DNA of 55,219 nt from a virus: positions 1-55,219 of IMG/VR virus record IMGVR_UViG_3300027607_000117. One strand, 5' to 3'. Shown here in pieces: positions 1 through 55,219 of this stretch (positions within the stretch are counted from its first letter, which is position 1; every line of letters begins with the position of its first letter). The notes below the pieces were generated by a model. That model was not told the DNA's origin and did no database searches. It saw only the letters and a program-made list of their open reading frames with translations. Position numbers and translations under genes: made by a program.

Positions 1-423
1 CTATCTGGACCTCAGTTGCCGAATTGTGTCGAGCACTATTACAGTTTTTTCCGCACCTTCTGGTGTCTGGTCCCAGATTCTCCGCACGGAGGCCTCCAAC
101 TTTGCCCATGACGCGTCAGACCTTGTGGCCTGTATTGTGACGGTCTCCGGGACAAAGGCCTCAATGAGGCGCTGCATCTCCGCAGCTGAGATGTAAACAA
201 GTCGGTTTTTGACAAAATCGTAGGCGGTCCCGCGATCTTCTTGATCGAACTGCTTAAGCCAGATTGCAAGGTTCTCGACGAAACGGGAGCCGGCGCGAAA
301 ATCGCTATACCCGTCATATTTCGTAGCGGCCATCAGGCGCAGCCAATTAAATTCGCGGGTCGCGACATCGGGGTCGTTCCAACCCATGATTTCAGAGATG
401 AGAGTGAGACCAATCTTATTCAT
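1..423 (-). CDS. Hypothetical protein, 140 aa, resembling the N-terminus of PRTase-CE-like proteins
   Basis: A complete reading frame with ATG start and TAG stop at bases 1-3. The segment around residues 54-85 (WLKQFDQEDRGTAYDF, then YISAAEM) recalls, from memory, the N-terminal helical region of phosphoribosyltransferase-like proteins of bacterial conflict systems. Those proteins are usually several hundred residues, so this may be a shortened relative; no PRTase catalytic loop is visible. It lies outside the attachment site and so is probably not part of the prophage. The assignment is weak and the gene could equally be an unrelated hypothetical. Bases 424-682 to its right show no gene I can support. 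Confidence 0.4.
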   Translation of the reverse strand: MNKIGLTLISEIMGWNDPDVATREFNWLRLMAATKYDGYSDFRAGSRFVENLAIWLKQFDQEDRGTAYDFVKNRLVYISAAEMQRLIEAFVPETVTIQATRSDASWAKLEASVRRIWDQTPEGAEKTVIVLDTIRQLRSR

Positions 424-682
424 TAACTGGCTTATCGATTTGTATCAATTGTGGCGCTGCAAAGTATGAATGTCTCGTGCGCACTAATACTACCATAGCG
501 ACTGTGCCAACATGGAGCCAGTTTGCGGTAGGGACTGTGAGCCTGCACCACTCGCATACCTCGGAGGGCCAGGTGTGTCACGGTTTGAAGAATTCGTCGG
601 CTAGGTGCACCGTCCCGAGGCGTCGCTTTCTGACGGTGGTTGCGCAGTGGATGCGCAACATAAAATGGGAAGAGCTAATTAG

Positions 683-728
683 TGGTGCCGCCGGGGTGAA
701 TTGAACACCCGACCCCACCCTTACCAAA
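683..728 (-). other. Attachment site: 3' half of a tRNA-Thr(GGU) gene
   Basis: Read on the minus strand, this stretch is the 3' part of a tRNA: anticodon loop TTGGTAA (anticodon GGT), anticodon-stem strand GGGTG, variable loop GGGTC, T arm GGGTG-TTCAATT-CACCC, acceptor strand CGGCGGC, discriminator A and encoded CCA. The bases that should supply the 5' half (729 onward) do not pair with it. Together with the integrase stop codon 21 bases away, this is a classic phage attachment core in which the prophage supplies a replacement 3' half at its other end, outside this window. Confidence 0.85.
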
Positions 729-749
729 GTCGGGTTTGATGCCGTGATA

Positions 750-1805
750 TCAACCACTTGCCTTCCTTCCCCGAGTTTTTCCCCGGCCATTCTGCGCCAC
801 TTCCAGCTTGCCGAGGAAGTCTTTAGCGCGCTCCGGCGCCTGAGCATAGCGCGCTGTCGACTTCTCGCTGAGCCAAGAACCGGCATCCTTGATATCTCGC
901 GAGTGTGCCCCGAGCTCGCGTAGCAGACTGCCAAACTCGTGCCTTGCCATGTGAGGTGTGAACGCGACTCCCAGCTTCTTGCAGAGCGGGCGCAGCCAGT
1001 CGTAGACCTGGTGCCGGTCGTTCCATGGAAACACCCTGCCATTGGGCCGATTGAGGGGCAAGCGATTGGCCAGGGCCTCGAACACGGCATCGTGCAAATG
1101 CAACCGCTGCCAAACCTTCGTCTTGTTGACCCAGAGGTCAACGGTCCGCTCGGGGAGATTGATCTTGTCCTCGCGCAGGCTGAGCGTTTCCGTGATGCGC
1201 CATCCCTGGCAGAACAGCACGAGGATGAGTAGCCATTGATCCGCCTCGGTGTTCTTCAGAAGCAGCTTCGCCGCCTCCCTATCGGGCCTGCGGATTTCCG
1301 GTTCCTTCTCCGGCAGCTTGCGGATCACCACGTAGTCCCGCAGCCGGTTTTCCGCGGCAAAGTGCAGGACCGAGGCCGCCGTCGTGTAGCCTTGCCGATT
1401 CTTGGTCTCGTTGGTGCAACCGGGCCACGCGGCGTTTGACGCTTCGGCAACATGCAGCGGCAGCACGTCCCCGATCGCCAGGTCCCCGAAGTAGCAATTC
1501 TCGGACTTCACCCAAGCGCCCGTCAGCCGTTTGATATAGCGCTGATCGTTCGCCGAGATCCCGCGCGCTTCGGCGTAGCTGTCCGCTACTTCGCCCCAGG
1601 TTTTCACCGCTTTCGGCCTCTCAGGCTGACCACTTTCCCGGATTTCCCGTTCGAAGGTCCGAACAGCCTGTCTAGCAGTTCGCGCGTTTGTCGCCGGGCG
1701 TCCTTCAGCGTCCCTGCAGACGAACTCGTATTGCTTTCCCCCGACCGACCCCTTGGCGACGTAATACCTGTTCCCCTTCCGTGTGCCCGGCGGGTAGATG
1801 CGCAT
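750..1805 (-). CDS. int: Tyrosine-type site-specific integrase, 351 aa
   Basis: Catalyses integration and excision at the adjacent tRNA attachment core. The C-terminal catalytic domain shows Arg203 (in GWRITETLSL), a beta-strand lysine at 228 or 230, His285 and Arg288 (HMARH), Trp311 in the usual His/Trp position and the nucleophile Tyr320 (ARYAQ). Residues about 65-160 fit the core-binding domain and residues 1-60 an arm-binding domain. The ATG at 1803-1805 follows a GGGAGG ribosome site at good spacing. The upstream excisionase-like gene overlaps it by about 200 bases in another frame, which suggests coupled expression. Confidence 0.95.
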   Translation of the reverse strand: MRIYPPGTRKGNRYYVAKGSVGGKQYEFVCRDAEGRPATNARTARQAVRTFEREIRESGQPERPKAVKTWGEVADSYAEARGISANDQRYIKRLTGAWVKSENCYFGDLAIGDVLPLHVAEASNAAWPGCTNETKNRQGYTTAASVLHFAAENRLRDYVVIRKLPEKEPEIRRPDREAAKLLLKNTEADQWLLILVLFCQGWRITETLSLREDKINLPERTVDLWVNKTKVWQRLHLHDAVFEALANRLPLNRPNGRVFPWNDRHQVYDWLRPLCKKLGVAFTPHMARHEFGSLLRELGAHSRDIKDAGSWLSEKSTARYAQAPERAKDFLGKLEVAQNGRGKTRGRKASG

Positions 1806-1984
1806 ACCAGAGCCTCCCTAATCTTGCTCGCCTGCTGGTCAGTGAAGAACAGCTTACCGTTTCCTTTGCCCTTGCTGTAGCCCAGATCTTTCAGCACCCG
1901 GCGCAACGTCCGGTCGCTCACAGGCACGCTCGCCAGCAGTTCCTTGAACGTGATGAGACGGGGCAGGGGAGCGGGGCCGGTCAT
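1604..1984 (-). CDS. Excisionase-like HTH protein, 126 aa, overlapping int
   Basis: Residues 10-60 (ITFKELLASVPVSDRTLRRV and following) look like a small helix-turn-helix or winged-helix DNA-binding domain, followed by a Ser/Gly/Arg-rich tail. Position directly upstream of the integrase suggests a recombination directionality factor. The last 200 bases are shared with the integrase N-terminus in another frame. I recall alphaproteobacterial phages with a similar HTH-plus-low-complexity protein overlapping int, so I favour the full-length call, but the tail could be out-of-frame noise if translation ends earlier in relatives. The gene begins 5 bases after the stop of the upstream gene. Confidence 0.65.
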   Translation of the reverse strand: MTGPAPLPRLITFKELLASVPVSDRTLRRVLKDLGYSKGKGNGKLFFTDQQASKIREALVCASTRRAHGRGTGITSPRGRSGESNTSSSAGTLKDARRQTRELLDRLFGPSNGKSGKVVSLRGRKR

Positions 1985-1988
1985 GGGC

Positions 1989-2579
1989 TTAGTTGCGGTA
2001 CTGCGCGTTGACGAAAATGTTCAGCCGCCGCTCGAGGTCCGCCACCAATTCCTTGAGATCCTTGACCTCGCTCTGGAAGGCAGCAACCTCGCTTGGCGGC
2101 TTGATATCGCCATACGCCTGGCGCCTGAGCGTGCGGATGACGTCCACCGCGATGCCCGTCTCGTCCGAAATCTTCTGGTCCGAGTAGCCGTTCAGGTAGC
2201 GGCCTACCTCTTCCCGGAAGTGCTCGTCCAGCAGGGAATAGATCTGCCGCTGTTGGCGCGGATTGGGAAGATGCCCCACAGGCTGCGCGCTCGCCTTGGC
2301 TGTCGGCATTTTGGTGATCTTGCTCATGGGGTCGTTCACCTCCTTCGGCTTGTTGCGGCAATGCGGGCAGACAACCTTCTTCCGCCCAAGCTTCACGTCC
2401 CAGCCGTGCGCCTTGAACTTCTGGGCCAAGGCTTCGGGCGGCAGGGATTTCGTCTGTGTGAGGGTCTCTTGCCGGTCGCAGATCGAGCACAGGAGCGTGG
2501 CGACACTGCGCGTCACGCCGCCCGGCTGGACGGTCCCGGAATAGGTGATCGGGGCGGCTTTGCTGCGGGCGACGGTCAT
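1989..2579 (-). CDS. Zinc-binding HTH protein, 196 aa, unknown role
   Basis: Not recognised as a named family. The N-terminal half has two CxxC pairs (CSIC and CPHC) about 40 residues apart, enough for a zinc ribbon. Residues about 120-165 (GYSDQKISDETGIAVDVIRT) resemble a helix-turn-helix, and the C-terminus (about 168-190) is a short coiled coil. The start chosen, ATG at 2577-2579, overlaps the stop of the preceding tiny gene as ATGA. Position between replication genes and int/xis suggests a DNA-binding regulatory or replication-accessory role; that is inference. Confidence 0.75.
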   Translation of the reverse strand: MTVARSKAAPITYSGTVQPGGVTRSVATLLCSICDRQETLTQTKSLPPEALAQKFKAHGWDVKLGRKKVVCPHCRNKPKEVNDPMSKITKMPTAKASAQPVGHLPNPRQQRQIYSLLDEHFREEVGRYLNGYSDQKISDETGIAVDVIRTLRRQAYGDIKPPSEVAAFQSEVKDLKELVADLERRLNIFVNAQYRN

Positions 2580-2686
2580 GCTGCGGCCTCCCGCTTCTTG
2601 CGCGCGTCGAAGTAGCGCTGCCTGAGCTCCCGCCACTCCGGGTCCTTGCCGAAAGCGGCCCGGTTGGGATTAGTGGGGGTCCTCAT
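2576..2686 (-). CDS. Small protein, 36 aa
   Basis: A short charged protein (starts MRTPTNPNRAAFGKDPEW, ends KKREAAA). Its ATG overlaps the stop of the primase-helicase (ATGA at 2683-2686) and its own stop overlaps the start of the next gene in the same way, so it forms a seamless coupled link between two real genes. That arrangement is the main support; no function can be given. Confidence 0.55.
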   Translation of the reverse strand: MRTPTNPNRAAFGKDPEWRELRQRYFDARKKREAAA

Positions 2687-4110
2687 GGCCGATGTCCTTC
2701 CGGGAAGTCGTCCGGCCCCCGATAGCGGTTGCAGCCTGAGTCGAACCACAGCTTGACCGTTCCTGGCCGACCGATCGAATTCCAGTAGCGCGACTTCTGC
2801 ACCCGGATTTCGGTGTTGGTTCCTTTGAAATTCCCGTCCCGGTCGACGTCGCGCCACACGGCGATGCAGACGTCAGGCTTGTTGTACCAGTGAGCACTGC
2901 CCGAGATATCGTAGGGCGTCGGACACTTGAGGCGCGATCCAGGGTGGGGCTTGGACGGGTGAGCGACGACGATCAGCGCGATTTGCAGGCGCTTTGCCAG
3001 GTATTTCAGTTCCTTGATCGCCTTGCCTGTGTACTCGGTTTCGCTTTCGTGCCGGTCGCGGTCGTGGTCAAGTTCGTTCCAGGGATCCACGACGACGAGC
3101 TTTGCGCCGTAGCGCACTGCCGCGGTTTCGATCCGCTCCAGCACGTAGTCGAGGGTCACGAGCTGGTCCTCATGCGCGGTGATGAAGACGAAAAACCAAT
3201 CGATCCAATCGTCCGCTTCGCTGGCCAAACGCTGGAACAGCGCGCAGTCTTCGGGCGCCTGGGTCCGCCAGACACGCAAGGCGGTGCGGTGCTCAGTCTG
3301 CGGCGGCTGCTCGAAGGACGCGATGGCGACCGTCCAGCCGTATTTCTCGACCACGCGGCAAACGACATCGTTGAGGAAGGTCGACTTGCCGTGGCCGGGG
3401 ATGCCGTACACGACGATGAAATCGCCGAGCCGGATGTTCCAATGCGGGTCGAGTTCCTGGATGCCGGTCGAATAGGCCCGCGTTGCCGGCAGGGGCGGCA
3501 GGTCGGAGAGCTTGCCGATTCCCTTGATTTCGTAGGGCTTGGGATTGTTGAGCAGCGTGGTGACGCCGCCCGCCCCGCTGGTCTGCAGGACCTCGTTCAG
3601 GTCCTTGCAGTTCGCCGGGTACTCGACCCAGTAGCAGCGCGAGCGCCCGATGGCGTTGGCGATCCGGTGGGCTGCCCGCACGCCCGGTTCGTCGTCGTCG
3701 AGTGCCAGGATGACACGCTCGCACTGCCGCAAGGCCCCGCGTTCCCGCTCCAGCCAGGGCCAGGAGCCTTGGTTGTCCGAGTTGTCGCCGCCATTGGGAA
3801 CCGATAGCGTGCGCGGAAAGCCGCATTGGATGGCCGCGAGCGCATCGAACTCGCCTTCGGTCACGATGACCGGCGCGTTCTTCAAGCTCGGATCATAGAG
3901 CGCGTCCACGTTCCACAGGCAGAGCTCCGCGCCTTCGCGCATCGAGAACCGCTTTTCCGAGAGGTTGCGGTACTTGGTGTTGACCTCGTTTCCCTCGCGC
4001 CGATAGGGGATGGCCAGACGGTCACCGGTAACGCCCCATCCAAGACTGCTGGCGATTTCGGGATCGAGACCGCGGCCCTCCAGAAACGTGATCGCCGCTT
4101 CGTTCAGCAT
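2683..4110 (-). CDS. Primase-helicase (T7 gp4 / Twinkle-like), TOPRIM plus RecA-type helicase, 475 aa
   Basis: Unwinds DNA and primes lagging strands at the phage replication fork. Residues about 80-150 form a TOPRIM domain with Glu85 (VTEGEFDALA) and the acidic cluster Asp138-140 (ALDDDEPG). From about 205 there is a DnaB-family RecA core with Walker A at 236-244 (GIPGHGKST) and Walker B ending at Asp342 (KLVVVDPWNE). The zinc-binding domain that normally precedes TOPRIM is encoded by the overlapping upstream gene in another frame. The ATG at 4108-4110 has an AAGGAG ribosome site six bases upstream, so independent initiation is plausible. Confidence 0.93.
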   Translation of the reverse strand: MLNEAAITFLEGRGLDPEIASSLGWGVTGDRLAIPYRREGNEVNTKYRNLSEKRFSMREGAELCLWNVDALYDPSLKNAPVIVTEGEFDALAAIQCGFPRTLSVPNGGDNSDNQGSWPWLERERGALRQCERVILALDDDEPGVRAAHRIANAIGRSRCYWVEYPANCKDLNEVLQTSGAGGVTTLLNNPKPYEIKGIGKLSDLPPLPATRAYSTGIQELDPHWNIRLGDFIVVYGIPGHGKSTFLNDVVCRVVEKYGWTVAIASFEQPPQTEHRTALRVWRTQAPEDCALFQRLASEADDWIDWFFVFITAHEDQLVTLDYVLERIETAAVRYGAKLVVVDPWNELDHDRDRHESETEYTGKAIKELKYLAKRLQIALIVVAHPSKPHPGSRLKCPTPYDISGSAHWYNKPDVCIAVWRDVDRDGNFKGTNTEIRVQKSRYWNSIGRPGTVKLWFDSGCNRYRGPDDFPEGHRP

Positions 4111-4309
4111 GGCGCTCTCCTTGCCCGCCCTTCCAGCCGCAGTTGTGGCAGCGCCAGAGGACCGCGTCGTGCGTGATGGTCACCGAAAGGCAGGGGTCTC
4201 GTTTGTGTTTGCGGGTGTGCGAGCATTGCGGACAGGTGGTCTTCTGGTTGCCGGGACTGGTGCGCTTCAAGTGGATGCCGAGGTCATGGAGGATCTTCGG
4301 GACGTTCAC
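4022..4309 (-). CDS. Primase zinc-binding domain protein, 95 aa (separate gene or frameshift partner)
   Basis: Residues 26-60 contain a CPQC and a CHNC pair separated by about 26 residues, ending CHNCGWKGG, the hallmark of the zinc-binding domain that recognises primase template sites in T7 gp4-type proteins. In related phages this domain is the N-terminus of the primase-helicase. Here it ends in a different frame from the helicase and overlaps it by 89 bases; the roughly 30 residues after WKGG look like tail read in the wrong frame. Start is GTG at 4307-4309, preceded by a strong AGGAGG. Either a stand-alone domain acting in trans or the 5' part of a frameshifted fusion. Confidence 0.8.
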   Translation of the reverse strand: MNVPKILHDLGIHLKRTSPGNQKTTCPQCSHTRKHKRDPCLSVTITHDAVLWRCHNCGWKGGQGERHAERSGDHVSGGPRSRSRNRQQSWMGRYR

Positions 4310-5051
4310 GCTCCACCTCCTTCAGCCGATTCGCCAGATATCCGTAGACATTGCCGGGCCGGTCGCGCACGGCGCTGTCGATCTGCTCCAGGATGTCGGC
4401 GGCAAGAAACTCCTTGAGCAGGCCGCCGATCATGCCGCGCGCCTTCTTGGGCTCGATGTCGAAGTTGTCGCAGAGCGCCGTCAATCCACCACCCCAAAGC
4501 TCGTCGAGTTGGGCTTGCGCGGGACCTGATTTTTGAGGCGCGTGATTCTTATTATCAGGCTTACTCTCTGGCTCTGGCTCTGGCTCTGGCTCTTTGGTTT
4601 CGATAGGGTTTGGGTAACGGTTCGGGTAACCGTTTGGAAACCGTTCGCGTAACCGTTCGGCTAACGGTTTGGGGAACCGTTCGAAATCGGCTAAAAACTG
4701 CGATAAAACGCGGCAGCGCGGCAGAAGTGCGATTGCTTTCATAGCCGCCTTTGCAACGTTTGGGTTCTCGATTGTGTTGTGCCCCCACCAGCCGCGCACC
4801 CAGGTCAAAAAAGTGGTTTCATCGCGCTCGATGAAACCCTTCGACAACAGTTCCGAAACGGTTTGGGTAACGGTTTCGAAACTGTTTCCGAGGTCCGACA
4901 TGATGTAGCCGTCTGGGAGAACGAAACACCCCACCGCGTTGCCATGCGGACAGGTCAGAATGTAGAGCCAAAGCATCTGTGCTTTCGGACTGAGGCTTTT
5001 GAATTTCCGGTTCTGCCAGATGGTGGTTTCTATCCGTCCGAACTCGCGCAT
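4284..5051 (-). CDS. Replication initiator-like protein, 255 aa, with iteron-like repeats inside the gene
   Basis: Residues 1-95 (MREFGRIETTIWQNRKFKSL onward) resemble the winged-helix N-terminus of phage replication initiator proteins; a Pro/Glu repeat (EPEPEPEPES, about 165-175) links to a C-terminal helical domain that might load helicase. It lies immediately upstream of primase-helicase genes, as phage O-type initiators do. Bases 4606-4684 and 4853-4888 within the gene carry repeated GGTAACSGTT-like motifs, an arrangement similar to lambda, where the origin is inside O. The start at 5049-5051 overlaps the upstream stop as ATGA; a longer frame upstream runs through non-coding-like sequence and was not used. 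Confidence 0.75.
   Translation of the reverse strand: MREFGRIETTIWQNRKFKSLSPKAQMLWLYILTCPHGNAVGCFVLPDGYIMSDLGNSFETVTQTVSELLSKGFIERDETTFLTWVRGWWGHNTIENPNVAKAAMKAIALLPRCRVLSQFLADFERFPKPLAERLRERFPNGYPNRYPNPIETKEPEPEPEPESKPDNKNHAPQKSGPAQAQLDELWGGGLTALCDNFDIEPKKARGMIGGLLKEFLAADILEQIDSAVRDRPGNVYGYLANRLKEVERERPEDPP
4566..4592. repeat. Hexanucleotide tandem repeat coding a Glu-Pro linker
   Basis: Four and a half copies of TCTGGC in tandem (read on the plus strand) encode the EPEPEPEPE linker of the initiator-like protein. Such arrays can change length by slippage without changing frame because the unit is two codons. Confidence 0.7.
4606..4684. repeat. Iteron-like repeat cluster, candidate replication origin
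   Basis: About eight short related motifs lie in both orientations in 80 bases: GGTTTGGGTAACGGTT, CGGGTAACCGTT, GGAAACCGTT, CGCGTAACCGTT, CGGCTAACGGTT, GGGGAACCGTT. The shared core is approximately GTAACSGTTYG. A further copy, GGTTTGGGTAACGGTT within a GAAAC...GTTTC inverted repeat, is at 4853-4888. They sit inside the initiator-like gene, so they could be its own binding sites. An alternative is simple repetition of Arg/Pro/Asn codons in a low-complexity stretch. Confidence 0.5.
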
Positions 5052-5287
5052 CACGCCCCCCTCAAGCCGAGCGTTTCGATTAGTCCTTCGGCCTGTTCCG
5101 GCGTGACGACGCCCGCCTGAGCAGCACGGACTATGGTCCGTTTCTGCCATCGCGGTGACTGTCCAACGCAGATCGTCACCATGAACTCCAGGCGCGCGCG
5201 GCGGCGCTCCAGCAGCGCTGTCGGCGCTCTCAAAGTCGTCGTTGTTTTTGCCCGCGAGAGATTGTCCAAGGGGTGGGCCTCGCTCAT
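5051..5287 (-). CDS. Hypothetical protein, 78 aa
   Basis: Unrecognised. It overlaps the initiator-like gene start by ATGA and so is probably the first gene of the leftward replication operon. The C-terminal half (TPEQAEGLIETLGLRGA) is predicted helical. The N-terminal 30 residues look less natural, so the true start could be the Met at residue 36. The ribosome site upstream of the chosen ATG is weak. Confidence 0.5.
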   Translation of the reverse strand: MSEAHPLDNLSRAKTTTTLRAPTALLERRRARLEFMVTICVGQSPRWQKRTIVRAAQAGVVTPEQAEGLIETLGLRGA

Positions 5288-5326
5288 TCTGCGGCGACGT
5301 CGGCAAAGAGGCCGGCGTCCTCGGCG

Positions 5327-5354
5327 TTTGGTCTGGCCAGAACTGTGATATACT
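5327..5354 (+). promoter_or_regulatory. Candidate sigma70-type promoter for the homing endonuclease
   Basis: TTTGGT at 5327-5332, a 16-base spacer and TATACT at 5349-5354. A start about seven bases after the -10 box falls at 5361, next to the ATG at 5362, and no ribosome site precedes that ATG, so the message may be leaderless. Based on motif match only. Confidence 0.4.
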
Positions 5355-5361
5355 GACGGCC

Positions 5362-5904
5362 ATGGCTTCTGATATTGAGTGGGCTTGGCTCGCTGGTTTC
5401 GTTGAAGGCGAAGGTACGTTTCAGGCGGTCGCAGAGCGGCGAGTCCATATATACCCGCAACTGGCAGCGACTAGTGTCGACAAGCCCTTGCTGATCCGAT
5501 GTCAGCAAATCGCTGGCGGGAATGTATGGGGGCCGTTTGGCCGCGGACACATCAACAATTCGAAATGGCGTCCTGCCTTTCGATGGCAGGTTCGAAGCAG
5601 CACTTTGGAAACGGCGATTGCCTGCATGCTTCCGCACCTCATCACGAAAAGAGAGCAGGCCGAGATATGCTTGTTGATGCGACGTTCTACCATATTGGGC
5701 TCGGTGAAAGGTCACTTCGGTCGACCGGTCTTGACTGAGGAATTCAAGCATTGGCGCCTCCAGCTCCGCCTTGCGGTAATGGCGCTGAATCGTCGCGGCA
5801 CTCGCCCGCTTTCTCTGGTGGAGCAGGCTGCTGTTGACTTTGCCCGTCAGGCGCTAGCGCAACCTGAGAAAACATTCCCGCATCCGTTTCAATTCGTTGC
5901 TTAG
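5362..5904 (+). CDS. LAGLIDADG-family homing endonuclease, 180 aa
   Basis: A site-specific double-strand DNA endonuclease that spreads its own gene by homing. The single LAGLIDADG motif is at residues 10-18 (LAGFVEGEG) directly after IEWAW, as in free-standing single-motif members that act as homodimers; the two acidic residues of the motif are present. Further conserved-looking features are the WRPAFRWQV strand and a C-terminal helical region. It runs against all neighbouring genes, and its last 160 bases overlap the 3' end of the methyltransferase gene convergently. No intron or intein is seen around it, so it appears free-standing. Start chosen at MASDIEW; upstream residues are not protein-like. 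Confidence 0.88.
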   Translation: MASDIEWAWLAGFVEGEGTFQAVAERRVHIYPQLAATSVDKPLLIRCQQIAGGNVWGPFGRGHINNSKWRPAFRWQVRSSTLETAIACMLPHLITKREQAEICLLMRRSTILGSVKGHFGRPVLTEEFKHWRLQLRLAVMALNRRGTRPLSLVEQAAVDFARQALAQPEKTFPHPFQFVA

Positions 5905-7144
5905 CCATTCGAGCATATGATTCATTTAGCTCGATCAGGATGGCGTTGCGGCCCAACCGATCGGCGACAAGCCCGACGGTCCCCGCACCGCCGAAGGGAT
6001 CTAGGACTGTGCCGCCTTCCGGGCAGCCCGCCTTGATGCAGGGTTCCACCAATGCCGGAGGGAAGGTGGCGAAGTGTGCCTCGGAAAAAGGCGCGGTCGC
6101 GACAGTCCAAACGTTGCGCAGGTTGCGGCCCTGATCGCGTGGGAAGTCATCCAAGGTGGCGTGATTGCTGTCGTACTTCAGGTGGCGTGGCGGGTTGCCG
6201 CGCTTGCGCTGGTCCTTGTTGTGCTCGATCGCCGTGTGCTTGCCGTCTCCGGTTGGGCAACCGGAGACGGGCTTTCTCATGTGGTCAAATGACTTGGCTA
6301 TTGTTTGGTTGCCTGGCCCGCCATCGGCCCACTTGTGATCGTCACTGCGCCCCCTAGCGTAGCGCGCGTGCGTATCTGGGGAAGCTGACACCTTCACCGC
6401 TTCGTGGTCGTAGTAGTAGTCAAAACCCTGCCAACGGTTCCGTTCCTTCCCGTTGACCGTGACCTTTTCAGAGAGATCGGGGCTATAGGACCATTCCAGG
6501 GTGTCGCGCGCGCGCCATAGTTGGGTGCGTCCGGATTTCGCAAGCAAGAAAATATGCTCATGGGCGTTGGTAGGCCGATCCTTGATGCTCTCCGGCATCG
6601 GGTTGGGCTTCACCCAAATGATGTCTGAGCGGATCCACCAGCCGTCGGCCTGCAGCGCCAAAGCGACGCGCGCCGGCATCATGGCGAGGTCCTTGGGCTT
6701 CAGCGATCCGCCTGAGACAATCCTGCCCCCCGGCGTCGCCTTGCTGTTGTGCCTGTTGTTGCCCCGAAAGCCGCCGCCCCTGGATCCGCCTTGAGGGTCA
6801 TAAACAGCGCCGACAGTCGAGAAGGGCTTGTCGCGGAAGGTGCGGTCATCCCCGCCGGCCGCCTTGGTGTCCTTCGCGCTGCGGCCGTTCGGGCTGGTCG
6901 CGTAGCAGTCGCCGTAGTTCAGCCAGACCGTGCCGTCCTTGCGCAGCACGCGGCGCACTTCGCGGAAAACCTCCACCAGCCTGTCGATGTGCTCGCCCAG
7001 CGTTGGCTCAAGACCGAGCTGCCCGTCGACGCCGTAGCAGCGTAGCCCCCAGTATGGCGGCGAGGTGATCACGCAATGGACGGACTCGTCCGGCATGTTG
7101 CGCAGATGCTCCAGGCAGTCGCCGATGCGGATCTCGACTGTCAA
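5744..7144 (-). CDS. Site-specific DNA methyltransferase (amino-methylating, beta class), 466 aa
   Basis: Transfers methyl groups to exocyclic amines of A or C, probably protecting phage DNA from host restriction. Motif IV is near residues 27-33 (TSPPYWG) and the AdoMet-binding motif I near 390 (DPFGGAGTVG), i.e. the IV-before-I order of beta-class enzymes; the SPPY form fits N4-cytosine or N6-adenine enzymes. No restriction endonuclease is adjacent, so it is an orphan methylase. Start is TTG (7142-7144), overlapping the stop of the small upstream gene as TTGA. The last 50 residues (Gln/Pro/Gly-rich) overlap the convergent homing endonuclease gene and lie outside the catalytic fold. Confidence 0.92.
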   Translation of the reverse strand: MTVEIRIGDCLEHLRNMPDESVHCVITSPPYWGLRCYGVDGQLGLEPTLGEHIDRLVEVFREVRRVLRKDGTVWLNYGDCYATSPNGRSAKDTKAAGGDDRTFRDKPFSTVGAVYDPQGGSRGGGFRGNNRHNSKATPGGRIVSGGSLKPKDLAMMPARVALALQADGWWIRSDIIWVKPNPMPESIKDRPTNAHEHIFLLAKSGRTQLWRARDTLEWSYSPDLSEKVTVNGKERNRWQGFDYYYDHEAVKVSASPDTHARYARGRSDDHKWADGGPGNQTIAKSFDHMRKPVSGCPTGDGKHTAIEHNKDQRKRGNPPRHLKYDSNHATLDDFPRDQGRNLRNVWTVATAPFSEAHFATFPPALVEPCIKAGCPEGGTVLDPFGGAGTVGLVADRLGRNAILIELNESYARMAKQRIETDAGMFSQVALAPDGQSQQQPAPPEKAGECRDDSAPLPQGGAGGANA

Positions 7145-7236
7145 TTCGGCGCCCCCAATTCACGGTAGACGGCGCGCAAGAGCCGGTCGGTTTCGTCGCC
7201 GGGTTTGCGCGCGTAGACGTTGTTCACGCCGTTCAT
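7141..7236 (-). CDS. Small protein, 31 aa
   Basis: Begins MNGVNNVYARKPGDETDRLL and ends with a TGA that overlaps the methyltransferase start. An AAGAGG ribosome site lies just upstream. Translational coupling to the TTG-started methyltransferase is likely its main visible role. Confidence 0.5.
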   Translation of the reverse strand: MNGVNNVYARKPGDETDRLLRAVYRELGAPN

Positions 7237-7345
7237 GCGCGCCTCTTAGCTATGAATGAAGCGGCACCGGCCGCCGAAGCCACAATGGCACCTCGGCGAC
7301 CGGCCCTCTCTCCACTTCACAGGTGTTTGGGATTTAACTCGGTTG

Positions 7346-7367
7346 GGGGCGACCCGTCGGTCGCCCC
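7346..7367. terminator. Perfect 9-bp hairpin, possible terminator or processing signal
   Basis: GGGGCGACC and GGTCGCCCC flank a four-base loop. It lies in the 260-base gap between the initiator-like tRNA and the leftward methyltransferase operon. There is no strong T run on either strand, so it may be an RNA structure rather than an intrinsic terminator. The rest of the gap (7237-7499) holds nothing I can name. Confidence 0.4.
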
Positions 7368-7499
7368 TCTGCTTCATGTGGCGGGACGGCGAGCTGGACT
7401 CCGCGTTTCCGCGCCGCAGACCGCGCGGGCGTTGCTCATAAGCTGCCGGGGGTCTTGCGAGCCGTACCGGACCGCCCCTCTCGGGTATAACGGGATTGT

Positions 7500-7571
7500 T
7501 AGCGGGGGGCGGATTCGAACCACCGACCTCTTGGTTATGAGCCAAGCGAGCTACCGCTGCTCCACCCCACA
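7500..7571 (-). tRNA. tRNA with CAU anticodon, initiator (fMet)-like
   Basis: Folds as a full cloverleaf on the minus strand: acceptor TGTGGGG/CCCCGCT, D arm GAGC-AGCGGTA-GCTC, anticodon arm CTTGG-CTCATAA-CCAAG, variable loop AGGTC, T arm GGTGG-TTCGAAT-CCGCC, discriminator A; CCA is not encoded. Two initiator hallmarks are present: an unpaired 1:72 position (T:T) and A11:U24 in the D stem. The third, three consecutive G:C pairs at the base of the anticodon stem, is only partly kept (T29:A41, G30:C40, G31:C39). Reading as an Ile2-type tRNA is a less likely alternative. Confidence 0.9.
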
Positions 7572-7579
7572 TCAAAGAA

Positions 7580-7612
7580 AGCCGCGCCACCGGGTGAGCG
7601 GCAGCGCGGCAA
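7580..7612. other. Inverted repeat GCCGCGC...GCGCGGC
   Basis: A 7-bp GC-rich inverted repeat just beyond the tRNA and downstream of the leftward repressor gene. It may help end repressor transcripts; no T run follows. A second 8-bp repeat (CCGTCAAA at 7704-7711, TTTGACGG at 7726-7733) spans the repressor stop codon. Confidence 0.3.
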
Positions 7613-7720
7613 GTGAACAGGGAGGCTTTTCGTCTGGGAGACGAGGGACGCGAAATGAGTGCGCCCCGAGCATCGAAATGCCCAAAAGAATTAATATGGC
7701 CTGCCGTCAAAACGAGGTTC

Positions 7721-7951
7721 CTAGGTTTGACGGATGAAGTCCTGGTATGTGACCTGTCCGTCGGTGATTTCTTCAAAAAGCAGGTAGATAAAAGGGTCTT
7801 GCGGAACGCGCTTGCCGGTGCGGTAGCGATAAATCTGGTTGCCATCTATCTTGAAATCCGGCCGGCCCTTCGCGTGGGCCAACTTGTTCATCTCAGAGGC
7901 CAGTTCGCCGGGCCGCTTGCCCTTCTTGCGCATCCAATCCGAAAGTGCCAT
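7721..7951 (-). CDS. Cro/CI-type repressor-like protein, 76 aa
   Basis: A small basic protein (MALSDWMRKKGKRPGELASE) with a helix-turn-helix-like central part (IDGNQIYRYRTGKRVPQDPF), divergent from a larger XRE regulator. A promoter on the minus strand (TTGACT, 17 bases, TATCAG) puts the transcription start at or next to the ATG, so the message may be leaderless, as the lambda cI message from PRM is. An operator fills the spacer of that promoter. Which of this gene and 8023-8556 is the lysogenic repressor cannot be told from sequence. Confidence 0.75.
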   Translation of the reverse strand: MALSDWMRKKGKRPGELASEMNKLAHAKGRPDFKIDGNQIYRYRTGKRVPQDPFIYLLFEEITDGQVTYQDFIRQT

Positions 7952-7957
7952 GCTGTC

Positions 7958-7986
7958 CTGATACGGCCAGATGGCCGCAAAGTCAA
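7958..7986 (-). promoter_or_regulatory. Promoter of the 76-aa repressor gene with operator O1 in the spacer
   Basis: On the minus strand: -35 TTGACT (7981-7986), 17-base spacer, -10 TATCAG (7958-7963). The spacer contains the O1 palindrome, so repressor binding would block polymerase directly. The predicted start is within a base or two of the ATG at 7949-7951. Confidence 0.6.
7962..7979. promoter_or_regulatory. Operator O1
   Basis: TACGGCCA-GA-TGGCCGCA, a near-perfect palindrome. The same half-site TACGGCCA recurs in O2-O4. Confidence 0.7.
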
Positions 7987-7993
7987 TAACTAA

Positions 7994-8012
7994 TACGGCC
8001 AACATGGCCTTA
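7994..8012. promoter_or_regulatory. Operator O2
   Basis: TACGGCCA-ACA-TGGCCTTA, the same half-sites with three spacer bases rather than two, located just upstream of the 8023 start codon, so it could control the rightward regulator gene. Confidence 0.6.
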
Positions 8013-8022
8013 GCGGGGAGCA

Positions 8023-8556
8023 ATGGAATCTGTGCAGAATGCGGGCGTCATGCCCCGCCAAACCAACCCCATTCCCGAAGACGAACTGACCAACAATGTT
8101 CAGCCCTATCGTCTCGGCTTGAACTACGAGGGGCGGCCATGGAGTCTGAAGAAACTCTCGCGGCTATCGGGGATCGACGATTCGCACCTTAGCCGGATCG
8201 AGCAGGGAAAGCGGGAGTTGACCGCAGAGGCGCGCATGAAGCTGGCCCACGCCTTTCGCTGCCATCCGCTGGACCTCTTGTTAGAAGAGGATCGCCAGCG
8301 AGAAGAGCGCCTTTACGGCAATACAGTCAGCACGCAGCGACTTGAGACGATCATCGAACTGCTACGCGGCATGGAGAAAGATGGGAGCTTCGAACTGCCG
8401 TCCAAATTGTTCGCGCAGGCCGTGGCCTTTTGTTACGAGTTTATTAGCCGCGAAGACGTTCACGAAGATCTGGACTCCTACCAGCAGGCAATGCAGGTCT
8501 ATCTGCAGAACAATATTGATTTCCGTCAACTGAAAAAAAAGAAGGTGACCGTCTAA
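8023..8556 (+). CDS. XRE-family transcriptional regulator, 177 aa
   Basis: Residues about 28-82 form a lambda-repressor-type helix-turn-helix (WSLKKLSRLSGIDDSHLSRI and EQGKRELTAEARMKLAHAF). The C-terminal 90 residues are helical and have no LexA-type protease motif, so SOS-induced self-cleavage is not expected. The ATG follows GGGGAG. It is divergent from the 76-aa repressor gene with two operators between them, the usual lysis-lysogeny switch layout. Confidence 0.85.
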   Translation: MESVQNAGVMPRQTNPIPEDELTNNVQPYRLGLNYEGRPWSLKKLSRLSGIDDSHLSRIEQGKRELTAEARMKLAHAFRCHPLDLLLEEDRQREERLYGNTVSTQRLETIIELLRGMEKDGSFELPSKLFAQAVAFCYEFISREDVHEDLDSYQQAMQVYLQNNIDFRQLKKKKVTV

Positions 8557-8603
8557 TTTGTTGTCCCTATCATATCGCCCGAGGGTAGAAGGTGGTGGCA
8601 GGG

Positions 8604-8792
8604 ATGAACGAGACACAAAAACGCGCCTTTACTGTCTCAATGAAGAATCTCCTTAGAGAGCATGGGTATTTTGGGCGCCCGCGAGGAGACGACAATTACC
8701 GCTTGCCGTACCAACTAGAGGCAGCATTTCCCGAATTAGCGCGATTCCTGGAACAGCAGAACAAACAATCAGCACAGTCGCTTGGCAGTTGA
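8604..8792 (+). CDS. Hypothetical protein, 62 aa
   Basis: Unrecognised. Begins MNETQKRAFTVSMKNLLREH; helical, charged, follows the XRE gene by 47 bases and is probably co-transcribed with it. A frame extending four codons upstream is possible. Confidence 0.5.
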   Translation: MNETQKRAFTVSMKNLLREHGYFGRPRGDDNYRLPYQLEAAFPELARFLEQQNKQSAQSLGS

Positions 8793-8872
8793 TTTCTGCC
8801 GTATTGGCCGAATTTTATTGACCCTCGCGAGCATTGTCTTTTTCATATGCTCCCATGCTGCGAGAGCAAAGT

Positions 8873-9445
8873 ATGGCGCGCGGGCAGTTTGCTAAGGCGG
8901 TAGAACGATCCCTGAAACAAACGAAACGTCAAGCACGCTGGGAAGACCACAAAGACAGATGCAACGTCCTTACGCTAGAGGAGGACTTTGCCCTGGAACA
9001 CGAAACCGGCGGCATCGCCAACCTCCTTCGCATTTGGCGTGAGATCGAAAAACCGAGCGAACGCTACCGCGATCTTCTGGATCCCATTCGCCTTTATCAA
9101 ACCGGGCTTTCAGGCTGGATCCATATTCTCGACGTCTCGTCCATCAACCCGGCCGGCTTTATGTTTGTGACCTATGCGCCCAAGGTCGACACGCTGGACG
9201 GCGAGAAGTCCTTCCTCTTTAAACCGCTTGGCAGTTACAAGGCGGTCGCGTGGAAAGACTCTCTCATCAGCGAGTACAATCTCATCAAGTGCGAGGGGCT
9301 GCCGCGCTATCAACTAGTCTGGGGTCGACGTGATGGGACTCGGCGAGGTTACGCCCGCCTGTCCCTGCCGCTCGGCGAAAAGTTTGGCCAGGTCGACAAG
9401 GTTCTTGTTGCCGTGCGCGTCCAGGATTTCAGTTTCTTCACTTAG
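8873..9445 (+). CDS. Hypothetical protein, 190 aa
   Basis: Not recognised. A central alternating-strand region (SGWIHILDVSSINPAGFMFV to VRVQDFSFFT) could be a PAS-like alpha/beta sensor fold seen in many small alphaproteobacterial proteins, but no motif proves it. The start MARGQF is preceded by a weak GAGAG; upstream ATG at 8855 and TTG at 8834 are alternatives. A partial operator-like sequence (GTATTGGCCGAA, near 8801-8812) lies upstream. The 3' end overlaps the convergent gene 9314-10108 by 132 bases. Confidence 0.6.
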   Translation: MARGQFAKAVERSLKQTKRQARWEDHKDRCNVLTLEEDFALEHETGGIANLLRIWREIEKPSERYRDLLDPIRLYQTGLSGWIHILDVSSINPAGFMFVTYAPKVDTLDGEKSFLFKPLGSYKAVAWKDSLISEYNLIKCEGLPRYQLVWGRRDGTRRGYARLSLPLGEKFGQVDKVLVAVRVQDFSFFT

Positions 9446-10108
9446 CTGCTGAAGCATTTCCTCCTGCGAAATATAGGTGAGCCAGAGTTTGCCCTCTTGC
9501 TGCATATGCGGGAGATATCCGTCGATTAGCGGTACGCAATGCGGATAGCCATACTTGCGAGTTGGAACGCCGCGCGCGACAAGATGATCCAACACCGATC
9601 CGCAATGCCAATCGACGGCCCACTGACGGATCGACAGCGCGCGGCAGATCCGCGGCAGGAAGACCGACAGGCCGTTGCGGCGAAACTCCGGCTCGATCCA
9701 AAGCCCGCCGTGATGCCCAATCATCCCGGAGAGTAGCGGCAGAGACGGCGCAATCAGCCGCACCGCCTCCCGCTTGAATTCGAAATCCTTGTCGGACCAT
9801 AAGCGTTGCGATCTGACGAGCTGCAGGTAATCATCGGTGCTGAACATCCTGCAGGCGATGCAGCCAACTCGCTGCAGCGCCGTATCCTCGACTTCAATCC
9901 AGTAGCAGTGTGCCTTTGTGAATGTGGAATGGTCCGGGTCGAAGGTGGTTGAGGCAATCATGGCGGTCTTTGGGTGGTCTCGCATGACTTCGCGGACATA
10001 GTGCCTCCAGCTATAGAGATTGTGGTCCAGACGCAGCGAGAATCCATTTCTGGCCAACGCATCGACCGCACGATCAAGGAACGCCTGCGCTAAAGCAGCG
10101 TGGTTCAT
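9314..10108 (-). CDS. Hypothetical protein, 264 aa, possible GNAT-like fold
   Basis: Not recognised with certainty. The segment GGLWIEPEFRRNGLSVFLPR (about residues 140-160) resembles the acetyl-CoA-binding strand-loop-helix of GNAT acyltransferases, followed by a GVPTRKYGYPHC strand that could be the late GNAT region. Transcribed leftward from the region holding operators O3 and O4. The C-terminal tail (after about residue 220) is where it overlaps the convergent gene and may not be conserved. Start chosen at MNHAALAQ; four extra upstream codons are possible. Confidence 0.6.
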   Translation of the reverse strand: MNHAALAQAFLDRAVDALARNGFSLRLDHNLYSWRHYVREVMRDHPKTAMIASTTFDPDHSTFTKAHCYWIEVEDTALQRVGCIACRMFSTDDYLQLVRSQRLWSDKDFEFKREAVRLIAPSLPLLSGMIGHHGGLWIEPEFRRNGLSVFLPRICRALSIRQWAVDWHCGSVLDHLVARGVPTRKYGYPHCVPLIDGYLPHMQQEGKLWLTYISQEEMLQQLSEETEILDAHGNKNLVDLAKLFAERQGQAGVTSPSPITSTPD

Positions 10109-10216
10109 CTTTACCTCCATTTCAGGGAATCAGTGAGCTCTGGTGAGCTGGGCAGGGATCGGAAAAGACCCGGATTGCTGAGGTTTTTCCCGGTAGGTGA
10201 ATTAGGGTTTGCTAGA

Positions 10217-10234
10217 TACGGCCATATGGCCGCA
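10217..10234. promoter_or_regulatory. Operator O3
   Basis: TACGGCCA-TA-TGGCCGCA, the closest match to O1 (16 of 18 bases shared), 2.2 kb from the repressor genes. It lies just upstream of the -35 box of the rightward promoter. Confidence 0.7.
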
Positions 10235-10242
10235 TTTTTTTC

Positions 10243-10271
10243 TTGCGGTTCCGGCCAAATGGCCGTATTGT
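10243..10271 (+). promoter_or_regulatory. Rightward early promoter with operator O4 in the spacer
   Basis: -35 TTGCGG (10243-10248), exactly 17 bases, -10 TATTGT (10266-10271). The spacer is almost entirely operator O4, the same geometry as the repressor promoter at 7958-7986, arguing for common control. Likely start near 10278, giving a leader of about 170 bases before the first gene. Confidence 0.6.
10250..10267. promoter_or_regulatory. Operator O4
   Basis: TCCGGCCA-AA-TGGCCGTA, one half-site perfect and the other with one change from the TACGGCCA consensus. Confidence 0.65.
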
Positions 10272-10389
10272 TACTACCAAGGCTGGCACTCAGCCCCGAG
10301 GACCGCGGCCCCTCGCCAGAACGTTCGCAGGGTCAAGGAGCGGCACCCGAGACAAAGCCGGATCCAACTTATCGGTCTTACGAGTTACC

Positions 10390-10422
10390 CCCGCCCGGCA
10401 GCACAGCATGGGGCCGGGCGGG
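10390..10422 (+). promoter_or_regulatory. Perfect 10-bp leader hairpin
   Basis: CCCGCCCGGC pairs with GCCGGGCGGG around a 13-base loop, immediately before the GGAGGA ribosome site of the 10448 gene. No T run follows, so it is not a standard terminator; it may stabilise the leader, hide or expose the ribosome site, or serve an antitermination system. Confidence 0.55.
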
Positions 10423-10447
10423 ACCGACCGGAGGAACATTCAATCTC

Positions 10448-11200
10448 ATGGGTAACAAGCTTCACGAACTGCTCGCCGTCGAAGGCGATCTGGAAGGCAA
10501 GGCGAAACTCGTCCTGGACGAGGCGGCCAACACCTTCAGCAAAAAGCCCGAGCACTTCATCGAACAAGTCCGCGATCTGATCATGTTCGACGAAGCGCGG
10601 CAGAACGAGAACACGCACGAAAGCTCGGCGATGGTCACGACCGTCGGCCAGAAGCTCTCGTACATCCGCCGCCCGGTCGTCCGTTACTACGATGCTTTGG
10701 CGTCGAAGGATGCGACCAACCAACAGGCCAAGGCCGACCTGGTCGTGGAAGACGTCACGTTGCTGTCCGATGTCGCGGCCACGACGCTTCTGGCCCTGGA
10801 AAGCAAGCTGAAGCACCTGCGCGGCGTCTTCGAGGCGATCCCGACGCTGCAGCCCGGCATGAAGTGGGAGCCGGACGCGGCTTTTGGCGACGGCGTTTAT
10901 CGCGCGGCCGAGGACATCAAGCGCAACCGCACGGAAAAGGTGATCCAGCACAAGGTGCTCTATGAAGCGACCAAGGAGCACCCGGCGCAGATCGAGAAGT
11001 GGACGCAAGACACGCCGGTCGGCGACATCATCACTAAGTCCTGGTCGGGCATGTGGACGCCCGCGCAGAAGGCCGAAGCTATCGGCCGTATCGACCAGCT
11101 CATTCAGGGCGCGAAGAAAGCGCGTCAGCGCGCCAACAGACAAGATGTGGTCGAGACGAAGGTCGGCGACATCCTCTTCGACTTCATCATGAGTTCCTAA
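10448..11200 (+). CDS. Conserved phage early protein, 250 aa (DUF7873-like), unknown function
   Basis: The layout (MGNKLHELLAVEGDLEGKAK start; FDEARQNENTHE; an internal REDIKRNRTEKV-like basic region; KEHPAQIEKWTQDTPVGDII; C-terminal helix IDQLIQGAKKARQRANRQDV) matches what I recall of a widespread phage and bacterial family of unknown role, DUF7873. It is the first gene of the rightward early transcript and has a strong GGAGGA ribosome site. An upstream frame from 10100 runs through operators and hairpins and is not coding. Function not known. Confidence 0.75.
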   Translation: MGNKLHELLAVEGDLEGKAKLVLDEAANTFSKKPEHFIEQVRDLIMFDEARQNENTHESSAMVTTVGQKLSYIRRPVVRYYDALASKDATNQQAKADLVVEDVTLLSDVAATTLLALESKLKHLRGVFEAIPTLQPGMKWEPDAAFGDGVYRAAEDIKRNRTEKVIQHKVLYEATKEHPAQIEKWTQDTPVGDIITKSWSGMWTPAQKAEAIGRIDQLIQGAKKARQRANRQDVVETKVGDILFDFIMSS

Positions 11201-11305
11201 GGACCAAGCTTATCGTGGTCCTCAACCTCAGGCGGGTCTGAGAAGCCCGCGTCAGCCTCAAAATGATGCCCTTAATTTCAGAGATACGAATGATGCCAGT
11301 AAGAG
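11201..11305 (+). ncRNA. Structured leader upstream of the permuted tRNA
   Basis: No gene fits. Visible structure: hairpin GGACCA...TGGTCC (11201-11221) right after the stop codon, hairpin GCGGG/CCCGC (11232-11250), and a 9-base direct repeat AATGATGCC at 11262-11270 and 11289-11297. The region may be only 3' untranslated RNA, or part of the precursor that helps process the permuted tRNA. Confidence 0.35.
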
Positions 11306-11415
11306 CCGCAATTAATATCGGACAGTGGGGGTTCGATTCCCCTCCGCCCAGCCAATCCTCTGATGGGCGGTTGCATAATGGCAGTGCGGTCCGACTTGAT
11401 CTTGATCCCTTGCGG
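11306..11415 (+). tRNA. Candidate circularly permuted tRNA-Gln (3' half before 5' half)
   Basis: The 3' half comes first: CGGAC (11319-11323), AGT, T arm GGGGG-TTCGATT-CCCCT, acceptor strand CCGCCCA, G73, CCA (to 11354). A nine-base spacer follows, then the 5' half: acceptor TGGGCGG (11364-11370), TT, D arm GCAT-AATGGCA-GTGC, G, and GTCCG (11389-11393). The acceptor halves pair over 7 bp, the anticodon-stem halves over 5-6 bp. Flanking GAG-CCGCAA (11303-11311) pairs with TTGCGG-U-CUC (11410-11419). U1:A72, G2:C71, G3:C70 and G73 are glutamine identity elements, and the loop bases ACTTGAT would give UUG, though with C33 instead of U33. The 3-base variable loop is short. How the halves would be joined is unknown. 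Confidence 0.7.
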
Positions 11416-11439
11416 TCTCCGAAAGCGGGTTTCGTCTCA

Positions 11440-11512
11440 TCGCATGTAGCTCAGCGGGTAGAGCTCGCGACTTGTAATCGCGTATGCGCCGGTTCGAGTC
11501 CGGTCATGCAAA
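11440..11512 (+). tRNA. tRNA-Thr(UGU)
   Basis: Normal cloverleaf: acceptor TCGCATG/CATGCAA, TA, D arm GCTC-AGCGGGTA-GAGC, anticodon arm CGCGA-CTTGTAA-TCGCG with anticodon TGT, variable loop TATGC, T arm GCCGG-TTCGAGT-CCGGT, A73. There is one C2:A71 mismatch in the acceptor stem and CCA is not encoded. It begins 24 bases after the permuted tRNA's closing helix and is probably on the same transcript. Confidence 0.9.
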
Positions 11513-11576
11513 TCAGGAGGGGCACCCAGGCGAGTGGTGTCCCTCCACTTAATCGATTCTCTTTTGAGGCGGCATC

Positions 11577-11798
11577 ATGACCGCCCCCGTCGTCGTCTCC
11601 GTAACCCGCCCCGAAAAGCGCATCTTTAGCGAGACGGACGTGGCGACCCTGCAGCGGGAATTGAACGACGCGCTGCACCGAATTCGCGACCTTCTCGACG
11701 ACCGCGACCCCCGCGCGACGTGGCTGGAGAAGGTCACGACGAACACCCGCGCACAGCACTTGATGGACGAATACGGGATTACGTCGAGGTGGGTGTGA
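11577..11798 (+). CDS. Hypothetical protein, 73 aa
   Basis: Unrecognised helical protein (MTAPVVVSVTRPEKRIFSET; TLQRELNDALHRIRDLLDDR). First of a chain of seven small genes joined by start/stop overlaps up to 13266. A GAGG ribosome site precedes the ATG; its TGA overlaps the next ATG. Confidence 0.6.
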   Translation: MTAPVVVSVTRPEKRIFSETDVATLQRELNDALHRIRDLLDDRDPRATWLEKVTTNTRAQHLMDEYGITSRWV

Positions 11799-12106
11799 TG
11801 ACCGACCGTCGCATTCCCTGCGAGCGCAAGTCCTGCAAGCGCACCGCACCGGCGGACAAGCTGCCAGAATTCACCGCCATCATTTGTGCGAAGTGCTGGA
11901 AGCTTGTGCCGCAGCGTTTGCGGTCCCGGCAACGGCGCTTGCGACGGTTGGCTAGATCGAAGCGCGGACGACGCGACGATATCTACCGGCGGCGTTGCTA
12001 CGAGGCCGATAACCGCAATTGGGAAACGATGGTGAGGTATCTCAACAACCCGCCGAAGCCGGAAGGGCTGGAGAGTTTCCTCGAAGAGACGGGGATCGGA
12101 ACATGA
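11798..12106 (+). CDS. Hypothetical cysteine-containing protein, 102 aa
   Basis: Starts MTDRRIPCERKSCKRT; a Cys pair CERKSC and a CAKC pair about 27 residues later could bind zinc. A very basic stretch (RLRSRQRRLRRLARSKRGRR) suggests nucleic-acid binding. Overlaps both neighbours by 1-4 bases. No function known. Confidence 0.65.
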   Translation: MTDRRIPCERKSCKRTAPADKLPEFTAIICAKCWKLVPQRLRSRQRRLRRLARSKRGRRDDIYRRRCYEADNRNWETMVRYLNNPPKPEGLESFLEETGIGT

Positions 12107-12207
12107 CCGACCCCGGCAAAGACCGCCTCTACGCAATCGCGATCTGGATCCTCTGCATCGTGATGGGCGGCGCCTTCCTGGCACTGCATGAAATGGGAGT
12201 CTGGTGA
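12103..12207 (+). CDS. Single-pass membrane peptide, 34 aa
   Basis: One hydrophobic segment (LYAIAIWILCIVMGGAFLAL) preceded by a charged start MTDPGKDR. ATGA overlap with the upstream gene and TGATG with the next. Possibly a small inner-membrane protein; role unknown. Confidence 0.5.
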   Translation: MTDPGKDRLYAIAIWILCIVMGGAFLALHEMGVW

Positions 12208-12404
12208 TGGGTGAAGCCGATCAAGCCCTGAATTTTCTCGCAAGCGCGGGACCATTGGCGAACACGACAGTAACAGGCGCGGTGGCTGATGATGTGATGA
12301 TGAAGACCGGCGGTACTCTCATGGCCCGCGGCTGTCTGTACCTAATCAAGTCACAAAAACTCAGTCCGAGCGTCTATCGGCTCACCTTGGAAAGGGCAAA
12401 TTGA
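12207..12404 (+). CDS. Hypothetical protein, 65 aa
   Basis: Begins MGEADQALNFLASAGPLANT. Unrecognised; supported mainly by its seamless start and stop overlaps in the small-gene chain. A GTG one codon upstream could also start it. Confidence 0.45.
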   Translation: MGEADQALNFLASAGPLANTTVTGAVADDVMMKTGGTLMARGCLYLIKSQKLSPSVYRLTLERAN

Positions 12405-12622
12405 TGACGTCGAAACTGCATATCGTTTTTGATGGCCCCCCAGGTCCGAAATCGGGCCGCTTCGTTGAAGTGGAAACGCCCTTTGGCAAGAGCGTGAAGG
12501 TAGGAGAGTGGTGTCGGCGAGGCAGATTTTGGCATTTGGTTTTGACGCCCGATGACTTCCCAACGGAGGAAGAAGTCTCACTAGAGGCTTTCGACAATGG
12601 GCAGTTTGGGGTGGGCGCCTGA
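12404..12622 (+). CDS. Hypothetical protein, 72 aa
   Basis: Starts MTSKLHIVFDGPPGPKSGRF; predicted mostly beta-strand, with FVEVETPFGKSVKVGEW and LVLTPDDF. Similar short proteins are common in phage early regions, with no assigned function. Confidence 0.6.
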   Translation: MTSKLHIVFDGPPGPKSGRFVEVETPFGKSVKVGEWCRRGRFWHLVLTPDDFPTEEEVSLEAFDNGQFGVGA

Positions 12623-12623
12623 T

Positions 12624-12788
12624 ATGACTCCGCTCTCTCACGAAACAAGGGCCAGGATCGCCGCCGCCCACGCGGAGACGCGGCGCGGGCAGAAGCTGCA
12701 ACCGGCTTACGGAACGAACTACGAGTTCGGCGTGCTGTTGCTTGCCTTCCTCGCAGGCGGACTCGCGTTTCTGGGCATGGTGCTGTGA
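12624..12788 (+). CDS. Small membrane protein, 54 aa
   Basis: A soluble N-terminus (MTPLSHETRARIAAAHAETR) followed by a C-terminal hydrophobic span (FGVLLLAFLAGGLAFLGMVL). Follows the previous stop by one base and overlaps the next ATG. Function unknown. Confidence 0.5.
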   Translation: MTPLSHETRARIAAAHAETRRGQKLQPAYGTNYEFGVLLLAFLAGGLAFLGMVL

Positions 12789-13015
12789 TGACGGAAGAAG
12801 AAGCGAAAACCAAGTGGTGTCCGATGGTGCGGTTTACTGGCGCAGGCACGGCAACCGACCAGGAGTGGGCCACCAATCGCGGCGGCGACTATGGAGCACA
12901 AGCATTCAAATGCATCGGCTCTGAATGCATGGCTTGGCGCGGGTACTACGTGATGAAAGATACAGAAAAAGTCCACCACGGCTACTGCGGCCTTGCTGGA
13001 GGCTCCGGTTCATGA
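12788..13015 (+). CDS. Conserved phage Cys-motif protein, 75 aa
   Basis: Carries the pattern WCPMVR ... CIGSECMAWR ... GYCGLAG, which I recall from many short phage proteins of unknown function; the four or five cysteines probably bind zinc. Its stop overlaps the next start (ATGA). Confidence 0.75.
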   Translation: MTEEEAKTKWCPMVRFTGAGTATDQEWATNRGGDYGAQAFKCIGSECMAWRGYYVMKDTEKVHHGYCGLAGGSGS

Positions 13016-13266
13016 CCGCCCCCTGGCCCGCCCTGACGACGGAACGCTTCATTCGCGCCGGTCTGCACAACCGGACCACGAACCTGCAGGCGCTCGCGGA
13101 AGAGGTCTGGCAGGCGATCCACAAGCTGCGCAACCAAGCCTATTTCAGCACGCCGGCACTCCAGGCCAGCCGCAACACGCTGCGGCGCTGCGCCGAGGTC
13201 GAAAGCTATCCAAGCCTGCGCCGGGTGGCGCGGGGATATCTCAGGAGGACGAGACATGCCACATGA
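13012..13266 (+). CDS. Hypothetical protein, 84 aa
   Basis: Helical protein (LTTERFIRAGLHNRTTNLQA; SRNTLRRCAEVESYPSLRRV). No family recognised. Last of the overlapping small-gene chain; it overlaps the following XRE gene by 11 bases. Confidence 0.55.
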   Translation: MTAPWPALTTERFIRAGLHNRTTNLQALAEEVWQAIHKLRNQAYFSTPALQASRNTLRRCAEVESYPSLRRVARGYLRRTRHAT

Positions 13267-13627
13267 AATCGACGTGACAGCCGGACGCTTGTTGCGGGAA
13301 CAACGCCTGGCAAGGGGCATGAGCCAAGTGACTTTGGCCGAAGCCTGCGGCGTTTCCTTTCAACAGATTCAAAAGTACGAGAACGGGACCAATCGCATTT
13401 CGGTGTCGCGCCTGGTCCAGATCTGCAAGGTGCTTAGCTGCCGCCCGAGCGACATCCTCTCTCGGATCGAAGACGCCCAACCAGCCGGAGAGGTCACCAG
13501 TTCGCGTCTGGAACTGGAGGTTATCCGTGCCTGCCGGCAACTCCCTGAGGAAGCGGTTCGGTATCAAGTGTTGTCGATCGCAAAGGCGCTCCAGCCGCGC
13601 TATCCGATCCAGCAGGCCGCGGAGTAG
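13256..13627 (+). CDS. XRE-family transcriptional regulator, 123 aa
   Basis: Residues 8-65 are a clear lambda-repressor-like helix-turn-helix (GRLLREQRLARGMSQVTLAE; VSFQQIQKYENGTNRI). The short C-terminal region has no protease or ligand domain visible. It is the third repressor-type gene of the window and sits at the head of the recombination block, so it may tune that block. Its own operator is not obvious. Confidence 0.85.
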   Translation: MPHEIDVTAGRLLREQRLARGMSQVTLAEACGVSFQQIQKYENGTNRISVSRLVQICKVLSCRPSDILSRIEDAQPAGEVTSSRLELEVIRACRQLPEEAVRYQVLSIAKALQPRYPIQQAAE

Positions 13628-13630
13628 GGC

Positions 13631-15223
13631 ATGACGCCTCCAATCCCCGCCTCCGTACTAGATCAGCATTCCGTCGTCGTCGGTAAGACGGGTTCCGGAA
13701 AGACCTTCACGATTAAAGGTCTGGTCGAACGCCTGCTTGCCGAGCAAAGGCGCGTCTGCGTGATCGATCCTACGGGCGTGTGGTGGGGATTGCGGCTCAA
13801 GGCGGACGGCGAGACGCCTGGGTTCCAGGTGATCGTCTTCGGCGGCGATTTCGCGGATGTGCCCATCGACGACAAAGCTGGCGCGCTCCTGGCCGAGCTT
13901 TTGGTCGAGCGCAACCTGCCTTGCGTGATCGATCTTTCGACCTTCACCAACGCGGGTCGCACCCGCTTCATGCGGGACTTTGCCGGCGCGCTCTACCGGA
14001 AAAGCCGCCGGGCCTTCCATCTGATCCTCGACGAGGCCGACGAGTTCGCGCCCCAGCAAGCCTTGCCGGATCAAAAGGCGATGCTGGGGGAGATCGACCG
14101 CATCGTCCGGCGCGGCCGGGCGCGCGGCTTCCGTGTCACGCTCATCACCCAGCGGCCCGCCGTGCTCCATAAGAACGTGATGGCGCAGTGCAACACGCTG
14201 ATCGCCATGCGCCTGACTTCGCCGCAGGACAGGCGCGCAGTCGAGGATTGGGTAAAGGGACACGGCGACGAGAAGAAGGGTCGCGAACTGCTCAGGACGC
14301 TGGCCGGGCTGCAAGTCGGCACCGGCTGGCTCTGGGCGCCCGATGAGGACATTCTGGAGCGGGTCAAGTTCCCGCCAATCGAAACCTACGACTCCTCCCG
14401 CACGCCCGAAGAGGGTGACGACGTGCCCGTTCCCGCCAATCTGGGCGAGGTCGATCTGGGCGATCTGCAGGCGCGCCTCACACAGCCGGAGGATGACAAG
14501 AAGGCGAGTAAGCGACAGAAGCCCGATACCGCTGCGCTGGACCGCATATGGGAAGAAGGGCATGACGCCGGTTATCAGCAGGGCGTCGACTCGGTCTCGG
14601 CACAGATCGAAGAGATCGAGCGTCTTGCCGTGCGGATCATCGAGCTTGTGAAGGCGTGCGACCTTTCGAGCAACGACGCACCCGAGCCTAAGCCGCCGGG
14701 CGCCGCGCCTGTCGTTCGCAAACCGCGCAGTCCGCGTCCCGTCCTAGCGAATGGCGAATTGATTCCTGCGGGGCGCAAGCTTCTGACCGTTCTGGCTCAG
14801 CACCACCCGATAAAGCTGTCCTGGCAGCAGACGGCGACCCTGGCCGGGCTCAAAGCGCGCGGCGGCACCTTCAATCATGCGCGCAAACTGCTTCGCGAGA
14901 ACGGTTATGTCGAGGAGGGTCGCGACGTCGTGAATGCGAGCAACGCGGGCCTCGCGTTCTGTGGCGACGTCGAGACGACGGACAGACCGACGGTAGAAGT
15001 TTGGATCGAGAGGCTACCGGCGCCGGCTAAGGAAATGCTGTCGTTCCTGCATGGGCGCAAGAGTTCCTGGACAGGCCGCGAGGCCATGGCCCAGGCCCTC
15101 GGCAAGACACCGCGCGGCGGCCACTGGAACAACGGAATCTCCACCCTGCGCCGCAACGGACTTATCGAAGAGCGCGGCGACGATCTGCGCTGCGCGGACA
15201 TCATCTATGGAGTGAGCCAATGA
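13631..15223 (+). CDS. HerA/FtsK-superfamily ATPase with C-terminal winged-helix region, 530 aa
   Basis: Walker A at residues 18-25 (GKTGSGKT), Walker B at 131-135 (LILDE), and a ITQRPAVLHKNVM segment typical of HerA-type pumping ATPases. It lacks the N-terminal HAS barrel of cellular HerA. After a charged linker with a short coiled coil (about 300-350), the last 170 residues contain two winged-helix-like units (GRKLLTVLAQHHPIKLSWQQ; LSFLHGRKSSWTGREAMAQA). Directly followed, with a 4-base overlap, by a RecE-like nuclease, which hints at a nuclease-ATPase partnership like HerA-NurA. Exact role unknown. Confidence 0.82.
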   Translation: MTPPIPASVLDQHSVVVGKTGSGKTFTIKGLVERLLAEQRRVCVIDPTGVWWGLRLKADGETPGFQVIVFGGDFADVPIDDKAGALLAELLVERNLPCVIDLSTFTNAGRTRFMRDFAGALYRKSRRAFHLILDEADEFAPQQALPDQKAMLGEIDRIVRRGRARGFRVTLITQRPAVLHKNVMAQCNTLIAMRLTSPQDRRAVEDWVKGHGDEKKGRELLRTLAGLQVGTGWLWAPDEDILERVKFPPIETYDSSRTPEEGDDVPVPANLGEVDLGDLQARLTQPEDDKKASKRQKPDTAALDRIWEEGHDAGYQQGVDSVSAQIEEIERLAVRIIELVKACDLSSNDAPEPKPPGAAPVVRKPRSPRPVLANGELIPAGRKLLTVLAQHHPIKLSWQQTATLAGLKARGGTFNHARKLLRENGYVEEGRDVVNASNAGLAFCGDVETTDRPTVEVWIERLPAPAKEMLSFLHGRKSSWTGREAMAQALGKTPRGGHWNNGISTLRRNGLIEERGDDLRCADIIYGVSQ

Positions 15224-16167
15224 CCAGCATTCAGAAGCCCGGCCTTTACCCGGACATGAAGGAGTCCGTCTATCATTCCGACCCGGCGCCTGCGCCTTCG
15301 CTCAGCTCTTCCGTGGCCAAAGTGTTGCTGAATGCCAGTCCCCGACACGCCTGGACGGAGCATCCGCAACTCAACCCGGATCATGAGCCGAAGAAGAAAA
15401 ACACCTTCGACCTGGGCAGCGCCGCGCACTTCCTGGTGCTTGGCAGCACGGAACGCTTGGCGCTTGGCGAATGGGATGCTTGGCGCAAAGCCGAGGCCAA
15501 AGAGTTCAAGGCCGCCGCCTACGAGAGCGATCAGACCCCCCTGACGCCCGAGGAATGGGAGCGCGTCCAGGAAATGGAGCGCGCCGTTCGCCAGCAGCTT
15601 GACGTGCATAGCGAGGCATCGGAGGCCTTTAAGGGCGGCAAGCCGGAAGTCTCCATGTTCTGGGAGGAGCCGACGCAGCACGGGCCAATCTGGTGCCGGG
15701 CGCGCCTCGACTACTACGTCGAAGGCTCGCATATCTTCGACGACTTCAAATCGACGGGCATCCTGGCGCACCCGGAGGCCTTCCAGCGCAACTTCTTCGA
15801 AATGGGCTACGACTTTCAGTCCGCCTTCTACTCGCGCGGCATCCGCAAGGTGCTCGGAATCGAGGACCCGACTTTCCGTTTCGTCGTTGCGGAGAACAAG
15901 CCGCCCTTCGCGCTCTGCGTTCACGCCTTGCCGCCCGCCGAGCGGGTGATGGCGGACCGCAAGGTCGAACTCGCCATCCAGAAGTGGGGCGAATGCCTCC
16001 ATAGCGGCATCTGGCCCGGCTACCCCAACGTGACCTGTTACCTCGAAGCGCCGGGCTGGACGCGCGCCAAGTGGGAGGAACGGCAGGCCCGAGGGGAAAT
16101 CGCGCGTGACGTCCTGCTGCATTGGCAGGCCCCGCCCATTTCGAAAGACAAAGGAGAAGCCGCGTAA
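15220..16167 (+). CDS. RecE-like PD-(D/E)XK exonuclease, 315 aa
   Basis: Degrades one strand of double-stranded DNA ends for single-strand annealing. Matches the exodeoxyribonuclease VIII type: LYPDMKESVYHSDPAP start, FDLGSAAHFLVLG, CRARLDYYVEGSHIFDDFKS (the D...D-x-K catalytic core, about residues 148-172) and FQSAFYSRGI. Overlaps the ATPase gene by 4 bases and its TAA overlaps the next ATG. Forms the nuclease part of the recombination set with the Sak4-like ATPase. Confidence 0.88.
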   Translation: MTSIQKPGLYPDMKESVYHSDPAPAPSLSSSVAKVLLNASPRHAWTEHPQLNPDHEPKKKNTFDLGSAAHFLVLGSTERLALGEWDAWRKAEAKEFKAAAYESDQTPLTPEEWERVQEMERAVRQQLDVHSEASEAFKGGKPEVSMFWEEPTQHGPIWCRARLDYYVEGSHIFDDFKSTGILAHPEAFQRNFFEMGYDFQSAFYSRGIRKVLGIEDPTFRFVVAENKPPFALCVHALPPAERVMADRKVELAIQKWGECLHSGIWPGYPNVTCYLEAPGWTRAKWEERQARGEIARDVLLHWQAPPISKDKGEAA

Positions 16168-17267
16168 TGGTACACAGCACCACACTCGCGCTGATCGAAG
16201 CCGACAACAAAGCGCTGATCGACGCCTACACCTCCAACGACCTGGATCAGGTTCTCGACAAGATCGCCAAGCGGGCGCGCGGCACGCAGATCGACGCCAC
16301 CACCAAGAAGGGCAGGGACGAGATTCGCTCGCTCGCCTACAAGATCGCGCAGTCCAAGACCGCTCTGGACGATCTGGGCAAAGAGCTGGTCTCCGATTGG
16401 AAGGAGAAATCCAAGGCGGTCGACGGTCAGCGCAAGAAGGCCCGCGACTTTCTGGACGCGCTCAAGGTCGAAGTGCGCCAGCCCCTCACGGACTACGAGG
16501 AGCGGGAGAAACGCCGCGTTGCCGCGCTCGAAGAACGCCTGCACGCGCTGCGCGACAAGTCGGAAGTCTCGGTTACCGCGACCTCGGAAGACCTGGCCAA
16601 CGCCATTCGGGAGCTTGAGGCCGTCGAGATCGACGACTCCTGGCAGGAGTTCGCCGCCAAGGCGCGCGCTATTCGAGACAACGGTTTGCATTTCTTTAAG
16701 CAAGCCTTGGAGCAGACCAAGCAGCGCGAGGCGGAACAGGCCGAACTCGAACGCCTGCGCCGGGAAGAGGAGGAGCGCAAGGCGAAGGAGGAAGAGGAAC
16801 GCCGCCGCGCGGAGGAAGCGGCCCGTCTAAAGGCTGCGGCCGAGAAGGCACGGCAGGAAGAAGCCGAACGCGCCAGGATCGAACAGGAACGCATCGAGCG
16901 CGAGAAACGGGAAGCCATCGAGGCACGGAAGCGCGCCGAACAGCAGGCGCGGGAAGCCGAGGAACGGCGCAAGCGGGAAGCAGCCGAGGCCGAGGAACGC
17001 GCCAGACGCCAGGCCGAGGAAGCGGAGAAGGCGCGCCTTGCCGCGATCGAGAAGGCTAAGCGGGAAGAACAAGAACGTCTGCAGAAGCGCGAAGAAGCGG
17101 AAGCCGCCGAGCAGGCGCGGCGCGAGGCCAACACCCGCCACCGCCAGAAGATTAACCGTGAAGCGCTGGCCGCCATGAAGGGGGTCGGGGTCGTGGAAGA
17201 CACCGCCAAGGCTCTGATTGTTGCGATTGCGGCGGGCAAGATTCCGCACGTCCACATCACCTATTGA
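16167..17267 (+). CDS. Long coiled-coil protein of the recombination block, 366 aa
   Basis: Residues 1-190 form a helical N-domain (KKGRDEIRSLAYKIAQSKTA and following); residues about 195-335 are a nearly uninterrupted Glu/Arg/Ala-rich coiled coil; the end (INREALAAMKGVGVVEDTAK) is a short globular cap. Similar coiled-coil proteins accompany RecE/RecT-type genes in many phages (DUF1351-like), with no proved role. TAATG overlap with the nuclease gene suggests coupled translation. Confidence 0.75.
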   Translation: MVHSTTLALIEADNKALIDAYTSNDLDQVLDKIAKRARGTQIDATTKKGRDEIRSLAYKIAQSKTALDDLGKELVSDWKEKSKAVDGQRKKARDFLDALKVEVRQPLTDYEEREKRRVAALEERLHALRDKSEVSVTATSEDLANAIRELEAVEIDDSWQEFAAKARAIRDNGLHFFKQALEQTKQREAEQAELERLRREEEERKAKEEEERRRAEEAARLKAAAEKARQEEAERARIEQERIEREKREAIEARKRAEQQAREAEERRKREAAEAEERARRQAEEAEKARLAAIEKAKREEQERLQKREEAEAAEQARREANTRHRQKINREALAAMKGVGVVEDTAKALIVAIAAGKIPHVHITY

Positions 17268-17279
17268 GGGAGCTGCGCT

Positions 17280-18212
17280 GTGAAAAAGAAAACCATCAAC
17301 GCGGTCATCACCAAGAAGATGAAAGAGTGGTGGTCTTCAATCGAAGACGAAAACCTCAGAGAGCGCGTTGAGGCAGAAACGGTCGTGACGGGCGGCTGTA
17401 TCGCCTCAATGCTCCTAAGGGAGAAAGTGTCGGACTTCGACATCTATCTCGGCAGCTTCGAAACAGCGAGGGACCTGGCTGAATACTACGTGGCGCGGTT
17501 CGAGCCGAAGCGGGCGAGCGGCATACCGTTAAAGATCTATGTCGATGCAACAGATGACCGCGTTCAGATTGTCGTCAAGTCGGCTGGCGTAGCGTCTGAG
17601 GAGGGCGCTGAATCGGACTACGAGTACTTTGAGAACGGCCCGCCGGAAGCGGCCCAGGCCTACGTGTCCGAAGTCATGGACGATCCCGGCGAGATCGAGG
17701 ACGTCTACCAAGAGACGGAAGAGCGCGCCCTCGAAGAGACCGAAGGTCAAGCCTACCGGCCAGTTTTCCTGTCAACCAATGCTGTAACGCTGTCGCACAA
17801 GGTCCAAGTCATCTTGCGCTTCTTTGGCACGCCCGAAGAGATCCACGCCAACTATGACTTCATTCACTGCACCAACTACTGGACGAAGAAAGACGGTGTC
17901 GTACTCAACCAGCAAGCGCTGGAGTCCCTGCTAGCGAAAGAGTTGCGCTACGTCGGGTCCCGCTATCCAGTCTGCAGCGTCATTCGCTCCAGGAAGTTCA
18001 TTCAGCGCGGTTGGACGATCAACGCGGGCCAGTTCGTGAAGATGGCCTTCCAGATCAGCGAGTTGGACCTCAACGACTTGGATACGTTGCGTGACCAACT
18101 TACCGGCGTCGATGTCGCTTACTTCATGGAAGTGATCGACAAGCTCAAGGCCAAAGACAAAGAGCGGGTCGACGGCGCCTATCTTCTCGAAATTCTAGAT
18201 CGCATGTTCTGA
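17280..18212 (+). CDS. Nucleotidyltransferase-fold protein, 310 aa
   Basis: The segment VVTGGCIASMLLREKVSDFD (residues about 35-54) carries the Gly-Gly and Asp-x-Asp signature of the polymerase-beta/CCA-adding nucleotidyltransferase fold; the third acidic residue may be in KIYVDATDD (about 85-92). Related phage proteins are usually called nucleotidyltransferases without proven substrate. An RNA-repair or tRNA-terminal activity is possible and would be notable given the phage tRNAs, but that is inference. Start is GTG at 17280, preceded by GAGGGAG. Confidence 0.7.
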   Translation: MKKKTINAVITKKMKEWWSSIEDENLRERVEAETVVTGGCIASMLLREKVSDFDIYLGSFETARDLAEYYVARFEPKRASGIPLKIYVDATDDRVQIVVKSAGVASEEGAESDYEYFENGPPEAAQAYVSEVMDDPGEIEDVYQETEERALEETEGQAYRPVFLSTNAVTLSHKVQVILRFFGTPEEIHANYDFIHCTNYWTKKDGVVLNQQALESLLAKELRYVGSRYPVCSVIRSRKFIQRGWTINAGQFVKMAFQISELDLNDLDTLRDQLTGVDVAYFMEVIDKLKAKDKERVDGAYLLEILDRMF

Positions 18213-18223
18213 GGGAGGCAACC

Positions 18224-19588
18224 ATGACTTACACCTTTCGTCCCGCCGTCCGTGCCAACGCCCCGCTGCTGATCGGGCTGGCAGGCGGCACGGGGTCCGG
18301 CAAGACCTATAGCGCCCTGCGCCTCGCCAAGGGTCTTGTCGGGCCCGGCGAAAAGATCGCCATGATCGACACGGAGAAGGGCCGCGGGCTGATGTACGCG
18401 GACGAGTTCGATTACCTTTATGAGCAAATCGAACCGCCGTTCCGGCCCGAAAAGTACATGGAAGCCATGGCTGCTGCCGTCCAGCAAGGCGCCAAGTGCA
18501 TCATCGTCGACTCAACGTCCCATGAATGGGAGGGCATCGGCGGTCTTCTGGAGTGGGCCAACTCGATCGCCGAGAACATGGCGCAGCGTCATGGCGGCAA
18601 CCCAAGCAAATACACTTTCGGGAGCTGGAAGGAGCCGAAAATCGCGCACCAAAAATGGGTGCAGTTCATGCTCAACTACGAGATTCACGTCATTCTCTGC
18701 TTCCGCGCCAAGGAAAAGAAAGGCCTGCAGAAGGACGAGCGCGGGCGGCAAGAGGTCGTCAACCTCGGTTGGACGCCGATCACAGACAAGGACACGCTGC
18801 CTTACGAAATGACCTTCCTTGCCATGTTCACGGCCGACGAACCGGGTGTACCGAAGTTCACTTACAAGGCGCTAACCCACAAGCTGAAGCACATCTTCCC
18901 GGAAGGTCAGCAGATCGGCGAAGAACACGGGCGGCTCTTGCGGGAATGGGCGAGCGCCAGCCCAAGCGTGCCGCAGCAACAACAAGCAAGCGAGCCGGTC
19001 GATTACGTCGAACAGGGGCGCACCGAAGCGCGCAAGGGCCGCGACGCTTTCCTCGCCTGGTGGAACGGTCCCGGCAAGACCAACGGCATCCGCGCTGCCT
19101 GCAAGCCTCATATGACAGAGCTTCAGAAGATCGCCGAGGAAGCGGACGCCGCGCAGATCGAGGACGAAGATCCTTTCGCGCGCGAACCGCAAGACGAGGA
19201 TCCCTTCGGCGACAAGCAGGACGCCGCGCCAGAACCCTCGCAGGAGCCCCCAGGAGCGCCGGAGAGCGACGCTGGCGCCGAAGCACCGGAGACACCGGCC
19301 GAGACGAGCGCACCATCCGCGCCGTCAGCACCGATCTATGACGACGGCGTGGGCATCCTGGACGAGAACGGCAGCGAGATCGACCGCTGCGAGAACGCCA
19401 ACAAATGGTACTTCGCCCTGCGCGCCCGCCTGAAGGACAGCAATCGGGTTGGCGATCTGCTGACCCAGAACAACGCCGGCCATCTGCACTGGCAGGCCAG
19501 CAACGCGGACCCGAGCCACAAGAAGCAGGGCGCGGAAATGTGGGCGAACTTTCTGGCCAAGGCAGGTGACGGGCAGGAGGCGGCTTGA
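18224..19588 (+). CDS. Sak4-like RecA-fold ATPase (single-strand annealing), 454 aa
   Basis: Walker A GGTGSGKT at residues 21-28, Walker B CIIVDSTS near 92-98, and the region VQFMLNYEIHVILCFRAKEK, as in AAA_24/Sak4 recombination proteins. Residues about 245-345 include an acidic, Pro/Ala-rich linker (EDPFAREPQDEDPF), and the C-terminal 80 residues form a small extra domain (NKWYFALRARLKDSNRVGDL). With the RecE-like nuclease it can form a phage recombination pathway; RecT/Beta-type genes are absent. Confidence 0.8.
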   Translation: MTYTFRPAVRANAPLLIGLAGGTGSGKTYSALRLAKGLVGPGEKIAMIDTEKGRGLMYADEFDYLYEQIEPPFRPEKYMEAMAAAVQQGAKCIIVDSTSHEWEGIGGLLEWANSIAENMAQRHGGNPSKYTFGSWKEPKIAHQKWVQFMLNYEIHVILCFRAKEKKGLQKDERGRQEVVNLGWTPITDKDTLPYEMTFLAMFTADEPGVPKFTYKALTHKLKHIFPEGQQIGEEHGRLLREWASASPSVPQQQQASEPVDYVEQGRTEARKGRDAFLAWWNGPGKTNGIRAACKPHMTELQKIAEEADAAQIEDEDPFAREPQDEDPFGDKQDAAPEPSQEPPGAPESDAGAEAPETPAETSAPSAPSAPIYDDGVGILDENGSEIDRCENANKWYFALRARLKDSNRVGDLLTQNNAGHLHWQASNADPSHKKQGAEMWANFLAKAGDGQEAA

Positions 19589-20013
19589 TGGGTGTTTCGA
19601 CAAACGCATACCTCGTCTTTGGCGTCACGCTGGACGATTACGACGAAGACGACGAGCCGGATTTCCTGCAGGGCTTCGAAGATTTCGACGACCTCTTGGC
19701 AGACGACGCCGATTTGCCGCCGTGGCGCGATGACATGACAGAGGCAGAGTCCGACGGGCACTTCCGCAATAAGCGGGAAATCGTTGCCGCCGCGCCAGTC
19801 GAGCTGGTGAGCCACTGTAGCGGCGAGTTTCCCATGTGGATCATGGCTGTTCGCGGGACGCTGCTGACCGCTCACCGCGGCTCCCCGACTTCGATTGACC
19901 CAGCGACGTTGAAGGTGGATCAGGAGAGGGTCGACGCAGCCGCAGCGTGGTGCAGGGCCAAGGGGATCTACTGGCAGAACCCTCATTGGATTCTTTGCAG
20001 TGATTGGTGCTGA
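19588..20013 (+). CDS. Hypothetical acidic protein, 141 aa
   Basis: Starts MGVSTNAYLVFGVTLDDYDE; residues 15-60 are strongly acidic (DDYDEDDEPDF). The second half (LVSHCSGEFPMWIMAVRGTL) looks like a small alpha/beta domain. TGATG coupling to the Sak4-like gene. I know similar short phage proteins of unknown function but cannot name the family. Confidence 0.65.
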   Translation: MGVSTNAYLVFGVTLDDYDEDDEPDFLQGFEDFDDLLADDADLPPWRDDMTEAESDGHFRNKREIVAAAPVELVSHCSGEFPMWIMAVRGTLLTAHRGSPTSIDPATLKVDQERVDAAAAWCRAKGIYWQNPHWILCSDWC

Positions 20014-20017
20014 CGCC

Positions 20018-20200
20018 ATGAGTTCCCGCGACCAACTCTTCCATGAACTCGCGTCCTTCGCCAAAGAGGTCGCCAGTCAGCCCTATCTCGAATGGGCAGA
20101 GGAGTCGACGCACGAGGCGTTTACGACCGTGGCGCGGACATTGGTGGTTCGGTACACGGCGCTGCAGGTCTCCGAGACAGACCCGCCGAAGGAAGGGTGA
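20018..20200 (+). CDS. Hypothetical protein, 60 aa
   Basis: Starts MSSRDQLFHELASFAKEVAS; helical. Its TGA overlaps the next ATG. No function seen. Confidence 0.5.
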   Translation: MSSRDQLFHELASFAKEVASQPYLEWAEESTHEAFTTVARTLVVRYTALQVSETDPPKEG

Positions 20201-20490
20201 TGAGCAACTACGATCAATTCCGGAAGGACCACGAATATCTGTGGGAAACCTATGGCCCCGCTGATGACATGACCGGCGGCTATGTGGACTCGGAGGATCT
20301 GGAGCGCTTGCTAAAGACCCCGACGAAGGTAATGGCGGCAAAATGCTACGCCGACCAAATTCGATATTGGTTCGACGCCGGACCGGACACTTTTGGGAAA
20401 GAAGTTGGCGATTGGAGGTCAGACCCAGAGGTGCGCCTAATAGCCGAACGACACGGAACCTTAGAAGCCCTGGAAGCCGAGGAAGGGTGA
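20200..20490 (+). CDS. Hypothetical protein, 96 aa
   Basis: Starts MSNYDQFRKDHEYLWETYGP. It has an EALEAEEG acidic tail and no recognised motif. Both ends overlap neighbours by one base (TGATG), so expression is coupled. Confidence 0.6.
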   Translation: MSNYDQFRKDHEYLWETYGPADDMTGGYVDSEDLERLLKTPTKVMAAKCYADQIRYWFDAGPDTFGKEVGDWRSDPEVRLIAERHGTLEALEAEEG

Positions 20491-21044
20491 TGGATAAACT
20501 GATGACTGAAAAGGGGTGGACTGCTTTCAAGCTAATGGAGGAACGCGCCCAAGCAGCAGAGGACGAAGTCGCGCGGTTGCGGGAGGACGTCAAGTTCCTA
20601 ACTGAAGGGCTCAAAGGCATCGCTTCGATGGGCGTGACGGAGGGCGAGCGGATGAACGCCTGGGCGCACGACACGCTGTCGGGCCGGGTTGAGACTGTCG
20701 AAAGCGAGTTGCTCAAAATCAGCGACCAAAGAAACAAACTCTTTGCCCACTGCAATTCGCTGCGGGGGGCGTTGGGGCGTTCCGCCGGACGACTGGATCT
20801 CTGTGCAGGAAAATTGGAATTTGTCGCTGACGGGGCAATTGTAGACGAAGCCAGAGTATGGGCTGAAGAAGTTCGCCAAGCCCTCGCCGCCACCCCTGAA
20901 CAGTCGCTCGCCAAGGTGAGAGATAGCGCGTTGGAGGAAGCGATGGATGAACTCTACGAAAAGCTCCGAATCGAATATGCCGATGCAACGGTAAACGATG
21001 CTATGGCACTGATTCTCGCCCTGAAGACAGGAGAGGGGCGGTGA
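20490..21044 (+). CDS. Hypothetical coiled-coil protein, 184 aa
   Basis: Residues 10-75 (LMEERAQAAEDEVARLREDV) and 85-100 look like coiled coil. Phage early proteins of this type (often Ead/Ea22-like) are variable and unassigned. It overlaps the next gene, which starts with GTG, by 4 bases. Confidence 0.6.
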   Translation: MDKLMTEKGWTAFKLMEERAQAAEDEVARLREDVKFLTEGLKGIASMGVTEGERMNAWAHDTLSGRVETVESELLKISDQRNKLFAHCNSLRGALGRSAGRLDLCAGKLEFVADGAIVDEARVWAEEVRQALAATPEQSLAKVRDSALEEAMDELYEKLRIEYADATVNDAMALILALKTGEGR

Positions 21045-21445
21045 CTGACCTCCTCACACGACTAGCAGAAGAGAGCGGGCGGGAGTTGGATGCGGCTTTA
21101 GCAGAATTTCAGGGGTGGGATGTCTTCTACACACAGGACGCCGTTGGCCAAGCGGTTGCGTATTGTGTGTGGGGTGACGTTAAGAAAGGCGAGAAGGGGC
21201 CACTCCCCCGCTTCACCTCTTCCGTTGACGCGGCCCTTACGCTGGTACCGGAAGGGTGGCATGTGGAAAGCCTTGGTTTTTCTGAGCGATCAAGAAAGTG
21301 GTTCTGCAAGCTAGCGCTGCCAGCGCCGGAAGCGATGAGAGTTAAGCGCCAACCATTCGGGGAAGTGAAGCTTACTAACCACGGCGCCCATACCCTACAA
21401 AACGCCATCTGCATAGCAGCGCTTAAAGCTAAGGGAGTGGAGTGA
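21041..21445 (+). CDS. Phage ABA-sandwich-type protein, 134 aa
   Basis: The pattern of FTSSVDAALTLVPEGWHVES and a C-terminal LQNAICIAALKAK fits the phage ABA sandwich domain, a small alpha/beta family of unknown role common in phage early regions. Start is GTG. Followed by a TGATG-coupled gene. Confidence 0.7.
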   Translation: MTDLLTRLAEESGRELDAALAEFQGWDVFYTQDAVGQAVAYCVWGDVKKGEKGPLPRFTSSVDAALTLVPEGWHVESLGFSERSRKWFCKLALPAPEAMRVKRQPFGEVKLTNHGAHTLQNAICIAALKAKGVE

Positions 21446-21654
21446 TGTACGACAAGCCACAATTCTATTTGGTCTGGAAAGAAGGCAGCCACAGCCACAC
21501 ACCAACCTATAAACACTTGGATTTTGAGTCCGCCAGGGGTGAGGCGCTTAGGCTGTCACGGCTTGATGGTGGGAAGTTTCACGTTCTGGCCCACTACGGA
21601 ACAGCAAGACGCGTAGAAACCGAATTTGAGGGAGTGGAGATCATACCTTTTTGA
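21445..21654 (+). CDS. Hypothetical protein, 69 aa
   Basis: Starts MYDKPQFYLVWKEGSHSHTP; contains FESARGEALRLSRLDGGKFH. A small alpha/beta phage protein type I have seen in many phages, without function. Last coding gene of the rightward early transcript before the tRNA. Confidence 0.6.
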   Translation: MYDKPQFYLVWKEGSHSHTPTYKHLDFESARGEALRLSRLDGGKFHVLAHYGTARRVETEFEGVEIIPF

Positions 21655-21680
21655 TCGAACCCCCGGCCACGATTAGCGAC

Positions 21681-21756
21681 AGGCTCGTAGTTCAGTTGGT
21701 AGAACCCTTCCCTCATAAGGAAGCTGTCGCAGGTTCGAGTCCTGCCGGGCCTACCA
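21681..21756 (+). tRNA. tRNA with CAU anticodon (elongator Met or Ile2)
   Basis: Full cloverleaf with encoded CCA: acceptor AGGCTCG/CGGGCCT, D arm GTTC-AGTTGGTA-GAAC, anticodon arm CTTCC-CTCATAA-GGAAG, variable CTGTC, T arm GCAGG-TTCGAGT-CCTGC, A73. The 1:72 pair is intact, so it is not an initiator. Whether C34 is modified to lysidine (Ile2) cannot be told. Confidence 0.95.
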
Positions 21757-21757
21757 A

Positions 21758-21789
21758 AACCAAAAGCCCCCCAGCCGTAGCCAGGGGGC
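21758..21789 (-). terminator. Intrinsic terminator for the leftward late transcript
   Basis: On the minus strand GCCCCC and GGGGGC form a stem (21766-21771 with 21784-21789, 12-base loop) followed by TTTTGGTTTT. It stands between the convergent early (rightward) and late (leftward) transcripts. Confidence 0.7.
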
Positions 21790-21888
21790 GATAGCGTGGG
21801 CAGTCGGACATGCATTCTCTTAGCTGGCCCGCCCTATGTCGTCAGGTGACTTGCGGCCAGTACCCACGAGCCCGATTTAACGGGGACT

Positions 21889-22095
21889 TCAGTCCGTGTG
21901 AAGCGCGCTCTGCAGGGCATCGAGGTCCCCGTTGAGCGTATCCCACTCTTCCGGCGTCGGATCGCGGTTTTCCTGGACCATCAGCTTGATCTTCGCGACA
22001 GAAGCTTGCCAGGAGATCATTGCGGTGCCGCCTTGTGCGATGACAAGCGGCAGGATTTCGAGCGCTCTCAGAATGAGCATTGCGGTCGTATTCAA
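21889..22095 (-). CDS. Hypothetical protein, 68 aa, possible signal anchor
   Basis: N-terminal hydrophobic stretch (AMLILRALEILPLVIAQGG) then a helical acidic tail (PEEWDTLNGDLDALQSAL). Last gene of the late transcript, in the lysis region, so a holin-accessory or membrane role is possible. Confidence 0.55.
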   Translation of the reverse strand: MNTTAMLILRALEILPLVIAQGGTAMISWQASVAKIKLMVQENRDPTPEEWDTLNGDLDALQSALHTD

Positions 22096-22730
22096 GAGCT
22101 TGCTCCTTCAAGGCGGGTTTCGGAAATGCCCCAGGTGGTCAGGACCATCTGGAAAGTGCGAAGAGCAGCTTCAGAGGCCCTGACCGCAAGCTGCACCTTG
22201 TCCTCGCCGGCAAGCGGATCGCGGACCACGAGTTCCGCTTCATCCAGAGCCTTGTCGGCTGAAAGGTCCGCCTTTCGGATCACCTCGACCACGTCCACGC
22301 GCGCACAGGAGATCTTTTCCGCCAACTGCTCTTCCAGCCCCGTGCAGCGGGGGAGAGACTCGTAGATCAAGGCGACCCGGACCACCTCCTTATAGGCCGA
22401 CTTGGTGGCGAAAACCTGCTGCGCCGGGGTTTGCGCGCCCGCACAAGCCCCCAGAAGCAGAAGCGCCAACAAGGTGGCCGGCCAGGCGGCATTCAGGCTC
22501 GCAGGCAGCTTCGGCAACACGGTGACAGGCCGGGTGCCGCCCTTGAAGCGGTCTGCAATCAGAAGGGCGAGCCCGGCGAGCTGCACAATCCCGTCCCAGA
22601 ACTGGCTGATCAGTACATCGGCGTCCGGTCCGATGCGCTCCATGAGATCGGGAGCGACCTCGGGAACGAGCAGCAGCAGAATGCCGCCGATCCGCTTCGA
22701 CCGCAGAAACCACTTTGGCTGATTCTCCAT
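22092..22730 (-). CDS. Lysis-region membrane protein with internal lipobox-like motif, 212 aa
   Basis: Residues 12-65 have hydrophobic segments (GGILLLLVPEVAPDL and GIVQLAGLALLIADRF) like a holin, and residues about 82-98 (WPATLLALLLLGACAGAQ) form a lipoprotein-signal-like sequence with LGAC. The remaining part (SAYKEVVRVALIYESLPRC) is helical and soluble. This looks like a fusion of a holin-type N-domain with an outer-membrane lipoprotein (spanin-like), or two overlapping products. The exact role is unproved. Confidence 0.6.
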   Translation of the reverse strand: MENQPKWFLRSKRIGGILLLLVPEVAPDLMERIGPDADVLISQFWDGIVQLAGLALLIADRFKGGTRPVTVLPKLPASLNAAWPATLLALLLLGACAGAQTPAQQVFATKSAYKEVVRVALIYESLPRCTGLEEQLAEKISCARVDVVEVIRKADLSADKALDEAELVVRDPLAGEDKVQLAVRASEAALRTFQMVLTTWGISETRLEGASS

Positions 22731-23117
22731 CTAGTCCTCCTTAGTGAGAGAGTGAACGGTCTCCTGAAGGTCGAACACCGCTTTGCTGAGGTGCGCGCAG
22801 CAGCGCGTTAGTTCCTGGACCGCCACTTTGAGTTCGTGAACGTGCGAGCGCCTATCTACGAGAAGCAGTCCGCGCTTGTTGAAAGTCACAATCGTGACGC
22901 CCGTCTTAAGATTGGGCCGCAGCCGGTGCAGGTATTGCCGAATGGCTGCCTCGGCAGTTCGCGCGCCGCCCGATTCCTCGCCCGCGTAGACATAATTCAC
23001 GATGTCCTTCAGCGGCGAGGGACCGCTCTCTTGGCGATCCACCAGATAGCGCAACAGGCGCAGGGTATATTTGCCCGTGACAGGTTCTTTAACGTAGCTC
23101 TGGACGCTGAGCGCCAT
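22731..23117 (-). CDS. Winged-helix-like protein in the lysis cassette, 128 aa
   Basis: The first 85 residues (TLRLLRYLVDRQESGPSPLK; ARTAEAAIRQYLHRLRPNLK; TVIVTFNKRGLLLV-type ending) follow the OmpR/PhoB-type winged-helix pattern, including a final beta-hairpin wing. The C-terminus is a helix with two cysteines. A DNA-binding regulator within lysis genes would be unusual; could also be a structural mimic. Confidence 0.55.
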   Translation of the reverse strand: MALSVQSYVKEPVTGKYTLRLLRYLVDRQESGPSPLKDIVNYVYAGEESGGARTAEAAIRQYLHRLRPNLKTGVTIVTFNKRGLLLVDRRSHVHELKVAVQELTRCCAHLSKAVFDLQETVHSLTKED

Positions 23118-23120
23118 CGT

Positions 23121-23534
23121 TCATGGCACGTCGTTGTAGAAAACATGATTGCCGACAGCCATGACCGGCTCCTTGCCCTCTGCCCAATCGGGGCGAATGC
23201 TGGACGTGTGATAATGCTTAGAGTCAAACGTGAAATCGCGCTCGTCCAGCGCTTCTAGTACGGCGCGCAGGCATTGGCGGAAATCCACGTCATCCAGATC
23301 CACGCCCTGCATCGCTTCGCGGTTGGGGTCATTCTCGTTCCACGTGGAGAATTGCAGCCAGCGCAGCGCGGCGGCTGCGAGCGTGTGGTCTCTTCTGAAC
23401 TGCCCTTCATTGCTCTGCCAGCGGTTGATCAGCACATGGGCAATCGCCTTCTGGCCCGCGTAGTCCTCGCCGCGGCCTTCGCCCCAAACCGTGCGGGCGG
23501 CCGTCATGATGTCGGATTGGGTGAGAGGTTTCAT
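23121..23534 (-). CDS. SleB-type cell wall hydrolase (endolysin), 137 aa
   Basis: Cleaves peptidoglycan for lysis. Matches the Hydrolase_2/SleB family: ARTVWGEGRGEDYAGQKAIA with catalytic Glu near residue 19, AHVLINRW, and a C-terminal SKHYHTSS and NHVFYND segment. Length is typical for a single-domain enzyme with no signal peptide, so it needs a holin to reach the periplasm. Confidence 0.9.
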   Translation of the reverse strand: MKPLTQSDIMTAARTVWGEGRGEDYAGQKAIAHVLINRWQSNEGQFRRDHTLAAAALRWLQFSTWNENDPNREAMQGVDLDDVDFRQCLRAVLEALDERDFTFDSKHYHTSSIRPDWAEGKEPVMAVGNHVFYNDVP

Positions 23535-23788
23535 TGGCCGTCGCCGTTGCGCATCTCATACTTCACCAGGCGATCAAGCTTGGAGTTCATTTGCTCGAGC
23601 TGGTGAACGAGGCGCTGTTCCACGTCCTTCAGATAGGTGACGCTTGCGTACTCCTTCGCCACCGCGAGCTTGTATTCGTTGAGATTGCTGGCGACCTTGT
23701 CGATTTGGGTCATGAGCCGCCAGCACCAGAGGCTCATGAAACCGAAGGCCGGTATGGCGATGAGCTGAACCCATTCCATCCAGGTCAT
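23531..23788 (-). CDS. Membrane-anchored coiled-coil protein, 85 aa (i-spanin or holin-like)
   Basis: One N-terminal transmembrane segment (WVQLIAIPAFGFMSLWCW) followed by a coiled coil (YLKDVEQRLVHQLEQMNSKL), the layout of inner-membrane spanins. Starts 4 bases before the hydrolase gene it is coupled to. Confidence 0.65.
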   Translation of the reverse strand: MTWMEWVQLIAIPAFGFMSLWCWRLMTQIDKVASNLNEYKLAVAKEYASVTYLKDVEQRLVHQLEQMNSKLDRLVKYEMRNGDGQ

Positions 23789-24081
23789 GCCTCAGGGTCC
23801 TTCTCAGTACACTCTTTCATTCGCCACCCTTCACCGGCTGCAACCAAACAGGACATGCCCTGCGGCGTTGTCACAATGATGGACCAGGTTTTGCCATTGC
23901 CGTTGGTGAGAACTTCGACAAGACCGCCATTGTGCGTGACGCCCAGGGCGATAGGTGCCTCTTTGTATTTCTGAGACAGGAGTTCGATTACGGAATCGCG
24001 CTGGTCGCACTGCGGTTGGGCCGCCGCCAGATCGGGCCACAAAAAAACCGCCATGAAGGCGGCTGCGAAGAGGTGTTTCAT
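23785..24081 (-). CDS. Secreted hypothetical protein, 98 aa
   Basis: Signal peptide MKHLFAAAFMAVFLWPDLAA followed by AQP; three or four cysteines after cleavage, including CDQRDSV and SCLVAAGEGWR. It may act in the periplasm at lysis or during superinfection exclusion. A start ten codons upstream (24111) is possible but would spoil the signal peptide. Confidence 0.6.
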   Translation of the reverse strand: MKHLFAAAFMAVFLWPDLAAAQPQCDQRDSVIELLSQKYKEAPIALGVTHNGGLVEVLTNGNGKTWSIIVTTPQGMSCLVAAGEGWRMKECTEKDPEA

Positions 24082-24091
24082 GGAGGGGCCC

Positions 24092-25303
24092 CTAAGAAGC
24101 AAGCTGTCCAAGGACGATCACATGGACAGTGGTCGGATCGACGAGTGTGCCGGAGTTGTCCTTCGTGACTAGCGTGCAAGTCCCTGCGAGCCTTGTGAGC
24201 GTGGTGATCTCAGTAATGCTGCCGCTTCTGTAGGCGATCGGGATCACCGCATAGTTGGCGTTAGCGAAGGCGTTTGTGAAGGTCAGCGTGTAGTTCCCGA
24301 CGGAATTGCGGGCGACCGAGTCAAGGTTTTGCGATCCCGATTCCAGCACACCGGTTGCGCCCGCGAAGACGCCCATTGCTTTTGGGTGAAGCGGATGATG
24401 GTGCTGATCGCCCGGTGTGACAAAGTTGCCCTTTGAGGTCGCCGCCTCCATGACCACCTTCTGGGCTGGCGCAAACATGCGCAGAGTGCGCCAATTCGCA
24501 CCGTCGGAATAAACCCTGACCGCACCGCCCACGACGCCCTTTGGATCCGCTGTGCCCAGATCGGACCAAGTCAGCTTTATGCTGGCCTCATCGTCGATCG
24601 TCTGCCCGCCCGGCGCGGCGACCGTCGTGTTAACGGCGCCCGCGCGTTGCTGGAGGTCGCAATACCAGCCGTCGCCGGCCGTCACGGCGGACAGTAGCGT
24701 GAAAGTCTTGTTGGAGCCGTCCTGTCGGATGATCTTGCCCAGATCCCCGGCCGCCACGGTGTAGTCGTCGCTCTTGACGACCGTCGGGTGCTTAGGGGTC
24801 TCGACGCTGGCCACGGCCGCAACCGCCGCCGTCTCTGCCGCTTCCGCCGCGGCTTGTGCCGCTTCCGCCGCAGTCTGGGCGGCTTCTGCCGCAGTCTGGG
24901 CGGCTTGGGCGGCGGTGACTTTCGCATCCAGATCGCTGATGCCGGCGGCGAAGGCGATCGCCGTCGTGCCTATTGTGATCGGATCATCGGTCGAGATGTT
25001 CCACCAGGAGTTCGCGTTCGCGGTTCCGTCGGTCACCCTGATCAGCGTGCCCTTCCGAACATCCAAAGCCCCGTCGAAATCCTTGGCACGCTCCCAGCCG
25101 GTCGAACGGACGACGTAAATGCCGTTCTCGCTGCCGCTTGTCTGGTCCTTAACCAAGATCCGGTCGCCGTCCGCGAGTGAGACGCCGTCAATGGTCTGCA
25201 GGCCGGACAGCGTCACATTCGCGGTCGTGGCCGCTTGGCAGGGCGCTTTCACGGCAAGACTGGAGATCGACCCGTCCAGGCGGTCGACGGCGGTTGTCGT
25301 CAT
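24092..25303 (-). CDS. Tail fibre-type protein, 403 aa
   Basis: The N-terminus (LQTIDGVSLADGDRILVKDQ; SGSENGIYVV) is a motif repeated in many phage tail fibre proteins. Residues about 145-180 form an Ala-rich helical linker encoded by 18-base DNA repeats. The middle resembles a beta-rich fibre with TWSDLGTADPKGVVGG, and the C-terminus (NYTLTFTNAFANANYAVIPI) is like tail fibre receptor-binding tips. Start chosen at MTTTAVDRL. Confidence 0.8.
   Translation of the reverse strand: MTTTAVDRLDGSISSLAVKAPCQAATTANVTLSGLQTIDGVSLADGDRILVKDQTSGSENGIYVVRSTGWERAKDFDGALDVRKGTLIRVTDGTANANSWWNISTDDPITIGTTAIAFAAGISDLDAKVTAAQAAQTAAEAAQTAAEAAQAAAEAAETAAVAAVASVETPKHPTVVKSDDYTVAAGDLGKIIRQDGSNKTFTLLSAVTAGDGWYCDLQQRAGAVNTTVAAPGGQTIDDEASIKLTWSDLGTADPKGVVGGAVRVYSDGANWRTLRMFAPAQKVVMEAATSKGNFVTPGDQHHHPLHPKAMGVFAGATGVLESGSQNLDSVARNSVGNYTLTFTNAFANANYAVIPIAYRSGSITEITTLTRLAGTCTLVTKDNSGTLVDPTTVHVIVLGQLAS
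24825..24905. repeat. 18-base tandem repeats encoding the Ala/Glu/Gln linker
   Basis: Degenerate copies of GCCGCTTCCGCCGCAGTC (plus strand) repeated about four times encode QTAAEAA-type heptads in the tail fibre gene. Such repeats may vary in number among strains. Confidence 0.6.
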
Positions 25304-25370
25304 GGGCATTGACTCCGGGCGGCTTGTGCGCGCTATGCTGGCGCACAACAACTATGGGGAGGAACGCAAA

Positions 25371-25841
25371 ATGAGATTTCTTGCCGTGCTAGTGGCGTTT
25401 GGCCTACTCGCCGGATGCGGCACGCCCTATCAGCCTCATGGATTTGGCGGTGGCTACAAAGAGCAGCAGATCACCAGCGACACTTTCTTAGTTCAGGTCC
25501 GCGGGAACGGTTATACCAGCGCGCAAACCGTGCATACCTATGCGATGCGCCGAGCGGCCGAGATCGCGCAGATCGAGGGCTACACATACTTTGCTGTCCT
25601 TGAGGAACGTCAGAGCGCCAAAGTCGGGCAGATCACAACGCCCGGCCAGTACCACGCTACGACATCATATATCGGCGGGACGGCTTACACGTCCGGCTTC
25701 TATACCCCGGGCTCCACAACGTCCTATGAGAAGCCGCGCACACAGATGACGATTAAGTTGCTGGCCAAAGCGCCTGTAGGAGAACCGGGAATATACGAAG
25801 CTGCGCAAGTGCTTCAGTACACAGCCAACGTCTTGGACTAG
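25371..25841 (+). CDS. Moron: CC0125/CC1285-like lipoprotein, 156 aa
   Basis: Lipoprotein signal FLAVLVAFGLLAGCGTP with cysteine at residue 17, then SDTFLVQVRGNGYTSAQTVH and YAMRRAAEIAQIEGYTYFAV, the pattern I know from the CC0125/CC1285 lipoproteins of Alphaproteobacteria. It runs opposite to the surrounding late genes and has its own GGGGAGG ribosome site, so it is probably expressed from the prophage. Role may be envelope modification or superinfection exclusion; this is inference. Confidence 0.8.
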   Translation: MRFLAVLVAFGLLAGCGTPYQPHGFGGGYKEQQITSDTFLVQVRGNGYTSAQTVHTYAMRRAAEIAQIEGYTYFAVLEERQSAKVGQITTPGQYHATTSYIGGTAYTSGFYTPGSTTSYEKPRTQMTIKLLAKAPVGEPGIYEAAQVLQYTANVLD

Positions 25842-25997
25842 GCCGCGACGTTTGAAGGGTCCGGCCCGCGCTGTGGCGGGAAACCGCTGCCGGGCGGCTT
25901 CGGCTTGGGCATCTTTGCCGTGGGTCTTTATCAGCACGTTGGCGCTGCGGTCTATGTCGAGGGTCGATACCACTAGTACGGGCTTTAGGAGGTGAAT
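25842..25997. other. Short gap between the two moron genes
   Basis: Contains GC-rich inverted repeats such as CCCGC...GCGGG near 25863-25881 that could be a terminator for the first moron gene, and possibly a promoter for the second that I cannot place. Confidence 0.3.
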
Positions 25998-26267
25998 ATG
26001 AGATTCATTGTAGCGCTGATTGTACTGTCTATGCCAGCCGCCGCTGGGGCTGTAATCTTTACAGAGGCGGGGAGTTGGGAGCCCGTTTGCGTCTTTCTTG
26101 AGGACTATAAAGACGACATAACGAATTCAGTCGTGCAGGATTTAGTGCTCGCCAAGCAACAATGCATCGACGAAAAGAATGCCACAGGCGAGGTCAGATG
26201 GTGGGTTAGGCACGACCCTGAAAAGGGTATCTACTACACCCCAATGGTTGCCCGGAACCCCAGTTAA
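25998..26267 (+). CDS. Moron: secreted hypothetical protein, 89 aa
   Basis: Signal peptide MRFIVALIVLSMPAAAGAV, then a soluble domain with two cysteines (PVCVFLEDY and KQQCIDEKN). A perfect AGGAGG precedes the ATG. Same orientation as the neighbouring lipoprotein gene and opposite to the late genes. Its last four bases overlap the stop of the large internal virion protein. Confidence 0.6.
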   Translation: MRFIVALIVLSMPAAAGAVIFTEAGSWEPVCVFLEDYKDDITNSVVQDLVLAKQQCIDEKNATGEVRWWVRHDPEKGIYYTPMVARNPS

Positions 26268-28810
26268 CGCACCCCCTCGAAGAGCCGTGACCCGCCCCCG
26301 GTTGGGATGGCCGAGCTTGGCTTGATCAGGAAAGTCTGCGCGTTCTCTTTCTCGAGACGCTTTTCAAGGCGCCGCAGATATCCTGGGCTCATGGCTTCGC
26401 GCAGTTGGTACAGAACCAGATAATCCAACGCCGCCCGCGTGTAGAAGAGATTCGCGCCCGGTGCGTTGTTGATGAAGGTGCTCAATGCTGCCGCCGAGGG
26501 GTCGTCTCCGTCGCGTACCCGGCCATAGAGATCCACAATATCCGAAAATGCACCGGCTGTCGGGCCCGCCAAGGTGTCTAGGACACTGCCGCCGAAGCGG
26601 TTGCGGACTTCCCCGAACAGGAAGTCTCCATAGATGCCGGCGCCGCCGCCTTGCGCCATGGCGGCGAACCACGTCTTGAAGGAATTCGGGTCCCGCGGGG
26701 TTCTGCCCTTGGCCAAATCTTTCGCCGCGCCCGCCAAGTAACCGAAAACCGTCGTGCCGATGATGAGGTTCACCAAGCCGCGCATTTCACCGTTACCGCT
26801 TCTCAGCGCTTGCCCGAGGCTGTCGGCGCCACGGCCGTAAAGCTCGCGGCCAACGGACTTGGTCAGGACAGCGGTCGGAAAAGACTTGAATTGCGTGACG
26901 AAGCGCATGAGCTCGCCGTTCACGGTTCCCGGCCGGGTGCCCTGTCGAAGAATCGATTGGGTACGCGCGTCTGGTTGAATGACGGCAAACTCGACGCGAT
27001 CGACGAAGTAGGACCGGAGTTGGCTCTCAATTTCCTCCTTAAGGCGCCGAACTTGCGGACCCGATCCCTTGAATCCCTTGCCTGTGAGATAGGCCTTGGC
27101 CGCCTCGTCGCCGATCTCGCGGGCTTGTTCCGGCACCATGAAGGCGGTTCCCTCTGCCCGCTTCACATCGGTTCGCCGCAACAGATCCCATTTGCCGCTA
27201 TCCAGGCCGAAGGCTTCCAAGGAACGCTTAAGGTCGTCGTCCAGACTTGCCCAAGAGGCATTCCGGCGGGCAGCGAGCCGGCTAGACATGGCGTAGCCGA
27301 CGGAGGCCCGCATCGCGTCGGTCCACCAGGTCAAGCCATTCCATTTGAAGAAGGTGCGCATCCATTTTGACATCGCCCCAGGCAGGTCGTCGTGCCCGGA
27401 GAAGCGATGCAGGACGGCGCCGCGCATCCCATCCATGGTGACGCCGATCATGCCAAGGATTTCTCGCTGTTGCCGGGTGCCGCGGCCCTTAGCAATTGCA
27501 GAAAGGGGAATCAGGTGAGACTCGAGAAAGCCGACGCCCTGGAACCGGAGTTCGCTGGCCGCGATCGGGATATCGGCGATGGCCGACAAGACTGCGCCCC
27601 CAAGTTTCGCCATGGATTGAATGGCCCGGATGATCGCGGCCCATTTGGAAAACATGACGTTGCCGGGGATGTTGACGGAGCCGTCGATCTCGTCGAAGCG
27701 GTTCTCCAGCCACGAGAGATCGTTTTGCAGATCGGCGGCCCTTTGCGGCGCGGCTCGCCGGGCATCCTTGAGCAGCGATTGAAAGAGATCGTCGAAATTC
27801 TGACGCGCGTTAGGGCCCCAGACCCGCATCAGGCCGGTGTTTTTTGCCGTGCGCTCAAGCCCGAAAAGAACGGCTTCCCGGAACGACCCGACTCCAAAGC
27901 GCTTATTGTAGGCGCTCCAGGCATTGGCATCCTTGAAATGCAGGAGCCGGTCGGCACTCATATCCCGCGCCACGTTGTTCGCGCCCTTGAAGGCATTCGG
28001 CGCGCCATCCGCGGGATTGGCGAAGTGAACGCCGGAGGCGAGTCCGTCATAGACGCTTCGGAGAAACTTCTCCGGCGTCGTGTCGCCGAGCAGATTATCG
28101 AACGTGCGCTCGTCCAACCTCTCCACAATGAAATCGCGCCACTCCTCGAAGGATACGGTGCGGATCTTGAAAGTATCGTGCGATTGCCGGGCAATGTACC
28201 CCGGCAACTTCTTGATCCAGGCACCGGACCTGTTGGCGTCGTGCCGTGCGATCTCCTGCCATTTGTGCACGGCCTCGCCGAGGGTCTGCGCGTTATTGGA
28301 AATGCCTTCGAAATTCGGCGCCTTGCGGTCGAGTTGCCAAAGGGCTCGCGCAATCTCGTCATCGAGTTCGCCCGAAACGAAGATGTTCCAGAGTCCGGAC
28401 CTCTCGACGTCAGCGATGAAGCCTTGCGCATAGTGCCCAGCAAGCTGCCTTTGCTCGGCATCCGCCGAGAAGCGCGCGCCGGTGCGCTTGCGGTTGACGC
28501 CTGTCATGAGCGCTTCCAGCCCGAGTGCCGGAGCGTCGGGAAACTGCGTTCTTACGTAGTCGAGTGCTTCCAGCTTGCGCCGCAGATTGAGGGCCGCGTT
28601 GCGCTTGGCGATGATTGCGGCCGCAACCTTCTCGTCGGCTATCTCTCCTGCGGCATTGAGAAACGATTCCTCTGCGCTTTCATTGGCGCGTTCGCGGCGC
28701 CTGCGCTGCTGGCGGCGGCGCAACTCGGTGAAAAGGTCGTCCGCCTCATCGTCCGTCAATTCCCGTCCAACTGCCCGATTGATCTCGGCCAGGCACTTAG
28801 GCGTGGGCAT
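26264..28810 (-). CDS. Large internal virion (ejection) protein, 848 aa
   Basis: The largest of a set of three core proteins; position after tail tube and gp14/gp15-like genes corresponds to T7 gp16. Mostly helical, with a hydrophobic glycine-rich segment (LVNLIIGTTVFGYLAGAAKD) near the C-terminal third. No lytic transglycosylase motif was seen, unlike T7 gp16. Start chosen as MPTPKCLAE; a longer frame upstream overlaps the neighbouring membrane gene. Confidence 0.8.
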   Translation of the reverse strand: MPTPKCLAEINRAVGRELTDDEADDLFTELRRRQQRRRRERANESAEESFLNAAGEIADEKVAAAIIAKRNAALNLRRKLEALDYVRTQFPDAPALGLEALMTGVNRKRTGARFSADAEQRQLAGHYAQGFIADVERSGLWNIFVSGELDDEIARALWQLDRKAPNFEGISNNAQTLGEAVHKWQEIARHDANRSGAWIKKLPGYIARQSHDTFKIRTVSFEEWRDFIVERLDERTFDNLLGDTTPEKFLRSVYDGLASGVHFANPADGAPNAFKGANNVARDMSADRLLHFKDANAWSAYNKRFGVGSFREAVLFGLERTAKNTGLMRVWGPNARQNFDDLFQSLLKDARRAAPQRAADLQNDLSWLENRFDEIDGSVNIPGNVMFSKWAAIIRAIQSMAKLGGAVLSAIADIPIAASELRFQGVGFLESHLIPLSAIAKGRGTRQQREILGMIGVTMDGMRGAVLHRFSGHDDLPGAMSKWMRTFFKWNGLTWWTDAMRASVGYAMSSRLAARRNASWASLDDDLKRSLEAFGLDSGKWDLLRRTDVKRAEGTAFMVPEQAREIGDEAAKAYLTGKGFKGSGPQVRRLKEEIESQLRSYFVDRVEFAVIQPDARTQSILRQGTRPGTVNGELMRFVTQFKSFPTAVLTKSVGRELYGRGADSLGQALRSGNGEMRGLVNLIIGTTVFGYLAGAAKDLAKGRTPRDPNSFKTWFAAMAQGGGAGIYGDFLFGEVRNRFGGSVLDTLAGPTAGAFSDIVDLYGRVRDGDDPSAAALSTFINNAPGANLFYTRAALDYLVLYQLREAMSPGYLRRLEKRLEKENAQTFLIKPSSAIPTGGGSRLFEGVR

Positions 28811-29027
28811 CGTCTTCCTTGTTTCCGAAAGCAGCCGAGAGTTTGCGGGCGAGCCAGAGCCACAGGGCCGTACTTCCAGCAAGCGCCAGGACCGTCCCGA
28901 TCATCGCAAGTTCAGCACTGACAGGAGCAATGACACCCATTATCCACATGACGCTCGGAACGGCGAGCGCGATGCACGCCAGCGAGGCAATCATCATGGC
29001 GGCAAAGCGCGCGTTATCGCCGGGCAT
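28797..29027 (-). CDS. Small two-span membrane protein, 76 aa
   Basis: Two hydrophobic segments (MIASLACIALAVPSVMWIMG and LAMIGTVLALAGSTALWLWL) and a short charged tail. It lies between two ejection protein genes and overlaps the next by 14 bases. A holin-like role is conceivable but its position argues for a virion-entry accessory. Confidence 0.55.
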   Translation of the reverse strand: MPGDNARFAAMMIASLACIALAVPSVMWIMGVIAPVSAELAMIGTVLALAGSTALWLWLARKLSAAFGNKEDDAHA

Positions 29028-30685
29028 CAGGCTGTCCTCAATTCGCAGATCGCGGCGGCACGGGCGGCCTTGCCGAGATCTTCGGCGTTTCGAATGCCTT
29101 CATCGGCTTCATTGAACAAGGATATCACCTCATCGTCGCTAAGTTCAAGTTGGCGTTGGAGTTCGGAAATCTGCTCCATCTCCTCATCCAGCATGGCCTG
29201 TGCGTCTTCTGGCTTGGCGGCCGGGGTCACTTCCGCCAGCCTTTCTTCGGCCAGATCGGCGCCGCGGAAATCGGGTAGCGTGAGACTGCGCGGGTCCGCC
29301 GCTTCCTTCACCGCCTGTTCGATCAACTGGCGTGCGTTTGGGACAGCTTCGACCTTCGGGGGCGGCGCGGCAAACCGCACGGATTCCGGCGCGGCTCTGA
29401 AGGACGCCAAATCCGCTTTCGTTGCATCGCTCACGATGGCGAATTCCCGTTCGCCAGCCTTGCCGACCGGGACAACATCCAGATCCGCGGCTTGGCCGGG
29501 ACGCACGCGTTCAATGTGTTTCTTGGCAGAGCGTTCAGTCTTGAACGTCAAGACACTCCCATCGGGCTGTCGCAGGGGTTGCGCCTCAGTCCTCTCGCGC
29601 AGGATGATCTCATCACCTGCTTCTTCCAATTGCAGTTTGCGGCCATCCTTTTTGCGCTTCTCTTTCTGAACGAACTTCTCGGCCTTCTTTCGGTCCGTGA
29701 AGACAAGCGGTTCGTCCTTCCTGCCGAGAGCTGCGCGGCTGCTCGCTGGCGCAGCGCCCGCGGCCGCAGGAACGATCTCCTCCTGTCCAGGCAGCCGCAA
29801 CGGCGTGTCTTGGGGCGCGAACCGTTCGGCAAAGCCCCCCCGTGAAACGGCTGTGGATCCGAACAGATCGCCGCGCACACTGTCGTCAAGAAGCAGGACG
29901 CGCTCCGGCGTCGCGACCTTTCGGCCTTCGACGACCTCGGCAATGGCAGATCTGAGAGAGGCTTCCCGAGCGCGCTGTGACGACGCCCTCAATCTGTCAC
30001 CGATCTTGCCTGCAACCGCGTGTAAACCGCCGCCCAGAGCTGTCCCGAACGCAATGTTCAGCAGGCTGTGTGTCAGATCGTAATCAGCCTGCTCGCGTCT
30101 TGCCTGCCCGAGCACGAACGGCTCGACGGCCACGGCGCCAACCGCGCCTTCGGCGCCGCCACGGATCACGCGCGCGGTGGTCCGGCCAAACCTCTCTGTG
30201 AGCCTCGCAAATCTTGCTTCCCGCACGACAGGAATGAAAGCTGAGGCAACGTTGAGGGGGTCGGTTGCGGTGACCAGCAGCTCTATCCCGATGGATGCAG
30301 CGCCTGGCCCAAACCCGCTCGGCGCGCGTTGGAACACAGATTGCCGGGCGACCTCAAGCTCCTTGCGACGAGCCAAGAGTCCGGCCTCGCCCTCGAAGAC
30401 AGGCTCATTGAAGGTGAGTCCCAGGTGCCCGAAACGCTTGTTGGCCTCCTCGGGGTGAAGCTTGCGCGAAGGCTCCCGCGTCGGGTCCGGGAACTGGCCC
30501 TCGAAGAAGCCTTCGCCGATCTCGCCGCGCTCGCGGGCCTGCTCGCCCGCCCGGCCAACCGACGGCAGGGGGTTTCTCGTGAAGGCCTCCGAGGCCGTCG
30601 TTCCGAGGTAGTCGGCGAGCGGCGCCTCGTAGTTCTCCAGAAAGATGCCCTGAGGCCGGCTGCGGAGCGGGTCGGTGAAAATCAC
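29027..30685 (-). CDS. Internal virion protein, 552 aa
   Basis: Position between gp15-like and gp16-like genes, Ala/Glu/Arg-rich helical composition, and a long hydrophilic C-terminal coiled coil (EEMEQISELQRQLELSDDEV) fit an ejection protein. A low-complexity Lys-rich region (KKAEKFVQKEKRKKDGRKLQ) lies near the middle. No enzyme motif seen. Confidence 0.7.
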   Translation of the reverse strand: MIFTDPLRSRPQGIFLENYEAPLADYLGTTASEAFTRNPLPSVGRAGEQARERGEIGEGFFEGQFPDPTREPSRKLHPEEANKRFGHLGLTFNEPVFEGEAGLLARRKELEVARQSVFQRAPSGFGPGAASIGIELLVTATDPLNVASAFIPVVREARFARLTERFGRTTARVIRGGAEGAVGAVAVEPFVLGQARREQADYDLTHSLLNIAFGTALGGGLHAVAGKIGDRLRASSQRAREASLRSAIAEVVEGRKVATPERVLLLDDSVRGDLFGSTAVSRGGFAERFAPQDTPLRLPGQEEIVPAAAGAAPASSRAALGRKDEPLVFTDRKKAEKFVQKEKRKKDGRKLQLEEAGDEIILRERTEAQPLRQPDGSVLTFKTERSAKKHIERVRPGQAADLDVVPVGKAGEREFAIVSDATKADLASFRAAPESVRFAAPPPKVEAVPNARQLIEQAVKEAADPRSLTLPDFRGADLAEERLAEVTPAAKPEDAQAMLDEEMEQISELQRQLELSDDEVISLFNEADEGIRNAEDLGKAARAAAICELRTA

Positions 30686-33189
30686 GCGCCGCCGCCCTCG
30701 GGGAATTCCAACTCGGCTTCAGGGATGCCCATGTCTTCGAAGAGGATCTCGATGGGCTCCGGCCGCTGCTCGATCTTGACGCTTTCGCTGCGCTCGCGGG
30801 CCGCAGCTTCCGCCGCCTCTACCGTATCAAAAAAGTTGAGCCGGCGGCCGGTCTCGGGATCGCGGAAGCCGGCGGCCTGTACGCGCTGGAACGCATCGTC
30901 CTCGGAAATTTGCTCGCCCCCAAAGACAGTGGGGAAGTTCACGAATTGATCATCGACTTCGCGCGTTGCGCTACGCTCGGAAAAACGGTTGCCCTCTTCA
31001 TCTCGAAAGATCCGTCGCCCGGCGTCCGTGAATTCAACGGTTCGCGACACATGAAACCCCTGCTCGTCGAACAGTATCAACCCTGTCTCATCGCGGTTGA
31101 TCAGCCAGTAGCCTTTATCCTGTATGGCCCGGACGTATTGTTCCTTCGCCTGTTCGCTGTTTAGGCGGCTATCGAGCGACTCTGGCGTTTCAATGTCCAG
31201 CTTAGGCAAGTCGCTGCGCAGAAAAGTCTCGGTCGAGGCACGGACCGTACCTGGGTCGAATTCGATAGGCACCCGGTAAGTGCCTTCGAAATGGTAGTGA
31301 TCGCCGATAACGTCGTTATAGGCGCGCTTTGCCGCCTCGCTGGCCGTTGCGCCCTGCTGCTTGTAGAGGAGCGCAAGGTCCATCGTAGCGTCGCGATACT
31401 GATTTTGGGTCGTCGCGCCGCCCGGGACCTGAGCCATCGTCGCATTGAATTCGATCATTTCCGTGACCAGCGCTGTTTCGACATCGCCCGCGACATCGTC
31501 GCCCACGGCCTCCTTCAGTGCTTTGGTTCCGGCGGCTTGCGCCTCGGCCAACAAACCGCGCGCTCTGACTTGTCCGGGTCGTGTCATGCCTGCCATCACC
31601 AGAATGCCGCCGGGCAGGCCAGCATCGACCAATTCGCCGTAGACCCGCGGCCATAAGGTTCCGTATTGATCGGCCAACCCCTGTACCGCTTGCGCTTGGC
31701 TTTGCCCTTCCTGTGGCGCGGTAATCTGGCCAACAATGGCGTTGGCTTGAACATTGCTCAGCATACGGCGCTCGAACACCGCCAGCCCAATCGCTTCCTG
31801 AGCCGCAAGGCTCGCAGAAATCGCTTCCGGCAACAGTGACGGATCCTGCTCGGCCGCCTCGAGCGCTTCCGCGACTTCGGGCATGGCCGATACGTAGCCC
31901 GCAGGGTCGTCGGCGCGCTGCTTGAAGAGCCGCGCGGTCTCCCGCGATACGGCCTCGAAAATCTTTTGCTGGTCCGCGAACCCAGCGCTGCCGGGCCGGG
32001 GCCGGATCTCCTCCAGTTGCGCCGCCGCGTCCTCGGGCGTCGAGAACTTCACCAGTTCGATAGTGTCGTGCGCTTGGCGCGCCCGCCCGATGCTCGTCAG
32101 ATAGGCGTCGAACTCCTCCGGCTCCAGGACGGCCGCCGCCCGGTTGCGAAGCCCTTCGATGCCGACGCCCGTCGCGGTGAGGCTCGCGATCTCGTCCTCG
32201 ATCAGCCCCTTGACGCGGTTGCGCTCGATCTTGGTGCCGCGGTCGCCCTCGTCGATCTTCCGTTGCGCGGCGGCCATCAGGCTGGCCTTGTTGCCGGGAT
32301 TGATGAAGGCATCGAATGTGCCGGCCTTGAGGTTGGCTAGCGCCCTTTGCGGATTTTCCTCGATGGCCCCTTGCACGGCCGAGAGCGCGAGACCTTGGTC
32401 TGCGGCCTCGGAGAGTTTCTCGCGCGCTGTCGCCGGAAGGCCGCTGGCGGAGATACGCCCCGCAAGCTCGCGCCTGCGCTCGCCGAACTGCAGCGGGTTG
32501 GTCAACAGCGCGTTGCGGTGGATCTCGATCTGGTCGTTCAGTTGTTCGGTGATCGCGGCGTTGCGTTGCGTCAGGTACGCCGTGCCGAACGACGCACGCT
32601 TTTCCGCGGCCTCCAGGTCCGTCAGGTAACGGCGCTCTTTGGCGTCTTCGATGGCGTCGCGGGTGGACTCCAGCAGTTCTATGCGGGTCGCGTCGTCCTC
32701 GGCTAGCGAGATAAGTTCGGTGTTTCTGGATACCAAATCTTCAAGTCCGGCGCGCCCGATGTCCTTCTCGCGCTTGAAGGCCATGTCGCCGACAGTCTCG
32801 AGCTTCGCCGCAATATCATTGTCGATTTCGAGTTGAAAGTTCTTCCGGGTGATGTTGCTCGAGAGCCCTGCGGCCAGGCGGTCGCGGACCTTGCCCATGC
32901 GCTCTTCGTAACGAGTCTGATATGTGGCGAAATCCGGGTCGCCGTCGAGGTCGCGGCGCGTCTCGATCTCCGCCTTCAGATATTGACTCTTGGCATCGGC
33001 GCTCTCGACGGTATCCCGGCGCTGCTGTATCGCCTCGCCGACGTCCGAGACGCTGCGCCCAAAATGAGAAACGGACTCTGCAACAGCCGCCTGCCCTTGC
33101 TCGGCAATGCCCCCGCGCACGCCGACGGTGCCGCGCACGGGACGCGGCACACGGCGGCCGAGATCGGCGCTCTGAGGCAGGCGCGCCAC
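30682..33189 (-). CDS. Internal virion protein (gp15-like), 835 aa
   Basis: Long helical protein beginning MARLPQSADLGRRVPRPVRG; extended coiled regions (SRNTELISLAEDDATRIELL). Length and position after the gp14-like gene match T7 gp15 type ejection proteins. The C-terminal region (residues about 690-800) has a short beta-rich unit (GYWLINRDETGLILFDEQGF) that may be a separate domain. Confidence 0.75.
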   Translation of the reverse strand: MARLPQSADLGRRVPRPVRGTVGVRGGIAEQGQAAVAESVSHFGRSVSDVGEAIQQRRDTVESADAKSQYLKAEIETRRDLDGDPDFATYQTRYEERMGKVRDRLAAGLSSNITRKNFQLEIDNDIAAKLETVGDMAFKREKDIGRAGLEDLVSRNTELISLAEDDATRIELLESTRDAIEDAKERRYLTDLEAAEKRASFGTAYLTQRNAAITEQLNDQIEIHRNALLTNPLQFGERRRELAGRISASGLPATAREKLSEAADQGLALSAVQGAIEENPQRALANLKAGTFDAFINPGNKASLMAAAQRKIDEGDRGTKIERNRVKGLIEDEIASLTATGVGIEGLRNRAAAVLEPEEFDAYLTSIGRARQAHDTIELVKFSTPEDAAAQLEEIRPRPGSAGFADQQKIFEAVSRETARLFKQRADDPAGYVSAMPEVAEALEAAEQDPSLLPEAISASLAAQEAIGLAVFERRMLSNVQANAIVGQITAPQEGQSQAQAVQGLADQYGTLWPRVYGELVDAGLPGGILVMAGMTRPGQVRARGLLAEAQAAGTKALKEAVGDDVAGDVETALVTEMIEFNATMAQVPGGATTQNQYRDATMDLALLYKQQGATASEAAKRAYNDVIGDHYHFEGTYRVPIEFDPGTVRASTETFLRSDLPKLDIETPESLDSRLNSEQAKEQYVRAIQDKGYWLINRDETGLILFDEQGFHVSRTVEFTDAGRRIFRDEEGNRFSERSATREVDDQFVNFPTVFGGEQISEDDAFQRVQAAGFRDPETGRRLNFFDTVEAAEAAARERSESVKIEQRPEPIEILFEDMGIPEAELEFPEGGGA

Positions 33190-33683
33190 TAGCCGAACTT
33201 CTCCAGCAATGTAGACGCGTCGCTCAATACCGTGCCGACGGCACCAACGGTCGCCGCGGCCTGTTTCGATCGACCTGCCGCCCTTGCCGATGCCCCTTCA
33301 AACCGCCTGACCCTGGCGCCGGTCTCAAGCGTTCGCGCGCGTTCCTCGCCCTCGAACATGGCCGCCAGCGCGTTGAGTTCGGCTTCGCTCTCGATATCGG
33401 CGATCGTGTTAACGACGCCGGGGTCCGACGCACCGCCGCCCGAAGCTGCAGCTACGGCCAGCGCCCTAGAGGCCGCCAACCGGCCCTTCCGTTGCTCCTT
33501 TTCGCTTTCACGCTGCGAGGCCGCCCGTTCCTGACCCGCCTGCTGAAGCATCTGTTTTTCTTCGAATTTCGCGGCGGCATCTTGCGACTCGCCGGCGCGT
33601 CGCGCAGCATCACCGGATGCAAGCCCGCCACCCGCGCTCAGGACCGTTCCGGCGACGAGTGTAGCTGTCACTGGATCGGACAT
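33189..33683 (-). CDS. Internal virion protein (gp14-like), 164 aa
   Basis: Short Ala/Gly-rich N-terminus (LVAGTVLSAGGGLASGDAAR) like the membrane-active start of T7 gp14, followed by a helical part (EEKQMLQQAGQERAASQRES). Its ends overlap both neighbours by a few bases. Typical length for this family. Confidence 0.75.
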   Translation of the reverse strand: MSDPVTATLVAGTVLSAGGGLASGDAARRAGESQDAAAKFEEKQMLQQAGQERAASQRESEKEQRKGRLAASRALAVAAASGGGASDPGVVNTIADIESEAELNALAAMFEGEERARTLETGARVRRFEGASARAAGRSKQAAATVGAVGTVLSDASTLLEKFG

Positions 33684-34036
33684 TCGTACACCTCGCCATC
33701 AACGGTCGTATCGAGATAGACAAAGCCGAGCTGCTTAAGCAGGCGGGCAGAATTGCGCTCGCGCTTGTTCGCCACTGCCTGTATCGGCCAGCCCTTACGT
33801 TTGACGTCTTGCAGGAATCGCCAGGCGGTTTTGTAGATGAACCACTTGTAGGGGCGGAGCTCGTCCCGGATTTCCGAAAACGCGAGCAGTTGCCCGCCAT
33901 CATAGGACACGCCCAGAACCCCCACCGGCTTGCCATCAAGGAACGCCATGATCGCTTTCACGCTCTGCGGGCTGGAATGCCCCCAGAAGGCTCTGAGAGC
34001 CTCGCTGGTAGCCGGTCGGATTTCAGGCTCAACCAT
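33668..34036 (-). CDS. T7 gp13-like (DUF2833) GNAT-fold protein, 122 aa
   Basis: Starts MVEPEIRPATSEALRAFWGH and has the GNAT-like KPVGVLGVSYDGG strand and KRERNSARLLKQLGFVYLDT region, the pattern of Gp13-type phage proteins near the tail genes. Required for virion assembly in T7; function here inferred from position. Confidence 0.7.
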   Translation of the reverse strand: MVEPEIRPATSEALRAFWGHSSPQSVKAIMAFLDGKPVGVLGVSYDGGQLLAFSEIRDELRPYKWFIYKTAWRFLQDVKRKGWPIQAVANKRERNSARLLKQLGFVYLDTTVDGEVYECPIQ

Positions 34037-36686
34037 GCGTCTCGATCTCGAAGCCTACGGAGAGCACCGTCACGGGCCGAGGGGCCGCTGCCTGAAGACA
34101 AATCCGGGAGTCCGTGTCCCAATCGCCCGGGAACTCGATCATGTATTCGTCATAGGCTTCCCAGATGTGGTCGGGATCGACTTCAGCGCCGTCCTCGAAA
34201 ATCGGCATGGGGTCCAGGTTTCCGAAGTCGGGTCCGAATTTGAGGCCTTGCGCGTGTGTGTCCGCGAGAACTAGTCCCAACTCCGAGATCGTCTTGGGCT
34301 GATTGAGCGCCGTGCCGCCGCCGGCCGCATAGGCGAGTTTTGTCGACTTGAAAGGCGCGCTATAGGCGAGGCCGACGACGACTTTGGAAGCCGCTTCGCT
34401 GAGCGTGATCTTCCCGGAGGTGACGACCTGCGTGCCTTTATCCTTGCCGTCCGCCCAGATCACGACCGTCTTGCCTTCCAGGTGTGGGACCGGGATCTCT
34501 GTCGTCGCGGCCCCGTCATAGACGATGTGAGAGTCCGCCAGCTTGCAGATATCCGCCCCTCTGCATTCGTCTTCGCGCGCCCATCGCTCCAGGAATCGCA
34601 CGCTCTGAGCGTCGACCGTGCGTCTAACCTGATAATAGACTTGATCCTCGATCGTGCCCGGCAGGACCACGACGTCCTCGACTTCCCCGTCCGTCTCGAC
34701 GTCGACCCAGCAAATCACGTTCTCGGTTGGGTCGAAGATCAGGACCGCGACCGTGCCGTCCGAGCGTACACAGTGAATGCGCGTATCGGGCTGGCGTTGC
34801 ACCGCCATGGTTACAATTCCGGGCTCTCCAATCTCCGGGACCAGTTGAGTTCGATCCGCGCTGCCGTAGGAAAAGCTGTCGACGTTGTACTGCAGTTCGT
34901 AGACTCGGGTGCCGCCGCGCTGCACGAAAATCCCATGGTTGTCGACCGGCACCGCCAGGACGTTCGCCGAGCCCTGTCGCGACGCAGGTTTAATGTTGAA
35001 GTTCGAGGGCGAAAGCGGTTCCTGGAAAGAGTTGGAGCGCGCGACCTGTTCCGCGCCTTCCGTCCCCGCGACAAGCTGAAGCAGCGGCAGAACCCAATTG
35101 ACGACATCGGAAGGGCCGGACCCGATCGAGCGGTCTATCGGTCCGCTGTCGCCTTCCACATCGGGATCGAAGCTCTCGAAGGCATCGGAGACCGATCCCC
35201 ACCATTTGCTCAGGCCCAGCCACCAGAGGCGCCCCTCGTAAATGGCACCCGTTGTCGGGTAGCCGCGCCGTTCCGACCAAGCGCCCTCGAACCAGACCGT
35301 CGAGGGGTCGGTGTTGCCGAAGTTCTTCAGGACCGAGACCGAGGCATTGAGTTCGTCGGCGACGGCTGTCACCAGGCCGACGCCTGTGATCGAGCCGGAG
35401 GAATAGAGAAGGCTGAGTTCTGCCGTGCCGGAGGTGTGGTCGCCGCTGCCCATGCCGATGCGGTAGAAGGCGATCTCGTTGTCCAAGCCGTCGTTGTAGG
35501 TTTCAGTTGCGTTGCCGGTATAGTCCTGCACGTTGGCCCAGTTGCCGGGTTCCGCCAAAGACCGCTGCAGGCGAACTGTGCCGGCCCAGGTGCCTGCGCG
35601 CGTGACCGTCACGTCGCGCGTGGTTCCGACACCCGTCACCCGGATCGGATCGGACCACTGATCGTCGGCCGTCACGTCGGCCTCGACCTTCTGACCGACG
35701 GAGTCGACCCGGAAGAGCGCGCCCACATGATCGGCCCGGAATACCGGTTTGGAAGCAACCAGGGTGACATCGCCGGACAGCGCGCCCGGTGTGAGCGTTG
35801 TCTTCGACGTGTTCTGCAGGCGATAAGGCCCGTCTTCCGGCACGTACTCCACCAAGGACCAGGAGCGGCCCAAGGCCCTGCGCTCGATACGGCGCGGCCG
35901 GTGCCCTTGACAGGCGACAAAGATGACGTCCTCGGACTGGTCCCAACGCAGCAAGCTCAGGTCGTCTTCCGGCCAGGGCGCCGGCAGAATGACTTCGCCC
36001 GCAAGCTCGATCGACGCATGGTCAACCAACGCCTCGCGCTCGTTCCGGTTCGACAGCAAGACGTCGAAACTGCCTGACGGCGTGAAGGCGAGCGAATGCA
36101 CGCCCGTCTTGAGTTCAGTGGTCGCGATCAGGTCGGAACCGCCGCCCGAAGGCGTCACGCTAAGCTCGATCGGCCCGCGGGCAATCTCGATCCGCAAGGC
36201 ATGCTCTTTGTCGCGGTCAGCGACAGCCACGGTGACGGTTTGCTGGCGCTGTGCGGCATCGGAACCGGTTCCGACCAGCGAGAGATAACCGCCCGTCTTC
36301 CATGAGGAGGCCGCCGCTCCCTCGTCCGTATCGCTCCAGCTTGCGAGGTCCGTATCGAAATCTTCATTGCTGAGCGAAGACCCGACCGCACCGCGCGTGA
36401 CCGGTGCCTCATCGACGATCGGCCGCAGCGCGGCGGCGCTTATTTCCATTACCGCCGTGATGCTGGTTCGCTTCACGAAGGGGATATGCTTGGCCTTCTT
36501 GTCGTTGAGGCTTTGCAGAACCCAGCCGAGCCCAGGGCGCAACATCATCGAACCGAGCGTGCGCGGCATCCAATTGGTTTGGATTTCCGAGGACAAGGCC
36601 ACCCGGTTGATATCGACCCGCGAGAGCGCGAGCCTTGAAATCCGCCCGCGGTTAAAGGCGAGTAGAACGGGGCGGGTTTTGGGCAT
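34029..36686 (-). CDS. Tail tubular protein B (gp12-like), 885 aa
   Basis: Beta-rich protein at the position of T7 gp12 between tail tube A and internal virion genes. The N-terminus is characteristic: LAFNRGRISRLALSRVDINR and TLGSMMLRPGLGWV. A central region (ERRGYPTTGAIYEGRLWWLG) and a C-terminal beta region (PFKSTKLAYAAGGGTALNQP) are also typical of this family in larger podophages. Confidence 0.85.
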   Translation of the reverse strand: MPKTRPVLLAFNRGRISRLALSRVDINRVALSSEIQTNWMPRTLGSMMLRPGLGWVLQSLNDKKAKHIPFVKRTSITAVMEISAAALRPIVDEAPVTRGAVGSSLSNEDFDTDLASWSDTDEGAAASSWKTGGYLSLVGTGSDAAQRQQTVTVAVADRDKEHALRIEIARGPIELSVTPSGGGSDLIATTELKTGVHSLAFTPSGSFDVLLSNRNEREALVDHASIELAGEVILPAPWPEDDLSLLRWDQSEDVIFVACQGHRPRRIERRALGRSWSLVEYVPEDGPYRLQNTSKTTLTPGALSGDVTLVASKPVFRADHVGALFRVDSVGQKVEADVTADDQWSDPIRVTGVGTTRDVTVTRAGTWAGTVRLQRSLAEPGNWANVQDYTGNATETYNDGLDNEIAFYRIGMGSGDHTSGTAELSLLYSSGSITGVGLVTAVADELNASVSVLKNFGNTDPSTVWFEGAWSERRGYPTTGAIYEGRLWWLGLSKWWGSVSDAFESFDPDVEGDSGPIDRSIGSGPSDVVNWVLPLLQLVAGTEGAEQVARSNSFQEPLSPSNFNIKPASRQGSANVLAVPVDNHGIFVQRGGTRVYELQYNVDSFSYGSADRTQLVPEIGEPGIVTMAVQRQPDTRIHCVRSDGTVAVLIFDPTENVICWVDVETDGEVEDVVVLPGTIEDQVYYQVRRTVDAQSVRFLERWAREDECRGADICKLADSHIVYDGAATTEIPVPHLEGKTVVIWADGKDKGTQVVTSGKITLSEAASKVVVGLAYSAPFKSTKLAYAAGGGTALNQPKTISELGLVLADTHAQGLKFGPDFGNLDPMPIFEDGAEVDPDHIWEAYDEYMIEFPGDWDTDSRICLQAAAPRPVTVLSVGFEIETHG

Positions 36687-36687
36687 T

Positions 36688-37335
36688 TTACCCGATCAGG
36701 CGATGCCGTGAGCCGCCGTCGCGACGCGTGAACGCCCTTCTGCCCAGTCGCGCTAGGCCCCAGCTTCCAGTTGGGGGAAACTGTGCCGGTTGCTCCATCG
36801 CGTCCTTCGAGAGCGCGTCGTTCTTAAGCGCCCGCACGTCCTTTTGCAGTTCCTCGTATTTCGCCGTGCTGTTCTTGATTTTGGGGTGGATCTGCAACGC
36901 GAAATAGCCGCCCACGTATTCGAAGAACGATTGCGGCCATTTGGAAAAGTCGAAACCATAGGCGGCATCGTCGGAGACGTACTTGACGTAAATCGTCTCA
37001 ATGGACGTGAACCAGAACCCGCCCTCTTCCTCGTAGTCGACGAGAGGCGAGCGCAGAAACTCATCGATCCAGATGCCGGCTGTCTTAACGAAATCGTCAG
37101 GCTTCTGAAAGGCCCTCTGATGCCCGAAGTCTGGCGTCACCGACGGATCGAAGGTCAGTTGGCGCGTGCGCAAGGCGAACTGCCAAAGACCTTCTTCCAG
37201 ACACCGCTTGACGCCGCCGCTGTCCCACACGTCGTCCAGCAGGCGGCGCGGCTCCCGCTCTTCGGTGAGCGTCACCTTGCGGGAACCGGCCCGCCGCAGG
37301 GCTTCGGTGTAGATAGCCTGTCGGTCTATGGTCAT
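36688..37335 (-). CDS. Tail tubular protein A (gp11-like), 215 aa
   Basis: Starts MTIDRQAIYTEALRRAGSRK; contains LDDVWDSGGVKRCLEEGLWQ and a FEYVGGYFALQIHPKI helix, the pattern of T7 gp11-type adaptor proteins that join the portal to the tail. Position next to gp12-like gene supports this. Confidence 0.85.
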   Translation of the reverse strand: MTIDRQAIYTEALRRAGSRKVTLTEEREPRRLLDDVWDSGGVKRCLEEGLWQFALRTRQLTFDPSVTPDFGHQRAFQKPDDFVKTAGIWIDEFLRSPLVDYEEEGGFWFTSIETIYVKYVSDDAAYGFDFSKWPQSFFEYVGGYFALQIHPKIKNSTAKYEELQKDVRALKNDALSKDAMEQPAQFPPTGSWGLARLGRRAFTRRDGGSRHRLIG

Positions 37336-37791
37336 CTAGGCCGCCAGCGCCTTCAGGTGATCGCGCAGATAGGCTTGGGCGGCTTCCTTGCCGTCGAGGT
37401 TGTCCTTTAGGACCGACCCGTCGCTACGTCGTAGTATTCGATACTTGCCGAAGGCCAGATGCTTGATTTCGTATTGGGCCGGCTCGAGAGACTCGACCGG
37501 CACCACATTCTCGATGTCCTTCTTCCAAAGCTCTGACACCTGAATGAAGTTGCGCCCGACGCTCGTGACCAGCAACTCGGCATAGAACCGCCCCTGCTCG
37601 TCACGCACCTCTATGCGGTTCCAGGGTTTAACGCCCTTGCTGGCCATATGCGCCCAGTAGGACGGCTCCAAGAGCATCTCGTACTCGTCGCCTTCCGGCA
37701 CCAGATAGTCCCACTCCACGCGGACGTATTCGGCGAGTTCCAGGCGCCCGGGTTGGGCGAAGTGAGCCTTGGGCTTTGCCGCTTTTGCCAT
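37336..37791 (-). CDS. Hypothetical structural protein, 151 aa
   Basis: Starts MAKAAKPKAHFAQPGRLELA; contains AELLVTSVGRNFIQVSELW. It lies between the capsid and tail tube genes, where head completion or adaptor proteins are found. Start chosen at the second Met; five codons upstream are possible. Confidence 0.65.
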   Translation of the reverse strand: MAKAAKPKAHFAQPGRLELAEYVRVEWDYLVPEGDEYEMLLEPSYWAHMASKGVKPWNRIEVRDEQGRFYAELLVTSVGRNFIQVSELWKKDIENVVPVESLEPAQYEIKHLAFGKYRILRRSDGSVLKDNLDGKEAAQAYLRDHLKALAA

Positions 37792-37814
37792 CGCTTTTCC
37801 TCTCATCGTAAGAA

Positions 37815-37839
37815 GGGCGGCCCCGCGAAGGGGCCGCCC
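37815..37839 (-). terminator. Perfect 10-bp hairpin downstream of capsid genes
   Basis: GGGCGGCCCC and GGGGCCGCCC flank a five-base loop (TTCGC on the minus strand). It follows the capsid and decoration genes and could reduce read-through into tail genes, as the terminator after T7 gene 10 does. Only a weak T run (TTCTT) follows. Confidence 0.55.
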
Positions 37840-37860
37840 GGAAAACGGACCGAGGTCGGA

Positions 37861-38142
37861 TCAGTCCGTATCGGTTGAGCCAAGAGCGACGCCGTCGGAG
37901 AGATCCGCCGAGCCGTTGGCGTTGATTGCCGACACGACATGCGCCGTAGCCGTTACAGGCGAGGCGTCTGTATCGACGACCCGGATGTAATCGCCGACCT
38001 GCATGCCGAGGTCCTTGGCATTGGTGATGTACCCGTCGGCGTCCACCGCTGTCGCGGCATCCGTCGAGCGGTACTCCCAGCAGCGCGGCCCGGCAATGGG
38101 CTGCCCAACCAGGACCGGAGGATTCGAAGTAGAATAGGCCAT
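37861..38142 (-). CDS. Head decoration-like protein, 93 aa
   Basis: MAYSTSNPPVLVGQPIAGPR onward, then TNAKDLGMQVGDYIRVVDTD. Small beta-rich proteins of this kind follow the major capsid gene in many podophages and siphophages. Its 15-base separation from the capsid gene suggests co-expression. Confidence 0.75.
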   Translation of the reverse strand: MAYSTSNPPVLVGQPIAGPRCWEYRSTDAATAVDADGYITNAKDLGMQVGDYIRVVDTDASPVTATAHVVSAINANGSADLSDGVALGSTDTD

Positions 38143-38157
38143 GTTCGCTCCTCCCTA

Positions 38158-39009
38158 TCAGGCCGCCGCAAACGCCGAGCCATCGTGGTTCATCACCACA
38201 AGGCCGGAGTTCTGCAGCAGTTTTGAGCCCATGAACTGAGTGACACGCGACCAGGAGTAATCCTGCTCGCCGTCGTAACCGACGTTCGTGTCAACCGAGT
38301 CCTTGTTGACCGCATGGCCGATCGCGTTTCGGTGATACATGAAACACTTCTCGGCGGCCGTTCCGACGCCCGGCAACTCCGGGTGAACGATCCAACGGAC
38401 GTTCAGCCAGATGATGATCTTGGGCATGTCGGACCACGCTTCCGGCGTGCCCTTGATGGGCTTGCCGTCCACGTATTCGGCGGAACTGAACTCTTTCGTC
38501 TGAAGCAGGTAGGCTTCGAACGCAGGGGTGATCAGCGCGGTCACGTTGCCATCCCACGGCACCTTGTTGACGCCGAGAATGGTTTTAGCGTGCAACGCCA
38601 TGGACAGCGACGCCGTAGTCGCCGCACCGGTATTGACCGTTCCGGTGTTCAGCTCGGTGATGATGTCCTGGTCGATCTTGCGGTTGACGACACCCATGGT
38701 CGTCGCCTGCATGATCTGGCGTTGGTTGCCCTGGCTCGCAAAGACGTTAAAGCCGGTCTTGCGGGCCAGATCGTGCCATTCCTGCAAAGTTGCAGTGAAT
38801 TGCTGGTTGTTGTCCGCGCGGGCCGGGATCAAACCGTTGAGCCCGCGGGTCTTCGCTTCAGCGCCACCGCTGTCTGCGACCAGGAAAACGGCCTGGTTGC
38901 CCTTGATCACGGCTTCCGTGGTTACGGAATCGCGCACCAGGGACTGGCGCTGCTCAAAACCGTGGATGTACTCCTTACGGTATTGAACTTGAAAGGCGCT
39001 TTCCGCCAT
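38158..39009 (-). CDS. Major capsid protein, 283 aa
   Basis: Contains typical capsid-type segments YRKEYIHGFEQRQSLVRDSV, VNRKIDQDIITELNTGTVNT and a C-terminal SRVTQFMGSKLLQNSGLVVM. Located directly downstream of scaffold and portal, as expected of the HK97-fold capsid protein. There is no N-terminal protease region. Confidence 0.85.
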   Translation of the reverse strand: MAESAFQVQYRKEYIHGFEQRQSLVRDSVTTEAVIKGNQAVFLVADSGGAEAKTRGLNGLIPARADNNQQFTATLQEWHDLARKTGFNVFASQGNQRQIMQATTMGVVNRKIDQDIITELNTGTVNTGAATTASLSMALHAKTILGVNKVPWDGNVTALITPAFEAYLLQTKEFSSAEYVDGKPIKGTPEAWSDMPKIIIWLNVRWIVHPELPGVGTAAEKCFMYHRNAIGHAVNKDSVDTNVGYDGEQDYSWSRVTQFMGSKLLQNSGLVVMNHDGSAFAAA

Positions 39010-39202
39010 CTCAATCTCCTCTCATGAGGTTGAGGGGGCTGCGCGCTCTGGGTTGTCCGACGCGGGACGCCTGCTTGCGGGTTGCCGGGAGCGCATGCGT
39101 CTCACGGGCCGCGAGGTGAAGTCGCCGGTGCCTTGCTTGCAGGAAATGGGCGATTGCCCGGTGGAAAAGGCGGCGCCGTTGCCGGGTTGACCGCCAAGAA
39201 AG

Positions 39203-40267
39203 TTAAGCGGCTTGCGCGTCTAGGCGCTGCTTCGCTTCGATCAGTTCGCGATAACGGGCTTGGTTGGCCTCTGCCTTCGGGCCCTTCCAGTACTCTGAGG
39301 TCTTGTCGCCCATCATCGCTTCCAATTGGCTCAGTTCGTCTGCGATCTGCACGGCGGGGTCGCCCTTGCCGGAGACAGTACGGATCAACGGATTGACCTG
39401 GCGCATCTGGTCGACCCACCACTCGACAATGACGGGATCGCTGAAGAGCGGACGCCTGTCCGGCAGCCGGGCTGACTGAATCGCCGTCGCTTGCTCTTCC
39501 GGCATTGTCTGCAGCCACGCCTTTAGGTCGGTCATGTTGCGGCGATAGTCGTCGCCGTACTTCGGTCGCAGCGCGTCTTCGGTCTCTTCCTGGTATTCCG
39601 CGTCCTTCTCTTTTTGCGCGGCGGCCTGCTCTTCGAGGTCCCGGTAACGCCAGGCGATCGCTTGCTGCACGAACTGTTTGGGCGCATTGATCTCATGAGC
39701 AAAGGCCGTGAAGCTCTCGACGCGTTCCTTGTCGTCGTCGCCAATCACCAGGCCGTCCGGCAACTCTTCCAGGTAGCCCTTCGCATCCGCCGGCACGCCA
39801 TTCGCTTCCCGCCAGGCTGCCTTTTCTTCATCCGTGCCCTTTTCCGGGAACTCTTGCTTCTCTGCCTTGGAGACCTTTTGTTCGGCTGACAGGGCAAATT
39901 GCAGAATCTTGGAAGGATCGCTGAAGCGGTCGAGGCGCTTGCGCAGCTTCTTGTCGTCGCCGGCCATTTTGTCCCGCCAGTCGTCGGGCCAGTCGGCCGG
40001 CGCCTTCGCCTTACCCTTGTCGTCATCGCCGTCGTCGCTCAGTGCGGTTCGGGCTTCATCCGACATGGAACCCGGTGGCGTGGCGCCCTCTTTGCCGTCC
40101 TTGCTTGCGGCACCCTTGTCGTCACCTTGGGGCTTTTGAGCCGCCTGATCGTCGCCCTTCTGACCGGTGTTGGTGGCCGTCTGGCTCTGAGTCTGTGTCG
40201 TCTGATCATCGCCGGTCTTGGTAGCGTCGTCAGCCGTTCCTTGGGTCGCTGTCGCGTCGTCCGCCAT
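39203..40267 (-). CDS. Scaffolding protein, 354 aa
   Basis: Very hydrophilic, Thr/Gln/Asp/Lys-rich N-terminus (TQTQSQTATNTGQKGDDQAA) and helical C-terminus (PKQFVQQAIAWRYRDLEEQA), typical of podophage scaffolding proteins placed between portal and capsid. The 193 bases between it and the capsid gene hold no gene; a promoter there is possible but not evident. Confidence 0.8.
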   Translation of the reverse strand: MADDATATQGTADDATKTGDDQTTQTQSQTATNTGQKGDDQAAQKPQGDDKGAASKDGKEGATPPGSMSDEARTALSDDGDDDKGKAKAPADWPDDWRDKMAGDDKKLRKRLDRFSDPSKILQFALSAEQKVSKAEKQEFPEKGTDEEKAAWREANGVPADAKGYLEELPDGLVIGDDDKERVESFTAFAHEINAPKQFVQQAIAWRYRDLEEQAAAQKEKDAEYQEETEDALRPKYGDDYRRNMTDLKAWLQTMPEEQATAIQSARLPDRRPLFSDPVIVEWWVDQMRQVNPLIRTVSGKGDPAVQIADELSQLEAMMGDKTSEYWKGPKAEANQARYRELIEAKQRLDAQAA

Positions 40268-40592
40268 GGTTTTTCCCCAGTTCTGCTAAGTTCAGTTTGC
40301 AAAGTTTGACGAGTTGCAGTCCGACCCAACGCTTGCCTTCTGCAAAATCAGTCGCGCGATCGCCGGGTGCGTCCTTGGTGTCGGGCCGGAAGCTCAGGTC
40401 GTAGGTCGCGCAGAGATCGTCGACGATGAATTGCATCGCGCGGGTTTGTTGGTGCGGATCCGCCTTGCCTTCGATGCAGGCTTGGATGGCATAGGCGTCC
40501 GCCGGGTCCCAATTCGGGGGCTCCCAGGGATTCACCTTCTTTTTCTTCAGAGGCTCCTGGACCGGTATGGTTTGCTTCTTGCGGCCGAGCAT
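40230..40592 (-). CDS. Small head gene protein, 120 aa (Bbp19-like)
   Basis: Lys/Pro-rich start, then DAYAIQACIEGKADPHQQTR and FAEGKRWVGLQLVKL, the latter resembling the end of the Bbp19-type phage domain. Overlaps the scaffold gene by 38 bases. Function unknown; the position between portal and scaffold is typical. Confidence 0.65.
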   Translation of the reverse strand: MLGRKKQTIPVQEPLKKKKVNPWEPPNWDPADAYAIQACIEGKADPHQQTRAMQFIVDDLCATYDLSFRPDTKDAPGDRATDFAEGKRWVGLQLVKLCKLNLAELGKNHGGRRDSDPRNG

Positions 40593-40595
40593 GGA

Positions 40596-42251
40596 TCACG
40601 CGGCTTGCTGCGGCGCGAGGGCCTGTTGCGCTTCTCCGGCCGCCTTGCCGACTTCGGCCGCCTGCTGAAGTTGCGCGAGCGCCTCCTGCCCCTGCTGTCG
40701 CTGTGCTTCTTCGGCGAGAATTTCGTCAACAGCGTCCTTGCTGCGCATCCAATTGGCAGGGGTGCCGATACCTTCCAGCGCCTCTCTGAGCGCCGTGCGC
40801 GCGTCAAGGATGGTCGCAGAGGCCGGCGAAAGCTCCGCTGCTTCGCGCAACATCTGCTTGGCCTCCAGGAAGTGCTGGCCTTTCTGGCGCTCGATGGCTT
40901 GGTGTAGGGGTGACTCGAAGCGGAACTGGAGGGTCTTGGTCCTGATTGCTTCACGAATCACAGGCGGCATTTCGGCTTCCGGCCCAAAAGCGCCGCCGTG
41001 GAACAGGGTATCGAACGTGTTCTCGCAAAGGTCCGCGTTGTAATCGAGCTCCATCGGCTCGAAGAGCGGCAGAGCGTTTCGGATGAACTCCTGAATGCGC
41101 TGCCCGACCTCGAAGGCGGTCATATCCTTTTCGGGTGGCGGCAGGTTCAGCTTGTTGAGAAAGAAAGCTTCCGCGATCATCTCGCGGGTCTCGCGCGCCA
41201 ACTCCAGGCCGAGCGCTGCGCCCGTGAAATCCTGGTTGATCGGCCGCAGAGCCTCGCCCAACTTCTCGTCGTACTCCTGGTCGACCCAGGTGATGCCGCC
41301 GGAGAAAAGCTGAATGTCGCTGCGCACGACGTTCTTGGTGGCCACCATAGGCGGCGTGGTCGACTTCTCGCCCGCATCCAACAAGGAAAGCGTCATCGCC
41401 TGGATCAGCCGCGCGTCGGGCAGGGCGGCGACGACAGCCGGCGAATAGGCGTACTGGGAACCCGAGACCGTCTGCCAGCGGGGAATAGTGTAGATCCGGT
41501 TGGTCGCGCCGCTCTCCTCGATGATGTGCTGATTGTCGACGTCGACGTAGATCGAGACGAAATCCGTGTTCCGGCGCCTGGCACCTTCCACCAAGTCGTA
41601 GGCATCCGAGGGCATGACGATGTGCCGCACGTTGAAGCGCTGATAGGCGTCTTGTTCGAGAGCCTCCACGACTTTCTCATGCAACCGCGCCTTGCCGAAG
41701 TCGCGGGCCAGATCGAGCGCCGTCGGCTTCCAGCGGCGGTGGATCTCGTCATAAATGGACTCCGCGTTCTCGCGCCAGGCCACATCGCGCAAGTGCCAAT
41801 CGCGGTAGAGCAGGGATGTCCCGGCGCGGTTCAACTCCGTCGAGATACAGGCCTGCCCGAAGGTGGCGTAATCGTGGTCCGCTTCCTTGGTCGCGCGCGT
41901 GAAGTTGGCTTTCCGCTCGTACATGGCCCGTCGCTGGACTTTCGTCTTGGCTTCCAGCCAGCGCTTGGCCGCGTTGTCTTCCCGGTCCTCTCGGAAGAGG
42001 CCCATGAAAAACCACTCCGTCTCGCGCGGCCGCAACATGCCGGAGAAGGCGTTGCCGAGGTCGCGGCGCGCGATGATCGGAAAGGATGTCGTCAGGTGAT
42101 CCGCGAATTCCGCGCCCAGGTTCCGCGAGACGGTGAAATCCGCGCGCTCCACGTAGAAGTTGTCCGCCACCTCCTGAAAGAAGGACATGAGCGTCTGGCG
42201 TTCGCCAAAGAGCTTGTCTCCTGCCTCTATGAGATCCTTGGCCTGACCCAT
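40596..42251 (-). CDS. Portal (head-tail connector) protein, 551 aa
   Basis: Contains hallmark segments of T7 gp8-type connectors: MGQAKDLIEAGDKLFGERQT, FFQEVADNFYVERADFT, LSLLDAGEKSTTPPMVATKN and FLNKLNLPPPEKDMTAFEVG. Forms the dodecameric DNA channel at the head vertex. The Gln/Ala-rich C-terminus is typical. Confidence 0.92.
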   Translation of the reverse strand: MGQAKDLIEAGDKLFGERQTLMSFFQEVADNFYVERADFTVSRNLGAEFADHLTTSFPIIARRDLGNAFSGMLRPRETEWFFMGLFREDREDNAAKRWLEAKTKVQRRAMYERKANFTRATKEADHDYATFGQACISTELNRAGTSLLYRDWHLRDVAWRENAESIYDEIHRRWKPTALDLARDFGKARLHEKVVEALEQDAYQRFNVRHIVMPSDAYDLVEGARRRNTDFVSIYVDVDNQHIIEESGATNRIYTIPRWQTVSGSQYAYSPAVVAALPDARLIQAMTLSLLDAGEKSTTPPMVATKNVVRSDIQLFSGGITWVDQEYDEKLGEALRPINQDFTGAALGLELARETREMIAEAFFLNKLNLPPPEKDMTAFEVGQRIQEFIRNALPLFEPMELDYNADLCENTFDTLFHGGAFGPEAEMPPVIREAIRTKTLQFRFESPLHQAIERQKGQHFLEAKQMLREAAELSPASATILDARTALREALEGIGTPANWMRSKDAVDEILAEEAQRQQGQEALAQLQQAAEVGKAAGEAQQALAPQQAA

Positions 42252-42472
42252 CAGCCACCGAGCTTCTGGTCGTCGTCCGACAGCACGGTCGAGACGCGGC
42301 CCGAACGGCGACTCTGCTCGGCGATGGACTGGTTGCGGCGCTTGCGGATGGCCTCGTCGTCTTCGTCCGGCATGGGCGCTGGGGGCGCCACTTTCTTCGG
42401 AGGCTTAGGTGCATCCGGCACGCCGAGCACGGTGCTAACTACCTTTCCGACGGCTTCCGTCGCTTTGCCCAT
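42251..42472 (-). CDS. Hypothetical protein, 73 aa
   Basis: Begins MGKATEAVGKVVSTVLGVPD, with a Pro/Lys-rich middle (PKPPKKVAPPAPMP) and a basic C-terminal region. Between terminase and portal genes; small proteins here are common in podophages and unassigned. Confidence 0.6.
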   Translation of the reverse strand: MGKATEAVGKVVSTVLGVPDAPKPPKKVAPPAPMPDEDDEAIRKRRNQSIAEQSRRSGRVSTVLSDDDQKLGG

Positions 42473-42475
42473 GAA

Positions 42476-44062
42476 CTACCTCCCGCGCCGTAGATGCCGG
42501 CGCTTGGATTGGTGGCTGAGGACCACCTGCGGCGCGCCGATGTTCCGGGCGCCGTGATCCCGCCATGCCATACCTTCGGTGATGGCCCGCTCGCCCTCGG
42601 ACCAAGCCATCACCACGGCATCGCCCTTGTCCGGCGAGCGTCCCAGATCCGCGATCAGCTTTTCCTTCGACTCGACCTTGATTCCCCGGGAACCGACTTC
42701 GAAATGCGGGGCAGTCAGGTCCGCGACCAACCCCGGATCGTCGGGAAGGGCAATCGGGGAGCCGCCGTCCTGAGAGGGGTCGAGGGCTTCGCGAAAGCGG
42801 TACCAGACCTCGGACCGCTTGTTGTAAAAGCCGAGCTTTCCTTCGCGTGTGCGCGCGGTCGAACCTTCCGCGCCCTTATGGGAAATCGGCTCGATACCGT
42901 TATCCCGGAGCGTGGTGTAGGGGACGCCGCCGTAGCCGCCACCCATGTCAATCACAATCTTGCAGTTGTCGCGTCTGTGCGTGACGACCAATCCCGCGAT
43001 TTCGGTGCCCAGCGGCGTCTTGTGTCCGGGTACCACGACCAATGGGGCGAACCAGCCGTCATAGCGCGGCGCCAGAACGTTGTTGTCTTCGCCTCCACCG
43101 GCAACGTCGACACCCATCGCGCACATCGGCACACCTTGCGGCGGTGAGGCGCGCCAGCGTTGCTGTGCCTCTTGGACCCAGCGCGTCGGGATAAGCTGGA
43201 ACGCATCGTCTTTCAGGCCGACGTCGAATTTGCCCTCGCGATAGGCGTCGCGCAGTTCCTCCGGCAGGGCCGCCAGCACGGAATCGTAGTTGGTCGCGGC
43301 CAGATCCGGGTTGTCCGACAGTTTCGCCCGGATGAAGGTCCGCGAACGCGCCCGGACCGGCTCGCCCTTCAGCGGGTGCGGTCCCGGCCCGTCGACTTCG
43401 GTCGAAACGCCGTCGTCGTCTGTCAGGAACCAGCGCAGATCGCCGGGCTTGGCCGGGTTCGGGTGGTTGGGATGCAGCCACGGCCCCCAGTATTCCAGCA
43501 CCCAGAGGCCTTCGGGCTTCGTCGGCGGATTGCCGGCCGCCACCACGCGGCAGCGCTGTTCGGGATCGGCCGAGCGGTTCCAGATCGTGATGAAGAGATA
43601 CTGCGTCTTCGTGAAGTCGCTGACCTCATCGAAGCCGATCAGATCGTGCGGCTTGCCCTTGTACTTCTGTTTGTCGTCTTCGAACTGGCAGCCGCCGATG
43701 TCGACGATTTTTCCGCCGGGCAGGCGCCAGGTGTTCTTCTGGCTGTTCCATCCCACACGACTGCCCATGATCTCTTCGAAGCGGTCGACCAGCGCTGCGG
43801 CTTCCGGGTTCGTGCGCCGCAAGAGGAGGCTGCGCTGATGCTGGGTGAGCGACAGGCCGGCCAGCAGGTCCGATTTCCCGCCGCCGGCCTGACCGCCGTA
43901 GAAGAGTTCGTCCGCCTGGCAGTAGTAGGCTTCCGTCTGCGGCCCCGGGTTCGGCACCCAGGGCAGGCCTTCCGTCGCTTCCAGCGCCTCCTTGGCGAGG
44001 ACCTGTCGCTGTTCGGGCGCAAGCTGACCGACCTGTTCGATCAACTCTTGAAGCAGGCTCAA
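42476..44062 (-). CDS. terL: Terminase large subunit, 528 aa
   Basis: Packages DNA into the procapsid. N-terminal ATPase: Walker A GGQAGGGKS at residues 56-64, Walker B LIGFDE at 141-146. C-terminal RNase H-like nuclease: VDVAGGGEDNN near 320, KIVIDMGGGYGG near 370 and DKGDAVVMAW near 480, which supply the metal-binding aspartates. Length and order are typical. Separated from the small subunit gene by two other genes, which is unusual. Confidence 0.95.
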   Translation of the reverse strand: MSLLQELIEQVGQLAPEQRQVLAKEALEATEGLPWVPNPGPQTEAYYCQADELFYGGQAGGGKSDLLAGLSLTQHQRSLLLRRTNPEAAALVDRFEEIMGSRVGWNSQKNTWRLPGGKIVDIGGCQFEDDKQKYKGKPHDLIGFDEVSDFTKTQYLFITIWNRSADPEQRCRVVAAGNPPTKPEGLWVLEYWGPWLHPNHPNPAKPGDLRWFLTDDDGVSTEVDGPGPHPLKGEPVRARSRTFIRAKLSDNPDLAATNYDSVLAALPEELRDAYREGKFDVGLKDDAFQLIPTRWVQEAQQRWRASPPQGVPMCAMGVDVAGGGEDNNVLAPRYDGWFAPLVVVPGHKTPLGTEIAGLVVTHRRDNCKIVIDMGGGYGGVPYTTLRDNGIEPISHKGAEGSTARTREGKLGFYNKRSEVWYRFREALDPSQDGGSPIALPDDPGLVADLTAPHFEVGSRGIKVESKEKLIADLGRSPDKGDAVVMAWSEGERAITEGMAWRDHGARNIGAPQVVLSHQSKRRHLRRGR

Positions 44063-44065
44063 GAC

Positions 44066-44512
44066 TTAGGCGGCGTTCGCGAAGGCCGCAGTCATGACGA
44101 TCCGCCCGTTCGGCAGGCGCACACCCAGGGCGACGCTTTCCGTTCCGGTATCCGTCCAGGTCAGGTCAATATCGCCGTCGACTTCCGAGGTGACGAGGAA
44201 CAGCTTTTTGGCGACGAGCGCCAGCAGCGCGCCGTCCGTGCCTATCTCGATGCCGGTGGAGCCGCCCGTGGTCGCGAAGGCGGTCTTCGCGGCATTGGCA
44301 AAGACGATGATCTCGACCGTTTCCACGTAGTCGATGTCGTCGCCGTTGGAATCCGTGAGCTGGATCGTAATGGCGCGGACGTTGGTGACTTCCGCGCCCA
44401 CCGTGATCGAAGCGTCGACGCAGGGGCGGCTGATCTCGATCCCGTTCGACTGCAGTTCGTTCTTTTCTCCGATGCCGCAACGGCGGCCGTGCAATGAGGT
44501 GACGACTGACAT
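44066..44512 (-). CDS. Conserved structural-region protein, 148 aa
   Basis: Middle and C-terminus (FATTGGSTGIEIGTDGALLA; LTWTDTGTESVALGVRLPNG) resemble a beta-rich phage protein commonly found near head genes in alphaproteobacterial phages. Function unknown; tail or head decoration is plausible. Confidence 0.65.
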   Translation of the reverse strand: MSVVTSLHGRRCGIGEKNELQSNGIEISRPCVDASITVGAEVTNVRAITIQLTDSNGDDIDYVETVEIIVFANAAKTAFATTGGSTGIEIGTDGALLALVAKKLFLVTSEVDGDIDLTWTDTGTESVALGVRLPNGRIVMTAAFANAA

Positions 44513-44609
44513 AGCGAATTCTCCTGGTTTTGCTGTTGCTGGTTGCTGGGGCGGAGCGCCCTTCGTGTTGGGGCCTGAGGATTGCTTGGCCCGGAGTAGG
44601 AAGCTGGGC

Positions 44610-47480
44610 TTACGGAATGACGTCTCCGCGCGCCCAGTTAACGTAAGTCGGATTGCCGCGGATCGTGTCCATCAGTTCGATAAAATCCGCCGCGCCGTCG
44701 GGGCCTCTGTCCTGCGGCATGAAAAGCCGCATCTTGAGGCGGTTGATGCCCGTGTTCATGCACTGCGCGAAGGTCATCTGCCCGTTGTTCTGCAGCACGT
44801 AGCTTTGCCACTGCAGGGAGCAGTCGTTCGGGCCCTTGCCGTCGTCGAGGATGTCGTAATAGCCGAATTCCTGCTGCCCGCCCTGCAGGTCCGGCGTGCC
44901 CGTCGCGAAACCCACCTGGTGGGCGTGGTCGTAGATCTCGCGAATACCGTTTTGATCGCCCGCCACGAAATTGGTCCAAAAGCCCAGGTGCAATGAGGTT
45001 GCGTTGCCGACGGTCTCATCCATCAGGCGCTTGGCTTGCGTGTTGAAGTCAGCAAAATCGTAGGTGGGGTCGTTCGTGGGCGCCTGGGTCAGCGAGGACT
45101 CCTGCGCCATGATGATCTTGATATTGGGATGGTCGTTATAGGTGGCGATCAGGTGGTTCAGCATGCGGATGTACTTCGTCATCACCGCCGCGTCGTGCAT
45201 GCGCGTGATGTAGTACTTGCCGCCCGGCGACCCGTTGAAGTTCAAGTCGTAGAAATAAAGCCCGCCGGCCCCGGAACTTCCGCCGTAGGTTACGTGATCC
45301 GAGACGATGTAGCCGGGCGGTCCCGCCGTGTTGGGATTTTCCGCACCCTGCGGCTTGAAGCTGCGCCAGCGGACGTGCAGGCCGATCTTGATATCGTCGC
45401 CGAAATTGGACTTAGCGTCCGCGACCAGATCGGTGATCATCTGATCGTTGAAGACGTTGTCCGCCGTCTCGTAGAGATACCACGTCAGCGGGAAGACGAT
45501 CCCCTTGATGATTGTGGGATCTTTGGCCTGCTCGGCGGCCACGGTGTCGCGGAACTGCTGGTCCAGGGCCGTCGGGGAAAGCCCGTCCACATTGGCGTTC
45601 GCATAGGGCCAAACGCCCTGCATCTGCGCGCGCGTCAGCTTTCCGCTTGAGCCGGGGTCTTCCGACTCCCCGACATTGACGACGGAGCCTTGCTGAATGT
45701 AGGCGCCGCCCGTGCCGCGGTTGTTGCCCTGGTTCCACTCCGCTTTCGGGCCCTGAATGAAGACGTCAGGCGGCGAACCGCTGAAGGGATCCGCGCCGTT
45801 GGTCCCCATCTGCACCGCCCCGGAGTTGTAGAACTTGACGAGGTTGGCGATATCCGAGAGGTCCAGGTAGGCGGCCGTCTTGATCAAAAGCTGGTCCAAC
45901 TCGCCGCGATAGAGCGCCGCCGAGGCGCCGGCCCCCGGTGTCGTCGAGGCGTCGACCGTGGCGCCCGTCATGGTGACGTTGCCACCCGTGCCGCCGTTGG
46001 TCCCGGCATTCCAGACCGAAGCCGCGCCGGTAATGTAGAGCCGGGCCGCCACGCCGAGGAAGGTCGAGCCGTCGGCGCCGGGGCTCACATACCCGGCGTT
46101 GTAGATCTTCTGGCGGTTGGCGGCCTGGGACAGGTCGACGTAAGTCCCGTCCTTGAAGAGCAGGTCCGCGAGCGAGCCGTTCCAAAGCTGGGCCGCGCCC
46201 GGAGTCGCCCCGACGCCCCATTCCGTGATGTTCGAGAAGTCGATGGTGTCGTTGACGTACTGACCCCAGGTCGTCGCATCCAGGACGCCGTTGACGTAGA
46301 CCGCGCGCTTGGTGTCGTCCGTCAGATCGATCGAAATGACGACGTGCTGCCAATCCGTCGTGTTGGTGAAGACCGCGGCCGTCTCGGCGGAAAGGATCGT
46401 GGTCCCGGCCGCATTGCGAGCCTGAATGAGCATCTTGTTGGTCGTCTCGATGCCCATCGAGAAGGTGACGAGATTGTCGGACCGCAGGATGCGCTGCGTC
46501 GAGCCGGTCGCGGAGCGTCGGAACCAGATCGAGGCCGTGAAGGTTTTGGCCGAGGCGCAGCCTGTCAGGTTGCCCCCGCGCAGGGCGTAGTCGTTGGACC
46601 CGTCGAAGGTGGCCGCGCCGACGCCGCTTGAAAGCGAGCCGCCATCGGAGGCGATGTAGTGCGGCGCGTCGGTGAAATCGATCGCGTCGTCGGTGAAGGT
46701 GGTAACGGTAGCGAGGTCTTCGGCGCCGTCGATGTAGAGGTGCCGTCTCGCCGCGCCGCCGGCCATGTCGAAGGACCAGGCCGCCTGGTGCAGCCCGGTG
46801 GCCGTGTTCAGCGCCGAGGACTCGACGTCCAGGATTGTGATCCCGGCCGCGTTCTTGCCGACGATCTGCAGCTTGTCGTTGGCGTTGATCTTGATCTGGA
46901 AGCGGTTGTTCGCGGTATCGACGATGGAATGCGCGACGCCCGCTTCGGCGTGCTTGAACCAGACCGACCCGGTGACGAGCTTTCCGTCGCTGCCGAAATT
47001 CCAGTCTGCGGCCTTGTCGAGGAAATCGTTGACGCCGTCGAAGGTGACGAGGTTCAGCGCGTAGGGGTCCGGCGGAGTGACGCCGGGGTCGCCGGTATCC
47101 GGCGGATCGGACGGCGGGGGGTTCCCGGTCGCGTTCTCGAGCAGCCCGAGGCGGCGGTCCAGATCCGTAATCAGCGTGAGGTTTTCGCTGACGCCTAGGA
47201 CCGAAGCGAACTCCGTCAGGAGCAGCTCGCGGATCTCCTCCTTCGAGTCCGTGTCGCTTTGATCCTCCGAGGCCAGTGTGATGCTGATCTTTGCCTTGCC
47301 CAGCCGGTCGCCGGATGGGGTTTCGCCATCCTCCAGTTCGCTATCGTCGGGCACGGGCAGGTCGGTGTTCTCGTCCCAGTCTGGCGTATTGAACCCCAGT
47401 CCTTTGCAGATGAGGTGCCCGTGGCGGTCCAGGCCGAGGTCCTGCCCGTGGATCTCCTTGAGGATCTGACGTTTCGGCAT
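44610..47480 (-). CDS. Tailspike-like protein with two LamG-type domains and a C-terminal glycoside hydrolase-like barrel, 956 aa
   Basis: An N-terminal capsid-tail attachment region (1-130) is followed by two LamG/concanavalin-type beta sandwiches (NLVTFDGVNDFLDKAADWNF and ATFDGSNDYALRGG; KRAVYVNGVLDATTW). From about residue 600 a TIM-barrel-like segment follows (KGIVFPLTWYLYETADNVFN; GLHVRWRSFKPQ; IKIIMAQESSLTQ, with a candidate catalytic Glu). Such proteins bind and cut host surface polysaccharides. Located between terminase genes rather than with the tail fibre gene. Confidence 0.78.
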   Translation of the reverse strand: MPKRQILKEIHGQDLGLDRHGHLICKGLGFNTPDWDENTDLPVPDDSELEDGETPSGDRLGKAKISITLASEDQSDTDSKEEIRELLLTEFASVLGVSENLTLITDLDRRLGLLENATGNPPPSDPPDTGDPGVTPPDPYALNLVTFDGVNDFLDKAADWNFGSDGKLVTGSVWFKHAEAGVAHSIVDTANNRFQIKINANDKLQIVGKNAAGITILDVESSALNTATGLHQAAWSFDMAGGAARRHLYIDGAEDLATVTTFTDDAIDFTDAPHYIASDGGSLSSGVGAATFDGSNDYALRGGNLTGCASAKTFTASIWFRRSATGSTQRILRSDNLVTFSMGIETTNKMLIQARNAAGTTILSAETAAVFTNTTDWQHVVISIDLTDDTKRAVYVNGVLDATTWGQYVNDTIDFSNITEWGVGATPGAAQLWNGSLADLLFKDGTYVDLSQAANRQKIYNAGYVSPGADGSTFLGVAARLYITGAASVWNAGTNGGTGGNVTMTGATVDASTTPGAGASAALYRGELDQLLIKTAAYLDLSDIANLVKFYNSGAVQMGTNGADPFSGSPPDVFIQGPKAEWNQGNNRGTGGAYIQQGSVVNVGESEDPGSSGKLTRAQMQGVWPYANANVDGLSPTALDQQFRDTVAAEQAKDPTIIKGIVFPLTWYLYETADNVFNDQMITDLVADAKSNFGDDIKIGLHVRWRSFKPQGAENPNTAGPPGYIVSDHVTYGGSSGAGGLYFYDLNFNGSPGGKYYITRMHDAAVMTKYIRMLNHLIATYNDHPNIKIIMAQESSLTQAPTNDPTYDFADFNTQAKRLMDETVGNATSLHLGFWTNFVAGDQNGIREIYDHAHQVGFATGTPDLQGGQQEFGYYDILDDGKGPNDCSLQWQSYVLQNNGQMTFAQCMNTGINRLKMRLFMPQDRGPDGAADFIELMDTIRGNPTYVNWARGDVIP

Positions 47481-47552
47481 GGTCGACCCTCCCGCGTGAG
47501 GCAGAGCAAGGGACCGCTGGGTGCGGCAATCGGTAACTGAGGCTTGTGCCCG

Positions 47553-48131
47553 CTAGGAGGATTGCGGGGGCGTGGCGTTTTGGACGGCGGCTTGGAGCAG
47601 AAAGGCGATGCGCCGAGCGACTTCCTTGTCGCCGATATTGACGACATTGAAGGTGTTGTTCTGGGGGCGCTCTTCGAAGAGTTTGAAGTGCTTGGCCAGC
47701 CGGTCGAGCGAGGGATTCTTGTCCAGGAGCTTGATCTTGTGGGTCTGTACGCCGTCCTTGCCTTCAACGACCTCGATCGAAGCGACCGCCGCGGCGATCT
47801 CGTCAGGCAGATCGTGAACCGGCAGCAGGTTGCCCTGCTCGTCGAAAAGCCTGCGGATGTCGGAGAAGGCGAGGAGCGCCGAGTGCTCCAGAACGTCGTC
47901 GGCCGTCGTGCGTCTTTCCGCCAACGCTCGGGCGTTTTCTTCCGCAACGGCCTTTTGAACGTCCTCGCGTTGCAGCATCCAAAAGGCGGTGTGTTTCGCG
48001 CTCTTCTTTGCCGCGCCGATGTCGGCGGCTGCCTTGGCGCCATTGAAGCCGTTGGCGATGTACTCGGCGGCGAACTGCCTGATCTTATCCGGTTTGAGGA
48101 GGCGTGCCGGCGGCGCCTTGCTGGCTGGCAT
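47553..48131 (-). CDS. terS: Terminase small subunit, 192 aa
   Basis: N-terminal helix-turn-helix (IRQFAAEYIANGFNGAKAAA; FWMLQREDVQKAVAEENARA) as in small terminases that bind the packaging site, then an oligomerisation region. The start MPASKAPP at 48129-48131 was chosen since the upstream frame crosses the next gene. It sits between two polysaccharide-directed tail genes. Confidence 0.85.
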   Translation of the reverse strand: MPASKAPPARLLKPDKIRQFAAEYIANGFNGAKAAADIGAAKKSAKHTAFWMLQREDVQKAVAEENARALAERRTTADDVLEHSALLAFSDIRRLFDEQGNLLPVHDLPDEIAAAVASIEVVEGKDGVQTHKIKLLDKNPSLDRLAKHFKLFEERPQNNTFNVVNIGDKEVARRIAFLLQAAVQNATPPQSS

Positions 48132-48136
48132 AGTGG

Positions 48137-49387
48137 TTATGCGGCGGCTCTCAGACCCAGGGAGGCGCGTTCGTATCCCTCCATGGACAGCACGTCGCAG
48201 AGACCTTGTCGCTGACGGGACTTGAGGGAGGCCAGCAGCGAGGTGAATTCGGCTTCGGCCATGAAGTCGGACCCGCCGCCCGCAGAAGTCCCGAAGCCCC
48301 AGAGGACACGGCAGAACCCCTGCTCTATGCCGGCGTCGATATCGCCCAGCAACCCGGCCGCCGTTTCGTCCATGTCGTCCGCCGGCAGGAAGGGAAGGTT
48401 CAGATTGGTAATTGGATCCCAGGCCCCGGCATTCACTTCCTTTAACCGCGCCGTCTTCAAGGAGTCGTCGTTCAACACCAAATCTACGGCGGCCGCCCGG
48501 TACGGATTGCCATGCCAGCTTATGTGTTTCCGGTTCCAACCCTGACCTGTCGCGTAACTGCGAATGCGAGCAACTTCCGTTGCCAACTCGGAATCGCTGT
48601 AATTGCTTTGCTCCAACGCCAGGGACATGCCGATGCTCCAGCCCGCCGCGCTCAATTCTTCGATTTGCGGCAGGGTCATCTTGCCGGCGCCGCCGATTTC
48701 GCTATCGATCACATAAACCGTGCCGACGAAGCCCTGCGCCTCCATCTTCGGGAAGGCGTCGAGGTAAATGCTGTCGTCGCAGCCTTCGAAGGTGATCATC
48801 ACCTTGCAGCGCTGCCGCACGTTCGCGAAAATCGGGCCGATATCGAGCCTGGTGTTCGGGATGTTGCTCCCAACGCTGTTGAGTCCGGTATAGAACGCCC
48901 CCAAGGGGGCGTCAGGCGGATAGTTTGGGGCACCGCTCTCTGCCGCCGCAGCGATCGAGAAGGTGTAGGGGATCCAACGGCTGCCAAAAGCGCCGAACCA
49001 ATTGGCGTCAGTCGGGATGCTAAAGCTGTAGTTGCCGCTGCCGAACTCCGGGTCCTGCCAGGCAAAGATTTGATTGCGGTCGACCTCGCTATAGTCTTGA
49101 CCGGGCGGTATCCGCAGCCAGTGCGTCAGGCAACCGTGCCAGGGCGTTATCGCGGTCGTGAGGATGTTGCGTTTACGAAAAAGCGCGCCGTCTGTCGTCG
49201 TGAAGCGGATGGCGTTAGGATAGCCTGCCATTTCCAAGGGGTAGTCCGTAGCGGGGCCGTCCATGATCTGCTCGATGGTGCCGGTGCCCGAAACATTGTC
49301 CAGTTCAGAGACTTGCTGCATCCCCACGGCGATCTTGGGAGATCCTGGGGAATAAGGCGCGGCGTCTGAAACCAGCCTGCGCATCAT
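48137..49387 (-). CDS. Polysaccharide deacetylase-like (NodB) tail protein with degenerate catalytic motifs, 416 aa
   Basis: The C-terminal half has the NodB homology order: strand VMITFEGCDDSIYLDAFPKM (normally TFDDG), GTVYVIDSEIGGAGKMTLPQ, and GWSIGMSLALEQ (normally GxxIGNHTxxH). The Asp pair is displaced and both metal-binding histidines of motif 2 are missing, so activity is doubtful. The N-terminal half is a beta-rich virion domain (HWLRIPPGQDYSEV). It may bind host polysaccharide without cutting it. Confidence 0.75.
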   Translation of the reverse strand: MMRRLVSDAAPYSPGSPKIAVGMQQVSELDNVSGTGTIEQIMDGPATDYPLEMAGYPNAIRFTTTDGALFRKRNILTTAITPWHGCLTHWLRIPPGQDYSEVDRNQIFAWQDPEFGSGNYSFSIPTDANWFGAFGSRWIPYTFSIAAAAESGAPNYPPDAPLGAFYTGLNSVGSNIPNTRLDIGPIFANVRQRCKVMITFEGCDDSIYLDAFPKMEAQGFVGTVYVIDSEIGGAGKMTLPQIEELSAAGWSIGMSLALEQSNYSDSELATEVARIRSYATGQGWNRKHISWHGNPYRAAAVDLVLNDDSLKTARLKEVNAGAWDPITNLNLPFLPADDMDETAAGLLGDIDAGIEQGFCRVLWGFGTSAGGGSDFMAEAEFTSLLASLKSRQRQGLCDVLSMEGYERASLGLRAAA

Positions 49388-50451
49388 GCCGCGATCCTCC
49401 AGTCAGGGGTCGTCCAGATGGCATTCGGCCCGGCGCCCAAGGCTGCTGCCGCCTCGTCGCTCAGCTTGTTCAGGTGATAGATGCTCGAATGGCCGTCCAG
49501 GTTGGCGATCTTCGCACGGTCCCATCGTCTGACAACTTGCCCGGGCTCAAGGGCCGTGACGCTGCCGTCGTCGGTGTAGGTATTGGCGTGGACGACAAAT
49601 CGTTTCCAGAGGTCGGGACGGTCGCGCAATTCGCGCTGCACCGTCGCGACGTAGTGCGCGATTCTTGCATTCCAGCCGTAGAGCATCATCCAGCAATAGT
49701 CGATCAGACCCTGCTCGACCCAAAACACCGCATCGCGCCCGCCGCGATAGTTGAAATTGAAAAAATCCGTATCGAGCCCCGGATGCGTAAACGCCGAGAA
49801 GCGGAACTCGGGGTTCTGCGCCCGCGCGTAGCTATGGACGCGCGCGATGATGCTGGTCAGCGCGGAGCGGCTGAATTTTCTCATCCACTGCCCGGCAGGG
49901 GTAACGTAGGGCGTGGCGCGATCCGCCGTCAGGTCGCGGCCTCCGCTAAATTCGGAATAGGCGGCGATGTTGGCCGCCGAGTTGTTCGGCACGTTGCCGG
50001 CCCGGATAAAGTCCCAAGCCAGGCCCTTCATCTTCGGATACTTGTCGATCAGGTCGATGGCGAGTTCGACGATGGAGTCCTGAAAGGCCGGCAGGCTGAC
50101 GTCGAAGAATCCCGCTGGCGTAGCCGGTCCCGGCGCGAACTCAGGCAGAATATCGTTGGCCCGCGAAGACACCCGCAGCCAGCCGTGGACCTCGATGCCC
50201 TGAGCCTCGCACTCGTCGAGCAGGTTTTGGAACTGCGTATTGCCGGACCAGGGCCAGCCTGCGTCGTTATCCCAGTGGGTTTGCGAGCCTGTGCGCATCT
50301 GCGGGACGACGATGTTGAGCCCTGCTGTCTTCATGCGCGCCACCCAATCGATGAGGGTCTGCCCGCCCGCGAGCCAGCCGTTCGGGTCGTCCGACCCCAT
50401 GCGGATCTGGCCGGCCCTATGGTCGAGGAAACCGACCTGCGCGCGTGGCAT
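49384..50451 (-). CDS. Glycoside hydrolase-like TIM-barrel tail protein (GHL10/YddW type), 355 aa
   Basis: Pattern of GHL10-type lipoprotein-related hydrolases: LIDWVARMKTAGLNIVVPQM, EAQGIEVHGWLRVSS, YPKMKGLAWDFIRAGN, and GLIDYCWMMLYGWN. Asp145 in the LAWDFIR region is a candidate catalytic acid. No signal peptide, so it acts in the virion. It overlaps the deacetylase-like gene by 4 bases. Confidence 0.75.
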   Translation of the reverse strand: MPRAQVGFLDHRAGQIRMGSDDPNGWLAGGQTLIDWVARMKTAGLNIVVPQMRTGSQTHWDNDAGWPWSGNTQFQNLLDECEAQGIEVHGWLRVSSRANDILPEFAPGPATPAGFFDVSLPAFQDSIVELAIDLIDKYPKMKGLAWDFIRAGNVPNNSAANIAAYSEFSGGRDLTADRATPYVTPAGQWMRKFSRSALTSIIARVHSYARAQNPEFRFSAFTHPGLDTDFFNFNYRGGRDAVFWVEQGLIDYCWMMLYGWNARIAHYVATVQRELRDRPDLWKRFVVHANTYTDDGSVTALEPGQVVRRWDRAKIANLDGHSSIYHLNKLSDEAAAALGAGPNAIWTTPDWRIAA

Positions 50452-50867
50452 CAGATCGGGCGCCAGAGCACCAGGATGTCGTCGGCAGCGTTCGCTAGCG
50501 TGACGATCAGATTGGTTTCGAAACGCATTGCCTTGAAATCGATGAAGCCTGCCGGGGTTGCAGCGGGAAGGACCAGCTTGTTCGTTGCGCTATCGGTCAG
50601 CGTGAGAGTGCCGGCCAGCGCCTGCTGAATGATGATGCCCATGAGGTGTGCCGGGGCCGATGACACGGTTTGGGCCGTGATCGTGCCATCTGCCAGATAG
50701 GTCCCGTTGCACTCCTCCCGTGTGGCGAGCCAGCCGTTCTCGGCGCTCTCTTGATTGTGTTCGCCCGCAATCAGGCCTTGTTCGCTCGTATGGAGCGCCT
50801 GGCCGGTTTCCTTGATGCCACGAACGGTCGAAGAGTCGTCCGACTTCTGTCCGAGAATTAGCGACAT
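50451..50867 (-). CDS. Hypothetical virion-associated protein, 138 aa
   Basis: Starts MSLILGQKSDDSSTVRGIKE; the C-terminal region (GFIDFKAMRFETNLIVTLAN; DDILVLWRPI) is beta-rich. The GGAG ribosome site suits the second Met better than the first. First gene of a block of large tail proteins. Confidence 0.6.
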   Translation of the reverse strand: MSLILGQKSDDSSTVRGIKETGQALHTSEQGLIAGEHNQESAENGWLATREECNGTYLADGTITAQTVSSAPAHLMGIIIQQALAGTLTLTDSATNKLVLPAATPAGFIDFKAMRFETNLIVTLANAADDILVLWRPI

Positions 50868-50997
50868 GGGCATTCTCCGATCAGGCTAGGAGGGAAGGGC
50901 GGGCACGCGCATCGGCGGCGACGACGGCGGCCCGCCCCATCGCGCGCAGCTATGCGGGACAAGGACCGCTCAGGCGCGCGGTTCGGACGTCAGAGGG

Positions 50998-51216
50998 TTA
51001 GACTTGCTGGACGCCGACCAAGACTTCGGTGTTGCCTTCAATGCGCCAAGTCGCCATCAGGGTGTGATCGGCGGCAAATTCTGGCGGGTCGAAGGTTATC
51101 TTGTACTCCCCGACGCCCGTTCGCTCGATTGTGGTCCCGGCTTCCTTCACGCACCCCGGCACAGCCGCCAGCACGGCAAGCGAGGCAGCGGAGCGGAGGA
51201 ATTGGCGACGGTTCAT
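50998..51216 (-). CDS. Small lipoprotein with twin-arginine-like start, 72 aa
   Basis: MNRRQFLRSAASLAVLAAVP followed by GC: an RR motif, hydrophobic stretch and lipobox-type cysteine at residue 22, then a soluble 50-residue domain (YKITFDPPEFAADHTLMATW). Probably exported and lipidated; it may be a moron or a superinfection-exclusion protein. Confidence 0.65.
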   Translation of the reverse strand: MNRRQFLRSAASLAVLAAVPGCVKEAGTTIERTGVGEYKITFDPPEFAADHTLMATWRIEGNTEVLVGVQQV

Positions 51217-51225
51217 GGCTGTCTC

Positions 51226-51396
51226 TCAATCCTTCGGCGCGAAACTCAGCGAAACGCGCTCGATATGCCGAATCCAGCCGTCCCCGTCTTGCTCCCACCA
51301 GCTATGCTCGGCATAGATGGCATTCGTCAAATCGGGCTCGCGACTGAAGGATTTCTCGGATCCATCGGCGTAGATCACGTCAACGATGCCCTTCAT
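51226..51396 (-). CDS. Small hypothetical protein, 56 aa
   Basis: Complete frame starting MKGIVDVIYADGSEKSFSRE and ending SLSFAPKD; acidic and aromatic-rich (NAIYAEHSWWEQDGDGW). Nine bases upstream of the lipoprotein gene start, so probably co-transcribed. The ribosome site is weak. Confidence 0.5.
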   Translation of the reverse strand: MKGIVDVIYADGSEKSFSREPDLTNAIYAEHSWWEQDGDGWIRHIERVSLSFAPKD

Positions 51397-51534
51397 CTGC
51401 CTGCTCTTGAAGTTTCGGCGCGGGCCGGGCGCTACTCCCGGCAGCGAATCCTCTCATCGCCTAGCTGGTCATCCGCGCAGGCTCCTAAGCGCCCTGGTGA
51501 GCATTCTACCGCCGCGCCGTCCCTTTCGGGAACG

Positions 51535-51566
51535 AAAAAACCCGCGCCGACAGGGGGCCGGGCGGG
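51535..51566 (-). terminator. Intrinsic terminator for leftward transcripts from 51624 on
   Basis: On the minus strand a stem CCCGC/GCGGG extended by CGG/CCG with a one-base bulge is followed by TTTTTT. It separates the small early-type genes to the right from the late operon to the left, whose promoter may lie between here and 51400. The rest of 51397-51623 shows no gene. Confidence 0.7.
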
Positions 51567-51623
51567 CGAATTCCAATTGAAGCGATGTAGCACGAGATCG
51601 CGGCAGTTTGTCAAGGGGGGTCG

Positions 51624-51878
51624 TTATTGGGACGGTTGGTGTTGAGATTCCAGCGTTGCCCTAATCGAATGAGCGATAGCCATCATAATTCTAAGCCTCT
51701 CTAAGGTGTCGGGGCAGTTCCGCTCGTTTTCCATTAGCCTAGCCGCCAGAGCAGACTCCAAAGACCGATCGACGATTTCACTATTGACGCCGAGAATCTC
51801 CATCTCTCGCGCCAAGTCGCTAAACTTGTGAACACAGAGCGCCATGTCCCCTTTTACGCTTCGTTTCTTATGAGTCAT
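51624..51878 (-). CDS. Hypothetical protein, 84 aa
   Basis: Basic start MTHKKRSVKGDMALCVHKFS, helical. Last gene before the terminator. No family recognised. Confidence 0.55.
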   Translation of the reverse strand: MTHKKRSVKGDMALCVHKFSDLAREMEILGVNSEIVDRSLESALAARLMENERNCPDTLERLRIMMAIAHSIRATLESQHQPSQ

Positions 51879-51909
51879 TCAGCCTCTCCGGCGTCTTTTC
51901 CATGCTATT

Positions 51910-52371
51910 CTAGCCCACCTCCACCGTGATCATGCGCGTGTTCCGGGCGATCTCCGGGTGCGTGAAGTAACCCTTGCGCTTGTTGAGCTTCTGGCGCGCC
52001 TGCAGTTCGACGGCCGCTCTGTCGCGCTCTAGGGATGCCTCACCCGTCAAGACCCAAACGACCTCAGTGTGCGTGTCGCGACGCACAAAGGCCTCCAGAA
52101 CCATCGTGCGCTCGCCCGGAAAGTAGGACACGCCATCGGCGGGATAGGGCGCCTTGGGGAATGTGATTTCGACCTTCGGCTCTGTGACCCCGCGATCCTT
52201 CACGCGAGTCTCTTGCGCGCTTGGGGCTTTGGCGAAGCTTCTGGCGAGCCTCTGGGCGGTCTCGGGATCGTCGGTATAGGCCATGTCGTTCCAGCCGTCT
52301 TCAGGATAGCCCAAGCACTGAACCAGGAAGCGCTGCCCCTTGTCGCCGGTTTTGATGTCGCTGCAGGCCAT
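51910..52371 (-). CDS. Hypothetical protein, 153 aa
   Basis: Contains DPETAQRLARSFAKAPSAQE and a KLNKRKGYFTHPEIARNTRM end. Alpha/beta content, no motif. One base separates it from the 208-aa gene stop. Confidence 0.6.
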   Translation of the reverse strand: MACSDIKTGDKGQRFLVQCLGYPEDGWNDMAYTDDPETAQRLARSFAKAPSAQETRVKDRGVTEPKVEITFPKAPYPADGVSYFPGERTMVLEAFVRRDTHTEVVWVLTGEASLERDRAAVELQARQKLNKRKGYFTHPEIARNTRMITVEVG

Positions 52372-52998
52372 CTATTGCTCCGGCGCCCACGCGCTCAGCG
52401 CGGCGACTAGCATCTGCTTGGCCGTCCGTTCCGACATGCCGGGCGACTTCTCGCAGAGTTCGGTCAGCGTCAACCCCAGCCCCAGGATTTGCCACGCCAC
52501 ACCCCCGCAGGGTGAGAAATAGCCGCCCACCAGGTCCAGCATCGCGCCCAGCTTTTGCCGTGCAGCATAGGTCCGCTCCGGCACTTCCGCGCTGGTGGAC
52601 GGCGGCAGCTTGACGAATTTCTGGCCCTTCATGGGATCAAGCGCCGCTTGCCTGAAGAGCTTTTCGAAGTTCTCACCCGCCGTGTGCTGCGCCTTGGTGA
52701 TCTTGCCCGCCTTCAGCAAGGCATCCAGTACGCTCTGCACGCGATACGCACTCGAAATCTTGCCCTGGTCGTCGGGAATCGAGGAGGGGGCCAGGTCGAC
52801 CGCGGGGCCTTTGGCATCGCTCATGGGAAGATGCTTCCTTCGCCAGTCTATGGGCTCGCTGTTGGTCGCCTCCCTCAAGGCAGTGCGCTTCTCCCGCTTC
52901 AGCCGGCGGTTGGTTTGCTGGCGCCGCGCCATGCGCTCCAGGTCCTCTTCGCTCAGACCTGCGTTGTGCGTGCCGGCGGGTTTCATGGCGGCGAGCAT
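52372..52998 (-). CDS. Hypothetical protein, 208 aa, DNA-binding-like
   Basis: Basic N-terminal half (RRQQTNRRLKREKRTALREA) and a helical C-terminal half (RVQSVLDALLKAGKITKAQH; LGLGLTLTELCEKSPGMSER). Similar size proteins are found in early regions of alphaproteobacterial phages. A regulatory role is possible but unproved. Confidence 0.6.
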   Translation of the reverse strand: MLAAMKPAGTHNAGLSEEDLERMARRQQTNRRLKREKRTALREATNSEPIDWRRKHLPMSDAKGPAVDLAPSSIPDDQGKISSAYRVQSVLDALLKAGKITKAQHTAGENFEKLFRQAALDPMKGQKFVKLPPSTSAEVPERTYAARQKLGAMLDLVGGYFSPCGGVAWQILGLGLTLTELCEKSPGMSERTAKQMLVAALSAWAPEQ

Positions 52999-53000
52999 GG

Positions 53001-53192
53001 CTATTCGCCTTTCAGGTATTGTTCAGCGGACCAATCGTGACGGGATTCCTTGGCGTTGTGTGGTTCGCCATCCAGCTTGTCAGCCTTTCGCCAAGCAGAG
53101 GCCATGGTGTCGTGCGTGGAGAGTATTTCGCCGCCGTCGTCGCGCACTTCCCATCGCCCGTGGATATCAGGCCCTGTCACGGAATGACCCAT
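53001..53192 (-). CDS. Hypothetical protein, 63 aa
   Basis: Starts MGHSVTGPDIHGRWEVRDDG, with WRKADKLDGEPHNAKESRHD. Shares a TGATG-type junction with the gene upstream. No family recognised. Confidence 0.55.
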   Translation of the reverse strand: MGHSVTGPDIHGRWEVRDDGGEILSTHDTMASAWRKADKLDGEPHNAKESRHDWSAEQYLKGE

Positions 53193-53494
53193 CACAACCC
53201 CCATTTCCCCAGCAGATCCCGCCCGAACTCGCCGCCGCGGACGTGCAGCTCGCCTTCGGGCACCGCCGGATCCTCGATGATCTTGAAGCCGAGGAACTCG
53301 CCGACGTACCTGCGCCCGGCCGGCGGTTCGAAGTGCGCGAGAACCTTGCCGTCGCAGACCAGATCGACGGGCTTGCCTTGCCAGAGCGCGGTCAGCACCT
53401 TTTTCCGAATGCATTTATGCATTTCGGCAAGCGACGAAATCGGTACGTCGCTCGCGTCGAAGGTCACCAGGGAATGCATGTCATCCCGCGTCAT
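53192..53494 (-). CDS. Hypothetical protein, 100 aa
   Basis: Starts MTRDDMHSLVTFDASDVPIS; contains YVGEFLGFKIIEDPAVPEGE. Beta-rich. The chosen start overlaps the upstream Lar-like gene end by 14 bases. Confidence 0.6.
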   Translation of the reverse strand: MTRDDMHSLVTFDASDVPISSLAEMHKCIRKKVLTALWQGKPVDLVCDGKVLAHFEPPAGRRYVGEFLGFKIIEDPAVPEGELHVRGGEFGRDLLGKWGL

Positions 53495-53660
53495 CGCTTG
53501 CCCTCCGGTTCCAGGCATTGCGCGCCTTTGTCTTGTTCGAAGCCAACGGACCGTCTGCGTAACATCCCATGCACTTCACCCCAACTTGTTGGCTGTCGAT
53601 GTCTTGCGCGATCTGCCAGTTACCATGCTGGCCACAGAACGGGCAGGGCTTAAGCTCCAT
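53481..53660 (-). CDS. Lar-like restriction alleviation zinc protein, 59 aa
   Basis: Pattern LKPCPFCG ... VKCMGCYADGP ... ARNAWNRR, the signature of the Lar family, small zinc proteins that relieve host restriction in some lambdoid phages. TGATG coupling with the upstream gene. Only the motif supports the role. Confidence 0.75.
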   Translation of the reverse strand: MELKPCPFCGQHGNWQIAQDIDSQQVGVKCMGCYADGPLASNKTKARNAWNRRASDDAG

Positions 53661-53938
53661 CACTCACTCTCCTGTGGTGGGGCGGGGAGTGGTAAAGCCT
53701 GGCAGATTTCAACAATCCTTGGGGTGTAGGGATTGGGGGCTGGTATTTCGAAGGCTATTCTTTCAATCGCTTCCACACCTTCCCGCTGCCATTCCTCGTA
53801 AGCGGCGACGGCGGCTTGGGCTTGTTCGCGGAATGCTTTTTGCCACCAATCAGTCAATTGGCTAACGGTTACTTCCGGCCCAAACCTCTGCTTAACTAAA
53901 GCATCGGCCACGCGCTCTATGAGGTCGGGGTTAGTCAT
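53660..53938 (-). CDS. Hypothetical protein, 92 aa
   Basis: Starts MTNPDLIERVADALVKQRFG; helical with WWQKAFREQAQAAVAAYEEW. Such proteins are common early-region hypotheticals. Coupled by overlap to the small membrane gene upstream and the Lar-like gene downstream. Confidence 0.6.
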   Translation of the reverse strand: MTNPDLIERVADALVKQRFGPEVTVSQLTDWWQKAFREQAQAAVAAYEEWQREGVEAIERIAFEIPAPNPYTPRIVEICQALPLPAPPQESE

Positions 53939-54023
53939 GGAAGCAATCCAAAAGACAGGCGAGCGCAATGACGCCAACGAATGCCGCCGAGAGAAAAATC
54001 AAAATGTATACTGCTTCACCCAT
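53931..54023 (-). CDS. Single-span membrane peptide, 30 aa
   Basis: Short frame MGEAVYILIFLSAAFVGVIA ending CLLDCFHD with a GAAGGAAG ribosome site upstream. It overlaps the next start by 8 bases. Very short, so confidence is moderate. Confidence 0.45.
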   Translation of the reverse strand: MGEAVYILIFLSAAFVGVIALACLLDCFHD

Positions 54024-54059
54024 CTTCCTTCTCCTTCATCGCTGCGGCGCGGCGGGCCA

Positions 54060-54254
54060 TCAAAACTCTCCAGTTCCGTCGCATGTCGGGCAATCGGTCG
54101 TGCTGACACAAAAGAAGTCATCGGGAAGATTGGGCGTTAACGGATTAACAAGCCCGCTGCCGCCGCAAGTTGGGCACTTGAAATCCTCGTCACTCGGCTC
54201 TTCTTCCTGGAGGCGGTGGGAGAGGGGTCCAATATCTGGGCTAATCAAACTCAT
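54060..54254 (-). CDS. DnaJ-type zinc-motif protein, 64 aa
   Basis: Two CxxCxGxG repeats (CPTCGGSG and CPTCDGTG) as in the DnaJ central domain, with no J-domain. Phage small proteins with such motifs are common and uncharacterised. Overlaps the upstream gene by 14 bases. Confidence 0.65.
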   Translation of the reverse strand: MSLISPDIGPLSHRLQEEEPSDEDFKCPTCGGSGLVNPLTPNLPDDFFCVSTTDCPTCDGTGEF

Positions 54255-54546
54255 GCTCCATGACAAAGGGGACGCCATCCACCACAACAAGTTTGTAAGT
54301 TTGAATACTGTTCGCCGGAATATCGTCTTCGCCAGGTTCGTCGTTGATGGTCGAGCGATAACTCAGGTCTCGGAAACTATCAGGGCCATCCATCCATGCT
54401 GCGTACTTGGTGCCACAGATGATGCACATCGCCTTTCGGAGATTGATGTGATAATTGTTGTCATACCAACTAGGGCCGTCTTCCAAGCGGACGATAGATC
54501 CACATTGGTGGCAATTCCTCCTACACAGGTTTCTTGACACCCTCAC
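54241..54546 (-). CDS. Hypothetical zinc-motif protein, 101 aa
   Basis: Two Cys pairs (CHQCG and CIICG) about 26 residues apart. Starts with GTG (54544-54546) overlapping the upstream stop. Beta-rich remainder. Function unknown. Confidence 0.6.
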   Translation of the reverse strand: MRVSRNLCRRNCHQCGSIVRLEDGPSWYDNNYHINLRKAMCIICGTKYAAWMDGPDSFRDLSYRSTINDEPGEDDIPANSIQTYKLVVVDGVPFVMEHEFD

Positions 54547-54704
54547 TCCTCCTCGATCTGTTTGATTTCAAAGCCGCGCTGGCGAAGGCCGTCGTGAAGC
54601 CTTTCCGCCATGCGGGTGAACATCGTTGACGGCATACGAACCACCGCTAGGCTCTCCGACTCGAATTCCGCCAGAGAATCAGCCAAAGCCTCACGCGGGG
54701 TCAT
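54543..54704 (-). CDS. Hypothetical protein, 53 aa
   Basis: Starts MTPREALADSLAEFESESLA; helical. Overlaps both neighbours by 4-14 bases in an uninterrupted chain. Confidence 0.5.
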   Translation of the reverse strand: MTPREALADSLAEFESESLAVVRMPSTMFTRMAERLHDGLRQRGFEIKQIEEE

Positions 54705-54897
54705 TGCTGGGGGCCTCCGGCCACAGGCTTTCAATTTCCTCAGCGAGGATCTCCAGCTTCTCGATAAGATCTGCGCGTGAGTAACGTTTCCGCTGTTCGA
54801 GGGAGTCAAATCCGCCCCGGCGTTCGAGCAAAACCCTGAGATTGCCCACGTATCCCAAAATCAACTGGTCCCGTGTGGCGCCTTCCATGCTAGTCAT
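54691..54897 (-). CDS. Hypothetical protein, 68 aa
   Basis: Starts MTSMEGATRDQLILGYVGNL; helical, charged (RADLIEKLEILAEEIESLWP). Overlaps its upstream gene by 8 bases. No family recognised. Confidence 0.5.
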   Translation of the reverse strand: MTSMEGATRDQLILGYVGNLRVLLERRGGFDSLEQRKRYSRADLIEKLEILAEEIESLWPEAPSNDPA

Positions 54898-55219
54898 CAC
54901 CCTTCTCCTCATGCTCGCGCGGAACGACACCTGCAGCTTTGATAGCTGCATTAATCGCGCCCCAGGTGCTTTCGTAGTACCCATGACGATGGGTCTCGCC
55001 GTTCTCCCGCCAGTACTCCCAAAAAGCATCAGCGGCGGCGTGTTCCGGGTTGATGACCACTTGGGTTATTGAAGGCCGGGGCTTCCTGAGGTCTCTTAGC
55101 AACCGCTGCTCCATGGCGGTCACGTAAGCCTCGCACTCCACGCGGGAGGCTTTGCCAGTTCGCACTTTTCCAGCGAGACTTTGACCTTCGGTTTTGACGT
55201 AGTCCTCGAATCCATCCAT
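54890..55219 (-). CDS. Hypothetical protein, at least 109 aa, may be cut by the window end
   Basis: Contains AAADAFWEYWRENGETHRHG and INAAIKAAGVVPREHEEKGD at its C-terminus. The last codon in the window is an ATG, but the frame may continue beyond it, so the start is not settled. Confidence 0.5.
   Translation of the reverse strand: MDGFEDYVKTEGQSLAGKVRTGKASRVECEAYVTAMEQRLLRDLRKPRPSITQVVINPEHAAADAFWEYWRENGETHRHGYYESTWGAINAAIKAAGVVPREHEEKGDD

Follow-up and report, generated by a model that had tools for sequence, protein, structure and literature searches.

At this locus, a gene for a DUF7873 protein is followed, on the same strand, by a tRNA-like RNA whose two halves stand in reverse order, and then by an ordinary tRNA gene. 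The window, that is, the whole stretch of DNA analysed (a virus record of 55,219 bases), also carries a phage integrase. The DUF7873 gene (PF25283, Pfam E=4e-70) lies at 10448..11200 (+) and encodes 250 amino acids from the ATG at 10448, on which the starts of 67 aligned homologues agree; the GTG at 10100, where the mechanically called reading frame begins, is probably too far upstream. The permuted element lies in the interval between the gene end at 11200 and an ordinary tRNA-Thr(UGU), found by ARAGORN and the Rfam tRNA model at 11440..11512 (+), directly 3' of the permuted RNA. An ordinary tRNA often stands at the equivalent place in relatives, and the layout of the window recurs at loci L156-L158 and L160-L162.

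The tRNA-like part spans 11319-11393 on the plus strand, the 3' half with its CCA preceding the matching 5' half. It begins with the 3' strand of an anticodon-like stem, CGGAC (11319..11323), followed by a T arm, GGGGG-TTCGATT-CCCCT (11327..11343), and by the acceptor 3' strand CCGCCCA (11344-11350) with a discriminator G (11351) and CCA (11352-11354). A 9-nt linker, ATCCTCTGA (11355..11363), leads from the CCA to the acceptor 5' strand TGGGCGG (11364..11370), which is followed by a D arm, GCAT-AATGGCA-GTGC (11373..11387), and by the 5' strand of the anticodon-like stem, GTCCG (11389..11393). The variable loop has 3 nt. Both halves are enclosed by an outer helix, P2, in which GAGCCGCAA (11303..11311, +) pairs with TTGCGGTCTC (11410..11419, +). 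On the 3' side, the internal loop between the inner stem and P2 is ACTTGATCTTGATCCC (11394..11409, +), which represents a doubled YUNA motif and holds no conserved anticodon. Immediately beyond P2 lies a CGAAAG element, CAACGAAAGA (11420..11427, +), that is also present in flanks of phage relatives and is aligned by the family model described below. Upstream, a 5' flank at 11220..11285 (+) contains further YUNA motifs, some of them in 6-nt-spaced doublets (CCTCAACCTCAGG, CCCTTAATTTCAGAG).

A segment check found the stems, arms, CCA and both P2 strands at the positions given above, and every coordinate of the sequence-only reading of this DNA holds; the permuted order that it described is genuine by this check, by a permuted-tRNA scan and by a family covariance model. 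The strict scan of the window returned the 11319-11393 element as its single match, and this included both strands of the anticodon-like stem; neither ARAGORN nor the Rfam tRNA model reported the permuted element in the window. Folding of the single sequence gives -43.7 kcal/mol (z -1.73), with 12 of 200 shuffles equally good. This is weak support, and it is the comparative evidence that is decisive.

The family covariance model, built from 29 viral members with the window left out, matches the window RNA over its full length at 11298..11428 (+) with 63.8 bits (E=5.4e-16); the runner-up among other sites of the window scores 16.7 bits. Compensatory changes occur at 15 of the 16 pairs of the model, in the acceptor, T and D stems, including all 7 acceptor pairs. 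The pairing of the acceptor and anticodon-like stems across the two halves, first read from one sequence, is upheld. On average, 6.98 of the 7 acceptor positions pair, whereas mismatched partners give 3.93, and 53 different acceptor strands are found among 65 phage RNAs. The flanking helix, likewise proposed from the window alone together with an internal loop of about 7 by 16 bases, turns out to be a conserved architecture: in 64 phage RNAs, P2 scores on average 15.4 with its true partner and 8.9 with permuted partners (z=12.8). Its distance from the stem is mostly 3-10 nt for the 5' strand and 11-15 nt for the 3' strand. The P2 helix of the window scores within the top 2.1% of mismatched partners. 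Thus, the window RNA combines a family model match and a P2 helix with a DUF7873 gene directly upstream on the same strand.

The two ends of the acceptor stem also carry conserved signals. CCA is encoded in 59 of 64 phage members, compared with 84 of 116 ordinary tRNAs in the same loci, and the leader of phage members has U at -3 in 51 of 63 and a purine at -2 in 61 of 63; the last bases of the window linker fit this U(-3) R(-2) pattern. Host-type members are mostly without CCA, and their acceptors are closed by loops of 6-8 nt. Outside the tRNA-like body, the YUNA motif recurs throughout the flanks of the whole family and is strongly periodic, with 238 pairs at 6-nt spacing observed in 146 family 5' flanks and 30 expected (z=35).

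Searches for DUF7873 homologues yielded 86 phage records, 4 records of plasmids or chromids, and at least 244 bacterial and at least 346 viral contigs; among the Streptomyces species sampled, half (41 of 81) have one. With the upstream reading frame left untrimmed as the query, viral_contigs gave no protein match, and it was by trimming the query to the DUF7873 domain and searching other collections that these hundreds of homologues were recovered. The protein is modelled by AlphaFold with a mean pLDDT of 95, and a comparison of the predicted fold with PDB and BFVD gave no significant match and none that points to RNA binding. No recurring neighbour gene was seen at the sampled host and MAG loci of DUF7873.

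The permuted tRNA-like RNA does recur beside the gene. Of the 167 DUF7873 loci that had enough sequence (from phages, Streptomyces, Actinomadura, Planctomycetes and others), 148 have one on the same strand in the 700 nt that follow the gene, some of these loci being near-identical and their counts therefore not all independent; the background in the rest of the same loci is 0.0047 per 700 nt. This excess far exceeds anything that near-duplicate loci could produce. Two permuted RNAs are present at 29 of the 167 loci, and one or two follow the gene at each INPHARED or plasmid locus examined that has a clear homologue (L156-L167). The covariance model later recovered further RNAs at loci where the scanner had been negative. 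No permuted RNA was seen at L168, a distant Prevotella Lak homologue of DUF7873, and neither permuted RNA nor tRNA was found in terminase relatives. The linkage also appears from the opposite direction: when IMG/VR was searched with a tRNA pattern, blind to the gene, DUF7873 turned up in two of the records, L050 and L077, and the RNA adjoins the gene in both, the homologue in L050 lying directly upstream of its own permuted RNA. Another search pattern, an acceptor pair around CCA, was dropped since its matches were chance sequences only.

Comparison across loci, then, shows that the fold is real and conserved, that P2 belongs to it and that gene and RNA are linked, and on these grounds we regard the locus as a conserved RNA-protein pair and not as a one-off broken or spliced tRNA gene. 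Most likely, with a probability that we put at about 0.65, a permuted non-coding RNA that mimics tRNA and the DUF7873 protein encoded upstream of it form a conserved two-part module that acts as a ribonucleoprotein.

The sequence-only reading had instead taken the element for a tRNA-Gln gene whose loop is cut and ligated. For such a true permuted tRNA gene, the acceptor would be trimmed by RNase P and 3' enzymes, and the anticodon-side ends would be cut and ligated, by RtcB or another ligase and perhaps with the aid of DUF7873, into a working tRNA. The 3' half with CCA does precede the 5' half, with full cloverleaf stems, and the encoded CCA, the U(-3)R(-2) leader and, in the window, elements that would fit GlnRS (TTG, U1-A72, G73) all speak for this idea. 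As in the permuted tRNA genes of algae and archaea, a linker with leader and CCA lies between the facing acceptor ends, and the outer ends form a helix. However, a working tRNA made by joining the two anticodon-side ends would be expected to have kept U33 and an anticodon, and neither is kept. Position 33 of the joined window RNA would be C, and U is found there in 25 of 65 phage and 25 of 88 host-type members, not far above the U content of the flanks (0.28 and 0.22, respectively). The would-be anticodon loop bases, ACTTGATCTTGATC, are a doublet of the 6-nt-spaced YUNA motif, hence part of the repeated flank motif. Across the family, every kind of 1:72 pair and discriminator is present, and even among close species of Streptomyces an acceptor of the type G1-C72/U73 gives way to U1-A72/G73, with the inner stem nearly constant through the switch (CGTCG paired with CGACG or CGGCG). 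In short, the family has no conserved anticodon, and acceptor identity drifts freely. This lack of a conserved anticodon or tRNA identity, and the link to DUF7873, set the family apart from the algal and archaeal genes, and the host-type acceptors closed by short loops, mostly without CCA, fit a tRNA gene poorly. We know of no bacterial or phage enzyme that splices a permuted tRNA precursor. The tRNA-Gln reading thus finds no support, and a working tRNA seems to us quite unlikely. The fallback offered with it, two decayed tandem tRNA copies, could draw on the adjoining ordinary tRNA gene; it is already refuted by the comparative data, namely the compensatory changes at nearly every model pair and the conservation with one gene across phyla, and we give it virtually no credence. 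A two-piece RNA of the tmRNA kind, which would mature to a CCA end, be aminoacylated, bind EF-Tu and act on the ribosome with DUF7873 as a helper, comes nearer, although we still think it improbable. Like the two-piece tmRNAs of alphaproteobacteria and cyanobacteria, the window RNA would have its CCA end and 5' end made inside the precursor and carries an acceptor domain on a long stem; order and CCA agree, and there are weak Rfam matches to cyano_tmRNA and tmRNA_permuted. Yet the family has a standard D arm, different flanks and neither a conserved 3:70 pair (such as the alanine G3-U70 rule) nor a conserved discriminator; ARAGORN found no tmRNA in the window, no tag reading frame has been identified so far, and host members mostly lack the CCA. 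Finally, the RNA could be a 3' structure of the DUF7873 mRNA that acts in cis on stability, processing or autoregulation and has no role in trans. Its constant position directly 3' of the gene, on the same strand, would agree with this, but it would not account for the retention of tRNA features (T loop, D loop, CCA and leader) or for the tandem RNAs at 29 loci, and we hold such a role to be very unlikely. A permuted group I intron was also considered; the flanks looked too short for one, and the Rfam models, the set compared here, detected no ribozyme or intron relative in them.

The nearest known relatives in design are the bacterial Y RNAs. Bacterial Y RNA is a tRNA mimic that can be superposed on tRNA once the order of the parts is circularly permuted (PMC11472068), and in Deinococcus a Y RNA tethers Rsr/Ro60 to PNPase (PMC7790460). 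The window RNA shares with YrlA (RF02553) a permuted tRNA-like head of T arm, acceptor and D arm, carried on a terminal stem that both ends of the RNA form and that contains an internal loop. YrlA also lies beside the gene of its protein partner, as the window family lies beside that of DUF7873, its proposed partner, and both occur in phages. To our knowledge, bacterial permuted tRNA mimics have so far been known only through Y RNA and Ro60. The window RNA could in principle be a Y RNA proper of the YrlA type, whose Ro60/Rsr partner comes from the host or from outside the record. Under permissive settings, the Rfam YrlA model does align to the window element over its full length (23.7 bits, E=0.008), and Ro60-linked permuted RNAs occur in other virus records. 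This score is far under the gathering threshold of 69, which none of 18 DUF7873 loci reached, although as a membership test the threshold is not sharp, for Ro60-linked phage RNAs miss it too. The window has no TROVE/Ro60 match, neither to PF05731 nor to a profile made from phage Ro60 candidates, and TROVE is absent from 27 of 30 virus records with DUF7873. The tRNA-pattern search of IMG/VR returned many permuted tRNA-like structures, with a TROVE/Ro60 match in 8 of 21 such records (6 of them above the cut-off of the family), which is what one would expect of Y RNAs, and in none of the 21 do TROVE and DUF7873 occur together. The families differ further in that phage members of ours encode CCA and have long linkers, carry 6-nt-spaced YUNA repeats in their flanks and often come as two RNAs in succession, and in that their neighbour gene is DUF7873 whereas that of YrlA is TROVE/Ro60. 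We therefore doubt strongly that this is a Y RNA proper; rather, the window RNA resembles one in the way it would work, as a permuted tRNA mimic with its own protein in place of Ro60. Mimics of this type need no ligation, and on our reading the window RNA would require no joining either.

How might a module of mimic RNA and DUF7873 operate? In the RNA body, the T arm, acceptor stem and D arm are closed by the anticodon-like stem, which continues through the asymmetric internal loop into P2. DUF7873 would bind the flanks and might multimerise on the YUNA repeats spaced 6 nt apart, although these repeats could partly pair with each other rather than bind protein. Enzymes that bind the elbow and acceptor stem of tRNAs may be recruited by the tRNA-like head, in analogy to the tethering of a partner to Ro60 by a Y RNA. 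In phage members, the enrichment of CCA over ordinary tRNAs and the conserved leader suggest that the acceptor end is cleaved: the CCA end would be opened by RNase P together with 3' processing, leaving a two-piece RNA held together by the inner stem and P2, with no need to join the anticodon ends. In host-type members, mostly without CCA and with short loops, maturation may differ, and the two groups may therefore serve different uses. The frequent CCA points to a genuine maturation of the end, for which a pure mimic would have no need, and to this extent it counts against our preferred reading. More tentatively, it is conceivable, if rather less than an even bet, that DUF7873 and its RNA represent a new class of ribonucleoprotein unrelated to Ro60 and Y RNA. 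Here, a protein of new fold, multimerised on the 6-nt repeats, would present a tRNA body that RNase P has opened into a two-piece, CCA-ended and possibly charged RNA, and this RNA would act on the translation or tRNA-processing machinery of both phage-infected and uninfected cells.

No Rfam family covers the window RNA or the sampled DUF7873 loci at threshold. Our literature search, whose scope stopped short of most subscription journals and bioRxiv, found nothing on DUF7873 and, for permuted tRNAs and tRNA mimics, known cases only, with nothing in phages that explains the window RNA. The family would thus be a second and larger set of permuted tRNA mimics, with a different protein, in hundreds of phages and in half of the sampled Streptomyces species. 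DUF7873, an uncharacterised protein family, gains a candidate RNA partner to test, and the question why a tRNA-shaped RNA that conserves no anticodon is kept by phages and hosts becomes directly testable, in laboratory systems that are not pathogenic.

Several further permuted RNAs came to light during the searches. Those in records with TROVE lie at L079:3949 and 1247, L134:2785(-), L046:2193 and 1428, L031:11358(-) and L089:5473(-); several of them share a 5' motif, CGAATG...GGACTACATC, and a 3' CTTGTCG, and Rfam YrlA reports none of them at threshold. Between the tRNA-Pro and tRNA-Val of a 177 kb virus contig lies a permuted tRNA-like RNA (L026:8842-8920), and this record has neither TROVE nor DUF7873. 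On L169, DUF7873 and its RNA sit on a contig binned as Lokiarchaeota, which is possibly a virus contig or misbinned. A 15 kb contig, again without DUF7873 or TROVE, carries three consecutive permuted RNAs (L110:469, 668 and 1064) that score 35-65 bits with the family model. Finally, actinobacterial loci, among them L183, L185, L196, L227 and L235, have two permuted RNAs after DUF7873, which differ in type, stand in a fixed order and are separated by the conserved segment AGATTCTCGCTCCAG.
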